NCBI GenBank assembly: GCA_001735895.1
Contig: DS021198.1
Coordinates: forward strand, 119,919-182,932
DNA length: 63,014 bases
Direction of reading: 5' to 3'
Source: Olavius algarvensis Gamma 3 endosymbiont
GTDB taxonomy: Bacteria; Pseudomonadota; Gammaproteobacteria; GCA-001735895
The notes under the pieces are model-generated. The model was not told the origin of the DNA and made no database searches. It was given only the letters and a program-made list of their open reading frames with translations. Positions 1-63,014 of the stretch are shown here, piece by piece (positions within the stretch are counted from its first letter, which is position 1; each line of letters starts with the position of its first letter). The translations under genes were made by a program, and so were the position numbers.

Positions 1-703
1 ACGGGCCCTGAACTGTCTGGGGTATCCGGTGAGCCGGAATAAGGCGCGAAATTTGATGCGGGAGGCCGGAAGTCAGGTACGTCATCGCAAGAAATTCAGG
101 TGACCACGACAGCAAATCACAAACAACCGGTGTACGACAATCTGCTTCAGCGGCAATTTGATGTGCCCCAGCCTGATCAGGTCTACGCAGCGGATGTGAC
201 TTATGTATGGACCCAGGAGGGCTGGCTTTACCTGGCTGTCGTGATAGATCTGTGTTTGAGAAAGGTTGTGGGCTGGAGCATGAGCCCTCGGATGAAATCG
301 CAGTTGGTCTGTGATGCCTTGAAGATGGCCGCCTGGCAGCGCCGACCCAAGGCAGGTTTAATCCATCACTCGGATCGTGGGTCTCAGTATGCCAGCAAGG
401 CATTCCGAAAATTACTCAGAATCAACGGGTTCCAGGGCAGCATGAGCCGTAAAGGTGACTGTTGGGATAATGCGGTGGTCGAGAGCTTCTTTGGCAGTCT
501 GAAGCAGGAGCGGGTGCAATGGCGAAATTATCAGACTCGATATGAAGCACAGCAGGATATTCTGCAGTACATATCCAGCTGGTATAACCCATATCGATTA
601 CATTCGACGCTGAATTATGTCAGCCCGAATGATTATGAAAAACGACTACTCGAAACGAAGCATGCCGCTTAACTGGGGTGTATCAAAAAGTTTGACCACG
701 TCA
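1..703 (+). mobile_element. IS3-family element, copy 1, left part outside the window
   Basis: This is the 3' part of an insertion sequence whose second copy lies at 21054-22305 on the opposite strand. The two are near-identical over the shared stretch, including the terminal inverted repeat that ends here near 703 (reading TGACCACGTCA). The left end and orfA are off the window. Compared with the second copy it has small A indels near 96-114 that break the orfB frame, but it keeps 15 bases that the other copy has lost inside the catalytic domain. The first base after the element is in the tail of another gene. Confidence 0.9.
2..672 (+). pseudogene. IS3-family transposase OrfB, frameshifted and 5'-truncated
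   Basis: This encodes the DDE integrase-type subunit of an IS3-family transposase. From base 2 the frame reads the N-terminal linker and meets a stop at 101-103. The catalytic part is open in another frame from 100 to 672. Comparison with the second copy shows two lost A residues and one gained A between 96 and 114, a net loss of one base. The catalytic domain shows the acidic residues in their usual surroundings: AADVTYVWT, HHSDRGSQY and VVESFFGSLK. A GTG at 100 could restart translation and give a 190-residue catalytic fragment without the DNA-binding OrfA part, so this copy is unlikely to move on its own. Confidence 0.85.
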
Positions 704-744
704 ATGTTAAGCTGGCGCGCTCGAATAATCTTGCAGGCGTTTAA
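704..744 (+). pseudogene. 3' remnant of a gene cut by IS copy 1
   Basis: Immediately after the IS end an open frame reads VKLARSNNLAGV and stops with TAA at 742-744. The last A of this stop is the first base of the ATG of the next gene, so the two genes were translationally coupled. The remnant is too short to identify. By its coupling to the glycosyltransferase-like gene it was probably part of the same surface-polysaccharide operon, which is inference only. Confidence 0.4.
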
Positions 745-1484
745 TGACCGCTACTCTCGTTATTCAATCGCATCGCTCTCCGCTGCCTTTTGGCTGGTTG
801 CAGGAGTGCATCGATTCGGTTGCCGGCTGGGCGCGACTCAATCGCTATCAGCACCGGTTTATCGGTGACGAAGTTTTCGATCTAGTTGCTGCCAAATTGC
901 TGCATAAAGCCGGTCCGCAAACCGTGATCGCAACCGACCTGGCACGGCTGCGCGCGCTGCAGCAGGGCCTGACCGAAGGCTTCGATCGCGTTGTCTGGTG
1001 CGACGCAGACTTCCTGATATTCCGCCCGCGTGACTTTGTGTTGCCGGCGGCGGATTTTGCCTTCGGCCGGGAAATCTGGGTGCAAACGGATGATAAAGAC
1101 AGGTTGCGGGCTTACCCCAAGCTACATAACGCGCTGCTGATGTTTCAACGCGGCAATAGCTGCCTCGGGTTTTATCTCGATACCGCCGAACGTCTGTTGA
1201 AACTGAACCAGGGAGGTATGCCGCCGCAGTTTATCGGGCCCAAGTTGCTGACCGCGCTGCACAATATTGCGTGCTTCCCGGTAATGGAAAATGCCGCAAT
1301 GCTGAGCCCGCTGGTGATGCGTGATATGCTTAACGGCGGCGGCGCGGCTTTGCAGTTGTTTCTGCAAAAGTCCCCCGTCGTCCCCGCCGGAGTCAATCTC
1401 AGCAGTTCGCTCACCGCAGCCGAGGGATTTACCGAAACGGAAATGCAAACCCTGATTCGGCACTTACAGGATCATGGCCTGTGA
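744..1484 (+). CDS. Glycosyltransferase-like protein with a DxD motif
   Basis: A 246-residue cytosolic protein with no signal peptide or membrane segment. Residues about 88-96 read VWCDADFLI, a DxD-type metal and nucleotide-sugar site on a hydrophobic strand, as in GT-A fold glycosyltransferases. An LRALQ..L..GFDRVVW stretch just before it is the usual helix and strand leading to DxD. I cannot assign a GT family or an acceptor. It starts at an ATG overlapping the stop of the remnant upstream, so its own operon promoter may have been lost through the IS insertion. Expression now may depend on the IS or on an internal promoter. Confidence 0.55.
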   Translation: MTATLVIQSHRSPLPFGWLQECIDSVAGWARLNRYQHRFIGDEVFDLVAAKLLHKAGPQTVIATDLARLRALQQGLTEGFDRVVWCDADFLIFRPRDFVLPAADFAFGREIWVQTDDKDRLRAYPKLHNALLMFQRGNSCLGFYLDTAERLLKLNQGGMPPQFIGPKLLTALHNIACFPVMENAAMLSPLVMRDMLNGGGAALQLFLQKSPVVPAGVNLSSSLTAAEGFTETEMQTLIRHLQDHGL

Positions 1485-1546
1485 TATATCGCCAATCGAA
1501 AAAGGCGGCGGAAAAAAGATCAACCGTCTTCGCGGCAATAGTACGC

Positions 1547-1596
1547 TTTTTACTCAGAGTAAAAATTCATCGGCCGCAAACTAGCTTATTTGCGGC
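1547..1596. terminator. Hairpins between convergent GT-like and amidase genes
   Basis: Two inverted repeats sit between the convergent genes. TTTTTACT / AGTAAAAA around CAG (1547-1565) is AT-rich. GCCGCAAA (1573-1580) pairs with TTTGCGGC (1589-1596) across the amidase stop codon. On the minus strand the second hairpin is followed after a few bases by a T5 run, which fits a weak intrinsic terminator for the amidase. This was judged by eye without a folding calculation. Confidence 0.35.
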
Positions 1597-2942
1597 GGCG
1601 GTAAAACGAAGTCGTATTCCTGTTCGATCAGCATCGCGCTTGCAATCAGGGCCTCGTCCGCATGATGTGCTCCGATTAACTGGGCCGCGATCGGCAAACC
1701 CGCACTATGCAAACCGCAGGGAAAGGTTAGCGCCGGATGGCCGGTCATGTTGAAGAACGAGGTGTAACGGGTGATCGCGTTGCCGGCGGGCTCGACGCAA
1801 CCGGCAATCGAGATTTCGACCGCGCCAATCGGTGGTGCGATGGTTGGCGTGGCCGGCGTCAGAATCGTGTCGACCTGCTCGAATACCGCGTTCAGATCGC
1901 GGCGGTAGGTTTCGATAAAACGTTTGGCGCGAATATATTGCTCGGCCAGCAGGCACTGTCCCAGCGCCAGGCCGGCGCGGAAATCCCTGCTGTAAAGCTC
2001 ACCACGCTGCTCCAGATACCGGTTGTGATATGACAGCGCCTCCGGCATTTGTACCGCCAGCGATACGCTGCGGGTATATTCCATCGACGGCAAAGTCACC
2101 GGTTTGAGCAGCGCGCCGGCGGTGCGCAAGAAATGCATTAGCCGGTCGACACTGTCGAGAATCTCGCCGTCGCAGCGTTCGAAGAAAAAGGCTTGCGGGA
2201 TGCCCAGCGTCATACCGTCGAGACGAGCGGCCGCCGGCCTGCGGTAATCGGGGACCAGGGTCTCGAACAGAATGGCCGCATCGGCGGCGCTGCGCGTTAG
2301 TGTGCCGACATGGTCCAGCGACCACGAAAAGGGAATCACCCCCTCGGTGTCGATACGCCCGCAAGTCGGTTTGAAACCAACCAGCCCGCAAAGTGCGGCA
2401 GGCGCACGCACCGAACCGCCGGTGTCGGTGCCGAGCGCCGCGGCGCACAAATCGTAACCGACGGCGGCGGCCGAACCGCTGCTCGAACCGCCGGCTAGCC
2501 GGGTCGCGTCGTAAGGATTTGGCGGGGTGCCGTAGATTTCGTTTTCACCGGTGGCGCCATAGGCGAATTCGTGCAGGTTGTTTTTGCCGATGAATATCGC
2601 TCCCGCTCGGTCCATGCGCCTGACGGCCGCGGCGTCCCGCGGCGCGATATTATCCGCCAGCACCCGCGAACCGCCCGTGGTAAGCAGGCCCTGAACGTCG
2701 AACAAATCCTTGCAGGTATAGGGAATGCCGTTGAGTTCAGCCCCGGCTTCGAAGTCGGCATCGATAACCCCGGCCTTCGCGCGCGCACGTTCGAGATCGA
2801 GTGAGATAAATGCTTTGCTGATATCCGCAAAGCGCGCGATGCGGTCAGCGTAATGTTCGATCAGTTGCGTTGCCCCGATTTCTCCGTTACGCAATTGTCG
2901 GGTCAATTGGGTGATCGGCGCGAACGCCAGCGCAGCGGTCAT
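1581..2942 (-). CDS. Amidase-signature hydrolase (GatA/AtzE-like)
   Basis: A 453-residue member of the amidase signature family, which hydrolyses carboxamides through a Ser-cisSer-Lys triad. Lys78 lies in YTCKDLFDV. The glycine/serine-rich block AGGSSSGSAAA supplies cis-Ser153, and GTDTGGSVRAPA supplies nucleophile Ser177, 24 residues later as is usual. Length and full-length colinearity fit a complete enzyme of the AtzE/GatA branch. The physiological substrate cannot be read from sequence. Its start overlaps the end of a 67-residue partner gene by four bases (ATGA), an arrangement known for AtzG-AtzE type pairs. It is one of three amidases in this window. Confidence 0.85.
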   Translation of the reverse strand: MTAALAFAPITQLTRQLRNGEIGATQLIEHYADRIARFADISKAFISLDLERARAKAGVIDADFEAGAELNGIPYTCKDLFDVQGLLTTGGSRVLADNIAPRDAAAVRRMDRAGAIFIGKNNLHEFAYGATGENEIYGTPPNPYDATRLAGGSSSGSAAAVGYDLCAAALGTDTGGSVRAPAALCGLVGFKPTCGRIDTEGVIPFSWSLDHVGTLTRSAADAAILFETLVPDYRRPAAARLDGMTLGIPQAFFFERCDGEILDSVDRLMHFLRTAGALLKPVTLPSMEYTRSVSLAVQMPEALSYHNRYLEQRGELYSRDFRAGLALGQCLLAEQYIRAKRFIETYRRDLNAVFEQVDTILTPATPTIAPPIGAVEISIAGCVEPAGNAITRYTSFFNMTGHPALTFPCGLHSAGLPIAAQLIGAHHADEALIASAMLIEQEYDFVLPPPQIS

Positions 2943-3142
2943 CGGGCCGGTATATCGGAAGCCGGGGGAATCGCCTGCAAGTCAATTTTGCGCAAGATCT
3001 CGAGTTGGTCGAGCAAATCCTGAAAACCGGTAATGATGCCGAGCCTGGGATCGACCAGCTCGGAGATTTCGGCATCTTGCCAGGCATAGCAGCCGAGTTG
3101 ATCGCGCATGCCGGTCAGGGTTTGTTGCTGTAATTTTTCCAT
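2939..3142 (-). CDS. Small amidase partner, GatC/AtzG-like
   Basis: A 67-residue soluble protein whose stop overlaps the ATG of the amidase downstream (ATGA), implying translational coupling. Helical, acidic and leucine-rich segments such as FQDLLDQLEILRKIDL are followed by a proline-containing tail, which recalls the GatC-like or AtzG-like subunits that wrap around amidase-signature enzymes. Similarity to those families is only a visual impression. Position and coupling are the stronger arguments. No good Shine-Dalgarno was seen directly before the ATG. Confidence 0.5.
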   Translation of the reverse strand: MEKLQQQTLTGMRDQLGCYAWQDAEISELVDPRLGIITGFQDLLDQLEILRKIDLQAIPPASDIPAR

Positions 3143-3211
3143 TGTCGACGCGAATGTGTTTAATGGTTTCCGGAGGCGAGTTTACGCTACTATCCGGCTA
3201 TTCCCAATCGG

Positions 3212-3230
3212 TATTGCCGGGTTAATAAAA
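3212..3230 (+). repeat. Degenerate half copy of the dispersed palindromic repeat
   Basis: TATTGCCGGGTTAATAAAA matches the right arm of the window's dispersed intergenic palindrome (full copies at 4264, 33832, 39771 and 51011) with about three bases missing inside the arm. It lies in the gap between usp and the small amidase partner. Confidence 0.35.
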
Positions 3231-3398
3231 TACTTACGCATCGGCAGGCCGACGACCGGATGATGCTCGGAAGCCTTTACTGGTGGGATATTCCTAGGTT
3301 GTTCCGTTGCCCGATCGAACGCGATCCGGCGCAACTCGACAGCGCGCTGGTCGGGGTGCCGGATTCTACCGGTAACGGCACTACTTTCAATCAGCAGG

Positions 3399-4238
3399 CT
3401 AGTGCGCCATAAATATCGGAACCGGTGACAGCTTGAGCAGGTCGCGGGTGACGCCACCGAGGATAATTTCGCGCAGGCGGGCGTGGCCATAGGCGCCCAT
3501 TACGATTAAATCGGCATTCATTTCCGCTGCCTGTCCCAGGATTGCATCGCTGGGACCGATGTCCATATCGCTGATCCCGCTGGATATCGACTCGATCCCG
3601 TGGGATTCGAGAAATCGGGCGAGTTCATCGGCATGCGGATGACTGCGTGCAATCGAAGTATCGCTATCGTCGGGTTCGGAAGATAACACGACCACGGTCG
3701 TGGCGGATTGCAGTAGGGGCATGGCTTCGCGCAGCGCCCGCGCCGATTCGCGGCTCGCGTTCCAGGTCAGCAAAACGCGCTCGCCGGGTTGCGCGAGTTT
3801 GCCGCTATGCGGCACTACCAGGCAGGCGCAGGCGCCTTCAAACAGCAAGGCATCCGCCAGTCCGTAGCTCGCGTTGTCGGGATCTTCGGGATCATCCTGC
3901 CCGAGTATTAACAAATCGGAGTATTTGCTGTGCTCGCGCAAAATTGGAATGACCTGACCTTCCACGACATGTGCATCCATGGTTACCTCGGCCTCATCGA
4001 CCAGTTGTTGATAGCCGACCAGGGTTTCCCGGGCGCGATGCAGCGCTTTTTCGGTGACGTCGGTGATCAGATCGACACTGATCTGGGCCTCGACATAAGA
4101 GGGTACGACATAGTCTGGGACGACGAACAGCCCGGTAATCAGCGCATCGTGTTTTTTTGCCATTCCCAGAGCGGTTGCAAGACGATTCTGGCAGCCTTTG
4201 CTGTGATCCAGGTGTAGTAGTATGTTCTTGATTTCCAT
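3399..4238 (-). CDS. Tandem-domain universal stress protein
   Basis: A 279-residue protein made of two UspA domains. The first starts at MEIKNILLHLDHS. The second ends with GAYGHARLREIILGG, the G-x2-G-x9-G type ATP-binding loop, followed by VTRDLL. I chose the ATG at 4236-4238 because GGAGAG stands seven bases before it and the UspA fold begins there. An upstream in-frame ATG at 4367 would add 43 residues with no family resemblance, read through a palindromic repeat. The gene lies after hsp20 on the same strand, and an FNR-like palindrome lies about 98 bases before the start. That fits the low-oxygen induction of usp genes known in pseudomonads. Confidence 0.88.
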   Translation of the reverse strand: MEIKNILLHLDHSKGCQNRLATALGMAKKHDALITGLFVVPDYVVPSYVEAQISVDLITDVTEKALHRARETLVGYQQLVDEAEVTMDAHVVEGQVIPILREHSKYSDLLILGQDDPEDPDNASYGLADALLFEGACACLVVPHSGKLAQPGERVLLTWNASRESARALREAMPLLQSATTVVVLSSEPDDSDTSIARSHPHADELARFLESHGIESISSGISDMDIGPSDAILGQAAEMNADLIVMGAYGHARLREIILGGVTRDLLKLSPVPIFMAH

Positions 4239-4263
4239 AGGTGCTCTCCGGTCGGAAGACATG

Positions 4264-4297
4264 AACCCGGCGGCATATATTGCCGCCGGGTTAATAA
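4264..4297. repeat. Dispersed intergenic palindrome, copy a
   Basis: A perfect 12-bp stem: AACCCGGCGGCA, then TATAT, then TGCCGCCGGGTT, followed by AATAA. It lies in the hsp20-usp gap, in the usp 5' untranslated region about 26 bases before the start codon. Related copies stand at 33832-33868, 39771-39806 and 51011-51046, with halves at 3212 and 5081. Confidence 0.8.
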
Positions 4298-4329
4298 TAC
4301 CATGATGCTTGAGATTGTCCGCTTCGGCA

Positions 4330-4343
4330 TTGACATGAGTCAA
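4330..4343. promoter_or_regulatory. FNR-like palindrome before usp
   Basis: TTGACATGAGTCAA is a perfect 5-4-5 palindrome, differing from the FNR consensus TTGAT-N4-ATCAA by a symmetric T/C change in each half. Its centre is about 98 bases before the usp start. With an fnr gene 3 kb away, an FNR/DNR-type operator is likely but untested. Confidence 0.5.
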
Positions 4344-4551
4344 TGCTCGATCCGCTCGTGCGCCCATGACCTTGGGTCCTGGTAGTCGCGTTAGCGGAAT
4401 ATTACCGTCGCGTGCGCATCGAGCCTTTTATTCCCGAGTGCGCCACGAAACGCGCGAGCCAATATTTTCGAGCGCCGGTATTGACCGGGAGAACCCCGAC
4501 AACAGCGGCATAACGCGATATGCCGCCGGCAACAACTGGGCTGCACCGGAT

Positions 4552-4998
4552 TCAGCTAACCTTGATGTCTATCGACTTTGCTTTGGCCCTTTCTTCCTTG
4601 GGAATACTCAGCGACAGCACTCCGTCCCGGTAAGATGCATCCACCATTTCCGCATCGACCGCGTCGGGCAGCGTAAAGCTGCGCGCAAAACTGCCGCGAA
4701 AGCGCTCGGTGCGATGACGCTTGGTGCCCTGGCCGGTTTCGATCTCGGTTTGTTTTTCGCCGCGAATACTGAGCACACCGTTTTCCAGCTTGACGTCGAT
4801 ATCCTGCCTGTCCACGCCGGGTAAGTCGGCCTTGATCAGGTATTTGTCTGCCGTTTCCTCGACATCCACCGATGGAGCCCAGTCTGCGATGCCCAATTCG
4901 GTATTCATTTGATTGCCGAGATTGCCGCCGCCGCTTTTGTTATAACGCTCCAGCATGTGTTCGAATTCCTGAAACGGATTCCATAGCTGCATATTCAT
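4552..4998 (-). CDS. Hsp20 / alpha-crystallin small heat-shock protein
   Basis: A 148-residue chaperone. A short N-terminal arm begins with the MNMQLWNPFQEFEHML block and is followed by a glycine-rich linker. The alpha-crystallin domain runs from about residue 40, with the conserved features IKADLPGVDRQDIDVKLENGVLSIRGE and a C-terminal YRDGVLSLSIPK. A C-terminal I-x-I anchor (IDI) is present. I chose the ATG at 4996-4998 because GGAGA lies seven bases before it. Longer in-frame starts lack this. An FNR-like box lies about 68 bases before the start, and the gene precedes usp on the same strand. Confidence 0.9.
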   Translation of the reverse strand: MNMQLWNPFQEFEHMLERYNKSGGGNLGNQMNTELGIADWAPSVDVEETADKYLIKADLPGVDRQDIDVKLENGVLSIRGEKQTEIETGQGTKRHRTERFRGSFARSFTLPDAVDAEMVDASYRDGVLSLSIPKEERAKAKSIDIKVS

Positions 4999-5059
4999 TT
5001 GTATCTCCATGTTCAATGTGGGTGACGACACTATTTTATATCGATCTGCTTCGCGGCTA

Positions 5060-5073
5060 TTGACGCGAATCAA
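5060..5073. promoter_or_regulatory. FNR-like box before hsp20
   Basis: TTGACGCGAATCAA matches TTGAT-N4-ATCAA at nine of ten half-site positions. Its centre lies about 68 bases before the hsp20 start codon, a plausible activating position for a promoter with a short leader. The response-regulator gene ends on the other side, so hsp20 is the only gene it can serve here. Confidence 0.6.
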
Positions 5074-5080
5074 TATCGCT

Positions 5081-5100
5081 TATTGTCTCCGGGTTAATAG
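5081..5100 (+). repeat. Half copy of the dispersed palindrome
   Basis: TATTGTCTCCGGGTTAATAG differs by one base from the right arm of the full copy at 51011-51046. The left arm is missing. It lies between hsp20 and the response-regulator gene. Confidence 0.5.
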
Positions 5101-5119
5101 AAATAGAATTACCTGGAAA

Positions 5120-5761
5120 CTAGTTGTCCTGCTCCATCACCCAGCGAATTGCGCGTTGAGTGAGTTCGTGCGCCGAGCCGAGGCCCAACTTCTTTTTGAT
5201 GTGCGCCTGGTGGGTTTCGATAGTCTTGACGCTGCGGTTTAATTGCTCGGCCATTTGACTGGTGGCGACGCCTTGTCCAATCAACTCGAAAACCTGCAGC
5301 TCGCGATTGGAGAGGCGGTCGAGGGCGCGTTTTTCGCGATTGGCGTCGACCATGCCGCTCAGCAGTCGGTCGGTCATGTGTTGACTCAGATAAACCTTGC
5401 CGCTGAGCACCTGACGAATGGCTTGAATAATGCTTTCCTGGGCTTCCTGTTTGTTGATATAACCACGTGCGCCGGCCGCCAGCACGCGTTCGGCGTAGAG
5501 GGTTTCGTCGTGCATCGACGCGACCAGCATCAGAATATTTTTATTGCGCGCCTTGATATGTTCGATCAGATCGAGGCCGCTGCCGCCGGACAGCGACAAA
5601 TCGATGATTGCCAAATCCGGAGCAGTTGCATCGACCTGTTTCAAGGCATCGGCCATATCGGCGGCTTCTCCGCATACCTCTAGATCGGGGCAGTCGCCGA
5701 TTAACTGGGCGAAGCCGGCGCGCACCAGCGGATGATCGTCGACTATCAGGATTCTAGTCAT
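5120..5761 (-). CDS. NarL/FixJ-type response regulator
   Basis: A 213-residue two-component regulator. The receiver domain (about 1-120) has the acidic pair DD at 8-9, phospho-acceptor Asp54 in LAIIDLSLSGGSG, and the conserved INKQ lysine region near 105. A LuxR-type helix-turn-helix occupies about 148-200 (LSNRELQVFELIGQG, then SVKTIETHQAHIKKKLG). Its ATG stands nine bases after the stop of the kinase gene, so the two form one transcription unit. Its regulon cannot be told from sequence. The setting beside fnr and cbb3 genes suggests redox or respiratory control. Confidence 0.9.
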   Translation of the reverse strand: MTRILIVDDHPLVRAGFAQLIGDCPDLEVCGEAADMADALKQVDATAPDLAIIDLSLSGGSGLDLIEHIKARNKNILMLVASMHDETLYAERVLAAGARGYINKQEAQESIIQAIRQVLSGKVYLSQHMTDRLLSGMVDANREKRALDRLSNRELQVFELIGQGVATSQMAEQLNRSVKTIETHQAHIKKKLGLGSAHELTQRAIRWVMEQDN

Positions 5762-5769
5762 GTGTTTAA

Positions 5770-7404
5770 TTAATCATCCTCTACCGGAAAATAACACCTT
5801 ATCTCGGTACCCTCGGCATACGAAGATTCGATATGCATTTCCGCATCGATCAGGCCGCAGCGATGTTTCATGATGCGCAATCCCAACCCCTGCGACAGAT
5901 CCTGGAACTGCTTCATGCCGACGCCGTTATCGGTTATCGACAGCCGTCCGCGTTCGTCTTCCAGCCCTACCGACACTTCGATCCGACTCGCTTTGGCGTG
6001 TTTGATGGCGTTGTTAACCGCTTCCTGGGCGATACGGTAGAGGTGCATTGCGCTGCTATTATCCGAGATCAGGACACGATCGTTGATGATTAACACGATC
6101 GAAATATTGGTTTGCGAGCGAATATCGGCAATCAGGGCTTCGAGTGCATTGATGAAACCATCGGCATCGATATTGACCGGAATCAGCCCGCGCGACAGCG
6201 CCCGCACCTGTGAAATAGCCTCGCGCAGCCCGCTGGCCAACTGGGTCGCCAATTGATACTCGGGTTTACTGGCCTTGTTCATCAGGCTGGTCGCCAGCAG
6301 CCCCAGGCCGGTCAACTGCTGTCCGAGTCCGTCGTGCAATTCCTGGCCGACGCGGCGTTGTTCGCGCGCCGGGATATCGAGAACTTCGCGCTGTAATTGC
6401 TGTTGTTCGCTCAAATCCATTATCACCCCGGCAAACAGGCGCGCGCTGCTGGTGTTAATGTCACCCAGCGACAGATAAATCGGAAAACGCGAGCCATTCT
6501 TGTGCATCGCCATCAACTGCCGGCTGCTACCGATAATTTTCGGAATACCGGATTGCAGGTAGTTTTTGATGTATTTGTCATGACCGAGGCTATGTTCGGG
6601 CGGCATCAGGCGTTTCACGGTTTGTCCGATTAATTCGCTGCGTTTGTAGCCGAACAACCTTTCGAGCGCCGGATTGACGAACTGGATCATGCCGTCGGTG
6701 TTGGCAAGCACGATCCCTTCGCGCAAAGTCTCGGCGAGAATCTGGAAGGTTTCAGCCCGCTGGTCGATAGCCTGTTCGATCGGTTTCGAGATCCGGATGA
6801 ATAACCGGCTGGCAAAGAAGATCACCAGCAACGCTGCGCTCAAGGCGATAAAAGCGGTCTGGATAAAAGGCTGGCGGATTTCACTGATATCGATTTTACC
6901 GACCAGACCGAGATTCAGGAACGACAGCGGTTCGTAGGCCGCCAGTACCTCGGTGCCGCGGTAATCCAGGCCGGTAAGAACGCCTGATTTACCCGACAGC
7001 GCGCGCCGCATGGGTTCGGCCCACTCGCCGGCGAAGGGAATCGGTGGCGGGGTAGCCGATTGGTTATGCCACCGGCTCAGGACAAAAACGATTTGATCGT
7101 CCTGGCGCCGCGCCAGGACAAATTCGCCGCTGTTACCGAAGCCTTCGAATTCGCTATGCGCGGCGGCTACCTTTTCCAGCGTCGATTCGCGCGCCTGTCC
7201 GAGGTCCCTATTGTCGTTCTCGAGGCTGTCGAACTGAGCAATCGATTCGATCAGGCGCGCCTGGCTTTTTACCGTTTCCACCAGCCGCAGGCGGTGCTGT
7301 CCAATCGCGGTATAGTAGAGACTGACAATCGAAATCGCGCTGACTACCAGGGTTGCGGCGGCCATTATCACAAAAAGCTGATTAAAAGGGTGGCGCTGAA
7401 TCAC
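5770..7404 (-). CDS. Membrane PAS sensor histidine kinase, HisKA_3 type
   Basis: A 544-residue kinase. Transmembrane segments at about 9-31 and 184-203 enclose a periplasmic sensor region of about 150 residues. A PAS domain follows (about 222-335, ILAETLREGIVLANTDG). The dimerisation block contains phospho-acceptor His357 in QELHDGLGQQL, typical of NarX/DegS-like HisKA_3 kinases. The ATPase domain shows the N box QEAVNNAIKHAKA and the G box DNGVGM. It is cotranscribed with the response regulator directly downstream and divergent from fnr. The ligand is unknown. Confidence 0.9.
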   Translation of the reverse strand: MIQRHPFNQLFVIMAAATLVVSAISIVSLYYTAIGQHRLRLVETVKSQARLIESIAQFDSLENDNRDLGQARESTLEKVAAAHSEFEGFGNSGEFVLARRQDDQIVFVLSRWHNQSATPPPIPFAGEWAEPMRRALSGKSGVLTGLDYRGTEVLAAYEPLSFLNLGLVGKIDISEIRQPFIQTAFIALSAALLVIFFASRLFIRISKPIEQAIDQRAETFQILAETLREGIVLANTDGMIQFVNPALERLFGYKRSELIGQTVKRLMPPEHSLGHDKYIKNYLQSGIPKIIGSSRQLMAMHKNGSRFPIYLSLGDINTSSARLFAGVIMDLSEQQQLQREVLDIPAREQRRVGQELHDGLGQQLTGLGLLATSLMNKASKPEYQLATQLASGLREAISQVRALSRGLIPVNIDADGFINALEALIADIRSQTNISIVLIINDRVLISDNSSAMHLYRIAQEAVNNAIKHAKASRIEVSVGLEDERGRLSITDNGVGMKQFQDLSQGLGLRIMKHRCGLIDAEMHIESSYAEGTEIRCYFPVEDD

Positions 7405-7549
7405 GGGTATCGGAGTCTGACTTCAGTTGTGTCCCTTGCTATGTTATCTGGAAAGTCCCGATAAGCCCATCAGGAAAACCCCGATGGCGACCCTCGGCTT
7501 GAGCGTGCATGATAAAAACCTGGAGCAAATACTAAGAGGTGGGGCAGTC

Positions 7550-8299
7550 ATGAAAATAGCACAAACCATTCACATCGATCGCCAATGCCATGCCTGCGAT
7601 CCGCGTGGCGGCTGTCTGGGGATACAGTTACTCGATAATCCCGATATCTGCGAATACCTGAAGCAGGCCAAGCGTATCAGTCGTAAGGGAGAACATGTAT
7701 TCCGCGAAGGAGAAGTCGCCGACGCATTCTTCGTGGTACGCAGCGGTTCGTTAAAAAGTTATCTGGTAACCGAGGACGGCGAAGAGCAGGTGTTGGGATT
7801 TTATCTGCCGGGCGATGTTATCGGACTCGATTCCACCGAGTTGCAGCATCGGATGTCATCTGCGATTACGCTGGAAACGACATCGCTATGCCGATTTCTC
7901 TACATCTACCTGGCCGACAAGGCGCAGGGTTCGAATTTGTTACGGATTACTTCCGAACAAATGCAGCGTGACCATAACCTGGTCTTATTGCTGGCGCGCA
8001 AGGATGCCGATGGCCGGATTGCGAGCTTTCTCGACGACCTGGCCTGTCGTTACCGCGCGCGCGGTTACTCCGCTTCTGCCTTCCTGTTATCCATGTCGCG
8101 TCAGGATATTGGCTGTTATCTAGGTCTTGCGGTCGAAACTGTCAGCCGAACCCTGACTCGTTTTCAGGAATGCGGTGTATTACAGGTCAATCGTCGCGAA
8201 GTCGAAATCCTCGATCACGCAACCTTGCGTAAAATCGCCGGTATACGCGGCGACCGATTCATGGAATGCGACAAAGATGTCGAGCTGGATTCGGCGTGA
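7550..8299 (+). CDS. fnr: FNR/ANR-type oxygen-sensing transcription regulator
   Basis: A 249-residue CRP/FNR-family regulator with all residues of an iron-sulfur oxygen sensor: Cys13, Cys16 and Cys22 in CHACDPRGGC, plus Cys114 in TTSLCRFL. The cyclic-nucleotide-binding-like beta roll spans about 40-125. The recognition helix VETVSRTLTRF (Glu196, Ser199, Arg200) is the set that reads TTGAT-N4-ATCAA. I chose ATG 7550, preceded by an AGGTGGGG ribosome site. An ATG at 7484 would add 22 residues. Its 3' end overlaps the convergent SafE-like gene by 85 bases. FNR-type boxes occur in this window before hemN, hsp20, usp and nrdJa. Confidence 0.93.
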   Translation: MKIAQTIHIDRQCHACDPRGGCLGIQLLDNPDICEYLKQAKRISRKGEHVFREGEVADAFFVVRSGSLKSYLVTEDGEEQVLGFYLPGDVIGLDSTELQHRMSSAITLETTSLCRFLYIYLADKAQGSNLLRITSEQMQRDHNLVLLLARKDADGRIASFLDDLACRYRARGYSASAFLLSMSRQDIGCYLGLAVETVSRTLTRFQECGVLQVNRREVEILDHATLRKIAGIRGDRFMECDKDVELDSA

Positions 8300-8985
8300 T
8301 GGTGGTGATGCTGTAATTGGGTAAACCCGCTAATCCCGCTGTAGATGCCAAAAGCGATTACCATAATGCCAGCGGTAACACGCAGCAATGGCGACCTGGC
8401 CCAGTGACGGAAATAATTCAGGGCATTACCCGCAATTAGCAGCGCCGGCAGCGTGCCGATGCCGAATCCCAGCATCAGCTTCGCGCCATCCAGTGCGTTT
8501 CCGGTAGTCAATGACCAGGCGACCACCGAATAGACCAGACCGCAGGGCAACCAACCCCACAACAGGCCGAGTAACATTGCCTGCAACGGATTTTGAATCG
8601 GAAACAGACCTTGTCCCAGGGGTTGGATATGCCGCCAGAGCCTGGACCCCAGTTTTTCCAGCAGCGCCAATCCGCGCCACCAGTCGGCGAGATACAGCCC
8701 GAGCGCAATCATGAAGGCGGCGGCCAGCAATTGACCGGCAACCGGGTTCAGACCGAGCCGGAGCAGCCCGGCACCGAGGCTGCCCGCCAACAAGCCCACC
8801 AGCATATAGCTGATGATGCGTCCGGCGTTATAGCCGAGGTGATAGACGAACAGCGCTTCGGGTCGTTGGTTGATATTTTCGCTGACGCCCATATTCAGCG
8901 CGGCGACGATACCGCCGCACATGCCGATACAGTGGCTGGAGCCCAGCAGTCCAACAATGATGGCGGCGCCAAAGCTAAGGTCCAT
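8215..8985 (-). CDS. SafE/DsbD-like membrane protein of the cbb3 maturation cluster
   Basis: A 256-residue membrane protein with about six hydrophobic segments. It begins with the HCIGMCGG motif (Cys19, Cys23) typical of the UreH/SafE-like family annotated as sulfite exporter TauE/SafE and often linked to ccoGHIS. A second conserved block is GWLPCGLVYS. The C-terminal tail holds five consecutive histidines, possibly a metal ligand, and then a Ser/Arg-rich end that runs into the 3' end of fnr on the other strand. It follows ccoH by six bases on the same strand. A role in copper or thiol handling for oxidase assembly is inferred from context. Confidence 0.8.
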   Translation of the reverse strand: MDLSFGAAIIVGLLGSSHCIGMCGGIVAALNMGVSENINQRPEALFVYHLGYNAGRIISYMLVGLLAGSLGAGLLRLGLNPVAGQLLAAAFMIALGLYLADWWRGLALLEKLGSRLWRHIQPLGQGLFPIQNPLQAMLLGLLWGWLPCGLVYSVVAWSLTTGNALDGAKLMLGFGIGTLPALLIAGNALNYFRHWARSPLLRVTAGIMVIAFGIYSGISGFTQLQHHHHHAESSSTSLSHSMNRSPRIPAILRKVA

Positions 8986-8991
8986 CGGTCT

Positions 8992-9510
8992 TTAGAATGA
9001 CTCGGGGAGGTAGTTAGGCAGCAAGTCAGCCGAAGACTGCCGCGGATGCTGCAGCGAGCCCGTGAGCCGCCAGTCGGCGGTTTGCAGGTACAGATTCCAG
9101 CGGCCTTCGCCTTGCAATTCTAGTTTTCCCGTCAGCAGGCGGGTATCGACCTTGGTCAGTCGCACCGTTTGGTCGAGTCCCGGTTTGGTCGCGTGGATCA
9201 GGCTCAGCTCAATATCGCCCTGCGGCACAATATGTACCCCGGGCGCAAACCGAATTTCAATGCGGCCATCGTCGCCCAGGCTGGCGCCGGCCGCCAGTCC
9301 CAGTTCGTAGGCCAATTGGTCACGCGCCAGTACACGGTTGATTTGTTTGCCTTTTTTATAGTAGTCATCGACCACCAGCCCCGAGTAGGATTGAAGCGCG
9401 AGGGTGATCATAACAACCCCCATGACAACCGCCGAAAACGGGATCGCGATCAGCAACCAGACCAGGGGTTCCTGTTTCCAGTTGCGCCGTTCGTCTCGCA
9501 TCGTATTCAT
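8992..9510 (-). CDS. ccoH: CcoH/FixH-type cbb3 oxidase assembly protein
   Basis: A 172-residue protein with one N-terminal membrane anchor (about 18-40, LVWLLIAIPFSAVVMGVVM) and a periplasmic beta-rich domain. The LVVDDYYKKGKQIN block just after the anchor is the hallmark of FixH/CcoH, which stabilises the cbb3 oxidase. Its ATG overlaps the stop of ccoG (TGATG). It lies between ccoG and the SafE-like gene on the minus strand, while ccoI and ccoS run on the plus strand, which breaks the usual ccoGHIS order. Confidence 0.9.
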   Translation of the reverse strand: MNTMRDERRNWKQEPLVWLLIAIPFSAVVMGVVMITLALQSYSGLVVDDYYKKGKQINRVLARDQLAYELGLAAGASLGDDGRIEIRFAPGVHIVPQGDIELSLIHATKPGLDQTVRLTKVDTRLLTGKLELQGEGRWNLYLQTADWRLTGSLQHPRQSSADLLPNYLPESF

Positions 9511-10286
9511 CAGTTTTTCCCCGGCCCGACGAAGCGCGCCTCTTCGCTGGTCTGCAAATGATTGGCGTCTGCGGCTTGCAGATGGAAGCTGATCGAGACG
9601 CTGCGGTCTTCCAGATTGAATTCATCGGCCTGAATGCGTGCGATAAACTGCTGCACCGTGCCGGCCCGGACCTCGATTACCGGCTCGTCGAGCACCAGCT
9701 TCAGGCCGTCGATGCCGTCGGCCGTCAGCATATAGCGGTGGGCTTGCTCATCCATGTTCAGTATTTTCAGCTTGTAGACGTTTTCGATCAAGCCTTCCCG
9801 GGTTTCGCGATACAAAGTATTGCGGTCGCGGATCACATCGAGCTCCAGCGGGATACGCTGCAGCAGGTTAGTCAGCACGCTGCCGCACAGGATTAACAGG
9901 ATGGCGGCATAAACCATCACCCGCGGGCGCAGGATGCGCTGCGGGTTGCCGAGCGCCGCGTTTTCGGTGGTATAGTCGATCAGGCCGCGCGGATAATTCA
10001 TCTTGTCCATGATCTCGTTACAGCCGTCGATGCAGGCCGAGCAGGCGATACACTCGTACTGCAATCCTTTGCGGATATCGATACCGGTCGGGCAAACCTG
10101 CACGCAGACGTTGCAGTCGATGCAATCGCCTAGCCCTGCTTGTTGCAAATCGGTGCCGCAGCGGCGCGAACCGCGCGGTTCGCCACGTTCCGGATGGTAG
10201 GCGACGATCAGCGTATCCGAATCGAACATGGCGCTCTGGAAACGCGCATAGGGGCACATGTAGAGGCATACCTGTTCGCGCATAAA
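9510..10286 (-). pseudogene. ccoG: CcoG C-terminal part, truncated at a rearrangement
   Basis: This is the C-terminal half of the cbb3 accessory ferredoxin CcoG/RdxA, about 257 residues against about 470 in the family. It begins at the conserved FMREQVCLYMCPYARFQ block. It keeps two 4Fe-4S cysteine sets (CIDCNVCVQVCP and CIACSACIDGC), the last membrane helix (VMVYAAILLILCGSV) and the periplasmic C-terminal domain. The N-terminal half with four membrane helices is absent. Just upstream the sequence switches abruptly to ccoI on the opposite strand. The internal Met could start a soluble-ferredoxin-like fragment, but without its membrane half it is probably non-functional. Confidence 0.85.
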
Positions 10287-11991
10287 CGGTTGCGGGTGGC
10301 GATGGATTTGCCGGTGTCGCTGGCAATCCTGATCGCGTTTCTGAGCAGCGCCGCGGCCACTATTGGCGGTCGGGGTGAAGTCTATTTCGATTCGGTAGTC
10401 ATGTTTGTCTTTTTTCTCTCGGCCAGTCGCTATTTTGAAGACATGGCGCGCCAGCGTTGCGCCGCGACGGTAGAAAAGTTAGTGCAATCCATGCCATTGA
10501 TGACAACGCGCCTGACTGCGACCGGCGCCACCGAGGAAGCGGTCGCCGCGGCGACGCTCGCGCCGGATGACCGGGTATTGATTCGGCCCGGTGAAACCGT
10601 GCCGGCCGACGGCGAAATCGAGAGCGGTCAATCGGCGATTGACGAGTCCTTACTCAGCGGCGAAAGCCTGCCGCTGGCCCGAGGCCCCGGCGAGCGCCTG
10701 CTCGGCGGCAGCATCAATATCACCAACCCGCTACAGATGCGGGTGAGCGCGGTCGGCGCCGATACGGTGATGGCGGAAATCCAGCGTACCATCGAACGCG
10801 CGCAGGCCGACAAACCGCCGATGGCGCGGTTGGCGGATCGGGTGGCCGCTCATTTTATCGGTATCGTGTTATCGATCGTCGTCTGCGTCGCGGTGTTCTG
10901 GTGGTGGCATGATCCCACTCGCTGGTTCGGGATAGCGCTCGCCGTGTTAATCGTCAGCTGCCCCTGCGCGCTGTCGCTGGCGACACCCACCGCCATCAGC
11001 GCCACGCTGGGTCGGATGCAGTCCGCCGGGCTGCTGGTAAAACAGGCGGCGGCGCTCGAAAAGCTGAACCATATCACCCACGTGGTGTTCGACAAGACCG
11101 GCACCTTGACCCGGGGAGAGCCGGCGCTGGAGGCGATCGTCTGTAATCCCGACTTCGATCAAACGCGCTGTCTCGAACTGGCGGCGACCCTGGAACGATA
11201 TTCGGAGCATCCGCTGGCGCGGGTGCTGGTGCGAACGGCGGGCACGCGCGATCGCGCCAAACCGTCAAATATCGTCAGCGTCGCCGGGGGTGGAATCTCC
11301 GCCACCATCGATGGCCGGCAGTATTATATCGGCAGCCGAGAATTCATCAGCGGGCAGACCGAGGTCGAGATTCCCGCAGCCTGGCAGGACGCGATCGACG
11401 GGGACGCCGTAAGCATCGTTCTGCTGGCGCGCAGCGATTGCGTGCTGGCGATGTTTACCTTCTCCGATCCGCTGCGCGACGAGGCTCGGGAACTGGTCGA
11501 TAAACTGCGGCAAATGGGCAAGTCGATTCTGTTGATGACGGGGGGATCGAAGGGCCGCAGCAGCTCGGGTCGCCGCTGCAACCGGGATCGACGATTACCG
11601 TGCGCGCATGTCTCCGCGCGACAAAATGGAGGCGGTACAGGCACTGCAGGCCGACGGCGCTCGCGTTTTGATGGTCGGTGACGGCGTTAACGATGCCCCG
11701 GTGCTAGCGCGCGCCGATGTCTCGATCGCGATGGGGGGCGCCAGTTCGCTGGCCAAGACCAGCGCCGAAATCGTCCTGATCGCTAATCATTTACAGGCGG
11801 TCGCCGAAGCAATCCGCATGGCGCGCAAGACCCGTTCGGTAATCCGGCAGAATATGACCTGGGCGCTGATGTATAACTTCGGCGCTATTCCGGCCGCGGC
11901 GCTCGGCCTGGTTGCGCCCTGGCTAGCCGCCATCGGCATGTCGGCGAGCTCACTAATCGTGGTGATAAACGCCATGCGGCTAACGCGTTAG
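10287..11991 (+). pseudogene. ccoI: CcoI copper P-type ATPase, N-truncated and frameshifted
   Basis: This is the copper-exporting P1B ATPase that supplies the cbb3 oxidase, missing its N-terminal metal-binding domain and first membrane helices. Homology begins at RLRVAMDLPVSLAIL. Present are YFDSVVMFVFFL, the actuator loop LLSGESLP, the ion-binding SCPCALSLATP and the phosphorylation motif DKTGTLTRGEP. A six-G run at 11540-11545 shifts the frame; removing one G reads through into the hinge GDGVNDAPVLARADVSIAMG and the last two helices, ending at 11991. Both defects together predict no active product from this locus. The frameshift alone could be a sequencing error. Confidence 0.88.
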
Positions 11992-12199
11992 GCCGATTAT
12001 TGCGCCAGTTGGCGCCGATCTTTAAATGAACGATTAAATAGTCGGGTTATATTAATCCGGCAGCGCCATGGACGCGGCGCGTCCATGTTCCAGATCGCGG
12101 CTGGCGATTTTGTCGAATCAGCCCGGTGCATCAACGCATCCCGCCGGCGACGGTTTACCGCATGACAGCCTGCGGGTTACTGGTACAATATTTAGGCTG

Positions 12200-12385
12200 A
12201 TGGAAATTATCTACCTGTTGATACCGATTTCACTGATCCTGCTTGGCGGCATCGTGTGGATACTGCTATGGGCGGTGCGAAACGGTCAGTACGACGATCT
12301 CGAAGGGCCGGCGCACCGGATTTTGATGGATGAGGATAAAATTGTCGACGGGCAAAAAAATAGCCGGCGGGGAGGTGCCGGCTAA
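12200..12385 (+). CDS. ccoS: CcoS cbb3 oxidase maturation protein
   Basis: A 61-residue protein with one N-terminal membrane helix (MEIIYLLIPISLILLGGIVW) followed by the family signature LWAVRNGQYDDLEGPAHRIL and an acidic stretch. CcoS is needed for cofactor insertion into the cbb3 catalytic subunit. It is the last gene after ccoI on the plus strand, about 200 bases downstream. Its C-terminal codons overlap the stem-loop that probably terminates hemN transcription from the other strand. Confidence 0.9.
   Translation: MEIIYLLIPISLILLGGIVWILLWAVRNGQYDDLEGPAHRILMDEDKIVDGQKNSRRGGAG
12351..12384 (-). terminator. Probable hemN terminator inside the ccoS 3' end
   Basis: TAGCCGGC (12361-12368) pairs with GCCGGCTA (12377-12384). 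Read on the minus strand the stem is followed by a run of seven T, the classical intrinsic terminator form. It lies about 70 bases past the hemN stop and within the last codons of ccoS, so one sequence serves as terminator and as coding sequence. Confidence 0.7.
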
Positions 12386-12450
12386 AATACTCTGTTGTAT
12401 TAAGAGTAGGAGTCAGGGTGTGAGTCTAGTGCTTGCCCGGGTTCCCGTAA

Positions 12451-12464
12451 TTGACTTAAGTCAA
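12451..12464. promoter_or_regulatory. Orphan FNR-like palindrome at the hemN 3' end
   Basis: TTGACTTAAGTCAA is a perfect 14-bp palindrome of the same TTGAC-N4-GTCAA class as the one before usp. It overlaps the hemN stop codon, between two convergent genes, where no promoter is expected. Its role is unknown. Confidence 0.35.
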
Positions 12465-13889
12465 GTGGGCTTGCGCGGATTTAAACCGTTTGGCGAACAA
12501 CCGGGCAACGCTCGCCGGCTGCTGGAAGGAATCGAACACCATACAGATGTTGCGCACCAGTAAACGACCCGGCTCGCGCAGGTTAATTTCGTCTTCGCCT
12601 AGCTCGAGCAATCCTTGCTCTACCATATCCGCAAGGCGACTCAGTTCGCTAGTGAAGAGTTGGTCGAAGTCGATATTCCATTTATTGTCGTATTTACGCT
12701 TATCCAGATGAAACTGGCTTGACAGATCGTGAATGATTTCGCGCCGCAGCAGGTCGTCTTCGAGACTCACGTAACCTTTGACTATCGGTAGTTTCCTCAG
12801 ATCGAGGCTGTCGTGATAGACCTCGAGACTGTTCGTGTTCTGGCTGAAGTTATCGTGAACCTGGCTGATGGCCGCAACCCCGAAGCCGATCGAGTCGCAT
12901 TGCCCCTGGGTCGAGTAACTCTGGAAATTGCGGTGTAGGCGACCGTCGCGTTGCGCCTGCGCGAGTTCGTGGTCGGGTTTGGCGAAATGATCCATGCCGA
13001 TATGCGCATAACCCGCGGAACACAGTCGCTCGGTAGCATAGTGCAATATCGCGAGTTTCTCCGCCGCATCGGGTAAGTCGCCGGCCTGGAATCGGCGCTG
13101 CCGCGGAAACCGGTGCGGCAGCTGGGCATAGTTATAAATCGTAATCTGGTCGGGGTCGAGCCCGACGATCCGGTCCAGGGTCACGGCGAAACTCTGTACG
13201 GTTTGACGCGGTAACCCGTAAATCAGGTCGATATTGGTCGATCGGATCCCGTAGTTATTCGCATCCTTGATGACTGCTGCCGTTGCTTCCGGGTTTTGAA
13301 CCCGGCCGACTGCTTGTTGCACTTGTGCGTCCAGGTCGTAAACGCCGATGCTGATGCGGTTGAAACCCAAGCTTCGAAGTTCGGCCATCGCGTCCTTTGC
13401 AATCACACGCGGATCGATTTCAATCGAAAACTCAGCCGGGCCGGCGCGACTCAGGTTGAAGTTTTGCCTGATTTTAACCATCAGATCTTGCGCTTGTCGA
13501 TGCGTCAGATATCCCGGCGCGCCGCCCGCCCAGCGAAGTTGTACCACCTCGCGGTCCCGATCATACAATTGCGACTGAATCTCGATTTCGAACTGTAAAT
13601 TCCGTAGGTAATGTTCGGTTTTTTGCCGCTCTCCGGGGATGATCTTGTTGTTCGCGCAGTGGTAACAAATAGAGCTGCAAAAAGGGATATGGAAATTGAG
13701 CGATAGCGGTTTTGGGATCAATTCTTCGTTGCTGAGCCGGGCCCAGTTACGGAACTCCGTTTCGGCAATCCTGCCATGAAATTCGGCTGCGCGAGGGTAG
13801 CCCGAATAGCGCGGCCCGGGATCATCGAAATGATTGATCGGGGGTTCCATGGCAAGAGGCGATTCGGACGTCAAAGCACGAGAATTCAT
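12456..13889 (-). CDS. hemN: HemN-like oxygen-independent coproporphyrinogen oxidase, variant
   Basis: A 477-residue radical-SAM protein colinear with HemN, which converts coproporphyrinogen III to protoporphyrinogen IX without oxygen. The cluster motif HIPFCSSICYHC supplies Cys71, Cys75 and Cys78. The Cys two residues on that HemN normally carries (the CxC end) is Asn80 here. The SAM-binding GGGTP motif reads AGGAPGYLT, and the YVHIPF tyrosine region reads NFHIPF. The HemN-specific C-terminal domain is present. The position beside the cbb3 genes and a perfect FNR box 44 bases before the start support the usual anaerobic role, but the motif changes mean an altered or lost activity is possible. 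Confidence 0.82.
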   Translation of the reverse strand: MNSRALTSESPLAMEPPINHFDDPGPRYSGYPRAAEFHGRIAETEFRNWARLSNEELIPKPLSLNFHIPFCSSICYHCANNKIIPGERQKTEHYLRNLQFEIEIQSQLYDRDREVVQLRWAGGAPGYLTHRQAQDLMVKIRQNFNLSRAGPAEFSIEIDPRVIAKDAMAELRSLGFNRISIGVYDLDAQVQQAVGRVQNPEATAAVIKDANNYGIRSTNIDLIYGLPRQTVQSFAVTLDRIVGLDPDQITIYNYAQLPHRFPRQRRFQAGDLPDAAEKLAILHYATERLCSAGYAHIGMDHFAKPDHELAQAQRDGRLHRNFQSYSTQGQCDSIGFGVAAISQVHDNFSQNTNSLEVYHDSLDLRKLPIVKGYVSLEDDLLRREIIHDLSSQFHLDKRKYDNKWNIDFDQLFTSELSRLADMVEQGLLELGEDEINLREPGRLLVRNICMVFDSFQQPASVARLFAKRFKSAQAHLT

Positions 13890-13926
13890 GATGAAATATA
13901 GCCTAACTGCTGCCTACCGGGATGCA

Positions 13927-13940
13927 TTGATCTGAATCAA
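13927..13940. promoter_or_regulatory. FNR box before hemN
   Basis: TTGATCTGAATCAA is a perfect match to TTGAT-N4-ATCAA. Its centre lies about 44 bases before the hemN ATG. The neighbouring fnr gene encodes the recognition residues for this site, so anaerobic activation of hemN is expected. Confidence 0.85.
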
Positions 13941-14044
13941 GTCCTGGGAAGTGATGCTGCGCCGGCGGATACTGCCGTCACCATGCGAAAGACAAAAAAG
14001 ATAGGGAAGCTCTGGATAAATCAGAGTCGATTTAGTATGCGGCG

Positions 14045-15403
14045 CTACTCCCGGACGAGCGCGCGCTCGATCGCTGCCGCGACTTCGTAGAGCTTCGAAT
14101 CATCGCCGTTTTTCGCCGATAACATCAAGCCGACCGGCGCCTCTCCTGTCGCGTGACAAGGCAGGCTGATTGCACAGCCATCGAAATAGTTGACCGTCGC
14201 AGTATTGCGCAGACAGCGCAGATTCACTCGGCGCGCCGCCGCGTCATCCTCGGTTTCGGCAATTTTCGGCGGCACGCAGGCGACAGTCGGATACAATAGC
14301 GCATCGGCTTCGAGCCGTGCGAACTGACTTTCGAACTCAGAGATGATTTCGCTGCGCTCGCAATAGCGTCGCTGCTGCTCGCTCTCGCTAATGTCGGCGC
14401 CCGCCGACATCCGGCTGCCGACAAAAGGGTCGTATTCGTCGAGGTGCCGTTCGAGCATCTCACGGTGTTGCTGCCAGACTTCGTAGACCACCACCGGCCG
14501 CTCGACGAAGAAATCGTCGCAGTGGTCGAGCACCGGCATCGACGCCTGCATGATTTCGGCGCCGGCGGACTCGAGTATCGCGATGGAACGCTCGAAGGCA
14601 GTCGTCACCGCGGCGTCGAGATCGGTCATGACGCGTGCATCGGGCACCACAAGTTTCAGCGTTTCTAGCCGTGCCGGTTGCAGTCGAGGCAGGTCGGCGT
14701 CGGGCTTGATCCCGGCGCACATCAATTGATCCAGGATGAAGCAGCTGTCGACATCGGGCGCCAACGGGCCCGGCGCATCGAGCGTCGGCGACAATGGATA
14801 AATTCCTTTGAGCGACATGCGGCCATAACCCGGCTTGACCCCGACGATACCGTTGAATGCGGCGGGAATGCGGCAGGATCCGGCCGTATCGGAACCGAGC
14901 GCCGCGGGCACGATACCCTCGGCGACGGCGACGGCGCTTCCCGATGACGAACCGCCGGGCAGGCGCCTGTGCTCCCGATCCCAGATCGAAAGGGGAGTGC
15001 CGTAGTGCGGATTCTTGCCGATGCCGGAAAACGCGAACTCGCTCATGTTGGTACGACCGAAAAACAGCAGTCCGGCGGCGCGCAGCGGCGCGACCACGTC
15101 GGCATCGTCCGGCTCGGGTTGCGCATAGTGTTTTCGCACTACCGAACCCGCCAGGGTGATTTCGTTCCTGATATTGAACAAATCCTTGAGCGCGACCGGA
15201 ATGCCGGCCAGCGGCGGTAGCGCCTGCGACCTGGCGCGCGCCCGGTCGATCGAATAAGCCAGGCTCACCAGTCCGGGATTGATCGAAATAAAAACCGATT
15301 CCGATACGCGCGCGCGCTCGAGCGCCTGTTCGACCAGCCTGCCCGCCGTGGTGTCGGCGTTGCGCAGCGCACTGGAAAGTGGTCGCAAACCCATCATGCT
15401 CAA
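14045..15403 (-). CDS. Amidase-signature hydrolase, second copy
   Basis: A 452-residue amidase-signature enzyme. Lys73 lies in PVALKDLFN, cis-Ser152 in GGSSSGSAVAV, and nucleophile Ser176 in GSDTAGSCRIPAAF. The block has Ala where most members have Gly (DTGGS), a known variation among AtzF-like and other amidases. No signal peptide is seen, so it acts in the cytosol. It stands alone on its strand between hemN and the broken desaturase. The substrate is unknown, and it is not closely similar to the other two amidases here by eye. Confidence 0.85.
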   Translation of the reverse strand: MSMMGLRPLSSALRNADTTAGRLVEQALERARVSESVFISINPGLVSLAYSIDRARARSQALPPLAGIPVALKDLFNIRNEITLAGSVVRKHYAQPEPDDADVVAPLRAAGLLFFGRTNMSEFAFSGIGKNPHYGTPLSIWDREHRRLPGGSSSGSAVAVAEGIVPAALGSDTAGSCRIPAAFNGIVGVKPGYGRMSLKGIYPLSPTLDAPGPLAPDVDSCFILDQLMCAGIKPDADLPRLQPARLETLKLVVPDARVMTDLDAAVTTAFERSIAILESAGAEIMQASMPVLDHCDDFFVERPVVVYEVWQQHREMLERHLDEYDPFVGSRMSAGADISESEQQRRYCERSEIISEFESQFARLEADALLYPTVACVPPKIAETEDDAAARRVNLRCLRNTATVNYFDGCAISLPCHATGEAPVGLMLSAKNGDDSKLYEVAAAIERALVRE

Positions 15404-15486
15404 TCCTCCGAAATACGGTTGCCGGTGTCGTCGCCAATGGCTATCTTAAGCGCGCGCTGAACCGGGCGCATGCAAGCGAATATGAG

Positions 15487-16665
15487 TTAGGTATTTTGCA
15501 GCCGATACCCGCGTAAAAAGGCCGCGAACTCCTCGAGTGCGAGAATCCCGCTTTGTTCCGAGGCGGCACACCAGGCCTGCAGCCGTTCCACGCGCCCGGG
15601 CTGACCTTTGGCGCCACGGGTCCAGACTTCTTTCAGCTGTTGTTTGAACTGGTAAATCGTCGCCAGGGTCTTGTCCTGCTGCAGCACGCGTTCAATGGTT
15701 TCGGCGGCACCGACATCGGGTTTGATATCTTCACGCGTCATCAGCTTTTTCGCACGTCGGATTAACTGCCGGCCCATTTGGTCGGTATTGCGGCGCGCCT
15801 CGCGCAAGGCCGGGCGGAGCACGATCTGGCTATAACGTTTCAGGATGTAGAAACGATGACTGACCACCGCACGTACGGTGTCGCTATCGATCCGCTGGCT
15901 GCCTTTTTTACTGACGGCGCGCGGCGCCAGACGCCGCACCCGCGCCAGCCTGCAAAGCGCCAGAAAACGAATGTAGATCCACCCCAGATCGATTTCCCAC
16001 CATTTGCTGGACAAGCGCGCCGACGCGGCGTAGGCGTGATGGTTATTGTGTAATTCTTCCCCGCCGATAAGAATGCCCCAGGGCAGTATATTGGTGGAAG
16101 CATCGCTGGTCTCATATCCGCGGTAACCCCAGAAATGGCCCAGGCCATTGATAATGCCCGCCGCCCAGAAGGGAATCCAGAGCATTTGCAGCGCGAAGAT
16201 TGCTAGTCCGGGCAAGCCGAACAGCGCCACGTCGATCAGCGCCATCAAGGTGATGCCGAGCTAGGGATACACCGCGTAGATATTGTTTTCGAGCCAGTCA
16301 TCGGGAGTTCTCTGGCCGAACTTATTCAGGGTTTCACGGTTTTTAGCTTCCATTCGATAAAGCCAGTAGCCGCCGAATACCACCCGCAGGATTCCCTTGT
16401 AGCGAGGGCTATGGGGATCCTCGTCGGTTTCGCAACGGGCATGATGTTTGCGGTGAATCGCGACCCATTCGCGGGTGACGATACCGGTCGTAAGCCACAG
16501 CCAGAAACGGAAAAAATGGCTGATTACGGGATTCAGGCTGAGCGCATGGTGAGCCTGGTGACGATGCAGGAAAATCGTAACGCTGGCAATGGTGACGTGG
16601 GTCAGTAATAACGTGACGCCAACATAGCCCCATACCGAGAATACAAAAACACTTTCAATAAACAT
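15487..16665 (-). pseudogene. desA: DesA-type fatty-acid desaturase with an in-frame amber stop
   Basis: One reading frame of 393 codons is split by a TAG at 16261-16263. The first part (134 residues) has a hydrophobic N-terminus and histidine boxes HRHQAHH and HRKHH. The second part carries the third box ELHNNHHAY and a long basic C-terminal extension, as in pseudomonad DesA (about 394 residues), which introduces a delta-9 double bond into phospholipid acyl chains. All three boxes bind the di-iron centre, so neither fragment should be active. The start is supported by GAGGTAG before the ATG. The change could be a single-base substitution of CAG or AAG; readthrough or a sequencing error is possible. 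Confidence 0.85.
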
Positions 16666-16924
16666 TATCTACCTCAATACTGGCCGAACAGTTCTGGCAG
16701 ATAAATCGGGGCAACTTGTAGGTGAGCACTTAGTGGTTATTGCCAAGATGACCGGGCTAGCTGACTGCCTGTTCCGCTCTTCGTCGGATTAATTTGTTGC
16801 TGCAATTGTAGCTGATAAGGGCTCGCTCGGGGCATTAATTTGTGTTGTAGCGAATAATATTAACTCGGATGGCGGGCAGTGGCCGTGATTTTGGGCGACG
16901 GTTGCGAGTCTGGCATTGCGGCGA
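16666..16924. other. Intergenic region upstream of the desaturase
   Basis: No coding sequence or repeat is recognised. It holds the desaturase promoter region and the downstream flank of a decayed exported-protein gene. Confidence 0.5.
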
Positions 16925-17254
16925 TCATCCCTGGCGCCGCAGCCTGATTTCGAGGCTGTCCGCGAAGGAACTGAACTTGCGTTTTTCGATGTAGGTTTCG
17001 AATTCACTGGTGCATATACCCCGGGCTCAGCCGATGTCCGCCCCGCTGGTCGAACTCGAAGCCGCCGTTGGCGTCGGTTGCTGCCGGCTTCGACCTCTGC
17101 TGCTATTTTGAGCGGCGTGGGAGTGGGTATAATCGGCGCGTGCGATGCTATCTCGTTATCGACTTCGGGTACCGGGTCCGAAGTTGGAGTCGGAAAAAAG
17201 TGCCAGGGCCAGCGTCGCCATTGCCCCCAGGATTGCCAGGCCAGAAATTTTCAT
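16925..17254 (-). pseudogene. Decayed small exported-protein gene, three frameshifts
   Basis: An ATG at 17252-17254 starts a clear signal peptide (MKISGLAILGAMATLALAL). A six-T run then shifts the frame. The next frame reads a proline-rich linker (FPTPTSDPVPEVDNE, then IIPTPTPLK). After an AA pair, a third frame reads TDANGGFEFDQRGGHRLSPG. After a four-G run, the frame returns to TSEFETYIEKRKF and ends SLEIRLRRQG. Removing one base at each of the three places gives a continuous 108-residue secreted or lipoprotein-like protein. The function is unknown. Three indels in 330 bases imply decay or a badly called stretch. Confidence 0.55.
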
Positions 17255-17279
17255 GGCCCTGTTGAATTGCCTGCCGGAG

Positions 17280-19115
17280 TTAACGATGCGGGAGATCCAT
17301 GGTCGGATTCTCGTCAAAGAAACCGTCCGGCATCCAGTGAAAACTGGCGTAGACCACCGGTTGTACCGGCCAATCCTCGGGACGCGGCCAGTGGTGATAA
17401 TTAAGCGTATACCAGAGTACGATATTTTCATTGTCGACGGCGCGATCAGCCTCGGTCCACCGTGGCAGTCCGTCCCCGCCGGCGTGCTGATTCGGGAAGC
17501 AACCGGCGGGGTAGAGTTCATCGGCGGCATAAGCGGTAACCCATAGATGTTTGTACATGAATGCCGCGCGCCGCCCGATGGAAGAATCGGGATCTTGAAA
17601 CGGGAAACTATTGACGCCCGGCAGCAGCTTGTAAGCGACCGGTTCGCCATGCCTGTTTTTCACGTTGGGGTTTAGTACGCGCCAATAGCGTGAGCTGCGG
17701 GCATCGATTTCACGTTGCGCCTGTTGTTCGGTTGCGAAGCGGGTTTCTTCGGTCAAGATGGCGTTGCCGTGAGGATTGTCGGTATCGGTTGGCGCCGCGC
17801 TGAAATTTATTTCGCTGACCGAGTTGTGCTCGCCGTCGAGCGCCATATCGAAGCGGAAGCTGAAAACATGCTGGTGCACATGAGATTCGATTTGATCGCC
17901 GATGATTCTGCCGTAAGGGCTGGGTTTGCCGCCCTCGAGCGCAGTCGGGAATGGAATTCCGGTGGCCTTGACTTCGACGCCGATAGTGCCGTCGAGGTAG
18001 AAATACCAGAAAAATCCATAGACATAGTTACCGATGGTGGCAATCGAAGAGATCACCAGGCGGCGCGCCCGCGTGACCGTGGGTTGGTCCGAGTCAGGCA
18101 CCGAAAATTTCCACTGTATGCCGTAGTCCTCCTCGTGCATACACACCGCATTTTCGATTAGTCGCGGCCTGCCGTGCCAATCGTGGGTCCAGATATCGAA
18201 GTAGTGGATGTGGCCGAGGCAATCGCAGCCCAGTTGCAGTGAGTCCAGCGCTACGCCGATACCGTATTCGCCGGTGTCGAAGGCGTTACGGCGAAAATTG
18301 GCGCCATGCGGGGCGCCATAGGGCACCACCATCTCCGCCAGGGAGGCGCGCCGCATGATAGTGCGCAGGCGCCCCCGGTCGCGAAAACCGATGTCGTGCA
18401 GCAGCAGGCCGTCACGCTGGGCGAAGCCGATCTGTAGTTCCCAGTCCTGCCATTTAACATGGAAACCATCGACCTCGAAGCTGGGGCCGTCCGGTTGCGT
18501 GATGGCGATTTCCCTGAGGTCGCCGCGCTGCCGGGAACGTCGGATCGGGCCCGGATCCGGCGGAATCGGCAGCACCCCGAAATCGTCGATGCGAATGATT
18601 TTGCGGGCGGCGAGATCGAATACCGGATGCAGGTTTGCAATCGGCCGCGCGTAAGGGTTATCGCCGGCATCGTTCATCAACCAGCAATGACCGTAGGCAA
18701 GGCGCTGCAGCTGTTCCTCGGGATTGCCGAAGTTACCGGCCGACCAGCTTTCGATCAGCACATTCGAGGCATTGTCCAGGCCGCGTTTTTTGAGCGCTTT
18801 TAGAAAACCATCGTGTTCACGCGCGAGTTCGCAGGCCAGCTCGAATTCGTCTGGCGGAATGCGCGCCTGTGCATTTTCGATATGGCGCCAACCGTACAAT
18901 TGGTCGCTAGCAAACAGCACGATCCCGCTCGACGTGCGGTTGCTCGACGGTTCATAACAGCAGACATAGGCTGCGCGCTGATCCGTAAACTGCCGCGATT
19001 CGTCGAGGCTGATGGTTTCGAACCAGGCTGACGTATCGAGCCCGGCCTCGCGTCTGACCACGCTCACGGCTTGATTGATTTCAGAATCGTTTAACGGTGC
19101 TTTTAGTGGATTCAT
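17280..19115 (-). CDS. Copper-containing (TPQ) primary-amine oxidase
   Basis: A 611-residue copper amine oxidase, which oxidises primary amines to aldehydes with release of ammonia and hydrogen peroxide. The cofactor tyrosine is Tyr364 in IGNYVYGFFW (the N-Y-x-Y motif). The catalytic base is Asp280 in AFDTGEYGIG. Copper ligands are the HxH pair in SHVHQHVFSF (His414, His416) and a histidine in YHHWPRPEDWP near 574. The conserved GCDCLGHIHYFD block is present. No obvious signal peptide is seen, unlike the periplasmic E. coli enzyme. It supports an amine-using lifestyle together with two FAD amine oxidases elsewhere in the window. Confidence 0.93.
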   Translation of the reverse strand: MNPLKAPLNDSEINQAVSVVRREAGLDTSAWFETISLDESRQFTDQRAAYVCCYEPSSNRTSSGIVLFASDQLYGWRHIENAQARIPPDEFELACELAREHDGFLKALKKRGLDNASNVLIESWSAGNFGNPEEQLQRLAYGHCWLMNDAGDNPYARPIANLHPVFDLAARKIIRIDDFGVLPIPPDPGPIRRSRQRGDLREIAITQPDGPSFEVDGFHVKWQDWELQIGFAQRDGLLLHDIGFRDRGRLRTIMRRASLAEMVVPYGAPHGANFRRNAFDTGEYGIGVALDSLQLGCDCLGHIHYFDIWTHDWHGRPRLIENAVCMHEEDYGIQWKFSVPDSDQPTVTRARRLVISSIATIGNYVYGFFWYFYLDGTIGVEVKATGIPFPTALEGGKPSPYGRIIGDQIESHVHQHVFSFRFDMALDGEHNSVSEINFSAAPTDTDNPHGNAILTEETRFATEQQAQREIDARSSRYWRVLNPNVKNRHGEPVAYKLLPGVNSFPFQDPDSSIGRRAAFMYKHLWVTAYAADELYPAGCFPNQHAGGDGLPRWTEADRAVDNENIVLWYTLNYHHWPRPEDWPVQPVVYASFHWMPDGFFDENPTMDLPHR

Positions 19116-19608
19116 CGATTCTCCTCCCGGATTTCGATATTACCCCAGAATACGGGGGCGGGGTATTAAGCAAGATGCCTTGCCGCAAAGGTCGAAATGC
19201 CAAGCGGTATCCACCGATTCAGGGCAACGGCAACTGCCGTAATAGGCGCTGCTGTTTTTGGTGCGATTATCTCTCGGGTTTTCGCAGGCACGCGGATTAC
19301 TTTTACCACCCAAATATTGCAAAACATGCTATACCAGTGCAAGCAGTCGTATCGAGAGCCTGACTGACAACCAGGCGCTGTTATCTAGTCCAGAAATGAT
19401 TACTCGAAATAAAAAGTCTCGGCAGTATGAGGTCAAACTCGTAATTCCCGGTTGGTATTTAACAGGGGTCGTGTCGCCGGCTGTCGAACAGTGATAGTTA
19501 ACACTGTTTACAGGCAAATCTTTCCGCAACCGAGATTTAAGCTCCGCAAATGGGGAACTCTTCACAAACCTCAATAATGTCGATGCAAAGAATCCAATTC
19601 ATCGGTCC
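19116..19608. other. Intergenic region before the broken kinase gene
   Basis: About 490 bases with no gene supported on either strand. The kinase frame is open from 19498, but the first plausible ATG is at 19609. No repeat or convincing promoter was recognised. Confidence 0.5.
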
Positions 19609-21053
19609 ATGGCAAGATATCCGCGGCGGTTGGCGGGGGTTGCCTAAGTGATTCCGGTTGGGATTTACGAAGCGGATGTTGCGGGAAAAGTTACCTATCT
19701 GAACAAGAACTGGTGCGATTTTGCCGGCATTCTGCCGGGAGAACCGCTCGGCCTTGGGTGGCTAAACGCAATCCACCCCGACGACAGGCAGGCAGTTCTA
19801 TCCGAATGGTCGGAAAGTGTGGGCCATTCAAGGCAATTCCAGGCCGAGTACCGGCTTCTTAGTGCGGCCGGAAGAATTACCTGGCTGCTGGACCAAGCCG
19901 AACCCAGATCGAATTCCGCCGGCATGATCGACGGATATATCGGGACGGTTACCGACATTAGCAATCTGAAAGAAACCGCCCAGCAGCTTCCTAAACTGGC
20001 TCACGTTTTTGATAGCCTGGACTTGGGAATAGCGATTAGGAAATTACCCAGCGACCGAATCGAATCGGTCAATCTGGCATTAGCCAGAATGCATGGATAC
20101 GAAGTTGACGAACTCATCGGGCAATCGATATTTTATCTATATGCTCCTGAAGATGTCGAGCTCGCGCAACTGGCCGGGGAAATCGCAACAAAGAATGGCA
20201 CGCATGTTTTCGAAGCCCGCCGGCGCAGAAAGAATGGTTCGGTTTTTCCCGCACTGATCCGTATTACCGTGGCAAAAGACGAGGCCGGTAGATGCCTTTA
20301 CCGGTCCGCCATTGTGCAGGATGTAACGGCACAGAAAGAGGCTGAATCGGTAATCAGGGAAAGTGAGAGTAAGTTTAGGGCGCTGTTCGATAAAGCACCC
20401 ATAGCCCATTTTGCCGCCGACAAAAATGGCAAGTTGATCAATGCCAATCAAAAGGCCGGGCAATTGCTGGGAACCACAGCGGATCAGTTAATTGGTAAAA
20501 CCGTACTGTCGCTGTATGCGGACGTACCGGATGGGAAGCCTAAGGCGGAGCAGCTGGTAAAACGTTGGAAGCAGGGTGAGGAAATCGAAAATGAAGAGTT
20601 GATCATGGAACATTTCGATGGATACCAAATCTGGGTAAGCCTGACCGCCACCCCCGTGCTGAGCGATGAAAATGAGATAATTGTCACCCAGGCTTCGGCG
20701 ATCGATATTACCGCGCGCAAGCAAGCGGAAATTGAAAAGCTTAAGTTGATTGAAAAGCTGGAAGTGAAGAATGCGGAAATGGAACGCTTTACTTACACCG
20801 TCTCGCATGACCTGAAAAGCCCGCTTATTACCATCAACGGATTTTTAGGAATGCTGGAACGTGACCTCGAAGATAAAGATCCCAAGAAAATACGGGAAGA
20901 CGTGAATTACATAAAAACCGCCGCCGATAATATGTATTTACAGCTGCAACAGTTGCTGGATCTATCGGAAGCGGTGAACAAAATCGTTCAGTACGAAGCC
21001 ATACCGATGCGGTCGTTGATCGAGTCCGCGCTCGATAAGGTCCGGGGGCAGAT
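19609..21053 (+). pseudogene. PAS histidine kinase, 5' part, cut by IS copy 2
   Basis: The open part starts at GTG 19648 and holds three PAS domains (about residues 1-105, 115-230 and 240-358) and the HisKA helix with His387 in TYTVSHDLKSPL. It is soluble, with no membrane segment. In the same frame upstream an ATG at 19609 reads MARYPRRLAGVA, then TAA, then VIPVGIYEADVAG. A GAA at the stop position would give a typical PAS start, so a nonsense change is possible. The IS3 copy begins at about 21054, and the ATPase domain resumes only at 22306 with its first part missing. The kinase cannot work. It has no partner regulator nearby. Confidence 0.8.
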
Positions 21054-21084
21054 TGACGTGGTCAAACTTTTTGATACACCCCAG

Positions 21085-21948
21085 TTAAGCGGCATGCTTC
21101 GTTTCGAGTAGTCGTTTTTCATAATCATTCGGGCTGACATAATTCAGCGTCGAATGTAATCGATATGGGTTATACCAGCTGGATATGTACTGCAGAATAT
21201 CCTGCTGTGCTTCATATCGAGTCTGATAATTTCGCCATTGCACCCGCTCCTGCTTCAGACTGCCAAAGAAGCTCTCGACCACCGCATTATCCCAACAGTC
21301 ACCTTTACGGCTCATGCTGCCCTGGAACCCGTTGATTCTGAGTAATTTTCGGAATGCCTTGCTGGCATACTGAGACCCACGATCCGAGTGATGGATTAAA
21401 CCTGCCTTGGGTCGGCGCTGCCAGGCATCACAGACCAACTGCGATTTCATCCGAGGGCTCATGCTCCAGCCCACAACCTTTCTCAAACACAGATCTATCA
21501 CGACAGCCAGGTAAAGCCAGCCCTCCTGGGTCCATACATAAGTCACATCCGCTGCGTAGACCTGATCAGGCTGGGGCACATCAAATTGCCGCTGAAGCAG
21601 ATTGTCGTACACCGGTTGTTTGTGATTGCTGTTCGTGGTCACCTTGAATTTCTTGCGATGACGTACCTGAACTCCGGCCTCCCGCATCAAATTCCGCGCC
21701 TTATTCCGGCTCACCGGATAACCCAGACAGTTCAGGGCCCGTTTCATACGTCGGCTGCCGTAGGTATGATCACTCGCATCATCAACCCGCTGAACCCACT
21801 CCAGCATTTCCTCATGCTCGGGATCAGGCGGTCTTGTGTCCATCTGGCGCCGGTAGTGGTAATAACATGACCGGTCCACACCCAGCACCTGACACATCAG
21901 GCGAACGGGAAAGGTATTCTTGTGTTGGGTGATAAACGAGTATTTCAT
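21085..21948 (-). CDS. IS3-family transposase OrfB
   Basis: A 287-residue DDE transposase subunit. An N-terminal helical region (FPVRLMCQVLGVDRS) precedes the integrase core with Asp in AADVTYVWT, Asp in HHSDRGSQY and Glu in VVESFFGSLK. Compared with copy 1 it lacks five residues (LKMAA) between the two Asp motifs, a 15-base deletion between GCC repeats that may harm the fold. Its ATG overlaps the orfA stop (ATGA). The fused OrfAB is expected from -1 slippage upstream. Confidence 0.9.
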   Translation of the reverse strand: MKYSFITQHKNTFPVRLMCQVLGVDRSCYYHYRRQMDTRPPDPEHEEMLEWVQRVDDASDHTYGSRRMKRALNCLGYPVSRNKARNLMREAGVQVRHRKKFKVTTNSNHKQPVYDNLLQRQFDVPQPDQVYAADVTYVWTQEGWLYLAVVIDLCLRKVVGWSMSPRMKSQLVCDAWQRRPKAGLIHHSDRGSQYASKAFRKLLRINGFQGSMSRKGDCWDNAVVESFFGSLKQERVQWRNYQTRYEAQQDILQYISSWYNPYRLHSTLNYVSPNDYEKRLLETKHAA

Positions 21949-22238
21949 TTCGTTTCTGCTGCAAAGAATACCGTCGCCTTTTTTAAGATTTCTTTCTCCA
22001 TCTTCAGGCGTTTGATTTCAGCTTTAAGTCGACGGTTCTCTTCCTGATCCGGTGTCAGCTTGCCGTTCCCACGGAAAGCCTGGCCATCACCCGATTGTTC
22101 CTCTTGCACCCATCGGCACAGCATATTGGCATTGATGCCCAGGCTTCGCGCTGCTTCCGCCCGGCTGTAGCCCTGATCAGTTACCAGGCTCACTGCATCC
22201 AGTTTGAATTCTTTCGTATATTTCTTTCTCGTTGTCAT
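21945..22238 (-). CDS. IS3-family transposase OrfA
   Basis: A 97-residue DNA-binding subunit with a helix-turn-helix (YSRAEAARSLGINANMLCRWV) and a C-terminal leucine-zipper-like helix (NRRLKAEIKRLKMEKEILKKA). Near its end the codons TTA AAA AAG contain the slippery heptamer A-AAA-AAG. The -1 frame after it is open through GDGILCSRNEMKY into orfB. Confidence 0.92.
   Translation of the reverse strand: MTTRKKYTKEFKLDAVSLVTDQGYSRAEAARSLGINANMLCRWVQEEQSGDGQAFRGNGKLTPDQEENRRLKAEIKRLKMEKEILKKATVFFAAETK
21978..21984 (-). promoter_or_regulatory. Programmed -1 frameshift heptamer of the IS
   Basis: On the minus strand A-AAA-AAG sits in the correct phase of orfA (tt|A AAA AAG). Slippage by -1 leads into an open frame that joins orfB, the standard route to OrfAB transposase in IS3-family elements. 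Confidence 0.8.
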
Positions 22239-22305
22239 CTATCGTTACCTCAGTTAAGTTTCATTATCTCTTAACTGGGTGGTATCAATCTATTGGACCA
22301 TGTCA

Positions 22306-22558
22306 GAATGTGCTTTGCACGGTAACAGACGATGGGATCGGGATCGACGACAGATATCAAGATAAGATCTTCGACCTCTTCGAAAGAGTCGATCAAAAAG
22401 TATCCGGTACCGGAATCGGCTTGGCCTTGGTCAAGGGGATTATTGAGAAACACCAGGGTAGTATTTCGGTTGAATCGGAAGGCGACGATATGGGAACCAC
22501 TTTTCGTCTAAGCATTCCCGCTAACGGTAATCATGAAAACGCAGTTTCGGAGATGTAA
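22306..22558 (+). pseudogene. PAS histidine kinase, 3' part (ATPase domain remnant)
   Basis: The frame reads NVLCTVTDDGIGIDDRYQDKIF (G1 box DDGIGI), then the F box DLFERV and the G2 box GTGIGLALVKGIIEKH, ending SEM. It is the C-terminal part of the ATPase domain of the kinase interrupted by the IS. The N box and roughly 50-60 residues between HisKA and this piece, normal for such kinases, are missing from both sides of the IS, so about 150-180 bases have been deleted. Confidence 0.8.
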
Positions 22559-22562
22559 CAGT

Positions 22563-23393
22563 TCACATTTTGCGGGCGATAATCTCCACCGGTGCAATGT
22601 AACCCGCGACGATATTGTCAAACATATTACCCACTTTAACAGGCGTGCTCGCCTGCATTAAGGTATGCAAGCCCAAAGCCGGCGGTCCGCCGGCGGCGGA
22701 CATTTTTGAACCTAGCCGAGTTAAAAATTCCAGCGCAAAATCACGTCGATGGTTGACCGCGCTAACTTCGAATCCCGCAGTAATCAGAGCCTGTCGGTAT
22801 TGCTCGGGGTCGGCAAGCCTGCAAATGCTGTTATCGGTCGCCCATGGAACCGGGTAAGCCAGTTCGCCCGGGTCGATACGCATTACGTCATAGACCCCGA
22901 AATACGCGCCGCCGCGCAGTACCCGGTTGATTTCCTGGAACAGCCCTTTTTTATCCTCGATATTCATGCCGACGTGCAGCATATACCCACCGTCGAAGGA
23001 TTCGTCCTGAAACGGCATCGAAGTCGCGTTTCCCTGGTGCAGAGCAACCTGGTTTTGCAGTTGTACCCATTCGCACAGCGTCTGGCCCGTGACTATATAC
23101 TCCGGCGTTAAATCGATGCCGCTCACCCGATTGCGGTATCTGTCAGCGACAAATCGCGCGGCGCCGCCGAGACCGCAGCCGACGTCAAGCAGGTGATCGT
23201 CGGCTGAGACATCGAGTTGAGCGAATAAATTCTCGGTTGCCAGTCTTCCGCCGATATGGAATTCATCTACCGGCGCGAGGTCCGCAGGCGTCAGCCGATC
23301 GATCGACTTTCCGGGTTTGACCAGGGCCGCTTTAATCGCCGGCAATAGTTCTCCGTGCCGGTAGTGATCCGAAATAGATTTATCATCCGCCAT
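22563..23393 (-). CDS. Class I SAM-dependent methyltransferase
   Basis: A 276-residue soluble methyltransferase. Motif I is HLLDVGCGLGGAARF (about 68-80). The acidic end of strand 2 is GIDLTPEYI, the post II region is GNATSMPFQDESFDG, and motif III is INRVLRGGAYFGVYDV. The overall form is that of UbiE/sarcosine-dimethylglycine-type small-molecule methyltransferases. A YHVGMNIED-like HVGMN sequence follows strand 4. The acceptor is unknown. It is convergent with the kinase remnant (four bases between stops) and lies upstream of no obvious partner. Confidence 0.8.
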   Translation of the reverse strand: MADDKSISDHYRHGELLPAIKAALVKPGKSIDRLTPADLAPVDEFHIGGRLATENLFAQLDVSADDHLLDVGCGLGGAARFVADRYRNRVSGIDLTPEYIVTGQTLCEWVQLQNQVALHQGNATSMPFQDESFDGGYMLHVGMNIEDKKGLFQEINRVLRGGAYFGVYDVMRIDPGELAYPVPWATDNSICRLADPEQYRQALITAGFEVSAVNHRRDFALEFLTRLGSKMSAAGGPPALGLHTLMQASTPVKVGNMFDNIVAGYIAPVEIIARKM

Positions 23394-23448
23394 AATCCAT
23401 CCTCCGTGATTCTATAAGTTTGTTAATTAGCCGCCAAATCCGTGCGGC

Positions 23449-23772
23449 TCATTTTTGACCCGGCATCTCCATTAATTCCGACACTTCGAGCGAACCGCCG
23501 AGATCGAGAAAAGGACAAGCCTTTGCCAGCGTCAGTGCCGCCTCCATCGAATCCGCCTCGACAATGGTGTAACCCGACATGGTCGAGTTGCCGCCTGCAC
23601 TGACACTGCCATCCGGGTTCACCGTGGCCGTATCCTTGAGTGGGTTGGCGGGACTAACCGCCGCGGCACCCAGGGACGAGAGCCACTCCATATATTTCGC
23701 GAAATGTTGTTGACCTTGCTCGGGGCTGGAAGGCTGATCGCCACCCAAATAGACGATGACGTATTGAGGCAT
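23449..23772 (-). CDS. YCII-domain protein (DGPF family)
   Basis: A 107-residue protein with an N-terminal strand MPQYVIVYLGG, a helix with HFAKYMEWLSSLG, and a GYTIVEADSMEAALTLAKACPFL segment, the pattern of the YCII/DGPFAETKE family. Members are small dimeric ferredoxin-like folds, often near ECF sigma factors, though none is seen here. The enzymatic role is unknown. Confidence 0.8.
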   Translation of the reverse strand: MPQYVIVYLGGDQPSSPEQGQQHFAKYMEWLSSLGAAAVSPANPLKDTATVNPDGSVSAGGNSTMSGYTIVEADSMEAALTLAKACPFLDLGGSLEVSELMEMPGQK

Positions 23773-23908
23773 GAGCTTCTCCTGGTGTTAACGGTTTATC
23801 GATGCGGCGACCCTCGACGATCGGAGGTGCTTCGATCGGCTTCCATGGGCGCTACTTTACCGCCCGCAATCGGTAATTGCCAGGCCGCCGCCGATCGGTG
23901 GCGCCCGC

Positions 23909-24304
23909 TTAGCGTCGCTGAAGCCTTGGATCGATGTGGTCCCAGGGCTGAGCGGATTCGGTATAAACCACCATTTGGGGTTCGAAGCAAGCCGGGTCGT
24001 CTAGCGTCGCCGCGTGAAAGAATAGGTACTGCGGATAGCCGGATGTTTTCTTCACCACGGGGTTGCCGCAGTTTTTGCAAAAACCGCTGCTCACGGTACT
24101 TCCGTCGTCGGCCTGCGTCTGGTAATACTTGATCTTCCCCTGCAGTCTCGTGGCATCGGTATTTACCGCGAATGCCGCCGCATGGCCCGATCCGGTGATT
24201 CTCTGGCATTGCCGACATTGGCAAATGATCGAGAATTCCGGTTCGGTTTGAGTTTGGTAACGGATGCCGCCACAGGCGCAGCCTCCGGTAATCGATGGAC
24301 TCAA
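23909..24304 (-). CDS. GFA/CENP-V family zinc protein
   Basis: A 131-residue protein of the glutathione-dependent formaldehyde-activating (GFA) fold. The cysteine sets are GGCACGGIRY, CQCRQCQRITGS and GFCKNCGNPV, which bind two zinc ions in this family. The HAATLDDP segment and C-terminal helix match the family end. The true substrate of most members is unknown. A second GFA protein lies at 26117-26545. Confidence 0.85.
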   Translation of the reverse strand: MSPSITGGCACGGIRYQTQTEPEFSIICQCRQCQRITGSGHAAAFAVNTDATRLQGKIKYYQTQADDGSTVSSGFCKNCGNPVVKKTSGYPQYLFFHAATLDDPACFEPQMVVYTESAQPWDHIDPRLQRR

Positions 24305-24544
24305 TGCAAACGCTCCTTAGCTGCCGTTATTGTGGACCCGACGCCGTGCCCGGCAGCAGATCGCGCGCGGCGTGACATGATTTACCCGTTTTCTTTGCAA
24401 TGCGGAAATGGCTCGAATGCATCGCCGAATCCAGTGGCTAGGCGGATATTATAAGGTTAACGCCGCAAAATGATAATTGCGCGCAATGGGTGGAAGATGC
24501 TAAGTTTTTTGGGGACAGATCTTAGCGAGGCACGACGGCGAGTA

Positions 24545-25708
24545 ATGGTCGATCATACTATTCTTCAGTTTGTGCTGATTTTTGCCGGCGCCGCTCTGTT
24601 TGCCACACTATTCCTGTTTTTGAAGCAGCCGATTATTCTCGCCTATATCGTTCTGGGTATCGTTGTCGGCCCGAAAGGACTGGGCCTGATTGGCGACGCC
24701 CGGCAAATCGAACAACTCGCCCACATCGGCATTATCCTGTTGCTGTTTCTGATCGGCCTGAACTTCCAGCCGTCGAAGCTCGTCGGATTGCTCGGACGCG
24801 TCGGTATCGTCACGCTACTCACCTGTCTCGCCTTCACCTTATTGGGCCTGGCAGCGGCCTGGGCCCTGGGATTCCCGTTCATCGACAGTTTGGTAATCGG
24901 CGCCGCGCTTATGTTTTCCAGCACCATCGTCAGCCTGAAACTGATTCCCACGACCCAATTGCACCATCATCACGTCGGCGAGGTAATGATCAGCGTGTTG
25001 TTGCTGCAGGATGTGATTGCAATCGTGCTTATCGTGCTGGTGACCGAAGGCGGCATGGACAATATCGGAATTTCGGTGGTGATACTGTTGCTCAAGCTGG
25101 CGGCGCTGACCGCCTTGGCATTTGTTATCGTCAAAATCGTCATAACTCGACTGTTTATGAAATTTGACGTGATAAAGGAACATACCTTTGTCATGGCTTT
25201 GGGCTGGGGCCTATTGGTTGCCGGCGCCGCCGAAATGCTGGGCCTGTCGCTCGAAATGGGTGCTTTTATCGCTGGCATAAGCCTGGCGACGGTGCCCATC
25301 GCCCTGGTTATCGCCGAAGAGCTCAAACCGTTGCGCGACTTTTTCCTGATACTGTTTTTCTTCTCGATTGGCGCGAAGTTCGATTTAGTGGTTTCGCAAC
25401 AACTCATCCTGCCCGGGCTGATTCTGACCACCTTGTTGATGGTGGCCAAGCCGGTGTTATTCAAGCTAAGTTTTAAAGCGATTGGCGAAACGCCGAAGAA
25501 TTCCGCCGAGCTGGGCGTCAGGTTGGGCCAGGCCAGCGAATTTTCGCTGTTAATCGCTTTCAGCGCGTTGGCTTCAGGCGTGATAGAAGCCAGTTCTTCC
25601 TACCTGATACAATTGGTCGTGGTGCTTAGTTTCATCGTTTCGACCTATTGGGTAGTCGCCGTTTATCCGACGCCGATTTCGTACAAGAGCGGTCAGCGAA
25701 AGGATTAG
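24545..25708 (+). CDS. CPA2-family cation/proton antiporter (KefB-like, no RCK domain)
   Basis: About 387 residues and some 11-12 membrane helices. Conserved features are QPIILAYIVLGIVVGPKGLGLI, the ion-site stretch EMGAFIAGISLATV, and FSSTIVSLKLI. It ends soon after the last helix and lacks the C-terminal nucleotide-binding domain of full-length KefB/KefC, so it is a short CPA2 form. A His cluster (QLHHHHVGE) lies in a cytoplasmic or periplasmic loop. I chose the ATG at 24545 because the membrane domain begins there. An upstream ATG at 24470 would add 25 polar residues. Cation specificity is unknown. Confidence 0.85.
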   Translation: MVDHTILQFVLIFAGAALFATLFLFLKQPIILAYIVLGIVVGPKGLGLIGDARQIEQLAHIGIILLLFLIGLNFQPSKLVGLLGRVGIVTLLTCLAFTLLGLAAAWALGFPFIDSLVIGAALMFSSTIVSLKLIPTTQLHHHHVGEVMISVLLLQDVIAIVLIVLVTEGGMDNIGISVVILLLKLAALTALAFVIVKIVITRLFMKFDVIKEHTFVMALGWGLLVAGAAEMLGLSLEMGAFIAGISLATVPIALVIAEELKPLRDFFLILFFFSIGAKFDLVVSQQLILPGLILTTLLMVAKPVLFKLSFKAIGETPKNSAELGVRLGQASEFSLLIAFSALASGVIEASSSYLIQLVVVLSFIVSTYWVVAVYPTPISYKSGQRKD

Positions 25709-25733
25709 CGGTATCGCCGCCGGCATGCGACTC

Positions 25734-26102
25734 TCACGCGTTGCCGCATTTTTGCGCGAGCTCGATTTTATCCGCTTTTTTTAGTTTGCCGAAAACGAGA
25801 TCGTAAGAGCCGTTAACCAGGTCAATTAACATTTCGTCGGATATCTCGCCGGTCAGCGATATCGTAATCCAATGCCTCTTGTTCATATAGTAACCCGGCG
25901 CGATCGATGCGAATTGACTTACCAGAACTTCGGCATCGGGTGGGGCGCATTTGAGCGTAACTCTGGGCGTTTCCTCTTGCCGGGATAGCAGGGCAAACAT
26001 CTTTCCCATGACTTTGAACACCAGCGCCGCGGGGCCGAACGGATAGCTGCTCTGTGAGCCCCTAAGCCGCGCCAGATGCTTTTCAAGTTTTTCCGGTTTC
26101 AT
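25734..26102 (-). CDS. MmcQ/YjbR-family protein
   Basis: A 122-residue protein with features of the MmcQ/YjbR family: KVMGKMFALLS, a strand VTLKCAPPDAEVL, PGYYMNKRHWITI and a C-terminal helix SYDLVFGKL. The fold resembles a double-wing DNA-binding domain, but the function is not established. It is 14 bases downstream of a GFA protein on the same strand, so they are probably cotranscribed. Confidence 0.8.
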   Translation of the reverse strand: MKPEKLEKHLARLRGSQSSYPFGPAALVFKVMGKMFALLSRQEETPRVTLKCAPPDAEVLVSQFASIAPGYYMNKRHWITISLTGEISDEMLIDLVNGSYDLVFGKLKKADKIELAQKCGNA

Positions 26103-26116
26103 TTGCGGGCGGGAAA

Positions 26117-26545
26117 TTACTCTTCCGACGGGCCGTACATCGCGAAGATTTCGGCCTCCGTCAAATCCTTCGTCTGCTGTGAAAAGCTGTAAAACGACGG
26201 CTTTTTATCGATAAATACCTGGATTTCGAAATCCAGATCCTCCTGGTTATCGAACAGCCCGACGGCAATCATGTGCTGCCTGTTTTCTTTCAACCGATAA
26301 AACAGATTGCTACCGCATTTTCTGCAAAACCCGCGTTCCGCCCAGTCCGACGAGTTGTACACGGTAATGTCGTCCTCGCCTTCGAATGTAACCTCGGTAC
26401 CGCAGTCGATTTCCATATAAGGGCCGCCGCCCCATTTACGACACATGCCGCAATGGCATGCGCCCACTTTTCGACTGGCATTTTTTGCGGTAAAACGCAC
26501 GGCGCCGCAAAGGCAGCTTCCGGTTTGCTCGCTTGTTTCAGGCAT
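26117..26545 (-). CDS. GFA/CENP-V family zinc protein, second copy
   Basis: A 142-residue member of the GFA family with the zinc cysteines in GSCLCGAVRF, ACHCGMCRKWGGG and GFCRKCGSNLFYR. The C-terminal half reads IQVFIDKKPSFYSF, typical of the branch with a longer tail. It is upstream of the MmcQ/YjbR gene on the minus strand. It is only distantly similar to the GFA protein at 23909-24304. Confidence 0.88.
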   Translation of the reverse strand: MPETSEQTGSCLCGAVRFTAKNASRKVGACHCGMCRKWGGGPYMEIDCGTEVTFEGEDDITVYNSSDWAERGFCRKCGSNLFYRLKENRQHMIAVGLFDNQEDLDFEIQVFIDKKPSFYSFSQQTKDLTEAEIFAMYGPSEE

Positions 26546-26894
26546 TTTTTTCTCCCGGTTGAGTATCTATCCGCATACCGCGGAACGTCATTGTTAACTG
26601 CTGCTTCCAGTTCGGAAAAAGTTTCTTTGATGAAATTCCGGACTCTTTTGCAGATGAATCTTCGTAATGCTGGCAGAAATCAAGTCGGTGCTCATTGAGC
26701 CTGGTCAACAATCGTACACAGGATAGTGTCCGGGCTAGTAAGCTGTCATGGGATCATGCCGCACCAATAACGGTGATTAACAGTATTATAAATATAAAGG
26801 TTAATTATAAGAAATCCGCATCGCATCGGCGGGTGATTCTGCTAGGCTATCCGGGCCTGATACAGCAACGTATCGAATAACTAGAGGTTATACC
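26546..26894. other. Intergenic promoter region of the ser operon
   Basis: An AT-rich stretch of about 350 bases between divergent genes. No gene is supported. The part around 26770-26820 is very AT-rich and probably carries the serC promoter, but I cannot place -35 and -10 boxes with confidence. Confidence 0.4.
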
Positions 26895-28088
26895 ATGAAC
26901 GAGGAAGCCAACGGCCTTCCCGAGCGCCCGCGTGTTCGTCCCGCGGATCCGCGCTTTTCTTCGGGGCCGTGTAAAAAATATCCCGGTTGGGATATCACCC
27001 ATTTGAATACCGAATTTCTTGGCCGCAGCCACCGCGCCAAGCTCCCCAAACAACGGCTGAAAGACGCTATCGATATCTCGCACCGGTTGTTGGGCTTGCC
27101 CGCGGACTGGAAGCTCGGAATCGTGCCGGGTTCCGACACCGGCGCTTTCGAGATGGCGCTGTGGTCATTGCTCGGATCGCGCCCGGTCGACGTGCTGGTC
27201 TGGGAAAGTTTTTCCAATGATTGGGCCAAGGATCTGCAGGCGCTCGGCATCGATGAATTAAACTTGATCCAGGCCGAGTATGGGGAATTGCCCGATCTCG
27301 ACCGGGTTGATGCCGCGCATGACCTGGTTATGGTTTACAATGGCACTACCAGTGGCGTATGCCTGCCTGATCTCGACTGGTTGGCCGGCGACCGCGCAGG
27401 CCTGGTTTTATGTGACGCGACTTCGGCCGCGTTCGCCATGCCGATGGATTTCGAGCGCCTGGATGTCGTTACCTGGTCCTGGCAAAAAGTACTGGGTAGC
27501 GAAGCTGCGCACGGTATGCTCGCGTTGAGTCCGCGGGCGGTCGAGCGGCTTGCAACCGATTTGCCGCGCTACCCTTTACCGAAGCTATTTCAATTGACCA
27601 AGGGCGGCCAGCTGGTAGAGGGAATTTTCAGCGGCGCCACGATCAACACCCCGAGCATGCTGGCGCTGGAAGACCTGCACGCGGCGTTGGCCTGGGCCGA
27701 ATCTATCGGCGGCCGCGAAGCTTTATGGCAACGCACGCGCGACAATTTCCAATGCATCGATAACTGGGTCGCCGACACTCCCTGGATCGACTGGCTGGTG
27801 CGTGATCCGGCAACCCGCTCGCCGACGTCGATGTGCCTGCAGGTGGTCGATCCGAGCTTTAATCGGCTGACGCCGGACGAGCGTCAAGGCGCGATCAACG
27901 CGATGCTGGCACGGCTCGAACAGGAAAACGTCGCCCTCGATATCGGCAATTATCGCAGCGCGCCCCCGGGATTTCGTATCTGGGGCGGCGCCACCGTTGA
28001 AACCACCGACCTCGAAGCTCTAACCCCTTGGTTGGATTGGGTTTTCGAGGATTTTAAATTGACCAAGCAGGAGCAACAAAATGACTAA
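26895..28088 (+). CDS. serC: Phosphoserine aminotransferase
   Basis: A 397-residue PLP enzyme catalysing the second step of serine synthesis, 3-phosphohydroxypyruvate to phosphoserine. It opens with RPADPRFSSGPCKKYPGW, has the GSDTGAFEMALW phosphate-binding region, the cofactor Asp in LCDATSAAF, and the Schiff-base Lys198 in WSWQKVLGSE. Sequence and length resemble the alphaproteobacterial and archaeal SerC branch, not the shorter E. coli type (inference from motifs). It overlaps serA by eight bases and is the first gene of serC-serA-serB. Confidence 0.93.
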   Translation: MNEEANGLPERPRVRPADPRFSSGPCKKYPGWDITHLNTEFLGRSHRAKLPKQRLKDAIDISHRLLGLPADWKLGIVPGSDTGAFEMALWSLLGSRPVDVLVWESFSNDWAKDLQALGIDELNLIQAEYGELPDLDRVDAAHDLVMVYNGTTSGVCLPDLDWLAGDRAGLVLCDATSAAFAMPMDFERLDVVTWSWQKVLGSEAAHGMLALSPRAVERLATDLPRYPLPKLFQLTKGGQLVEGIFSGATINTPSMLALEDLHAALAWAESIGGREALWQRTRDNFQCIDNWVADTPWIDWLVRDPATRSPTSMCLQVVDPSFNRLTPDERQGAINAMLARLEQENVALDIGNYRSAPPGFRIWGGATVETTDLEALTPWLDWVFEDFKLTKQEQQND

Positions 28089-29673
28089 ACCCCGGGTATT
28101 GATTTCAGATTCCATGTCGAGCCAGGCGGTCTCGGTGTTCGAGGATCGCGGCCTCGAAGTAGTCAATTCGAGCAAGCTGAGCGAAGCCGAGCTGTTCGAC
28201 ACGATCGGCGATTTCGACGGTCTGGCGATTCGTTCCTCGACCCGGGTCAGCGCCGAGCTGTTGGAACATGCGACCCGCCTGAAGGCGGTGGGTCGCGCCG
28301 GCATCGGCGTCGATAACGTCGATGTGCCGGCCTGCACCAAGCGCGGCATCGTAGTGATGAATACACCGCTCGGTAATGCGATTACGACCGCCGAGCATGC
28401 GATGGCGATGATGTTGGCGCTGGCGCGTCATATACCGCAGGCCAACAGTTCGACGCATGCCGGCAAGTGGGAGAAATCCCGTTTCATGGGCATCGAGCTA
28501 ACCGGCAAGCTACTGGGCTTGATTGGCGCCGGCAATATCGGCTCCATCGTCGCCAAAAAAGCCATCGGTTACGGCTTGCACGTGCAGGCCTACGATCCGT
28601 TTCTAACCGAAGAGCGCGCCGCCAAGCTCGGTCTCAGGAAGGTCGAGCTCGAAGAGCTATTGAAAACTTCCGATATCGTTTCGCTGCATGTGCCGAAAAC
28701 CCCGGAGACCAGCAATATCATCAGCGCCAGCGCGATCAACCAGATGAAAAAAGGCAGCATGTTGATCAATTGCGCGCGCGGCGGACTGGTCGATGAACTG
28801 GCGCTCAAGGCCGCGCTCGAAAGCGGTCACCTGAAAGCCGCGGCGCTCGATGTGTACCAGGTCGAGCCGGCGCGCGACAATCCTTTGTTCGAACTCGACA
28901 ACGTGATCTGCACCCCGCATCTCGGCGCCTCGACGATCGAGGCGCAGGAAAAGGTCGCGATACAGATCGCCGAGCAAATCAGCGACTATCTGCTGACCGG
29001 GGCGGTCAACAATGCGATCAACGCGCCGAGTATCAGCGCCGAAGAAGCGCAACTGCTGCGGCCTTACCTGCAGCTGGCGCAATGTCTAGGATCCTTTGTC
29101 GGTCAATTGACGCATGATCCGATTAAGACTCTGACGGTGACCTACGGGGGCGAAGCCAACGACCTGAACGTATCGCCGCTGACCGTACAGGTGGTGCAGT
29201 CGGTACTCGAACAACACAGCAGTTATGTCAATTCGGTGAATGCACGTGAACTCGCGCGCGATCGTAACATCAATGTAATCGAGGCGCACAACGAAGGGCG
29301 CGACGAATATCCCTGCCGTATTACGGTCGGCGTCGAAACCGAATCGAAGTCGCGCAGCATTTGCGGCACGCTGATACAAAACCGCCCGCGCGTGATCGAC
29401 GTCAAAGGAGTACCGTTGGAGTCTAAGCTCGGCGAGCACATGCTTTACATCACCAACGATGACAAGCCAGGCGTTATCGGCGACATCGGCAGCAGCACGG
29501 CGCAGCGCGGCATTAATATCGCCAATATGCACCTCGGACGCGATGCAAAAAACGGTAATGCAATCGTACTCATCGAGATCGATGAAGAGCTAAGCACTGA
29601 CGATCTCGCGCATATGCGTTCGTTGCCGAATATCAACGATGTGCAATACCTGCATTTCCCGGCGCTGCAATGA
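28081..29673 (+). CDS. serA: D-3-phosphoglycerate dehydrogenase, long form
   Basis: A 530-residue enzyme for the first step of serine synthesis. The N-terminal 2-hydroxyacid dehydrogenase domains include VGRAGIGVDNVD, the NAD-binding GLIGAGNIGSIVAKKA, INCARGGLVDE and the catalytic His in TPHLGAST. An allosteric substrate-binding domain (about 320-450) is followed by a C-terminal ACT domain (YITNDDKPGVIGDIGSS) that usually mediates serine feedback. The long form is typical of Bacillus, alphaproteobacteria and some gammaproteobacteria. It overlaps serC by eight bases and serB by four, so translation is coupled. Confidence 0.95.
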   Translation: MTKPRVLISDSMSSQAVSVFEDRGLEVVNSSKLSEAELFDTIGDFDGLAIRSSTRVSAELLEHATRLKAVGRAGIGVDNVDVPACTKRGIVVMNTPLGNAITTAEHAMAMMLALARHIPQANSSTHAGKWEKSRFMGIELTGKLLGLIGAGNIGSIVAKKAIGYGLHVQAYDPFLTEERAAKLGLRKVELEELLKTSDIVSLHVPKTPETSNIISASAINQMKKGSMLINCARGGLVDELALKAALESGHLKAAALDVYQVEPARDNPLFELDNVICTPHLGASTIEAQEKVAIQIAEQISDYLLTGAVNNAINAPSISAEEAQLLRPYLQLAQCLGSFVGQLTHDPIKTLTVTYGGEANDLNVSPLTVQVVQSVLEQHSSYVNSVNARELARDRNINVIEAHNEGRDEYPCRITVGVETESKSRSICGTLIQNRPRVIDVKGVPLESKLGEHMLYITNDDKPGVIGDIGSSTAQRGINIANMHLGRDAKNGNAIVLIEIDEELSTDDLAHMRSLPNINDVQYLHFPALQ

Positions 29674-30570
29674 CCGCGGCAAGCCAGGGCGAGCCGCATT
29701 GGCTGCAGTCCGGCGATGGGCAGCAGCCGTTTGTCGCCACCGTTTGCAGTGTCGGCGACCCGGAGCAAGCCATCGCGATTGCACGCGCCGAGGTCGCTGC
29801 TCTACAGGACGCGGTACCGGTCAGATTTACCAACGGTTGCAATATCAGTATCGATTGCACGCCGGAGCAGGCCTGGTCGTTACTACGACGCCGATATCTA
29901 CCTGCAACCCGAGGCGGAGCGCGGCAAGCGATTGCTGATCTGTGATATGGACATGACGATCGTCGACGCCGAGACCCTCGACGAGGTTGCCGCCAAGCTT
30001 GGCCTGGGCGACGAGATCGCGACTATCACCGCGCGCGCAATGCATGGTGAAATCGATTTCGACGCTGCGTTGCGCGCACGCATTGCAATACTAGCGGGGC
30101 GGCCGGAACAAGTGTTTCTCGACGTGGCCCGCCAGGTTCGCTTGAATCCAGGTGCGCATCAATTGCTCGATGGCGCCCGCGCCGCGGGTCTGCATACTAT
30201 TCTGATCAGCGGCGGTTTTGCCCAAGTAGCCGAAGCGGTAGCGGCGCAGCTCGGATTCGACGAGGTCCACTGCAACCACCTGGAGCTTGAAGCGCGCACT
30301 CTGACGGGCAGAGTGCGCGAACCGATCGTCAATGCCGACCTCAAACGCCAGGTCCTGCAGCACAGCGCCCGGGCTTGCGGTCTCGGTCTCGAAGATTGCT
30401 GCGCGATCGGCGATGGCGCCAACGACTTGCCGATGTTGAGCGCCGCGGGGCTCGGCATCGCCTATCACGCCAAGCCGGTGCTGCACGCGGCCACCAGTTG
30501 TCATATCGATGCCACCGACCTCTCCAGCGCGCTGCATTTCATGGGACTGGATAGTCCAGGCTCGATTTAG
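29670..30570 (+). pseudogene. serB: Phosphoserine phosphatase, frame broken once
   Basis: This is the last step of serine synthesis. The N-terminal domain is open from ATG 29670 (overlapping the serA stop) to about 29880, reading NGCNISIDCTPEQAWS. The HAD domain continues in the next frame as YYDADIYLQPEAERGKRLL, with nucleophile DMDMTIVDAE, motif II in ILISGGF, and GDGANDLPML. Removing one T at 29880-29881 restores a 299-residue SerB. Without it, a restart in the second frame could give the catalytic domain alone. The intact rest of the operon makes a sequencing indel as likely as a true mutation. Confidence 0.85.
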
Positions 30571-30582
30571 CACGCAGGCGAG

Positions 30583-31377
30583 CTACAGTTCGAATAGCAC
30601 GTCGCTGCGGATGATGTACTTGGTGCCCGACGAGATTTGCTGCGAGCCGTGCATGCAATGCAGCGGGTGCGTGCCATGTGGAAAACACAGTGCGGCACCG
30701 AGCGGGGTTTGCAGGTCGATGACCACGGCGTCGTCGGGATGCCTTGCCGGGCGCGCGGTCCCGGTCTTGCTCAAGTAAAACTGGGTTGCCCCACCTTGGT
30801 AGTCGTCACTGAGGAATAACAGGAAGGTAAACTGGCTCCAGCGATCGGGGTAGGCATTGTCGAGCAGTTCGCCGTCGACCACCCTCGATCCGGGCCAGGA
30901 GCCATCGGTGTGCGGCGCGAAGTAATCTCCCGGGCCATAGCGATAGAATCGAAAGCGCGCATTCAAGCCAAGTACCGCTTTGGCGGCATTGTATTCGCTA
31001 TCGTCGCACAGCTGCGCCCGGCTGCGTCGCCAAATGATATCGTAGGTTTCATCGTCGGCGATCCAGGTAAAACTGTCGTTATGCCGAATCGAGCGCGGCA
31101 GCGATACCGCCGCATCTTCGAGGTAGCCGAGGGTTTCGCTCAGATCACGCAGGCGTCGACATTCCTCTGCGGACAGTAGGTTCAACAGCTGGAATGCACC
31201 GGGGACCGCAGCGACTTCAAGCCGCGTTACGGGGGTATCGCAGCTGCGATCCAGCGCGGCCGGATTTGCTCTGCGGCTAGCCCAGGTCGGGATAGCGTGA
31301 TTTTCGGCCCCGGCTTCGCGTGCCACCACGAAAAAATCCGACTTCGAGGAAAATTTATCGTCAGCCATGGAACTCAT
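30583..31377 (-). CDS. 2-oxoglutarate/Fe(II) oxygenase, prolyl-4-hydroxylase type
   Basis: A 264-residue soluble oxygenase. The double-stranded beta-helix core has the iron ligands His156 and Asp158 in FAPHTDGSW and a distal His243 in HCMHGSQQISSG, with Lys253 or Arg257 (TKYIIRSDV) to hold 2-oxoglutarate. The FYRYGPGDYF segment before HxD and FLLFLSDDYQGGATQF after it are family-typical. The protein or small-molecule substrate is unknown. The second in-frame ATG (31368) may be the true start. It is convergent with serB. Confidence 0.85.
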   Translation of the reverse strand: MSSMADDKFSSKSDFFVVAREAGAENHAIPTWASRRANPAALDRSCDTPVTRLEVAAVPGAFQLLNLLSAEECRRLRDLSETLGYLEDAAVSLPRSIRHNDSFTWIADDETYDIIWRRSRAQLCDDSEYNAAKAVLGLNARFRFYRYGPGDYFAPHTDGSWPGSRVVDGELLDNAYPDRWSQFTFLLFLSDDYQGGATQFYLSKTGTARPARHPDDAVVIDLQTPLGAALCFPHGTHPLHCMHGSQQISSGTKYIIRSDVLFEL

Positions 31378-31419
31378 GTTTTGATCGAATCATGGGCATC
31401 CGGTGGTCTGCTTCAGGTA

Positions 31420-32003
31420 TCAATTCGGTATCGTGCCGGCGAGGCTGTCGCGTTGCATCATCTGTTCGAACCACTGCGCCAACATCGGGCGCCCGCTGCG
31501 CCAGTCGTCGTCCGCGAAGCGAAAGCCCCGGTAGCCCAGCGCACAGGCAACGGTGATTTCACCGATCAGGGGAGACGGTTCGAAACTGTCGCAAAGATTT
31601 TCCAGCGTATCGAGGCCGCGTTCGATTTTAGCATTTTGGCTATCGATCCATTCCTGCCATTGCAGCGACGCAGGGCAACCGAAAGATCGAGCATGCCGTC
31701 GCCGAGCGCCTGCAGGCGCAGCGTCCGAAATCTGCGGCTGGGATCGGAAGGGAAAAACGGCCCGTGGGCGGCCTGGTTAAGGTACTCGCAAATGACCGTG
31801 GAATCATACAGACTGTCGCCGTCGTCCAGTTCCAGCGCGGGTATCATACCCAGTGGGTTGATTGCATTCAGGCCAGCGTTGATGGAGACCGGGGTAATTG
31901 GGCCGGCGTCCTCCAACACGACGGAGTCTTGTAGGCCGAGTTCAAGAATTAAAACTCGGACTTTGCGGACAAACGGGGAGGCGTCGGCGGTGATGAGCTT
32001 CAT
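31420..32003 (-). pseudogene. Glutathione S-transferase-like protein, frame broken once
   Basis: The N-terminal thioredoxin-like domain starts at ATG 32003 with MKLITADASPFVRKVRV. The loop NPLGMIPALELDDG and the glutathione-site DSTVICEYL follow. The helical domain begins in the same frame but shifts near 31667-31672, after LDLSVALR. The next frame continues with SLQWQEWIDSQNAKIERG and VACALGYRGFRFADDDWR and ends GTIPN at 31420. Restoring one base gives 194 residues, normal for the family. As written the protein is 145 residues with a foreign tail. Confidence 0.8.
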
Positions 32004-32142
32004 AGGGCGTTCCAGCGGTAACAGTCGTAGTATTGAAGGTCGGATTCCGGAGCATGACAAGGACCGCAGCCCGAGGCAACACTAGCTACCGATTAAATTG
32101 CCTCCCGGGGTAGGATTTCCATTTTGGTTGTTCTACTCAGAT

Positions 32143-32178
32143 GCAAAAAAAACGCAACCCGAGGGTTGCGCCTTTTTT
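32143..32178. terminator. Intrinsic terminator of the ABC transporter operon
   Basis: CGCAACCC and GGGTTGCG form an 8-bp stem around two bases at 32153-32170. On the minus strand the stem is followed by eight T; on the plus strand by CC and seven T. It stands about 30 bases after the solute-binding-protein stop, so it ends the minus-strand operon and can work in both directions. Confidence 0.85.
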
Positions 32179-32197
32179 TGCTTCGGCTCGATCGAAT

Positions 32198-33749
32198 CTA
32201 AGCGAACCACCAGCGTTCGGCAATGCGCGAGCCGTCCATTTGCCACAGGTTGCCGATATCCGGTCCGTGCGCGAGCTTGGTCGAAGCGGCGTCGACATAG
32301 TTCGCGTACATCGGGACGATGGTGCCGCCTTCGGATGACATGATGGATTGCATATCCTGGTAAATTACCCGGCGCTTGTCGCCGTCGAGTTCGGCGCGCC
32401 CCAGGTGCAGGAGCTTCTGGAAGCGCTCGTTGCTCCACTTGGTGTCGTTCCAGGGTACGCCGTCTTCGTTAGCGGTAGAGAACATCCAGTCCTCGGTCGC
32501 GCGGCCGGACCAGTAGCAGGCGCACCAGGGCTTTTTCAACCAGACATTCGACCAGTAACCGTCGGCCGCTTCCTGCACCACATTGATCGAAATACCGGCG
32601 GCCTTGGCGCTCGCCTGGTAAAGCTGGGCGGCATCGACCGCGCCGGGGAAGGCTGCGTCGGCAGCCGACAGATCGACGCTGAGGTTGCTCAAACCGGCTT
32701 TTTTCAGGTGGAACTTAGCCTTGTCCGGGTCGTAGCTCAGTTGCTCCAAGTCGGAATGGTAATACTGATTCGCCGGCCCGATGGGATGATCGTTGCCGAC
32801 GGCGCCGTGGCCCTGCAGGATCTTGGCGACCATTTCCTTGCGGTTGATCCCGTATTTCAAAGCTTTGCGCACGTTGACGTCGTTGAAAGGCGCAATCGTG
32901 GCCTGCATCGGGAAGGTAAAATGCTGATTGCCGGTCACCTCGAAAATCTTGATGTTCGGGTTCGACTTGAGCAGGGTTTCCGTCTTGAAGTCGATGCGGT
33001 TGATGCTGTCGACCTGATTCGTCATCAGTGCATTCATCCGCGCCGACGAGTCATTGATTGCGATTGCTTCGATTTCATCGAAGAACCCGGCACTGTTACC
33101 CTTGTAATGTTCTTTGTAACGCTTGCCGAGGAAACGCACCCCGGGATCGAAGCTGGTGACCTGGTACAATCCGGTGCCGATGCCCTTGGCGATGGCTTCC
33201 TCGATTTGGCCCGCCGGGTACATCAGGATGTGGTAGTCCGACATCAGGTAAGGAAAGTCGGCATTGCCCGCGGCGAGCACGAACTCGACTTCGTGACTGC
33301 TTTTTTTTGTTTATTGCCGTGATCGAAGAAACAATCGGCTTGGCCGCCGACTTGGCGCCTTCGGCGGTGTGTATTTGCAGCGACGCAATCACGTCATCCG
33401 CGCCGAAGGACTTGCCGTTGTAGAAGGTGACGCCCTTGCGCAGTTTGAAGGTCCAGGTCTTGGCGTCGGAAGAAGCGCTCCAGCTCTCGGCCAGTTCGCC
33501 GACCAGCTCGCCGTTGGCCCTGACTTCGGTCAGACAGTCGAAGACGCAGCCATGCGCCATCATGATCATGAAACTGTCTGAATGCGTGCGGCCATCCCAG
33601 CTGTCGGAAGTGTTGGCGCCGGCCAGACCCAGGCGCAAGCGCCCGCCCATTTTGGGTGCTGCTGCTACGGTACCGAATGGTAACATCGACGTCGCCGCAG
33701 CGGCGGCGCCTGCCTTCAGTAGGTCGCGGCGGCTAAATTTAATACTCAT
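32198..33749 (-). pseudogene. Peptide/opine-type ABC solute-binding protein, frame broken once
   Basis: A family 5 solute-binding protein of about 516 residues when the frame is restored. The N-terminus has a Tat signal (FSRRDLLKAGAAAAATSMLPFG) and then the SBP_bac_5 hallmarks LAESWSASSDAKTWTFKLRKGVTF and GKSFGADDVIASL. An eight-T run at 33301-33308 (A8 in the gene) shifts the frame; removing one base joins SSITAINKK to SSHEVEFVLAAGNADFPY. The second part runs to the end with VRKALKYGINRKEM and DPDKAKFHLKKAG. It is the last gene of the permease-ATPase operon, separated from it by a palindromic repeat. Ligand class cannot be told beyond peptide-like. Confidence 0.85.
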
Positions 33750-33831
33750 ATTATTACTCTCCTCAGTCGTATCTTATGAAATTCATTTGCGAGTTGCCCC
33801 GCAATTGTCATGGATTAAACCTGAATATACC

Positions 33832-33868
33832 ATTAACCTGGCGACCATATATTTGCGCCGGGTTAATA
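33832..33868. repeat. Dispersed palindrome, copy b, inside the ABC operon
   Basis: Arms ATTAACCTGGCG and CGCCGGGTTAATA surround an AT-rich centre (ACCATATATTTG). The left arm carries one change from the other copies. It sits between the ATPase stop and the start of the binding-protein gene. Confidence 0.75.
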
Positions 33869-33878
33869 TTAATCCCGG

Positions 33879-35529
33879 TTACATCTTGTCAGCGGCGGCA
33901 TCACCGATATTATCGACGCCACGCGCTTCCAAAAGTTCAGTCAGCCAGTCCGGGTCCATCTCCGGCACCGAACTCAGCAACAAGTCGGTATAGGGATGAT
34001 GCGGCGGTTTGAACATGACGTCCTTGGGCCCGGATTCGATCACGTGGCCGTCTTTCATGACCACCACCTCGTCGGCAATCGAGCGCACCGTCGCCAGGTC
34101 ATGGGTGATGAACATATAGGCCAGCTCGAGTTCGTCCTGCAAGCGCGCCAGCAGTTTCAATATGCCCTCCGCCACCAGTTGATCCAGCGCCGAGGTGACT
34201 TCGTCGCAGATAATGAATTTGGGTTCCGCAGCGAGCGCGCGCGCAATCCCGATGCGCTGTTTTTGACCGCCCGACAGTTCCGACGGTAGGCGGTCGATGA
34301 ACTGCTTTGGGTCCATTTCGATTTGATCGAGTAACTCTTCGACGCGTTCGCGTTTCTTACGGCCCCTAAGGCCGAGGTAAAATTCGACCGGGCGGCCGAT
34401 GATATCTCCGATCCGTTTGCGCGGGTTGAGCGCGGTATCGGCCATCTGGTAAATCATTTGCGCCTGGCGCAGCTGGTCCTTGGAACGCTGGCGGTTCCAG
34501 TGGCAGCCGATGCCCGTTGAAGTCGATATGGCCGCGGGTCGGCGGCAGCAAGCCGGTAATACAGCGCGCCGCGGTGGATTTGCCGGATCCCGATTCACCC
34601 ACCACGGCCACGGTTCGACCGGCGTAAATATCGAAGGATACGTTAAACAGCACCGGCGTCGAGCCGTAGGACGCATCGACTTCCCTGAGGCTGATTACCG
34701 GCACTGCATTCGGACCGGGCGGCGGTTTTTGCTCGCTTTCGAAACTGCGCACCGCCCATAGAGACTTGGTGTACTCCTGCTGCGGATCGGCCAACATGGT
34801 TCGGGTATCGGCTTCCTCGACTTCGTCTCCCTTGAGCAGCACCTTGATCTTGTCGGCCATTTGCGCCACCACGGCGAGATCGTGGGTAATGTAGATTGCG
34901 GCCGTATCGAATTGCTCGACGATATCGCGGATCGCCGCGAGTACTTCGATTTGCGTGGTCACATCGAGCGCGGTGGTGGGTTCGTCGAATATGATCAAAT
35001 CCGGGCGACAGGCCATCGCCATCGCGGTCATCGCGCGCTGCAACTGCCCGCCGGAAACCTGATGCGGGTAGCGAAAACCGATTTCGGTCGGATTCGGCAG
35101 GCGCAGCCGTTCGTAAAGCTGCATGGCGTCGGCCTCGGATTCCGCCCGGCTGTAAACGCCATGGCAGACCGGAGCCTCGGTGTGCTGAGTTATTATCTTA
35201 TGCGCCGGGTTGAAACTCGCCGCGGCCGACTGCGCGACATAGGCAATACGCCGTCCCAGCAGCGAGCGCTTGGTGGCGGCGTCGGCGTTGACGAGATCGA
35301 TGCCGTCGAATTCGACCGAACCGCCCGAAATGCGGCAACCGTCGCGCGCAAAGCCCATAGCGGCCAGTCCAACCGTGGATTTGCCGGCGCCGGATTCGCC
35401 GATCAACCCGAGCACTTCGCCTTTGTGCAGGTCGAGATCGACGCCGTTGACGATCGGCAGCCATTCCTCGTCGGCGCGGCCCTGAATATGCAGATCGCGC
35501 ACTTTAACCAGAATCGGACGTTCGCTCAT
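33879..35529 (-). pseudogene. Fused DppD-DppF-type ABC ATPase, frame broken once
   Basis: Two peptide-transporter ATPase modules in one gene, about 549 residues when restored. Module 1 has Walker A GLIGESGAGKSTVGLAAMG, signature HQVSGGQLQRAMTAMAMA and Walker B LIIFDEPTTALD. Module 2 has Walker A VVGESGSGKSTAARC, signature LPSELSGGQKQRIGIARAL and Walker B FIICDEVTSALD, and ends with the oligopeptide-type HPYTDLLLSSVPEMD. Near 34490 the frame changes from GHIDFNGHRLPLE to NRQRSKDQLRQAQMIYQ; dropping one base restores it. It is the third gene after two permeases, four bases downstream of the second. Confidence 0.87.
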
Positions 35530-35532
35530 GGT

Positions 35533-36720
35533 TTACTCCTTGAGACCGGAGGTCTTTTGTAACATCCAGTCGACCACGAAGTTGACCGCAACCGTCAAAA
35601 GCGCAATCGCGCCGGCGGCCATCAACGGCAAGGCGGCGGTCAACGGACTGAATTGGGCAAAATTGATGAACTGCGACAGATCGCGCACCATCGTGCCCCA
35701 GTCGGCCAGCGGCGGCTGGATGCCGATGCCGAGGAAGGACAGGGCGGCGATGGTCAGAAAGACGAAGCAAAAACGCAGACCGAATTCGGCCAGCAGCGGC
35801 GCCGTCGCATTGGGCAGTATTTCGCTGAAGATGAGGTAAGACAGTTTTTCGCCGCGTACCTTGGCGGCCTCGATGTAATCCATGACGACGATATTGAGGC
35901 CGACCGCGCGCGCCAGGCGGAATACCCGGGTCGAATCCAGCACCGCGATGATAATGATCATATAGAGCGTAACCAGGGTCTTGTCGCTGCCGGCCCAGGC
36001 GGTGGCGATAGTCATCAGCAGCAACGCAAAGATCAATTGCGGAATCGCCATCAAGGCGTCCACGGCGCGCGATGCCACCTGGTCGATCCAGCCGCCCACG
36101 GTAGCCGCCAGAAAACCGATCGAGGTGCCGATGAAAAATGCCAGCAAGGTCGTGACAAAGGCGATGCCCACCGTGTTTTGTGCGCCGTAGATCAGGCGCG
36201 ACAGCAGATCGCGCCCGAGTTGATCGGTACCCAGCGGGAAGGCCGGATCGCCCCCGGTAGCGAGGTCGCCGCCGGGTAAAACGTTGATTTTTTCGAATAT
36301 GTCTTCCTGTCCGTGCGGTGCGATCGCCCCCGCGAAGATGGCCAGGATGACGTAGATCAGAATTATCAGAATACCGAAGGCGGCGGTTAACGGCATCTGG
36401 CGGAACAGTTTGCGTGTGGCGTCGGTACCGACGAGTTTACCGAACCACCAGAAGGCGTAGGCGGCGATGGTAGCGATGATAAACCCCTGCACCGCCCAGC
36501 GGAAAAAGGTCGATTCTACGATGAAGTAGTAATAACAAACAAAGTAAACCGCGACCAGTCCGAGGATGAAGCCGGCGGCCTCGGTCAAACCGACGTCGCG
36601 GAAATAGATATTCAGATTGTCGCGCGGCCAATCGATCTTCCGGCCGGCAAAGCGGAACAACCAGCCGCTGGCGTAAATCGCCGCCACACCGATAACCGCC
36701 CATAAAATGTAGTTCATCAT
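35533..36720 (-). CDS. DppC-type ABC permease with extra N-terminal helices
   Basis: A 395-residue inner-membrane permease. The C-terminal 270 residues are a standard DppC/OppC module with PLGTDQLGRDLLSRLIYGAQ and the EAA loop DYIEAAKVRGEKLSYLIFSEILPN. The N-terminal 130 residues hold about four more hydrophobic segments before the usual first helix, longer than E. coli DppC (about 300). A double ATG at the start leaves a one-codon doubt. It lies between the DppB-like permease and the fused ATPase in one operon. Confidence 0.9.
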   Translation of the reverse strand: MMNYILWAVIGVAAIYASGWLFRFAGRKIDWPRDNLNIYFRDVGLTEAAGFILGLVAVYFVCYYYFIVESTFFRWAVQGFIIATIAAYAFWWFGKLVGTDATRKLFRQMPLTAAFGILIILIYVILAIFAGAIAPHGQEDIFEKINVLPGGDLATGGDPAFPLGTDQLGRDLLSRLIYGAQNTVGIAFVTTLLAFFIGTSIGFLAATVGGWIDQVASRAVDALMAIPQLIFALLLMTIATAWAGSDKTLVTLYMIIIIAVLDSTRVFRLARAVGLNIVVMDYIEAAKVRGEKLSYLIFSEILPNATAPLLAEFGLRFCFVFLTIAALSFLGIGIQPPLADWGTMVRDLSQFINFAQFSPLTAALPLMAAGAIALLTVAVNFVVDWMLQKTSGLKE

Positions 36721-36730
36721 TGTCGGACTC

Positions 36731-37756
36731 TCACTTCGGGTGCAGCAGGCGCGGATTGGAAACGATACCCATTACGTCGGCCAGCAAGTTGAGCAGGATA
36801 TAGGCCGAGGCAAAAATAAGGCAGCAGGCTTGCACCACCGGGATATCGCGAATCTTGACGCTGTCGACAAACATTTGCCCGATTCCCGGGTAGACGAACA
36901 CCACTTCGACCACGACTACGCCGGTTACCAGGTAAGCCAGGTTTAAAGCGATAACGTTGATGATCGGCGCCAGCGCGTTCGGCAGGGCGTGGAACACGAT
37001 CACGCGTGCCGGGCTGATGCCTTTGAGACGCGCCATTTCGATATACGGGCTGGCCAGCAGATTGATAATCGCCGCGCGCGTCATGCGCATCATGTGTGCG
37101 GTCACCACCAGCGTCAGGGTTAGGGCCGGCAGCAGCGTTTTCTCGAGTCTTTCGCCAAATGACATATCGGGGAAAATGCTCGACAACGAGGGTAGCATCG
37201 GGTTCAACACCGCCAGTAGCAGGATCAGGATATAGGCGAGGAAAAACTCGGGCGAGGAAATCGATGTCAGCGTCGCGATATTAACAAAACGGTCGAAAAT
37301 CGAATTGCGGTACAGTGCCGCCAGTAATCCCAGCATCAACGATATGGGCACCGCGATCGCTGCCGCAACGGTTGCCAGGAACAGCGTGTTCTTGAATCTC
37401 GGTTCGAGTTGCGCCGCCACCGAGCCGATACCGCCCTTACCGGTATCGGCGCCGGCGAAGGCGGAAAAATTGGCTTGTGCAAAGCTGGTGCCGAAGTCAC
37501 CCGTCAAGATACCTCCGAGCCAGTCGAGGTAGCGCGCCACCGGATTCTTGTTGAGCCCAAGGTCTTCGCGAATTGCGGCTACCGCCTCGGGCGTGGCGCC
37601 CTGGCCGAGTATGGCTTCGGCAAAGTCGCCGGGCAGCATGTTAACCGCGGCGAAGATTAACACCGAGACTACAAACAGGGTTACTAATCCAAGGCCTAGT
37701 CGTTGAAAAATAATACCTAAGACGGATTGCACGTTTACTCCCCCGTTGCGCCGCAT
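36731..37756 (-). CDS. DppB-type ABC permease
   Basis: A 341-residue inner-membrane permease and the first gene of the operon. The N-terminal helix LGLVTLFVVSVLIFAAVNMLPGD and AEAILGQGATPEAVAAIREDLGL are typical of DppB/OppB. The EAA loop is PYIEMARLKGISPARVIVFHALPNA, followed by VFVYPGIGQMFVDSVKIRDIPVVQ. The likely start is the ATG at 37756 or the Met-less alternative GTG a few codons later (VNVQSVLGIIFQRL), since the first residues MRRNGG are atypical. The transport direction is import, with the binding protein encoded four genes downstream. Confidence 0.9.
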   Translation of the reverse strand: MRRNGGVNVQSVLGIIFQRLGLGLVTLFVVSVLIFAAVNMLPGDFAEAILGQGATPEAVAAIREDLGLNKNPVARYLDWLGGILTGDFGTSFAQANFSAFAGADTGKGGIGSVAAQLEPRFKNTLFLATVAAAIAVPISLMLGLLAALYRNSIFDRFVNIATLTSISSPEFFLAYILILLLAVLNPMLPSLSSIFPDMSFGERLEKTLLPALTLTLVVTAHMMRMTRAAIINLLASPYIEMARLKGISPARVIVFHALPNALAPIINVIALNLAYLVTGVVVVEVVFVYPGIGQMFVDSVKIRDIPVVQACCLIFASAYILLNLLADVMGIVSNPRLLHPK

Positions 37757-38002
37757 GGCTTTCGGCTATCCTGGAAACGGCTTCCGGAATTCCGAGTTAT
37801 TAGTCGATAGTCTATTCTTATAAGTTGCCGGCCTAAGTATAAACAAGATAAATCCATTACGTCCAGTTTCGCCGGCGGGAAGCCGCCAGATGGGTCGGAG
37901 ATTATATAGATCTCAGCCGCGATACCTGCAAACCCGAGCGATCCGCCGCCCGGTTTCTATTCGTGCTAAAGTATGCGCAGGAAAAACCTGTCGAGGGCGA
38001 AT

Positions 38003-38815
38003 ATGAGTCAGCCAGCCGGCAAGGCAATTGCAGATACGACGCTGATCGAACATTTACCTTACGATCTCGATGACGGAATCTCCCGCCGCGCGTCGATCGG
38101 ACTGATCGTACTGGCTACGGACTATACTATCGAGTACGAATGGCGCCAGGTATTCACCCAGCTCGACGGCGTTGCGCTCTACCAAAGCCGGATTCACAAC
38201 GATGACCTGATCACCCCGGAATCACTGCGTGCGATGGAGTCGCGTATCGTCGAAAGTGCTAGCGTCGTCACCCCGGATACCCCGCTTGATGTTATCGCTT
38301 ATGGTTGTACCTCGGCCTCGATTGCAATCGGTGAAACAGCTGTATTCGCCAATCTCAAACGCGCTAAGCCCGAGGCTAAATACAGCACCCCGATTACCGC
38401 CGCGTTCGCGGCCTTCGACGCCTTCAAGGCGCAACGCATCGGCGTATTGACCCCTTATTCGGCCGAGGTCAACAAGATAGTCTCGGACTACATTCGTGCG
38501 CGCGGTTATCAGGTGCCGGTGTTCGGTTCATTCAATCTTGATCGCGATACCCTGGTTGCCAGGATAACGCCGCAATCGATCGAAGCCGGAGTACGGGAGC
38601 TGATCAAACATGCCGAGGTCGATGCGATTTTTGTGTCCTGCACTTCGGTCCGCTTGATGGCGGTCTGTGCCGATCTCGAACGAAATCTCGGCATTCCGCT
38701 GACTTCGTCTAACCATGCCATGGCCTGGCACACGCTCAGGCTGGCGGGCATCGAAGACAAGCTGGGTCAATTCGGTGCACTCTACGATTTGCAGCTGAAC
38801 CGGGATGCGACATGA
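38003..38815 (+). CDS. Asp/Glu racemase-superfamily protein (EutA/maleate-isomerase-like)
   Basis: A 270-residue member of the Asp/Glu racemase superfamily with both catalytic cysteines: Cys102 in IAYGCTSASIAIGE and Cys213 in IFVSCTSVRLM. This form resembles maleate cis-trans isomerase, arylmalonate decarboxylase and the EutA proteins of ectoine-utilisation clusters. The rest of an ectoine pathway is not seen here, so the substrate stays open. I chose ATG 38003 with GAGGG before it. Its stop overlaps the start of the NHL-repeat gene (ATGA), so the two are coupled. Confidence 0.8.
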   Translation: MSQPAGKAIADTTLIEHLPYDLDDGISRRASIGLIVLATDYTIEYEWRQVFTQLDGVALYQSRIHNDDLITPESLRAMESRIVESASVVTPDTPLDVIAYGCTSASIAIGETAVFANLKRAKPEAKYSTPITAAFAAFDAFKAQRIGVLTPYSAEVNKIVSDYIRARGYQVPVFGSFNLDRDTLVARITPQSIEAGVRELIKHAEVDAIFVSCTSVRLMAVCADLERNLGIPLTSSNHAMAWHTLRLAGIEDKLGQFGALYDLQLNRDAT

Positions 38816-39684
38816 TTTCACGTCTACTGATCTTGTTTGGCAGCGGGTTGCTGGCAGTGGCCGCTCCGGCAACCGAACTAAAACTGACCTTTGTCGGGGC
38901 GAGCAAGGTCCTACTCGACAATCCGCACGACCTCAAACTCTCTCCCGACGGCAACTACCTGTTCGTGTCCGATGTCGGGAATGATCGCATTGCAATCCTC
39001 GATCCCGATTCGCTGGCCCTGCTAGCCGAATTCGGCGCCGATCACCAAGACGGCACGCACGATGTCGATTTTGATACGCGCGGGCGCGCTTATGTTGCCG
39101 ATACCCACAACAACCGGGTCACAATTTATGAAATGCAGGGCACCCGCGCGGAACTGGTGGGTGAGCTCGGCGAACGTGTTCGCGGGCCGGAAGGCGTGCT
39201 GGCGCATCCCAACGGTAAGATATATGTGGCCGGCGCCTGGTCGGGAAACGTGGTCGCCTACCGTGGTGGCGAAGTAGCCGGGGAGTTGCGCGGGCTGTCC
39301 TCGCCGCATGATTTGGAACTGGTGCGAAACGGTGACCTGCGGGGTTATATCTGGCTCGCCGAAGCCGGCGCCAGCCGTTTGCTTCTGCTGTCGCCCGATC
39401 TCCAGATCAAGCGCGAGTTAGGGCGCGACAAATATGATTTCGACGGCGTACGCTACCTCGACTTGACTGCGGACGGAATCCTGGTTGCCGCCGATAAGTA
39501 TAATCATGCGATCAAGTTCATCGATGCCGAGGGCAACTTGCTATACGTGCTTGGCGACGGAACGGCGGGCGCAGGCATCGATCGTTTCACCACGCCCGAG
39601 GGGGTCGAGGTTCGCGGAAACGAGCTATGGTTTTCGGATTCGGGCAATGATCGCGTGGTTAAATACACCCTGGCGATCGAATAA
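38812..39684 (+). CDS. Exported NHL-repeat beta-propeller protein
   Basis: A 290-residue protein with a signal peptide (MISRLLILFGSGLLAVAAPA) and repeated NHL-type blades: NPHDLKLSPDGNYLFVSDVGNDRIAIL, GTHDVDFDTRGRAYVADTHNNRVTIY, GPEGVLAHPNGKIYVAGAWSGNV and TTPEGVEVRGNELWFSDSGNDRVVKY. It is expected in the periplasm or outside. Translationally coupled to the racemase-like gene, so it may bind or process a related substrate, which is inference. No catalytic motif is recognised. Confidence 0.85.
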   Translation: MISRLLILFGSGLLAVAAPATELKLTFVGASKVLLDNPHDLKLSPDGNYLFVSDVGNDRIAILDPDSLALLAEFGADHQDGTHDVDFDTRGRAYVADTHNNRVTIYEMQGTRAELVGELGERVRGPEGVLAHPNGKIYVAGAWSGNVVAYRGGEVAGELRGLSSPHDLELVRNGDLRGYIWLAEAGASRLLLLSPDLQIKRELGRDKYDFDGVRYLDLTADGILVAADKYNHAIKFIDAEGNLLYVLGDGTAGAGIDRFTTPEGVEVRGNELWFSDSGNDRVVKYTLAIE

Positions 39685-40132
39685 AGAGTTCTTTCCCTCG
39701 AGCCGGATAAGCCAAACTGTTGATCCAGATTAGCGCCCGCGCCGAGCTATAAATAAAGGCCGGTATGCTTATTAACCCGGCGACATATGTAGTCGACGGG
39801 TTAATAGTGCCGAGGGGCAGGAGTCTTCCCCATCGGAATCGGCACCCGATCCGACCCGGGAAAGGGAATTTACGGATCGGCCCGACCAGAAAATATCCCC
39901 GGTAAGCCGCGCTTAGCGGCCGTGTATTTGCACCGGAAGAATCCTCCACGCGCCGATTGAACCAGTTGGCGTATCGCGTCTCTAAACATAGGGACTAATG
40001 CTTGGCAGGGGATAGGACAATACGCCCGTTATTGCCTCGCCGCGTTGCCGGTTGAATGGTCTTTGGATGCCCTAGCGCTGCCTGGCAGCGGCGATATTTA
40101 TGCCCGACTTGAATTCTGGAGGAAAATCTGAA
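39685..40132. other. Intergenic region with palindrome copy c
   Basis: About 450 bases between the NHL gene and the HiPIP gene. Apart from the palindromic repeat at 39771-39806 nothing is recognised. The HiPIP promoter should lie in its right half. Confidence 0.5.
39771..39806. repeat. Dispersed palindrome, copy c
   Basis: Arms ATTAACCCGGCGAC and GTCGACGGGTTAATA surround ATATGTA. One arm has CGACGGG where the others have CGCCGGG. It is intergenic, 87 bases after the NHL-protein stop. Confidence 0.75.
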
Positions 40133-40435
40133 ATGAACCAAACGCGTCGACTATTTATAAACGCCCTGGGGTCGGGTGCTGTTGCCTTGCCGTGGCTGAG
40201 CTTGCTCGGTCCGATGCGGGCAATGGCGGCCGACGATCCGAAACTCAGTCCGGACGACCCCGCGGCAATATCACTGAACTATCGACACCAATCCGCCGAT
40301 AGCGCCCGGCGCTGCGCCGGTTGCCAGTTTTATACCGGTGCCGCGGGAGACGCCTGGGGGCCTTGCGTTATTTTTCCCGGGAAACGGGTAAATGCCGACG
40401 GCGTATGCAGCTCCTGGTACGCGAGGGCTAGTTAA
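40133..40435 (+). CDS. High-potential iron-sulfur protein (HiPIP), Tat-exported
   Basis: A 100-residue periplasmic electron carrier. The N-terminus has a Tat-type signal (TRRLFINALGSGAVALPWLSLL). The mature part has four cluster cysteines: Cys61 and Cys64 (CAGC), Cys78 (WGPCVIFPG) and Cys92 (GVCSSWYARAS), with the family spacing and ending. I chose ATG 40133 because GGAGGAAAA stands just before it. HiPIPs carry electrons to terminal oxidases or photosystems, and the cbb3 maturation genes in this window fit the first use. Confidence 0.93.
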   Translation: MNQTRRLFINALGSGAVALPWLSLLGPMRAMAADDPKLSPDDPAAISLNYRHQSADSARRCAGCQFYTGAAGDAWGPCVIFPGKRVNADGVCSSWYARAS

Positions 40436-40721
40436 ATCGCGGTGATTGTTACTGCGTCAATGTCATTCCGAAGTGGGAAATTGACACAATCCGGCAAGCG
40501 GCGGGTTATTGCCGTTTGCGGCTGCGCCCAGCGAGAATCGGGTTTTTTTTTAAAATTTGATGCAACTCACTGAAAGGCATGGTTTTTTGTACTATTAACT
40601 TGAATAAGATACGTTGGATATCGGGTTTCGAGTGATTGGCGCGAAAATTGCTCCAATTAATTCAAAGCAATAAAATAATTAGTAATCGCGGAGGCATCAC
40701 CCGAATTTATAGAGGTGACGC
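40436..40721. other. Intergenic region upstream of the HtrA-like protease
   Basis: About 290 bases, AT-rich from 40540 onward. No gene or repeat is recognised. It probably carries the protease promoter. Confidence 0.4.
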
Positions 40722-42269
40722 ATGAACAGGAAAAGTACGATACTGTGGCGGATGGCCGTGTTAGGCCTTTTTGCAAGCCTGGTACCGCTGGCTATCTACG
40801 CGCTCGAGCGCCATAACCAAGTCGAAACCGAAAGTATGCTCGACGTATCGGTATCGATACGCACCACGTCCCATGTAACCGTGGACAAGTTTGGCGACTC
40901 GGTCTGGGAAATCAATAACGGCTCCGGATTTCTGGTCTCGTCGCGCAGTTGCGAAGTCTGGACCAACCACCACGTTATCGAGGACGCGGCCCTGGTCGAA
41001 GTCTATCCCCGGGGATGGAATCGTACCGCCGGAATTCCGGCGAAAGTTATCAACTCGACGCCCAGATACGACATCGCTATCCTGCAGCTGGAATACTGTG
41101 ACCAAATACCGCAGGCGGTGCTTGGAAATTCCAATCTGGTGCAGGCGGGCGATGAAACCTTCGCGGTGGGAAATCCCCTTGGACGCAATCCGGATTCGAT
41201 CAGCCGCGGCATCATTTCGCATACCGCGCGCTATCGTGAAGGCACTATCCCATATCTGCAAACCGATGCCGCCATCAATCCCGGGAACTCGGGCGGCGCG
41301 CTGTTCGACCGAAATGGCCATGTTATCGGGATGAATACGGCCATCGATTCGACTCGTTTCGGCACCAGTCTCGGTGTCGGATTCGCCCTACCGATCAAAC
41401 TGGTGCGCCATGCAGTCGCGGATTTGCGCCTGGGTCCACCCAGTTGGGGCGATGCCGGTTTTTCCGGGATAGTCAGCACGCTAACGCCGGATGAAGCGGA
41501 GGTGCTCAACATTCCTGGCGGCGGCGGCGCCCTGGTGGTAACTAAAACGCCCGAGACGGGCCCGGGTCTGGACAAATTGAAGGCGCATGACGTCATCTAC
41601 CGAATCAACGACACCGAAATCATCAGCACCGAGCAAGCGGTGCGCACGGTTGGCCAGTACGATGCCGGCGATGTTATCGTGCTGGATTTGATGCGCACGG
41701 GCGAGCAACGACAGGTAGAAATCGTGCTGGGCGAGGGCTGGAAAGGCGATCCGTCCCCGTCCCCGGACAATTACGACGGTTATCTCGGCATGACGGTGGA
41801 AATGTGGAACGAAGCGGAGGGTGATCGCGGACAGTTCAAACGGCCGGTGATCACCAAGGTGCACAGCCTGGGACCCGCGCATCGGGCACGCATATCCAGC
41901 TCGCAGAAATCAGTCGTGATTAACGGCAACTTCGTCATTCCTTATTTGCTGGACGTCAAAACCGTAACCGGCGTGGCGTACCAGGGCAAGTTTCATCCGA
42001 TCGGCACGGTCGACGATCTCGAAGCGTTCGCCGACCGCGCTTACCGCGAAGGAAATCCGTTACTGCTCGAGATCGAATACTGGGCGCGCAGCAATCCGCG
42101 AGATCATAATACCGACCTGCAGCTGGAAAACACGGCATTCTTCAAACTGATGCCGGAGCGGGCGATAGCGGCGGTCGCTGATTTAGAGCTCAGAAAGTTT
42201 ACCCAGCGCGGTAATTCCGGGCCGCCATTCGAAATCACTGAACGGCACGACAGTCAGGGCAATTTGTAG
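40722..42269 (+). CDS. HtrA/DegP-like serine protease with PDZ domain
   Basis: A 515-residue protein with an N-terminal membrane anchor or signal (MAVLGLFASLVPLAIYAL). The trypsin-like domain has the triad His84 (WTNHHVIED), Asp117 (PRYDIAIL) and Ser190 (INPGNSGGALF), followed by GVGFALPIKLV. A PDZ-like domain follows (about 245-345, GLDKLKAHDVIYRINDTEI). A further region of about 150 residues, with a second degenerate PDZ-like part (VITKVHSLGPAHRARI), is not part of standard DegP. It is expected to act in the periplasm. No RpoE-type promoter was identified by eye. Confidence 0.88.
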   Translation: MNRKSTILWRMAVLGLFASLVPLAIYALERHNQVETESMLDVSVSIRTTSHVTVDKFGDSVWEINNGSGFLVSSRSCEVWTNHHVIEDAALVEVYPRGWNRTAGIPAKVINSTPRYDIAILQLEYCDQIPQAVLGNSNLVQAGDETFAVGNPLGRNPDSISRGIISHTARYREGTIPYLQTDAAINPGNSGGALFDRNGHVIGMNTAIDSTRFGTSLGVGFALPIKLVRHAVADLRLGPPSWGDAGFSGIVSTLTPDEAEVLNIPGGGGALVVTKTPETGPGLDKLKAHDVIYRINDTEIISTEQAVRTVGQYDAGDVIVLDLMRTGEQRQVEIVLGEGWKGDPSPSPDNYDGYLGMTVEMWNEAEGDRGQFKRPVITKVHSLGPAHRARISSSQKSVVINGNFVIPYLLDVKTVTGVAYQGKFHPIGTVDDLEAFADRAYREGNPLLLEIEYWARSNPRDHNTDLQLENTAFFKLMPERAIAAVADLELRKFTQRGNSGPPFEITERHDSQGNL

Positions 42270-42281
42270 CCTGCCTGTCGT

Positions 42282-43811
42282 TTATTCGATTGGCGCGCCG
42301 CCCTCGGCGCTGCGGCGCTCGATAAACGCCTGTAATTCTTCCAGCCGGGCGGGATCCATCGCCGGCGCCTCGAACTCCTGCAAAACCTTTTTCCAGATAC
42401 CATTGGCGCGCTGGGTTGCAGTTTTAGCGCCGTTTTCGGTCCACTGTCCGAAATTGCTCCAGTCGGAAACCAGCGGTTCGTAAAATGCCGTCTGGTAACG
42501 CTCCATGGTGTGCTCACAACCGAAAAAATGGCTGCCGGGTTCGACACTGGCGATTGCATCGAAGGCCAGTTCTGCATCGCTGCTGTCTAGCGGATTGAAG
42601 ACTTCGGCCAAGGTTTGCAGCATTTCCACATCGAGAATGAATTTTTCCATCGAGCCGGTGAGACCGCCTTCGAGCCAGCCGGCGGCATGCACCATCATAT
42701 TGACGCCGCCGAGGACGCTGCCCCAGGCCGACATCAGAAATTCATACACGGATTGTTCATCCGGCGTATTCGAGGCCGTTGCGGCGGAGCCGCGCCAGGG
42801 TAGACCGATATAACGCGCCAGTTGGCCGGCGCCAAAGGCCGCACGCACGAATTCCGGGGTGCCGAAGGCGGGTGAACCCGATTTCATATCGACGTTGGAA
42901 GTAAAGGAACCGTAAACCACCGGCGCGCCCGGGCGCACGCATTGCGACAGTAAAACACCCGCCAGCGCTTCGGCGTGTTGCAGCACCAGCGCTCCGGGCA
43001 TGGAAACCGGCGCCATCGCGCCCGCCAGGGTAAATGGCGTGATCACCGATACCTGCCCGGCGCGCGCGAAATCGATGATGCCCTGGCACATGGGGATATC
43101 GAGCTGGCGCGGCGAATTGGTGTTGATAATCGTATAACACCAGGGGCGTGCCTCGAATTCCGCTTGACTCACGCCCCTGGCGATGCGCGTCATAGCGAAT
43201 CCGTCTTCGACCTGGGCGCTGCCGCGCGAGTAGATGAAAAACGGTTTTCGGCTAAGCGTCAACTGGGCCTCGGTCACGCGGTAGTGGCGCAGATGAACCG
43301 GGATGTCCTGTGATTCGACATTGGGCGACTGCAGATGCAATACGTCGAAGTGTTCGCTGAGCTTGATAATATTGCGGGTATCTTCCAGTGTGCCGGGGCG
43401 TTTGCCGCGGTCGAGGTCGGATATATGCGGCGCGCCGCCGACACCGACGAAAGCGATGTTGTCGCCGCCCAGCGTGACATCCGTTGCCGCGACTGCTCCG
43501 TGGATGACGAATTCACTCGGTGCGGATTCGAGCGCGGACGAGATCAGAGCAGAATCCATCCTTACCAGCTGAGTCGTTTCGTCGACACTCGCGCCGCTCT
43601 GCTTGAAATAGTCGCGCGCCTCGGCATTGAGGACCTTGATCCCCAGTTCCTCGATGACCCGCAATGCGGTGTTATGTATCGCCGCCAGCCGGTCTTCGCT
43701 GAAGGCGGGTTGGCGTAACAGTGGATTTTTTAGCTTGCTGTAATCGACAACACGTTGGTGCGACTTGTCGGCAACCCCGTGGTGCCTGCCGCGGCGGGTT
43801 CTTCTACTCAT
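42282..43811 (-). CDS. MttB-family trimethylamine/quaternary-amine methyltransferase homologue
   Basis: About 509 residues, the size of MttB. Recognisable blocks are FSEDRLAAIHNTALRVIEELGIKVLN at the N-terminus, FVGVGGAPHISDLDRGKRPGT, and the C-terminal GSHFFGCEHTMERYQTAFYEPLVSDW typical of non-pyrrolysine MttB homologues. In characterised members such as MtgB, these demethylate glycine betaine or related quaternary amines onto a corrinoid protein. No in-frame TAG and no corrinoid protein or activator gene is seen here. I chose ATG 43811, preceded by GGAG and overlapping the TetR stop (ATGA). The tetR-mttB pair diverges from the cupin-oxidase operon. Confidence 0.85.
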   Translation of the reverse strand: MSRRTRRGRHHGVADKSHQRVVDYSKLKNPLLRQPAFSEDRLAAIHNTALRVIEELGIKVLNAEARDYFKQSGASVDETTQLVRMDSALISSALESAPSEFVIHGAVAATDVTLGGDNIAFVGVGGAPHISDLDRGKRPGTLEDTRNIIKLSEHFDVLHLQSPNVESQDIPVHLRHYRVTEAQLTLSRKPFFIYSRGSAQVEDGFAMTRIARGVSQAEFEARPWCYTIINTNSPRQLDIPMCQGIIDFARAGQVSVITPFTLAGAMAPVSMPGALVLQHAEALAGVLLSQCVRPGAPVVYGSFTSNVDMKSGSPAFGTPEFVRAAFGAGQLARYIGLPWRGSAATASNTPDEQSVYEFLMSAWGSVLGGVNMMVHAAGWLEGGLTGSMEKFILDVEMLQTLAEVFNPLDSSDAELAFDAIASVEPGSHFFGCEHTMERYQTAFYEPLVSDWSNFGQWTENGAKTATQRANGIWKKVLQEFEAPAMDPARLEELQAFIERRSAEGGAPIE

Positions 43812-44491
43812 GGTGAGTGATCTCCATAGGTGTCGAAAATATACCGCTTGAAAGCCTCGGCGCGTCGAGGATCGAGTCTTTTCCCGGTAAAACACTCGAA
43901 GTAAGATTCGGTGTAATTCAGCCGGGTGCTTAGCGTTTCTTCAATTTCGAGGGCGTAGAAGCCAATTTGCGAGTAGTAGAGTACGCGCGCCCGAATCAGT
44001 GCATCCGGTAGCGGGTAGTCGAAGCGGGCAAAAAAATCCTGCAGCGCGCCGATGCGAGCTGCGTCCTCACGATCCACCAGTTCGCGAATCGGGCGCGAAC
44101 GCCGGGACCATTCGCGAATCGCCAGGTCGAGGCGGGGATCGAAATGAGCGGCATCGACGCAAGTCTCGAAGTAGCCGAAAATACCGTCCTCGAGGTCAGC
44201 GGCTTGCTCGACCGAGCGAATTATCGCCGCGGTATTTTTGTCCTTCCAGTAACCTACCAACGCATCGATCAAGTCTTCGCGGTTTTCGAAATGCCAGTAA
44301 AAACTGCCGCGCGTGACGCCGAGGTCATCGGCCAGCCGGGTGATGCGCACCGCATCGATGCCGGCGGAAACGAATACATCCAGTGCCTGCTGCAGCCAGT
44401 CGAAGCGCTGTAGCTGATTACGGACCGTGATTGGAGCACCGCGTTCGGCCACCTCCTGAAGTAACTGGGTATCAGCCATCGATTGCACCAT
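43808..44491 (-). CDS. TetR-family regulator of the divergent catabolic cluster
   Basis: A 227-residue regulator. The N-terminal helix-turn-helix reads RITRLADDLGVTRGSFYWHFENREDLIDALV, the classical TetR signature. The C-terminal helical ligand-binding domain includes YYSQIGFYALEIEE. The ATG at 44491 lies under a palindrome, and an alternative ATG at 44479 would shorten it by four residues. Its stop overlaps the mttB start, so it controls and is cotranscribed with mttB. Palindromes at 44489-44525 are candidate operators for both directions. Confidence 0.88.
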   Translation of the reverse strand: MVQSMADTQLLQEVAERGAPITVRNQLQRFDWLQQALDVFVSAGIDAVRITRLADDLGVTRGSFYWHFENREDLIDALVGYWKDKNTAAIIRSVEQAADLEDGIFGYFETCVDAAHFDPRLDLAIREWSRRSRPIRELVDREDAARIGALQDFFARFDYPLPDALIRARVLYYSQIGFYALEIEETLSTRLNYTESYFECFTGKRLDPRRAEAFKRYIFDTYGDHSP

Positions 44492-44525
44492 ACATTTATG
44501 TATGTTTGAATATACAGATCTGTAT
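44489..44525. promoter_or_regulatory. Two palindromes, probable TetR operators
   Basis: CATACAT-TT-ATGTATG (44489-44504) and ATACAGATCTGTAT (44512-44525) stand side by side between the divergent tetR-mttB and cupin operons. Centres lie about 22 bases apart, close to two helical turns. Both share ATACA/TGTAT half sites, as expected for a dimeric TetR protein acting on both promoters. Confidence 0.6.
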
Positions 44526-44549
44526 GTTTAATGCAATCGCCAAATAATT

Positions 44550-44906
44550 ATGGTCAACTCAAAAGCAGCGCCAAGACTGGTGCAATTCGGCCATCTCGAA
44601 TTTACGCCGCGCTTCGAATACGGGGAAATGGCGCAGGTGGCTGGGGTTTGCGGCGCCGGCGACGGTACCGAACTGGGTGTCGGTTGGGGTAAGCTGACAA
44701 ATGCACGAATCCCGTGGACGATCAAATACGACGAAGTGCTGACGGTGTTCGAAGGCGTACTTAAACTGCAGGTTAACGGCGCGCTGCATGAATTACACGC
44801 CCGTGATTGTATCTGGTTGCCCAGCGGCACCGAACTGGTCTACGAGGCCGAGTCGGCGTTGATACATTTTGCGATTCATCCATCGAACTGGGCCGCTACC
44901 GGATGA
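44550..44906 (+). CDS. Small cupin protein (EutQ-like)
   Basis: A 118-residue single-domain cupin. The barrel shows IKYDEVLTVFEGVLKLQVNG (cupin motif 1 region), then WLPSGTELVYEAESALIHFAIHP (motif 2 region). The metal-ligand histidines of typical cupins are largely replaced (Asp-Glu pair at IKYDEVL), so metal binding is doubtful. It resembles the EutQ-like cupin of ethanolamine clusters. It is the first gene of the divergent operon, and its stop overlaps the oxidase start (ATGA). Confidence 0.75.
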   Translation: MVNSKAAPRLVQFGHLEFTPRFEYGEMAQVAGVCGAGDGTELGVGWGKLTNARIPWTIKYDEVLTVFEGVLKLQVNGALHELHARDCIWLPSGTELVYEAESALIHFAIHPSNWAATG

Positions 44907-46228
44907 CTGCACAACGGGTCGCTCATCTGCCGATTAATGACGGCAGCAACGGCTGGAGCCGGATTTTGCCGCAGCGAACGCCGCAACCGGCGCTCTGCGG
45001 AGAGCAGCATGCTGATTGGGTTGTTATCGGCGCTGGTTACGCGGGACTTGCCGCCGCGCGCCGACTCGCCGAAAACCGCCCGGACGATACCATCGCCTTG
45101 ATCGAAGCCGGTGAAGTGGGGGAAAACGCCTCGGGGCGCAATTCCGGCTTCGCCATCGACCTGCCGCATGTTGTGGGCAGCTCGATGGAGGAGCTGGGGG
45201 GATCGCATCGCTATATGGCCTTGGCGCGCAGCGCGATCGACTACCACGAAACCCAAATCGAACGCTACGCCATCGATTGCGACTGGACCCAGCCGGGCAA
45301 GTACCAAACCGCCTGTTCCGAGCAGGGGGTAGGGGAATTTCTCGAACCCTTCGCGCGCGAACTCGAAGCGCTTAACGAACCCTTTAGCTGGATTGAAAAA
45401 TCCGATCTCGAACGGCGCCTGGGTACCTCGCATTTCAAGGCAGCCGTTTACACCCCCGGTTGCCGTTTGCTCAATCCCGCCGCGCTGGTGCGAGGTCTCG
45501 CGGCAAATCTGCCGCCAAACGTCCTGCTGTTTGAAAACTCACCGGTAACCCATCTCGAAACCGCTGCAAAAATCAAAGTGTCAACTGCCGCTGGTATCGT
45601 CAATGCCCCGCAATTGATTCTCGGTGTAAACGGTTTTGCCGACTATTTTGGTTTCTATCAGCGCCGTTTGCTGCCGTTTGCCGCCAACGCCAGCCTGAGC
45701 CGCCGGCTGACCGCCGCCGAGCGCGAAACGCTCGCTTGCGAAGACAACTGGGGCGTAACCCCGGCGAATGCCTTTGCATCGATTACCATGCGTTTTACCA
45801 ACGATCACCGTATCCTGATTCGTAACAACATTTACTACAATCCACGGATGCGGGAAACCGCTTCCTACCAGGCGGAAATTGCGCGGCGGCATAAACGGCT
45901 GTTTGACCAGCGTTTCCCGATGTTGCCTGAGGTCGAGATGGAATTCACCTGGACCGGATACGTATGCCTGTCGCAAAACGGCGCCCCGGGTTTCGGCAGG
46001 CTGGCGGACAATATCCATACCTCGGTGTGCCAGAATGCGATCGGGGTTACCAAAGGTACTGCGGGCGGTATGCTTGCCGCCGACATGGCCTGCGGTATCG
46101 ATAACGAACTGATCGGCTACATGCAAAGCCTGGGGCAGCCGAACAAGCTGCCGGCGCGGCCCTGGCTCGATATCGGAGTCAAGGCAAGGCTCTTGTGGGA
46201 GCTGTGGCAAGCGCGCCGGGAAGTCTAA
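44903..46228 (+). CDS. FAD-dependent amine oxidase (DAO family, PuuB-like)
   Basis: A 441-residue flavoenzyme. The Rossmann motif is VVIGAGYAGLAAARRLAE, followed by the acidic ribose-binding IALIEAGEVGENASGRNSGF. The GRNSGF segment and the C-terminal EFTWTGYVCLSQNGAPGFGRL plus IGVTKGTAGGMLAADMA resemble gamma-glutamylputrescine oxidase and related secondary-amine oxidases. It should produce an aldehyde, ammonia or amine, and hydrogen peroxide. I chose ATG 44903, which overlaps the cupin stop. The amine substrate is unknown. The cupin could act on or protect its product. Confidence 0.85.
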   Translation: MTAQRVAHLPINDGSNGWSRILPQRTPQPALCGEQHADWVVIGAGYAGLAAARRLAENRPDDTIALIEAGEVGENASGRNSGFAIDLPHVVGSSMEELGGSHRYMALARSAIDYHETQIERYAIDCDWTQPGKYQTACSEQGVGEFLEPFARELEALNEPFSWIEKSDLERRLGTSHFKAAVYTPGCRLLNPAALVRGLAANLPPNVLLFENSPVTHLETAAKIKVSTAAGIVNAPQLILGVNGFADYFGFYQRRLLPFAANASLSRRLTAAERETLACEDNWGVTPANAFASITMRFTNDHRILIRNNIYYNPRMRETASYQAEIARRHKRLFDQRFPMLPEVEMEFTWTGYVCLSQNGAPGFGRLADNIHTSVCQNAIGVTKGTAGGMLAADMACGIDNELIGYMQSLGQPNKLPARPWLDIGVKARLLWELWQARREV

Positions 46229-46380
46229 GCGCTCCGCTCCCACGGCCGCGCAAACCGGCCGCCGCGTCGGCGATCGCCCCGGCAGGGTGAAATTGCGCCC
46301 GGACACGCGCAACAATTGCTTGCAATCCGATAACCTTCGATTAATCTCGGACAGCAGAATCATTTCGGCCCAGGCCCGCG

Positions 46381-47298
46381 ATGTCCGAATCCTTGACAGT
46401 TGAAATCGAAGCCCCCGGCATCAGCTACCTGCACGGAGTCGTGCTGGTATTGATGGCGGGCGTGTTCTGGTCGACCATGGGCATCGGCGTGCGCCTGATC
46501 GAAGTTGCCAACGTTTGGCAAATACTGTTTTATCGCTCCATCGCGCTGGCTGTCTTTTTATACTTGATCATCAGCTTTCGCTCCGGTCATAAGCCGCTGC
46601 AAACCATCGGGAAAGCGGGACTGGCCGGCGCCATCGGCGGCATCGCGCTGGTAGTCGCTTTTGCCGGCGGCATTTACGCAATCCAGACCACCAGCGTGGC
46701 CAATGCGATGTTTCTGTTCGCGGCGGCGCCGTTTATGGCGGCTTTGCTGGGCTGGATTCTGTTGCGCGAAAATGTGCGTAAGGCCACCTGGATTGCTATG
46801 ATCGTGGCATCGATCGGCATCGCCATAATGGTGCTGGACGGGATATCCGCCGGGCGTTTGGTCGGTAATCTCAGCGCGATAGCCTCGGCCTTCGGCTTTG
46901 CCGTTTTTACCATTGCGTTGCGCTGGCGCAAACTCGAAGACATGATGCCGGCGGTTTTCATGGCCGGTATATTCGCGATAGTTATCGCCGCGACGGTATG
47001 CCTGATCAAGGATTTCAGCTTCACGATTCCGGCTGGCGATGCCGCGATAGCGTTTGCCCTGGGGGTATTTCAAGTCGGGCTCGGGCTCACCATTTTTACC
47101 ATTGGCTCGAAGGTCGTGCCGGCGGCGGAACTCGCCTTGCTGTCGATGACCGAAGTCTTGCTGGGTCCCTTTTGGGTCTGGCTGTTTCTCGGTGAAACTG
47201 CGGACCTGTACACCCTGGTCGGCGGTGGGGTATTGATGCTGGCGATTGCAGGTAACGCCATGAGCGGTTTGCGGCGCCGGCCGTTGCCGATGATTTGA
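46381..47298 (+). CDS. EamA/DMT-family transporter
   Basis: A 305-residue inner-membrane protein with ten predicted helices in two EamA repeats. Conserved features are VFWSTMGIGVRLIEVANVWQILFYRS at the start of repeat 1 and PAAELALLSMTEVLLGPFWVWLFLGE in repeat 2. DMT carriers export or exchange amino acids, amines and other metabolites. It sits between the amine oxidase and MatB in one direction, and its stop overlaps the MatB start (TGATG), so it likely moves the substrate or product of this cluster. Confidence 0.88.
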   Translation: MSESLTVEIEAPGISYLHGVVLVLMAGVFWSTMGIGVRLIEVANVWQILFYRSIALAVFLYLIISFRSGHKPLQTIGKAGLAGAIGGIALVVAFAGGIYAIQTTSVANAMFLFAAAPFMAALLGWILLRENVRKATWIAMIVASIGIAIMVLDGISAGRLVGNLSAIASAFGFAVFTIALRWRKLEDMMPAVFMAGIFAIVIAATVCLIKDFSFTIPAGDAAIAFALGVFQVGLGLTIFTIGSKVVPAAELALLSMTEVLLGPFWVWLFLGETADLYTLVGGGVLMLAIAGNAMSGLRRRPLPMI

Positions 47299-48788
47299 TG
47301 GCCGCTAACCATTTATTCGACGGATTGCTGGCTGCGACGGGGAGGGAATCGCACAGGCTGCTGCGGCTGCCCGGCGGAGATAGCTGGTCCTATGCGGAAC
47401 TCGTCGATCTGAGCGGCCGGCTTGCCAATCTGCTCCAGGCGCAAGGCGTTAAACCGGGTGACCGAGTTGCGGCACAGGTGGCGAAATCGGTAACCGCGAT
47501 CGCGCTATACCTGGCCACGCTGCGGGCCGGCGCGGTATTCCTGCCGCTCAATCCCGCCTACACCCGCGCCGAGGTCGACTATTTTCTGGCCGACGCCAGG
47601 CCGGCGGTCTTTGTCTGCGAGCGCGAGCGGGAAGCCGAATTTGTTGGCGTCGACGCTCGCATTCTGAACCTCGACGGCACCGGCGGCGGCAGTTTGCTCG
47701 CGGCCGCGCAATCCTTGTCGACCGAGTTCAGCAACCTGGAGCGTGGGCCGCGGGACCTGGCCGCAATTCTGTATACTTCGGGCACCACCGGCTTGTCCAA
47801 GGGCGCGATGTTGAGTCATGACAACCTGTTGTCCAACGCCTTGACGCTGGTGGATTATTGGCGCTTCACAGCGGACGACGCGCTGCTGCACGCGCTCCCC
47901 ATATTCCATACCCACGGCCTGTTCGTAGCGACTAATATCGCTATGATATGCGGCGCCGCGATGATTTTTCTGCCGCGTTTCGACCTCGACCTGATGATCG
48001 AGCAGCTGCCGCATGCGACGACGCTGATGGGCGTGCCGACATTTTATACCCGACTGTTGGCAGACCCCCGCTTCGAACGCAAGCTGGTAGCGCATATGCG
48101 CCTGTTTGTATCGGGCAGTGCACCGATGCTGGCGGAGACCCATGCGCGCTTCGCGGCGACCACGGGACATCAAATCCTCGAACGCTACGGCATGACAGAA
48201 ACCAATATGAATACTTCGAATCCCTACGTCGGCGAGCGGCGTGCCGGCAGTGTCGGTCTGCCGCTGCCCGGGGTAACGGTCACGATCACCGATCCGCAAA
48301 GCGGTGCGCCGCTGGCGGCAGGTGAAACCGGCATGATCGAGGTGCGCGGACCCAATGTATTTCTGGGTTATTGGCGCAATCCGGAAAAAACCACGCTCGA
48401 ACTGCGCGAGAACGGATTCTTCATTACCGGGGATCTGGGAAAATTCGATGCCGACGGCTACCTGCAGATCCTGGGGCGGGAAAAAGACTTAATCATTAGC
48501 GGCGGATATAACATCTATCCGAAGCAAGTCGAAACTGAAATCGATGCGCTCGACGGTGTGATGGAATCCGCGGTGTTCGGCATTCCCGATGCGGACTTGG
48601 GGGAAGCGGTTGCGGCCGCGGTGGTGCTCGCAGCCGGCACGGTCTTCGATCAGGAGCAGATACTCGCCGCGCTGCGTCCCATGCTGGCGCGTTTCAAGTT
48701 GCCGCGCAAGCTGATGCAGCTGGACGAGTTGCCGCGTAACGCGATGGGCAAGGTGCAGAAAAACCTGTTACGCGAACGCTATGGATGA
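47298..48788 (+). CDS. matB: Malonyl-CoA synthetase (MatB-like) of the ANL family
   Basis: A 496-residue adenylate-forming enzyme. The P-loop motif reads ILYTSGTTGLSKGAMLSH, A5 is ERYGMTETNMNTSNPYVGERRAG, A8 is EKDLIISGGYNIYPKQVE, and the C-terminal Lys lies in PRNAMGKVQKN. The NMNTSNPYVGERRAGSVG stretch is characteristic of MatB, where an arginine in this area binds the second carboxylate of malonate. It should activate malonate or methylmalonate to the CoA ester. It overlaps the downstream amidase by eight bases. I chose the ATG at 47298 over the preceding TTG. Confidence 0.85.
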   Translation: MAANHLFDGLLAATGRESHRLLRLPGGDSWSYAELVDLSGRLANLLQAQGVKPGDRVAAQVAKSVTAIALYLATLRAGAVFLPLNPAYTRAEVDYFLADARPAVFVCEREREAEFVGVDARILNLDGTGGGSLLAAAQSLSTEFSNLERGPRDLAAILYTSGTTGLSKGAMLSHDNLLSNALTLVDYWRFTADDALLHALPIFHTHGLFVATNIAMICGAAMIFLPRFDLDLMIEQLPHATTLMGVPTFYTRLLADPRFERKLVAHMRLFVSGSAPMLAETHARFAATTGHQILERYGMTETNMNTSNPYVGERRAGSVGLPLPGVTVTITDPQSGAPLAAGETGMIEVRGPNVFLGYWRNPEKTTLELRENGFFITGDLGKFDADGYLQILGREKDLIISGGYNIYPKQVETEIDALDGVMESAVFGIPDADLGEAVAAAVVLAAGTVFDQEQILAALRPMLARFKLPRKLMQLDELPRNAMGKVQKNLLRERYG

Positions 48789-50175
48789 ATTGATCGCAAA
48801 AAGCGCGGTTGAAATCGTGGCGCTGTTGCAGTCCGGCGATATTCGTATCGACGATACGCTGGATGCGCTAACGGGTCGCATCGCCGAGGTCGATGCCGAG
48901 ATCAACGCCTTGCCGACCCTGTGTTTTGAGCGCGCACGCGCCAAGGCGCAACAGCGGGATTTTCGCTCGAGCCCGTTAGCCGGCATCCCGGTCGCGATCA
49001 AAGATCTCGAAGACGTGGCCGGCGTACGCACGACTTGCGGTTCGATGGTTTACGAAAACCGCGTGCCGCAGCAATCCGATTTGTTGGTGGAAACAATCGA
49101 AAACAACGGCGGGATCGTCTACGCCAAGTCGAACACGCCCGAGTTCGGTTCCGGCGCCAACACTTTCAACGATGTGTTCGGCGCAACCCGCAACCCTTAC
49201 GATTTGACGCGCAGCGTGGGCGGATCGTCGGGCGGCGCCGCGGCCGCGCTTGCCAGCGGCAGCGCCTGGCTGGCGCAGGGCTCGGATCTCGGAGGTTCGT
49301 TGCGCACCCCGGCCAGTTTTTGCGGAGTCGCCAGTTTAAGACCTTCGCCGGGCTTGATTCCGTCCAGTCCGGGCCAGCAACCCTTCGAGGTTTACGCGCA
49401 GAAGGGACCGATGGCGCGGGATGTTACCGACCTGGCTTTATTTGCCGATGCGATGGCGGGCTCTAACCCGCTGGCAGGCCTCGGTAAAACGCACCACCAA
49501 GGCAAATTTAGGGCAGCGACGGCCATGCCGCGCCGGCCGCTGCGCATTGCCTACAGCATCGATCTGGGTGTTACCGATACCAGCGCGGAAGTGATTGCGG
49601 TCTGCAACTCGGCATTGGCCAAACTGGAACATGTCGATAGCGCCATCGTAAACGCGCAGCCGGACTTGAGCATGGCCGAGCAGGCTTTCGATGTAGCGCG
49701 CGCGCTCGGTTACGCGCTGTCATACGGTCCCGACCTGGAAGACATCCGAACCATTATTAAACCGGAAAACGTATGGAATATCGAAAAAGGGCTCGCTCTG
49801 ACCAACGCGGACATCCGGGCAGGGATGGCGGCCCAGGGTCAGGTTTTTCAGAATGCGTCGCGTTTCATGCAGGACTGGGACTTGCTGATTTGCCCCGCCG
49901 CCGTGGTAACGCCGTTCCCGGTCGAGGAACGCTATCCGGGGTTTGGCGAAGGCCTCGCATTTTCCGAGTATTATCGCTGGCTCGCGATCGTTTACGCGAT
50001 CACCACCACTACCTTGCCGGTAATCACGCTACCCTGCGGCAAGACCGAAACCGGGCTGCCGGTCGGACTGCAGCTAATCGGTAAGCCGCATGGCGAGCAC
50101 GACCTGTTTGCCTGCGCCGCCTATCTCGAGCAGGTATTCGACTGGGACCCGCTGCAGCTCATCAGGCCCCGCTAG
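48781..50175 (+). CDS. Amidase-signature hydrolase coupled to MatB
   Basis: A 464-residue amidase. The triad is Lys74 (PVAIKDLED), cis-Ser149 (VGGSSGGAAAAL) and nucleophile Ser173 (GSDLGGSLRTPASF), with Leu in place of the usual Thr. The C-terminus reads PCGKTETGLPVGLQLIGKPHGEHDLF, typical of bacterial amidases. Its start lies inside the end of matB (8-base overlap), so expression is coupled. Coupling to a malonyl-CoA synthetase suggests a malonamide-type or other dicarboxylic amide substrate, in analogy to malonamidase E2. This is inference. Confidence 0.85.
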   Translation: MDELIAKSAVEIVALLQSGDIRIDDTLDALTGRIAEVDAEINALPTLCFERARAKAQQRDFRSSPLAGIPVAIKDLEDVAGVRTTCGSMVYENRVPQQSDLLVETIENNGGIVYAKSNTPEFGSGANTFNDVFGATRNPYDLTRSVGGSSGGAAAALASGSAWLAQGSDLGGSLRTPASFCGVASLRPSPGLIPSSPGQQPFEVYAQKGPMARDVTDLALFADAMAGSNPLAGLGKTHHQGKFRAATAMPRRPLRIAYSIDLGVTDTSAEVIAVCNSALAKLEHVDSAIVNAQPDLSMAEQAFDVARALGYALSYGPDLEDIRTIIKPENVWNIEKGLALTNADIRAGMAAQGQVFQNASRFMQDWDLLICPAAVVTPFPVEERYPGFGEGLAFSEYYRWLAIVYAITTTTLPVITLPCGKTETGLPVGLQLIGKPHGEHDLFACAAYLEQVFDWDPLQLIRPR

Positions 50176-50227
50176 TTTTACCCAATAATGCCCGCTATGG
50201 TTTGGATATGGACTAGTATTCAAATCT

Positions 50228-50956
50228 ATGGGTTACCGAATTCAGCGTAAATTCCGCTCCATTGTCGGCCGTCCGGGCATCAGGCAGCTGCTGCGTTGGG
50301 GGGGACGTCTGCTGTTGGTACTGGGGTTGATGGATGCGGGTTATCTGATCGGTATCTGGCCGCAGTGGGAGCTGTATGCCAGTGGTCCGGTACAGCGTTC
50401 CAATTTTATCCGGGCATACGAATTCGAGCGCAGCCGGCGCTCGGATTGGCCCAGGCTACGCTGGAATCCGGTGGCAATCGATGCCATTGCACAGAATATG
50501 ATATGGGCGGTAGTGGTCGCCGAAGACGCCCGCTTTTTCGAGCACGAAGGCGTTGATCTCGAAGCCTTGAGAGATGCCATGGAATATAATTTGTCGCAGA
50601 AAAAGTTGGTCTATGGCGGCAGCACCATATCCCAGCAAACCGTCAAGAACGTTTTCCTGAGCTCGTCGCGGGATCCGCTGCGCAAGTGGCATGAACTGCT
50701 TTTGACGATCGGCATGGAAAGAAATCTTTCCAAGAAACGAATTCTTGAACATTACCTCAATCTCGCCGAATTCGGCCGCGGCATCTATGGAGTCGATGCC
50801 GCGGCGCGCTACTATTGGGGGATTCCGGCGTCCAGGCTTAGCCGGCGCCAGGCGATAGAGCTCGCCGCGACCTTGCCGTCACCGGTAAAAAATAATCCAA
50901 GCACCGATACCAGAGCTTTTCGTAGACGTGTGAAAAAAATCCGCCGCTACTTCTAG
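50228..50956 (+). CDS. mtgA: Monofunctional peptidoglycan transglycosylase
   Basis: A 242-residue GT51 enzyme that polymerises lipid II glycan strands at the outer face of the inner membrane. One N-terminal membrane anchor (about 22-45) precedes the GT51 motifs VVAEDARFFEHEGVD (catalytic Glu99), GGSTISQQTVKNVFLS, RNLSKKRILEHYLNLAEFG and GIYGVDAAARYYWG. Length matches MtgA, with no transpeptidase domain. It stands alone, 52 bases after the amidase. Confidence 0.93.
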   Translation: MGYRIQRKFRSIVGRPGIRQLLRWGGRLLLVLGLMDAGYLIGIWPQWELYASGPVQRSNFIRAYEFERSRRSDWPRLRWNPVAIDAIAQNMIWAVVVAEDARFFEHEGVDLEALRDAMEYNLSQKKLVYGGSTISQQTVKNVFLSSSRDPLRKWHELLLTIGMERNLSKKRILEHYLNLAEFGRGIYGVDAAARYYWGIPASRLSRRQAIELAATLPSPVKNNPSTDTRAFRRRVKKIRRYF

Positions 50957-51010
50957 CGCGGCAGGAACACCGGCCCTGGTCCGCCAATTTGAACTACACT
51001 CATTCATAAT

Positions 51011-51046
51011 ATTAACCCGGAGACCTATATTGTCGCCGGGTTAATA
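51011..51046. repeat. Dispersed palindrome, copy d
   Basis: Arms ATTAACCCGG and CCGGGTTAATAG flank AGACCTATATTGTCG. The outer ten bases pair perfectly and the inner GAC/GTC pairs continue the stem. It is intergenic between mtgA and the RDD gene. Confidence 0.75.
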
Positions 51047-51105
51047 GTTACCTGAACAGGCACTATAATCTTTCGACTATTCAAACAGATACTACAGGGT
51101 TAATC

Positions 51106-51573
51106 ATGGATAACATATATGCAACCCCGAATTCAGATGTGGCGCAGGACGCCGGCGAGGTCCAATATTCCGGATTCTGGATTCGCGTGCTGGCGGCGTT
51201 GCTCGACTCGGTCTGGATACTGCTGCTGACGTTTACTTTGGGCTGGATGATTTATGGTGCGATTTACTTTGAATCGTCCGAATTCAGCCAGGGTTACGTC
51301 GATATATTGATCAGTTGGGTACTGCCCTTTATTCTAACCATGTTGTTTTGGTACTACCGCTCGGCGACGCCGGGAAAGATGATATTAGGGATCAAAATTG
51401 TCGATGCCGACACCCTGGATAAAGCCTCCACCGGTAAGTTGCTATTGAGATACCTGGGTTACTATATCGCAATGCTGCCTTTGTTTATCGGCATCTTCTG
51501 GGTCGGTTGGGACAGCCGCAAACAGGGCTGGCACGACAAGATAGCCGGAACCCTGGTGATCAAGCAAAAATAG
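51106..51573 (+). CDS. RDD-family membrane protein
   Basis: A 155-residue inner-membrane protein. A soluble N-terminal 20 residues precede the RDD motif region FWIRVLAALLDSVWIL (Arg, Asp), then helices around 35-60, 70-85 and 110-130. The conserved YRSATPGKMILGIKIVDADT lies between helices 2 and 3. It ends with the typical RKQGWHDKIAGTLVIK. The function is unknown; some members are Na+(K+)/H+ antiporters. Repeat copy d lies before its promoter. Confidence 0.88.
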   Translation: MDNIYATPNSDVAQDAGEVQYSGFWIRVLAALLDSVWILLLTFTLGWMIYGAIYFESSEFSQGYVDILISWVLPFILTMLFWYYRSATPGKMILGIKIVDADTLDKASTGKLLLRYLGYYIAMLPLFIGIFWVGWDSRKQGWHDKIAGTLVIKQK

Positions 51574-51696
51574 CGGCCGATATTACGCAGACTAGCCGCG
51601 TCTGCCGCTAAATGGAAAACGGGCCGGTATTTGCGGATTGGCGTGATTCCAAAGGCACACTCAATCGGTCCTCGACCCCGGGGGGGCTTGCGCCGG

Positions 51697-52968
51697 TTAT
51701 ATCGCCGGGCCGAGTTCGAGCTTGCTGCCGTCGCTGAAGCGTGCCAGGCGGAAGCGGCTCAGGTCGTGGTCGACGGTTTTGTTTTGAATTAGGTCGGCCA
51801 TGACCCTGCCAGCCCCGGGGCCGATGCCGAATCCGTGGCCGCTGAATCCGGTCGAAATCCACAGCCCTTCCACCTGTTCGGCCCGGTCGAGCACCGGCAC
51901 TACGTCGGGCAGGGCGTCAATCATGCCCGACCAGGCTTCGACCAGTTCGATGTTTTTAAAGGTCGGTACCCGGTCGGCGAGCCGGGCTTTGATGCGTTTC
52001 ACGGTCTTCGGCTTCGGCACCGGGTTCAGGGTTCGGTGCCGGGTATAGTTGTTGCTGACTTGCAATTCCGGAAAACGCAATCTGAGCTTGCCGAGCGATG
52101 CCTTCATCAGCGGCATGAAGTCACGCATGAATTGAAGATGGCCCAGGGATGGGAAAACTTCCAGATAATCCGACGCGGCGACGGTGTAACCGCCGTCGAG
52201 ACGCCGGCGGAACGAAACCTGGCTGCCCGATGCATTGCCGTTGAATATCAGCGGCGCTCGAGCGGTGCGCGCGACGCTTGCCTTGACCGTCAGTTGCGGT
52301 AGGCGAACGCCGCAATCGCTGAGCAGGAATGTGGACCAGGCGCCTGCCGCGACCAGCACGGCCGCGGTGTTAATCCTACCGTGTTCAGTTGCGACGCCGG
52401 CCACCCGGCGGTTTTGGCTGACGATGCTCTCTACCGCGCAGTTCTCAACGATTGCCACCCCGCGAGCCTGTAACGCGCGCGCCATCGCCGGGACCGCCAG
52501 CGCGGGTTCGGCGCGCGCATCGTCCGGGGTGTAAAGCGCGCTACGCCAGCGAGCGGGACAGTCGACCACCAGCGATTCCAGCTGAGCGCGGTTGAGGCGG
52601 CTGGAATCGAGCCCATAGTCCGGCGCGAACGACATGAAACGATCGTGGTTTGCCATTTCGGCGTCGTTTTCACACAGATATAGGCTGCCCGCGCGCCGGA
52701 AACCGATATCGGTCTCGAGTTCGCCGGCTATTTCCTGCCACCGACGCAGGCTTTCCATCACGATCGGCAGTTCGGCCCGGTCGCGACCCTGCTGGCGGCA
52801 CCATCCCCAGTTACGGCTCGACTGCTCGCCGGCGACGATTCCCTTTTCACAAACCGTTACCCTGAGTCCGGCCTTATGCAAAAACCACGCAGCCGAGATG
52901 CCGGCGATACCGGCGCCGATGACGACGACGTCGGCGGCTTCGGGTAGTGTGTGTCGGTCGGCATTCAT
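51697..52968 (-). CDS. FAD-dependent oxidoreductase, DAO/DadA type
   Basis: A 423-residue flavoenzyme. The N-terminal FAD site is VVVIGAGIAGISAAWFLHKAG with VTVCEKGIVAGEQSSRNWGWCRQQGRD. The GEQSSRNWG motif and the C-terminal AWSGMIDALPDVVPVLDRAEQVEGLWISTGFSGHGFGIGPGAGRVMADLI are typical of D-amino-acid dehydrogenase and sarcosine-oxidase-like enzymes. It is soluble with no signal peptide. Substrate is unknown. It lies downstream of the acyl-CoA synthetase on the same strand with 82 bases between, so they may be cotranscribed. Confidence 0.85.
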   Translation of the reverse strand: MNADRHTLPEAADVVVIGAGIAGISAAWFLHKAGLRVTVCEKGIVAGEQSSRNWGWCRQQGRDRAELPIVMESLRRWQEIAGELETDIGFRRAGSLYLCENDAEMANHDRFMSFAPDYGLDSSRLNRAQLESLVVDCPARWRSALYTPDDARAEPALAVPAMARALQARGVAIVENCAVESIVSQNRRVAGVATEHGRINTAAVLVAAGAWSTFLLSDCGVRLPQLTVKASVARTARAPLIFNGNASGSQVSFRRRLDGGYTVAASDYLEVFPSLGHLQFMRDFMPLMKASLGKLRLRFPELQVSNNYTRHRTLNPVPKPKTVKRIKARLADRVPTFKNIELVEAWSGMIDALPDVVPVLDRAEQVEGLWISTGFSGHGFGIGPGAGRVMADLIQNKTVDHDLSRFRLARFSDGSKLELGPAI

Positions 52969-53050
52969 CGCTAATCGTTATGCTCGTAGTTGACGCGGAA
53001 TCGGACGCATAATACAACGATCTCGCACCCCGCCGCAGCAACGGTGGAAC

Positions 53051-55138
53051 TCAGTGGGATTTGATTCCAATCAAGGCATCCGCCACGATCGCGCCATGGT
53101 CTCGCGCGAGCAAAATCAGCGGGCTGATGCTGATTTCGACGATATCGCTGCGCGAATGCGCGAACGCCGATAAGGCCTCGATCGTATCCAGCGCGCTTTC
53201 GATATCCGCGGCGCTGCCGCCGCGGACACCGAGCAGGGTCGGGTATAATTTGAGTCGCGCTAGCGCCAGGCCGATGTGATCGCGGTTGCAGGGCAGCAAC
53301 AGGTTGACGCTGTCGTTTAACTGCTCCACCGGAGCGCCCCTAATGGACATGGTCAGCATAAAGCCGATATTCGCCACCAGGCGAATCGCAACCAACAGTT
53401 CGGCGATACCGCCGCGAATCGATTCCTCGACCAGAAACTGCCGCGCCTCATGACCATGGTCTTGCAGCGATGCGATCATTTGCATGCGCGCGAAATTCAG
53501 TAATTCCGCGTTAACCAGGTGGAGACTGACACCGCCGATATCGGACTTGCGCGGAATCGATGTATCGCAGGCCTTGAGCACCACCGGGAATCCGAGATCG
53601 TCGGGTAGAGCGGCTTGCGCGCTTACGCGGCGGCCGTTCGGCACCGGGATGCCAAACTCGTCAAGCAACTCCTTGGAGTCGGCTTCGTCGAGCTGGGTCG
53701 ACTTGGGTAGGTCTGCTGCCGGCGGCGCCGGTAGCAGCATGTTATCCGGATTCATGCGCTTGCGTCGCTGGTGCCGGTCGAGGGCGTGAGCGATCGCCCG
53801 CATGCCTAGTTCGAAGCCCTGTAGCGGCGCGACACCTAACCCGATCAGCATCTCTCTCGCCGCTTTCGGCAAACCCTCATGCGTCGATGAAACGAAGACC
53901 GCAGGTAATCCGGCCGTCTGAGCGGCTGCTGCAAACATCCTGACCGACCGGTGCCAACTTTCACTATGTCGCGGGTTTTTCGGCAGGAAAGGCAAGGATT
54001 GCACGGCAATATCGAAATCATCGGCGAGAAAACAGTTAAATATCGCCAACTGATCTTCGTCCGGCGCAAATTGGGCGGTGGCGACGTTCAGCGGATTTCC
54101 CGGCGCCAGGAAATCCGGAATCAGCGGGCGCAGCAGGTCGTGGGTTTCGGCGGTCAGCGGCGGTAGCGTGAACCCGCAACTTTCCGCGAAGTCCGCACCC
54201 ATTACGGAATAACTGCCGGAACCGGTTACCAGCGCCATGCGTGGACCCTTGGGTGCCGGCGCCAGGGTGAGCATTTTCAAGGTTTCCAGCGCTTCGCTTG
54301 CGGAACTGACCTCGACGAATCCGAGGCGTTCGAACAGGGCGGAAGCGACGGTGGTATCGCTGGTTGCTGACGCGCTATGGGTTATCGCCGCGCGGCGGCC
54401 GGCCTGCGACCTACCGGCCATGACTACCACTACAGGAATACCCTTGTGATGCGCCTTGAGAGCGCATTGGGTCAAACGCTCGACCTCATATATGCTTTCC
54501 AAATGCAGGTTTACCGCGCTGATGCGCTCATCGTCGAGAATAACCTCGAGCAGCTCGGCGGTGCTGACCGATGCCTGGTTGCCGAGCCCGGCGATGAGGG
54601 CAATCGGCAGCGAACGTTCCGCGCCGGTAATATCCGCCAGGTATGCACCGCCGTGGGAAAGTACCGCAACACCGCGTTTTGCGTCGCTGACGCCCATATC
54701 ATCCAGCATCGCGCCGAAGCGGTCGAGAAAACTGGCGATACCGGGGCAATTGGGACCTATTAGCGGCATCTTGCCGGCAGCCTCCAGCAGCCTGGCTTCG
54801 AGTATGGCGCCGGCTTCGCCGGTTTCGGCAAAACCCGAGCTGTTGACAATAGCGGCGCCGACGCCGGCCCGGGCGAGATCCGCTACCGCGTCGATGGCTG
54901 CGGCGGCAGGGACCGCGACAAAGGCGACATCGGGCGGGCTTTTGAGCTCGGTTGCGCTGCGCACGCAGTCGATTCCGCATAACCGCTTACGCCGCAGATT
55001 GACGACATGATAGCTGCCATCGAATCCAAGCGCTCGCGTATAGCCGATGACGGGTTCGAGCGCCGCGCCGCCGACAAAGACGATACTGCTGGGATTTAGC
55101 AGGCGCTTGAGGCGCAGGTAACGTTTATTATTGTTCAT
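53051..55138 (-). CDS. ADP-forming acyl-CoA synthetase (ACD superfamily), DddX-like size
   Basis: A 695-residue protein joining the alpha and beta parts of ADP-forming acyl-CoA synthetases. The alpha part has a CoA-binding Rossmann domain (SSIVFVGGAALEPVIGY), PLIGPNCPGI, GVAVLSHGGAYLADI, and the likely phospho-histidine His254 in RAAITHSASATSD. The beta ATP-grasp part starts near 480 with ELLDEFGIPVPNGRRV. The block PRKSDIGGVSLHL has Arg530 where ACD enzymes carry a second histidine. The DMSP lyase DddX belongs to this superfamily and has a similar length, and a DddP-like gene lies 1.4 kb away. Acid specificity is unproven. It diverges from the aldolase-dddP pair. Confidence 0.8.
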   Translation of the reverse strand: MNNNKRYLRLKRLLNPSSIVFVGGAALEPVIGYTRALGFDGSYHVVNLRRKRLCGIDCVRSATELKSPPDVAFVAVPAAAAIDAVADLARAGVGAAIVNSSGFAETGEAGAILEARLLEAAGKMPLIGPNCPGIASFLDRFGAMLDDMGVSDAKRGVAVLSHGGAYLADITGAERSLPIALIAGLGNQASVSTAELLEVILDDERISAVNLHLESIYEVERLTQCALKAHHKGIPVVVVMAGRSQAGRRAAITHSASATSDTTVASALFERLGFVEVSSASEALETLKMLTLAPAPKGPRMALVTGSGSYSVMGADFAESCGFTLPPLTAETHDLLRPLIPDFLAPGNPLNVATAQFAPDEDQLAIFNCFLADDFDIAVQSLPFLPKNPRHSESWHRSVRMFAAAAQTAGLPAVFVSSTHEGLPKAAREMLIGLGVAPLQGFELGMRAIAHALDRHQRRKRMNPDNMLLPAPPAADLPKSTQLDEADSKELLDEFGIPVPNGRRVSAQAALPDDLGFPVVLKACDTSIPRKSDIGGVSLHLVNAELLNFARMQMIASLQDHGHEARQFLVEESIRGGIAELLVAIRLVANIGFMLTMSIRGAPVEQLNDSVNLLLPCNRDHIGLALARLKLYPTLLGVRGGSAADIESALDTIEALSAFAHSRSDIVEISISPLILLARDHGAIVADALIGIKSH

Positions 55139-55497
55139 TGCGATTCAATACACACCAAATGAGCGGGGCTGTAAAGTAATAATGTCGGTTCTCCCCCAGT
55201 CAAGCGTGACGGGCAGCGAACCTGATTTGACCGGCTAGAGCGGCGTATCGGCCTGGACTTGCGATGCCACGGGAGGCGGGAATTAGCGGCGTTAGCAGAT
55301 ATCATAGCACAGGCGATGCCGACTAAGGTGGTTGCGGCGCAGACAGTAGGGAGGTTTCCGCTGTCACCGTGGCCCAGCAAGTGGGAAATGCGGGCCCGGC
55401 GGCGGGCAACGACGGCCCGGTTATCAGATTCAAAAAAGGATTCCCCTGACGTGATTTCCAGCCTAATATTGGCACAGTTTGAGCACGGATTTTGTGG
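55139..55497. other. Divergent promoter region
   Basis: About 360 bases between the minus-strand acyl-CoA synthetase and the plus-strand threonine aldolase. No gene is supported. It must hold both promoters, but no clear operator was recognised. Confidence 0.4.
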
Positions 55498-56514
55498 ATG
55501 ACAAATGCAGCGATAGTTGACTTGCGCAGCGATACGGTGACCCGTCCGAGCGCCGCTATGTACCAGGCTATGCGGGAAGCCCCGGTGGGTGACGACGTCT
55601 ACGGCGAAGACGAAACCGTGAATCGGCTGGAGGCCAGCGCGGCGCAGTTGCTGGGGAAACAGGCCGGTTTGTTTCTGAGCAGCGCCACCCAGGCCAATCT
55701 GGCAGCGATGTTGACACATAATGCGCGTGGCGAGGAAGTTCTACTCGGTGACTGTTACCACATTTTCGAGTCCGAGGCGGGTGGTACTTCGGCACTGGGG
55801 GGCATCATCATGCATCCGCTGGCAACCGACGCGGCGGGCGGCTTATCGCCGGCGCAAGTTCTGGCGGCGATCAAGCAAGACGATCCTCACCTTCCGATCA
55901 CGCGCACTTTGGCGCTGGAAAACACTGTTGCCGGGCAAGTGCAGGACCCATTGCAGCATCGCCGACTCGCCGAGGCGGTACGCGAGCAAGGAATTAGGGT
56001 GCATCTGGACGGCGCCCGCCTGATGAATGCCGCGGTGGCGCTGGCCTTGCCGGCGGCCGAAATCGTCGCTCCCTTCGATAGTGTGATGTTGTGCCTGTCG
56101 AAAGGCCTGGGCGCGCCGGTGGGAGCGGTTTTGTGCGGTAGCGATGCATTTATCGCGCGGGCGCGCCGTCTGCGCAAGATGCTCGGCGGCGGTATGCGCC
56201 AGGCGGGCGTGTTGGCGGCCTGTGGTCTCTATGCCCTGGAAAACAATATCGAGCGGCTGGCGCAGGATCACGCAACCGCCGGCCGCCTGGCTGCAGGCTT
56301 GGCCCAAATCGATGGCTTGCCGGTTAGCCATGAAACCAACATGGTGTTCATCGAACCTCGGGCACAAGATCTCGAACCCCTGCAGCAACATTTGCGGCGG
56401 CAGCGGGTCGAAATAGGTCGGCAAAGCCCGCGTATTCGATTGGTGACGCATCTCGACGTCGACAGCGACGGCATCGAGCGTGCGATTGCGGCCTTTCATT
56501 CCTATTTCAGGTGA
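55498..56514 (+). CDS. ltaE: Low-specificity L-threonine aldolase
   Basis: A 338-residue PLP enzyme that cleaves L-threonine and allo-threonine to glycine and acetaldehyde. The opening VDLRSDTVTRPSAAMYQAM and GDDVYGEDETVNRLE are diagnostic. The cofactor Asp lies in RVHLDGARLMNAA, and Schiff-base Lys202 lies in MLCLSKGLGAPVGAV. I chose the ATG at 55498, from which family homology begins immediately. A TTG two codons upstream is less likely. It lies seven bases before the DddP-like gene, so both should be on one mRNA. Confidence 0.92.
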   Translation: MTNAAIVDLRSDTVTRPSAAMYQAMREAPVGDDVYGEDETVNRLEASAAQLLGKQAGLFLSSATQANLAAMLTHNARGEEVLLGDCYHIFESEAGGTSALGGIIMHPLATDAAGGLSPAQVLAAIKQDDPHLPITRTLALENTVAGQVQDPLQHRRLAEAVREQGIRVHLDGARLMNAAVALALPAAEIVAPFDSVMLCLSKGLGAPVGAVLCGSDAFIARARRLRKMLGGGMRQAGVLAACGLYALENNIERLAQDHATAGRLAAGLAQIDGLPVSHETNMVFIEPRAQDLEPLQQHLRRQRVEIGRQSPRIRLVTHLDVDSDGIERAIAAFHSYFR

Positions 56515-56521
56515 TCGACGC

Positions 56522-57754
56522 ATGGGCGTGAATCCTGTCGAAAGGCTGGTTTTCGAAGATGACTGGAGCGACCTGAACCGCTTGCAGGATATGCCGCAGA
56601 TAAACCACGAGCGCATGTCCGACTACCGTATGGCACGACTCAAGCAACAGCTGCAGCTGCATGATGCCGCGCTGGTGGTGCTGCTCAATCCAATCAGCCT
56701 GCGCTACGCAGTCGATTACCGCAGCTACATGCTGTTCCAGTCGCATATTCCCCAGGTGTATCTGTTTCTGCCGCAAGACGGTCCTACGGTGATGTACGGC
56801 TGTTACTATGATGTGCCCCGGGTAGATGATTTTCGCCCGGGTCGGCCGCATGCCTTTTTCGACGGCGGCAACAACATCGATGCGGCCGCCCGGGGTCTGG
56901 CCGACGATGTCCTGGCCTATCTCGATGAGATCGGCAGCAGTAACCGGCGGGTCGCGCTCGAATACGTCAATCCCTCGATAGTCCAGGCGTTGGAGGCGCG
57001 CGGCATCGAAGTGATCGACGGAGTACGCATCGCCGAGCTGGCGCGCCTGATCAAATCCGAGGATGAAATCAATTGTATGCGTTGGGCGATCGCGGTCGGC
57101 CAGCATGGCGCAGCCATGGTCAAGCAGGCGTTGCGTCCCGGCGTAACCGAGCTGCAACTCTGGGGTTTGTTGAATTACACCAATATCGCCAATAACGGCG
57201 ATTGGCACGAAGGGCGCATGCTATCTTCCGGAGCGCGCATTAATCCGTGGCTGCAGGAAGCGAGCGAGCGCAAGATCGAATCCGGCGACCTGGTGGGGTT
57301 CGACACCGACATGGTTGGGCCCTTTGGTTACTTTGTCGATTTGTCACGCAGCTTTCATTGCGGCCCGGCAAAACCGACCCGCCGGCAAAAGCAGATCTAC
57401 CGCATGGCGGTCGATGAAATCGAGCATAATCTAAAATTGGTTTATCCCGGCATGACCTTGAAAGAGATGCAGCGCCGGGCTTACCCGGTGCCGGAAGAGT
57501 GCCGCCAAAATGCCTATCCCTGTATCATGCACGCGGTCGGCATGTGCGACGAGTACCCGCAGGTCAAACATCTGTTTCGCCAGGAAAATCCCTACGACTG
57601 CGAACTCGAGGCCGGCATGGTAGTTTGCATCGAGAGTTACATGGGTCCGCAAGGCGAACGCGACGGCGTAAAGCTCGAGCAACAGGTGCTGATCACCGCG
57701 GACGGATACGAGTTGCTTACGACCTATCCCTGGGAAGCCTGTTTGCTCGATTGA
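56522..57754 (+). CDS. dddP: DddP-type DMSP lyase (M24 metallopeptidase fold)
   Basis: A 410-residue cytosolic protein of the M24 pita-bread fold. Residues expected in DMSP lyase DddP are present: Asp261, Asp263 and Asp273 (FDTDMVGPFGYFVD), Tyr332 and His337 (AYPCIMHAVG), Asp343 (MCDEY), Glu371 (CIESYMGP) and Glu386 (VKLEQQVLI). Their spacing, D-x-D then ten residues to the next D, follows DddP, not the 11-residue D-D spacing of M24 peptidases (from memory of the R. lacuscaerulensis enzyme). DddP cleaves DMSP to dimethyl sulfide and acrylate. I chose ATG 56522 with AGGTG before it. A divergent M24 enzyme with another substrate cannot be excluded. Confidence 0.78.
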   Translation: MGVNPVERLVFEDDWSDLNRLQDMPQINHERMSDYRMARLKQQLQLHDAALVVLLNPISLRYAVDYRSYMLFQSHIPQVYLFLPQDGPTVMYGCYYDVPRVDDFRPGRPHAFFDGGNNIDAAARGLADDVLAYLDEIGSSNRRVALEYVNPSIVQALEARGIEVIDGVRIAELARLIKSEDEINCMRWAIAVGQHGAAMVKQALRPGVTELQLWGLLNYTNIANNGDWHEGRMLSSGARINPWLQEASERKIESGDLVGFDTDMVGPFGYFVDLSRSFHCGPAKPTRRQKQIYRMAVDEIEHNLKLVYPGMTLKEMQRRAYPVPEECRQNAYPCIMHAVGMCDEYPQVKHLFRQENPYDCELEAGMVVCIESYMGPQGERDGVKLEQQVLITADGYELLTTYPWEACLLD

Positions 57755-58313
57755 TAAGGTTCTCCCGGTACACGCCGGGCCGCTATGCTGGTAGCAGGTG
57801 ATCAGATTCCCACACATCGACCGCATCCCGCGCAGCGGCCGTCGGCCCCGCGCCGCCCTCGTCATCCCCGCGCGACCCTCGTCATCCCCGCGTTACACTC
57901 GTCATCCCCGCGAAAGCGGCGGTCCGACGTATCGGGATCTTGCAACGAGCCATCATTACGAGATCCCGGCTCGGGGGCCGGGATGACAGCCGCGCTCGTC
58001 ATCCCCGCGCGACCTTCGTCATCCCCGCGAAAGCGGCGGTCCGACGTATCGGGATCTTGCAACGAGCCATCGTTACGAGATCCCGGCTCGGGGACCGGGA
58101 TGACAGCTGCACTCCTCATCCCCGCTTAAGCGGAAACCTGTTAATTTTCGGCCCACATTCGAGGATAGCGATGTTGTGAAATAACGCTTAAGTCTATTAA
58201 CTAATGGGCATCTGCCCACGAATTGTTCCATTATAATTAATGGGCGAAAAACTTGTTTTTGTTTCCTCCGGGGAGTAGGGTAACGCTTCGATCAGGGTCC
58301 GTAAATTCTTGCC
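57755..58313. other. Intergenic region with tandem palindromic repeats
   Basis: About 560 bases between dddP and the methyltransferase gene. The left half is filled by the repeat block at 57859-58126. The right half (58140-58313) is AT-rich and should carry the promoter of the methyltransferase. No gene is supported. Confidence 0.6.
57859..58126. repeat. Two tandem 87-bp palindromic repeats plus partial units
   Basis: Units at 57901-57987 and 58018-58104 are identical except for two substitutions, with period 117. Each begins GTCATCCCCGCGAAAGCGG and ends CCGGGATGAC, and internally GGGATCTTG pairs with CGAGATCCC, so each unit can fold as a long hairpin. Extra copies of the CGTCATCCCCGCG end occur at about 57859, 57879 and 57997, with a variant at 58114. 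The form resembles the GTCATCCC-type dispersed MITE-like repeats common in proteobacterial genomes. Confidence 0.85.
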
Positions 58314-59711
58314 ATGAGCGCTACCGCCGAGTCATTGTTAAAAGAAGTAGAGGCATACTGCCGCAATGCAGGCCTGGCCGAGTCGACCTTCGGTCGTCAG
58401 GCGGTTAACGATGGCAAACTGTGCGCGCGGCTGCGTGCCGGTAAAAATGTGACCCTGGCGACTGCGCAACGGATTAGGGATTACATCGCTCGGCAAACGG
58501 CCGCCGGCAATGCGGCCGCCCCAGAAACCGAGCCAGATGGGCGGCAGACGCAATCCCCGGCGAGTAACATGACACATGTGACCGACGATCGGCCGTTTCG
58601 ATTCTACGACAACCGTCAGAAATATCTTGCTTTTGTAAATACCTGTAACGAAAAGTGGAAGGTCGCCGAACGCGCCACGCAGGAACTGACGCATATCCGC
58701 CCCATACCGCCGGCACTGCGGCTGTTCGATGCCGGGGTTGGCGATGGTACCGTGTTAGGTCACCTGATGCGCGCACTGCATCGGCGCTTCCCGACGATAC
58801 CTTTTTTCATCGTCGGCAAGGAAATCAGCCTCGAAGATGTGCGGTTGACGCTCGAGAAACTGCCCGACCGCTTTATCGAACACCCCGCCAGCGTCATTAT
58901 CGTCACCAACCTGTATTACGCCGAAGCGCCCTGGTTAATGCCCAACAATGTCGCCAAGGCAGCGGCGCTGAACTGGATCGAAATGCCGCTGCGGGGTGCT
59001 TCCGCCCACGAATTCGGCGAACAATTGCGCGGTATCGACAAGCAACTGGTTGACGGCTGGCAGGTAAAGGCGAATGAGAAAACCGGAAATCCGATGTACG
59101 TGCGGCCCTCGGTGTTGGTGATGTTTCGCGAGGACCACCGTTTCCTGCTCGACGATGTGATTCCCAGGCGCGGCCAGGCCGCCGGCGGCGATTACGATCT
59201 GGTATTGGCATCGCAACCGTGGCGCGCGCGCATGAATGCCGATTTCAAGGTTAAACACGTGCTTTCGCCGCTGACCAGGAGCCTGCGACCGGGCGGCAGG
59301 CTGCTGACGGCGCAATCCTGCGGCGCTGATCCCGGGCTCGAACTGGTGCGCAAAATCTGGCCCGACGAAGATCCTTTTCGGGTCGGTCGGCACGAACTGA
59401 TCAAGGTGCTCAAGGAGTATCTCGGGCGCGCGGCGCATAATTACAATTTCAACGCCGGCTCCGATGCGAAGTCGGTTTTCGAGTATCAAATGCATACTTT
59501 ACCTACCGAAATCGGCGAGTCGATAGGGACATCGACGCTGTTTGCCGCCTGGAACGCGGCCATTTATGTCGGTCAGATCGAAGACGAGCGCCTCGAACCG
59601 GTGGTTTCCTCGGGTGAATACCTCGATGCCACCGCCGACATCTTGCATAAACACAACGGCATCTGGTTCAACGACGAAACTTTTGTGGTTTCCAGGAAAC
59701 GCGATACCTGA
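58314..59711 (+). CDS. SAM methyltransferase with an N-terminal HTH-like domain
   Basis: A 465-residue protein. Residues 1-62 read like a small DNA-binding domain (AGLAESTFGRQAVNDGKLCARLR, then LATAQRIRDYIAR). A polar linker (65-92) follows. The catalytic part starts near 93, with methyltransferase motif I ALRLFDAGVGDGTVLGHLMRAL (about 134-155). The late strand has VLSPLTRSLRPGGRLLTAQSCG, typical of class I enzymes. It ends SRKRDT. No family name or acceptor is recognised. It is convergent with nrdJb and preceded by the repeat block. Confidence 0.65.
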   Translation: MSATAESLLKEVEAYCRNAGLAESTFGRQAVNDGKLCARLRAGKNVTLATAQRIRDYIARQTAAGNAAAPETEPDGRQTQSPASNMTHVTDDRPFRFYDNRQKYLAFVNTCNEKWKVAERATQELTHIRPIPPALRLFDAGVGDGTVLGHLMRALHRRFPTIPFFIVGKEISLEDVRLTLEKLPDRFIEHPASVIIVTNLYYAEAPWLMPNNVAKAAALNWIEMPLRGASAHEFGEQLRGIDKQLVDGWQVKANEKTGNPMYVRPSVLVMFREDHRFLLDDVIPRRGQAAGGDYDLVLASQPWRARMNADFKVKHVLSPLTRSLRPGGRLLTAQSCGADPGLELVRKIWPDEDPFRVGRHELIKVLKEYLGRAAHNYNFNAGSDAKSVFEYQMHTLPTEIGESIGTSTLFAAWNAAIYVGQIEDERLEPVVSSGEYLDATADILHKHNGIWFNDETFVVSRKRDT

Positions 59712-59798
59712 AACTTGATCGGAGGTCGGCAGAATTGCATTCCCGGCGCTGTCTCCGCTCGCGATCTTGCGACAGCAGGATGGAGATTGCCAAACCCC

Positions 59799-59814
59799 GG
59801 GGGCTGTAGCCCCC
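59799..59814. terminator. GC-rich hairpin between convergent genes
   Basis: GGGGGCTGTAGCCCCC is a perfect inverted repeat between the methyltransferase stop (59711) and the nrdJb stop (59845). It lacks a strong T run on either side, so it may be a weak bidirectional terminator or an mRNA 3' end stabiliser. Confidence 0.4.
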
Positions 59815-59844
59815 CGACGTCTGCCAACAATCGAGTCGCATAAC

Positions 59845-60522
59845 TTAACTACATTTGGAATCGCCGCAATGCAGGCAGGTGAGACAGTTATCGAGGCTGA
59901 TGACTGCCCTGACCTGGCATTTTTTGCACAATTGAGCCGTGGCGGGGTAATCGTCGTCGGACTCGGCAGGCTGCTCCCGAGTCTCCAATTCTTGGCGTTT
60001 GGCATCGATATGGGCCTGCTGATGTTGATCGGGTTCGGCTTTTTTGAGCATGCCAATGGCGATCATATGCTGTTCGATGACATCGCCGATCTCGGCTACT
60101 ATCGACGGCGTGTAACGCCCGCCTTTCTTGAAATAACCGCCTTGCGGATCGAATACGCTACGTAGCTCGTCCACCAGGAAAATAACATCGCCACCCTTGC
60201 GAAACACCGCCGATAAAATTCGGGTGAGGGCGATAATCCACTGAAAATGCTCCATGTTTTTGGAATTGATGAAAATTTCAAACGGGCGGCGCAGTTCGTG
60301 TTCGGTGCCCGGATTCAAAACGATATCGTTGATGGTGACATACATGGCGTGTTCCGATAGCGGCGTTTTGATCTTGTAAGTCATGCCATGCAGGGATTCC
60401 GGCCGTGCCAGGTTTTCATGCATCTGAATCACTTCGGCGCCGGCATCCGATTCCGCGGCGCTTGCCTGAGATTTCTCGATCACCGCGCTGTTTATAATTT
60501 TTTTATCTATCTTAATCGTCAT
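59845..60522 (-). CDS. nrdJb: Class II ribonucleotide reductase C-terminal subunit NrdJb
   Basis: A 225-residue protein corresponding to the separate C-terminal subunit of the split class II reductase described in Pseudomonas aeruginosa. It has the TSCPD-like part (YVTINDIVLNPGTEHELRRPFEIFINSKN, then WIIALTRILSAVFRKGGD) and a cysteine-rich tail (LCKKCQVRAV, then CLTCLHCGDSKC) that can shuttle electrons to the active site. It lies 18 bases downstream of nrdJa on the same strand. Confidence 0.88.
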   Translation of the reverse strand: MTIKIDKKIINSAVIEKSQASAAESDAGAEVIQMHENLARPESLHGMTYKIKTPLSEHAMYVTINDIVLNPGTEHELRRPFEIFINSKNMEHFQWIIALTRILSAVFRKGGDVIFLVDELRSVFDPQGGYFKKGGRYTPSIVAEIGDVIEQHMIAIGMLKKAEPDQHQQAHIDAKRQELETREQPAESDDDYPATAQLCKKCQVRAVISLDNCLTCLHCGDSKCS

Positions 60523-60540
60523 GGAGCTTCCATCGGATGG

Positions 60541-62694
60541 TTAGTGTTTACCGTAATAACCTTCTTTGAGTGCATCGTGCAGGTTGGCTGCGGTATGCTG
60601 TTCACCGTCATACTCGATTATCTCATTACCCCGCGCCTCGATGCTACTGCCGTCGTTCAGCGTGAAGCGGTAGACGGTACGGGCCAGGTTCTCATCCTTG
60701 ACCAGGACACCCTGAAAAGCTTCCGGGTTAAATCGAAAGGTGGTACACCCCTTTAGTTTTTGCCGATACGCGTAGAGATAAATTTCCTTGAAATCTTCGT
60801 AAGGAAAATCAGTAGGTATATTGGCGGTCTTCGAAATCGAAGAATCGATCCACTTCTGTGCCGCCGCTTGTACATCGACATGTTGTTTGGGGCTAATGTC
60901 GTCGGCGTTGACGAAATAGTCCGGCAGTGCCGCCGCCGCATCGGCGCCGGGCACCGCATTCGCATCTACCAGGTGGCGGTAAGCCAGCAACTCATAGGAA
61001 AAGACGTCGATCTTTTCCTTACTTTTCTTTCCCGCGCGAATTATGTTGCGCGCGTAGTGGTGGGCGAAACTGGGCTCGATACCGTTGCTGGCATTGTTGG
61101 CCAGCGACAGCGCGATGGTGCCGGTGGGTGCAATCGAACTGTGGTGAGTAAAGCGGGCGCCGTGTTGCGCCAGGGCCGCTACCAGTTCGGGTTCGATTTT
61201 TGCCAGTTGCTGCATGTAACGGCTGTAACGCGCGTGCAATTCCCGGCCCTCGATCGGCATGCCGGGCCGCCAGCCGTCGGCGCGCATTTCCGGTCGGCTG
61301 CGCAGCATATCCTCGGTCACTTCAAAGCGCTGCTGCATGATCGGCGCCGGCCCTTTTTCCTTGGCCAGTTGCAGTCCGGCTTGCCAACCGGCAACGGCCA
61401 ACTCGCGACTAACCTGTTCGGTGAAAGCCAGCGACTCGTCGGAGCCGTAGGCCACCCGCAGCATTGTCAGCGCCGAGCCCAGTCCCAAAAATCCCATGCC
61501 GTGGCGACGCTTCTGGGTGATTTCAGCCCGTTGCGGCGCTAGCGGCAAGCCGTTAATTTCGACGACATTGTCCAGCATGCGTGTAAATACGCCGACCACT
61601 TCGCGAAACTTCGGCCAGTCGAAGGCGGCACGATCGTCAAATGCGTGGTTTACAAAAGCAGTCAGATTGATGGAGCCGAGCAGGCAGGCACCGTAGGGCG
61701 GCAGTCCTTGTTCGCCGCAGGGGTTGGTCGCACGGATATTTTCGCAAAACCAGTTGTTGTTCATTTCATTGTAGCGATCGATCAGGATGAAGCCGGGTTC
61801 GGCATAGTCGTAGGTCGAGCGCATGATACTGTCCCACAATTGCTGTGCCGGGACCCGACGATAAATCCGGCAGGCGATTTGCCCGTTATCGTTGCCGATA
61901 TAGCCCTCACTGCTGGGCCAATCGCGCCACACGATCCGTTCCGCGTCCTCGAGATCCAGCTCCTCGGCCTCTTGTTCCACCTGAGTCAGCGGAAACGCCA
62001 GCGGCCAGTCCTGTTGTTCGATCACCGCTTGCATGAATTCGTCGGTGATCAACAGCGATTGATTGAATTGCCGCAAATAGCCGTCCTGTCGTTTGGCCTG
62101 AATGAAATCGAGGACGTCGGGATGGCCGATATCGAAGGTCGCCATTTGCGCGCCGCGTCGCCCGCCCGCGGAAGAAATGGTGAAACACATGCGATCGTAA
62201 ATTTCCATGAACGACAGCGGACCCGAGGTGTGAGCGCCGGCACCCGAGACGTAAGCTCCGCGCGGGCGCAAAGTCGAAAACTCGTAGCCGATACCAGCAC
62301 CGGATTTGAGGGTAATCCCGGCCTCGTGGAGCTTGTCGAGAATGCCGTTCATCGAGTCGGCGATGGTGTCCGAGACGGTACAGTTTATGGTTGAAGTGGC
62401 CGGCTTATGCGCCTGCGCTCCGGCGTTCGATATAATCCGGCCCGCCGGCACGGCGCCATGTTGCAACGCCCACAGGAAACGCTGGTACCAATGCTCGCGC
62501 AACTCGGGCGTGGTTTCGATATCGGCCAGCGTGCGCGCCACGCGTTGGTAACTGTGATCGATGTCTTGATCGACTGCCTGACCCAGGCGATCCTTTAATT
62601 GATACTTTTGCTGCCAAATGTCCAGGGAAGCAGCTTGCATCGGAACGGCCTGGGGCTTGCCGTCTACCCTATACAGCTTGTCGGCTTTATTCAT
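60541..62694 (-). CDS. nrdJa: Adenosylcobalamin-dependent ribonucleotide reductase NrdJa
   Basis: A 717-residue catalytic subunit that makes deoxyribonucleotides with or without oxygen using vitamin B12. The active-site set is Asn324, Cys326 (thiyl) and Glu328 in ATNPCGEQG, with redox cysteines Cys105 (TINCTVSDT) and Cys337 (YGACLLGSINL). Other conserved blocks are GAGIGYEFSTLRPRGA and SSAGGRRGAQMATFDIGHPDV, and near the end TGTIALSLANNASNGIEP. No ATP-cone domain is seen at the N-terminus. The promoter region holds two NrdR-like boxes and a perfect FNR box, so regulation by dNTP level and oxygen is likely. Confidence 0.95.
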   Translation of the reverse strand: MNKADKLYRVDGKPQAVPMQAASLDIWQQKYQLKDRLGQAVDQDIDHSYQRVARTLADIETTPELREHWYQRFLWALQHGAVPAGRIISNAGAQAHKPATSTINCTVSDTIADSMNGILDKLHEAGITLKSGAGIGYEFSTLRPRGAYVSGAGAHTSGPLSFMEIYDRMCFTISSAGGRRGAQMATFDIGHPDVLDFIQAKRQDGYLRQFNQSLLITDEFMQAVIEQQDWPLAFPLTQVEQEAEELDLEDAERIVWRDWPSSEGYIGNDNGQIACRIYRRVPAQQLWDSIMRSTYDYAEPGFILIDRYNEMNNNWFCENIRATNPCGEQGLPPYGACLLGSINLTAFVNHAFDDRAAFDWPKFREVVGVFTRMLDNVVEINGLPLAPQRAEITQKRRHGMGFLGLGSALTMLRVAYGSDESLAFTEQVSRELAVAGWQAGLQLAKEKGPAPIMQQRFEVTEDMLRSRPEMRADGWRPGMPIEGRELHARYSRYMQQLAKIEPELVAALAQHGARFTHHSSIAPTGTIALSLANNASNGIEPSFAHHYARNIIRAGKKSKEKIDVFSYELLAYRHLVDANAVPGADAAAALPDYFVNADDISPKQHVDVQAAAQKWIDSSISKTANIPTDFPYEDFKEIYLYAYRQKLKGCTTFRFNPEAFQGVLVKDENLARTVYRFTLNDGSSIEARGNEIIEYDGEQHTAANLHDALKEGYYGKH

Positions 62695-62727
62695 ACGTGA
62701 AAATTTACTCCAAAATTACAGCTTCGC

Positions 62728-62775
62728 ATACCAGATATTGTGATTTTAAACGGGTTTGGTAGCGAGATATTGTGA
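62728..62775. promoter_or_regulatory. Tandem NrdR-like boxes before nrdJa
   Basis: Two 16-base sites, ATACCAGATATTGTGA (62728-62743) and TAGCGAGATATTGTGA (62760-62775), share AGATATTGTGA and lie exactly 32 bases apart, three helical turns. This is the arrangement known for NrdR repressor boxes at ribonucleotide reductase promoters. Match to the consensus palindrome is about 12 and 10 of 16. They lie 34-81 bases before the nrdJa ATG. Confidence 0.7.
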
Positions 62776-62806
62776 TTTATTATTACGCGGTCAATTTCAG
62801 GCCGAC

Positions 62807-62820
62807 TTGATAAATATCAA
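62807..62820. promoter_or_regulatory. FNR box before nrdJa
   Basis: TTGATAAATATCAA is a perfect TTGAT-N4-ATCAA site, centred about 119 bases before the nrdJa start and upstream of the NrdR-like boxes. It could also serve a plus-strand promoter, but no plus-strand gene is seen to the window end. Confidence 0.75.
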
Positions 62821-62911
62821 ATGGGGTGGTGCGCGTACGAGAAAAAGCTCGGCTGATCGGGTTCTATGCCGGTCACCGAAAGCCGCTTGTCGTGGACCCC
62901 TCGCGAAAGCG

Positions 62912-63013
62912 TTATTGGTCGGGCAGGATTACGGTCGTTTTAGCCAGTTTCGCGCCCTTGTCGGCGACCAGCTGAAATCGGAAAAGCAATCCGAAATAGT
63001 CGAAGTTCGTAAT
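62912..63013 (-). CDS. C-terminal end of an unidentified protein, partial
   Basis: On the minus strand an open frame enters from the right edge, reads NFDYFGLLFRFQLV, ADKGAKLAKTTVILPDQ, and stops with TAA at 62912-62914. The alternating hydrophobic strand suggests a beta-rich C-terminus. The piece is too short to name. Confidence 0.5.
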   Translation of the reverse strand: MTNFDYFGLLFRFQLVADKGAKLAKTTVILPDQ

Positions 63014-63014
63014 G

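Follow-up and report, generated by a model that had tools for sequence, protein, structure and literature searches.

DddP is the product of what is reported to be the commonest oceanic DMSP lyase gene, with dddP accounting for about 65% of ddd genes in one survey (PMC10686828). The enzyme has a reported Km of 14-17 mM, and a review describes the DMSP sulfur as bound by a conserved tryptophan and a tyrosine, in a passage that gives no residue number (PMC5395565). The RdDddP paper names six metal ligands and favours Asp377 as the base; it describes Asp297 as not conserved with methionine aminopeptidases, the other metal-ligand interactions being structurally conserved (PMC4108388). The gene has been reported in Gammaproteobacteria (PMC5015088) and O. 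doudoroffii carries two copies, DddP1 and DddP2 (PMC10989825). The sequence-only reading, which presented our gene as a DddP outside its alphaproteobacterial setting, therefore described a setting that was already in print.

We analysed a window of 63,014 nucleotides from the Olavius algarvensis Gamma 3 endosymbiont, in which a DddP-like gene (P0001) has the following surroundings:

42282..43895, minus strand: MttB-superfamily methyltransferase, 12.6 kb upstream of P0001 and on the other strand (TIGR02369, 327 of 525 bits)
53051..55138, minus strand: ADP-forming acyl-CoA synthetase of the superfamily that includes DddX (best PDB match 8wzu, 4-hydroxybutyrate-CoA ligase)
55492..56514, plus strand: threonine-aldolase / GntG-family PLP enzyme (NF041359, 412 bits, cut-off 230; NF007825, 352 bits, cut-off 312)
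56522..57754, plus strand: P0001, DddP-like gene of the M24 / pita-bread fold (410 aa, from the translation)
57846..58125, plus strand: tandem-repeat block with CGTCATCCCCGCGAAAGCGG units (20-mer x3.3, 117-mer x2.1)
58314..59711, plus strand: 465-aa protein downstream of P0001 (82-87% identical to the L055 homologue in the genus loci that show it)

The threonine aldolase directly upstream and the repeat block downstream had both been pointed out from the sequence, and we found them there. The frame of P0001 is open from an ATG start through 410 codons to a stop; a gap of 7 bases lies between it and the aldolase stop codon, and the two genes probably form one operon. Since pN/pS was 0.09-0.21 against five orthologues of the same genus, P0001 is a real, constrained gene under purifying selection. 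Orthologues with 64-91% identity were present in 17 of the 30 other same-genus genomes searched (18 of 31 with its own; one is a partial match), and the same search gave no orthologue in 26 genomes outside the genus, where the best identity was 42%. The CGTCATCCCCGCGAAAGCGG unit is a scattered genomic repeat, with 6 exact genome matches when one base was left free and 0 for the reversed control. The 465-aa protein gave no Pfam match at 1e-3 and no NCBIfam match at 1e-20; by eye it resembles a SAM methyltransferase, with a helix-turn-helix-like start and a methyltransferase-like motif.

P0001 had been taken for the DMSP lyase DddP itself. On the NCBIfam DddP model (NF043017) it scored 285 bits against a cut-off of 600. 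The proteins that passed were L155 (668 bits) and the product of another gene in the same genome (620 bits; G000:C2:67007-68269, L016:8044-9276, upstream masked), while the nine other DddP-like proteins scanned, including L102 from the clade of P0001, gave 273-440 bits. The model matches all 50 clade members scanned, the best at E 1.7e-94, which corresponds to about 317 bits (scaled from 6e-94 = 315 bits) and lies far below 600. In the alignment P0001 is about 34% identical to RlDddP, and its best tblastn identity to an NCBI-annotated DddP is 40% (Oceanisphaera). When the PDB was searched with phmmer, RlDddP (4rzy) was found at E 3.8e-69 and the best M24 peptidase chain at 3.6e-14. The Pfam M24 model (PF00557) gave 92.9 bits (cut-off 23), and the ectoine hydrolase model for DoeA (NF038259) 24.2 bits (cut-off 575).

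For the phylogeny we used a quick IQ-TREE run with SH-aLRT supports only on 84 dereplicated rows, without the rows of L007, L013, L128, L132 and L133 and without the fungal and Oceanimonas DddPs. P0001 fell into a clade of 39 rows (SH-aLRT 100). A second clade of 18 rows (SH-aLRT 100), here called DddP-proper, holds two DddP crystal structures together with the DddP of the genome itself. Forcing P0001 into DddP-proper cost 126 log-likelihood units and was rejected (AU p 0.0003). The two clades could be sisters, since joining them as one was not rejected (AU p 0.585).

The AlphaFold2 model of P0001, built from 50 aligned sequences, had a pLDDT of 92.9. Its best four Foldseek matches in the PDB were all DddP (TMq 0.90, E 4.5e-42 to 1.2e-40), followed by a Xaa-Pro dipeptidase (TMq 0.69, E 2.9e-22), and non-DddP structures of the M24 fold reached a TMq of 0.49-0.75 among the 50 matches listed. 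The predicted fold therefore matches DddP far better than M24 peptidases, and phmmer and Foldseek together rule out an ordinary M24 peptidase as the nearest kin. Sequence, tree and predicted fold agree with the earlier view that P0001 is nearer to DddP than to M24 peptidases or creatinase. Its identification as DddP was not sustained, given the model score, the rejected placement in the DddP clade and the exchange of Trp95 for phenylalanine described below. Judged by these comparisons, P0001 belongs to a separate DddP-like clade and is not the DMSP lyase DddP.

The sequence-only reading listed eight DddP residues in P0001 (D261, D263, D273, Y332, H337, D343, E371 and E386) with a drift of one residue at the two glutamates. 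The alignment to RlDddP (PDB 4rzy) bears this out in full, the counterparts being D295, D297, D307, Y366, H371, D377, E406 and E421. The codons, with their roles assigned by alignment, are located as follows:

56735..56737, plus strand: F72, at the place of RlDddP Trp95
57302..57310, plus strand: D261-T262-D263, of which D261 and D263 are metal ligands (D295 and D297 of RlDddP)
57338..57340, plus strand: D273, metal ligand (D307)
57515..57550, plus strand: Y332 to D343, with Y332 (Y366), the ligand H337 (H371) and D343 (D377), the proposed base
57632..57634, plus strand: E371, metal ligand (E406)
57677..57679, plus strand: E386, metal ligand (E421)

The departure of the D-x-D motif from methionine aminopeptidases also agrees with the RdDddP paper (PMC4108388). 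All six ligands expected of DddP are present in P0001, as they are in the other aligned DddP-like subfamilies, and the equivalents of Tyr366 and Asp377 are found as Y332 and D343. In the 83 clade rows (best 80 of 292 plus three) the eight equivalents are kept in 82-83; the exceptions are L132, which is without the last four, and one cell that reads X. The other aligned DddP-like rows also keep them, save for Asp377, which is valine in four and glycine in two. Since the aligned DddP-like subfamilies nearly all share the eight residues, these are not diagnostic of a DMSP lyase.

The sulfur-binding tryptophan is a different matter. We take it to be residue 95, by counting on the RlDddP row, and this is reportedly also the number in Wang et al. 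2015. Position 95 is tryptophan in 21 of 21 DddP-proper rows and phenylalanine in 81 of the 83 clade rows (best 80 of 292 plus three), with tryptophan in L094 and L102 only. P0001 has F72 there. Since residues 70-73 are the sole run of three or more residues with a pLDDT below 50, the position of F72 in the model is unreliable. In total, 18 columns are fixed differently between the two clades, including M92 to Y69, W95 to F72 and A103 to Y80.

To describe the clade we scanned a contig collection of 84,980 species once with two peptide patterns and kept the best 80 of 292 confirmed candidates. These 80 loci have 57-91% identity to P0001 and come from Gamma- and Alphaproteobacteria (many of them metagenomic), including Mesorhizobium, Leisingera and Roseovarius, and from Acidimicrobiales. 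Among 398 genomes sampled from the phylum, 41 matched at E <= 1e-60, and a clade-level score was seen only in the genome of the window (749 bits; the next genome, 410). With two plasmid loci and the window itself, the best 80 of 292 made 83 loci; grouping at 85% reduced these to 53 groups, of which 35 have flanks of 4 kb or more on each side.

Within 5 kb, as raw counts uncorrected for background, the commonest gene cluster of the 53 groups was a Rieske oxygenase (14 groups) related to carnitine and glycine-betaine monooxygenases; the others include SDR (11), Zn-ADH (8), the mandelate-racemase family (7), ABC ATPase (7), DAO-GCV_T, which is dimethylglycine-dehydrogenase-like (6), GFA (6), sulfotransferase (6) and MttB-like (5). 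The Rieske catalytic domain was likewise the commonest Pfam domain (12 of 97) among neighbour proteins hand-picked from 196; the choice favoured large proteins encoded close by in loci of other genera and is thus not a random sample. A highly conserved Rieske protein, 55-79% identical to that of L073, occurs in 10 of the 53 groups (L073 itself included; that of L090 is a partial frame), and in 9 of the 10 it lies at most 502 bp from the DddP-like gene. In the PDB it matches carnitine monooxygenase 6y9c best; 3vca, taken to be stachydrine demethylase, ranks fourth, after salicylate 5-hydroxylase. The best NCBIfam match is glycine-betaine monooxygenase, at 154 of 670 bits. Two clade members on Mesorhizobium plasmids (59-60%) lie near ProX, ProV and permease genes, an MttB-family gene, GlxA regulators and SDRs. 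Most ABC-ATPase matches are distant (25-35%), and at least 46% was reached only in five loci from 4 groups. That the Zn-ADH neighbours are AcuI was not supported: for four ADHs no match to TIGR02823 was listed at E 1e-30, and three of these reached just 119-129 bits on another acryloyl-CoA reductase model, for which 500 are required. We also observed a second, DoeA-like (ectoine-hydrolase-like) M24 gene at most 2 kb from the DddP-like gene in L081, L085, L089, L097, L098 and L114.

Around P0001 itself the neighbours are the threonine aldolase, the acyl-CoA synthetase and a DAO oxidase, and we found no Rieske or betaine transporter gene near it within the window. The aldolase is the constant partner within the genus; it lies directly upstream in 5 of the 53 groups, exactly those at least 79% identical to P0001 (4 groups and 13 loci when counted by gene clustering), and was not named next to the gene in the remaining 48, some of which have short flanks. 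The acyl-CoA synthetase was tried as DddX and dismissed: 8wzu was the better PDB match (154 bits, against 140 for the DMSP lyase DddX, 7cm9), and a TauD-like gene occupies that region in two loci of the genus, L060 and L067. The synthetase gene is kept in L066. The MttB-superfamily protein is below the TMA-type cut-off, and its PDB matches are 4yyc (best), 2qne and the glycine betaine methyltransferase 9yce (293 bits). The best Rieske of the genome, which is 87% complete, reaches only 35% identity to the partner conserved in the clade.

The genome and the genus hold further DddP-like genes. An apparent 6310-aa fusion with the DddP of the same genome is an artefact of a masked run: in the first 8 kb of L016 five frames are open simultaneously, and comparable runs in L017 and L018 translate as X. 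A DddP-like homologue in two reading frames (G000:C1:194649-195795, L017:12072-13311) begins 18 kb from the start of P0001 and is a pseudogene or a sequencing error; G003 and G005 have open-frame DddP-like homologues at a distance of 16-17 kb from their P0001 orthologue. A 143-aa open frame (L018:6347-6778) contains the start and end pieces of a DddP-like protein with the middle missing and is perhaps a deletion remnant. It lies near frames that resemble transposases by eye.

At 12 of the 16 available DddP-proper loci of the same genus, an MttB-type or dimethylglycine-dehydrogenase-like gene lies within 2.6 kb. Eight of them (L037, L039, L145, L147, L148, L149, L150 and L153) have an MttB-family gene, 57-61% identical to a Sinorhizobium MttB-superfamily methyltransferase, with gaps of 116-924 bp in seven and 2.6 kb in one, so that a betaine-demethylase-type gene sits beside a putative DMSP lyase gene in these eight loci. 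Four have a large FAD oxidoreductase, labelled dimethylglycine-dehydrogenase-like by analogy, 5-6 bp away. The four with neither are three loci whose flanks do not exceed 1.5 kb and the genome's own DddP, whose upstream is masked. Among the loci opened, the rest of the DddP superfamily looks similar to the clade in its neighbourhoods. Rhizobial DddP-like genes lie near Rieske, 4-hydroxyproline epimerase and glycine-betaine ABC genes in some loci and near MttB, glycine-betaine binding protein and racemase-family genes in others. The annotated DddPs are found near an alcohol dehydrogenase and a racemase-family gene in Paracoccus yeei, a Rieske pair in Loktanella, and an FAD/2Fe2S/FAD set with a TRAP transporter in Oceanisphaera. 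Other loci are less telling, such as that of Caballeronia, with a Rieske and no betaine transporter named.

From the predicted fold, the metal-site residues, the separate clade and the neighbourhoods of its members we infer an elimination chemistry and a class of substrate. P0001 would be a DddP-fold lyase of an onium zwitterion, that is, an onium-betaine lyase, a reading in which we have about even confidence. Since the sulfonium-binding tryptophan is replaced by phenylalanine and many relatives lie in clusters for methylated-amine breakdown, the substrate would more likely be a quaternary-ammonium betaine than DMSP. By analogy with DddP, two metal ions held by D261, D263, D273, H337, E371 and E386 would bind the substrate carboxylate, Asp343 would take the alpha-proton next to it, and the bond from the next (beta) carbon to the positively charged onium group, held by Phe72 and Tyr332, would break. 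The window's own neighbourhood backs this betaine reading weakly. It lacks a Rieske or betaine transporter gene close to P0001, the MttB gene is 12.6 kb away, and the genome, 87% complete, has no Rieske closer than 35% to the conserved partner. Further points against the betaine are that many of the 53 groups are without these neighbours in the available flanks, that SDR, ADH and ABC genes are common anywhere, that two of the 83 clade rows (best 80 of 292 plus three) keep the tryptophan and that the clade may be sister to DddP-proper.

It is unlikely, in our estimate, that P0001 is instead a divergent but true DMSP lyase, the second DddP of the cell, with phenylalanine standing in for Trp95. 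In favour of this, P0001 is closest to DddP in both sequence and fold, all metal ligands and the equivalents of Tyr366 and Asp377 are kept, the clades may be sisters, identity to the annotated Oceanisphaera DddP reaches 40%, and two DddPs are reported in some bacteria such as O. doudoroffii (PMC10989825). Since phenylalanine is still able to hold a sulfonium, P0001 could act on DMSP, and acrylate could be handled because a YhdH/AcuI-family gene over its cut-off lies elsewhere in the genome (as in 2 of 14 control genomes). However, P0001 reaches less than half of a cut-off that another gene of the genome passes, its 34% identity to RlDddP is below the 40% to ratified sequences used in a survey (PMC10686828), W95F runs through 81 of 83 clade rows (best 80 of 292 plus three), and the Mesorhizobium members adjoin betaine-type genes.

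An M24-type hydrolase with a retained DddP-like site, be it a Xaa-Pro dipeptidase or a creatinase- or ectoine-hydrolase-like enzyme, is also improbable. The Pfam M24 match, the pita-bread fold common to peptidases, creatinase and ectoine hydrolase, and the name Xaa-Pro peptidase family protein that NCBI gives to several plasmid relatives speak for it; the much greater distance of the peptidase structures in Foldseek, and the extra Asp ligand and Tyr/Asp pair described for DddP (PMC4108388), speak against it. According to the review, recombinant RlDddP had no measurable valine-proline activity (PMC5395565). We consider it very unlikely that P0001 serves a genus-specific pathway with the threonine aldolase, acting on a compound derived from a beta-hydroxy amino acid and unrelated to betaines, even though the aldolase is directly upstream in all five groups at least 79% identical to P0001 and the genome of the window lacks a close homologue of the conserved Rieske partner. 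In the remaining 48 groups, some with short flanks, no aldolase was named next to the gene, and almost all clade members share F72 and the catalytic set, which suggests one chemistry.

A broader form of the onium-betaine lyase reading would extend it to the whole DddP superfamily, with quaternary-ammonium catabolism as the main job and DMSP cleavage as an offshoot, the clade of P0001 breaking C-N+ by beta-elimination. We regard this as quite unlikely; an example, at a guess, would be the ring opening of oxidised (4-oxo) hydroxyproline betaine. If true, it would fit the SDR, Zn-ADH, racemase-family, OYE-type reductase, Rieske and dimethylglycine-dehydrogenase-like neighbours, and also the millimolar Km of DddP for DMSP.

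In the open-licence literature, searched by its listings, we found no paper on the clade of P0001 or on DddP beside betaine genes, and in the open-licence literature none that joins DddP with Rieske and glycine betaine. Since P0001 is 34% identical to RlDddP, a survey that required 40% identity to ratified DddP sequences (PMC10686828) would probably leave the clade out; looser counts could include it, because P0001 is 40% identical to the annotated Oceanisphaera DddP. Because a large group of relatives shares the catalytic residues yet differs at a substrate-site residue and has betaine-type neighbours, DMS producers cannot be distinguished from others by checking residues alone. The clade also offers a testable idea of the origin of DddP and of a non-DMSP role, given the reported Km of 14-17 mM (PMC5395565).

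Compared with DddP (RlDddP 4rzy/4s00/4s01; RdDddP 4b28), P0001 shares the predicted fold (TMq 0.90), the six metal ligands and the equivalents of Tyr366 and Asp377, and differs in its sequence (identity about 34%), phenylalanine for Trp95, the 18 columns, a separate clade and less than half of the curated cut-off. With the M24B peptidases (Xaa-Pro dipeptidase, aminopeptidase P) it has in common the pita-bread catalytic domain and most metal ligands (PMC4108388); unlike them it has an extra Asp ligand in D-x-D, and they reach only a TMq of 0.49-0.75 and 15-21% identity among the matches listed. From ectoine hydrolase and creatinase P0001 is set apart by a score of only 24.2 of 575 bits and a Foldseek TMq of about 0.66-0.70. 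Both ectoine hydrolase (DoeA/EutD) and creatinase have the M24 fold and act on small nitrogen compounds that resemble compatible solutes. The DddP-like proteins of rhizobial plasmids, named Xaa-Pro peptidase family protein, belong to the same superfamily and have the same metal ligands, but they are 34-36% identical to P0001 and have tryptophan (L053 and L141) or tyrosine (L140) at position 95.
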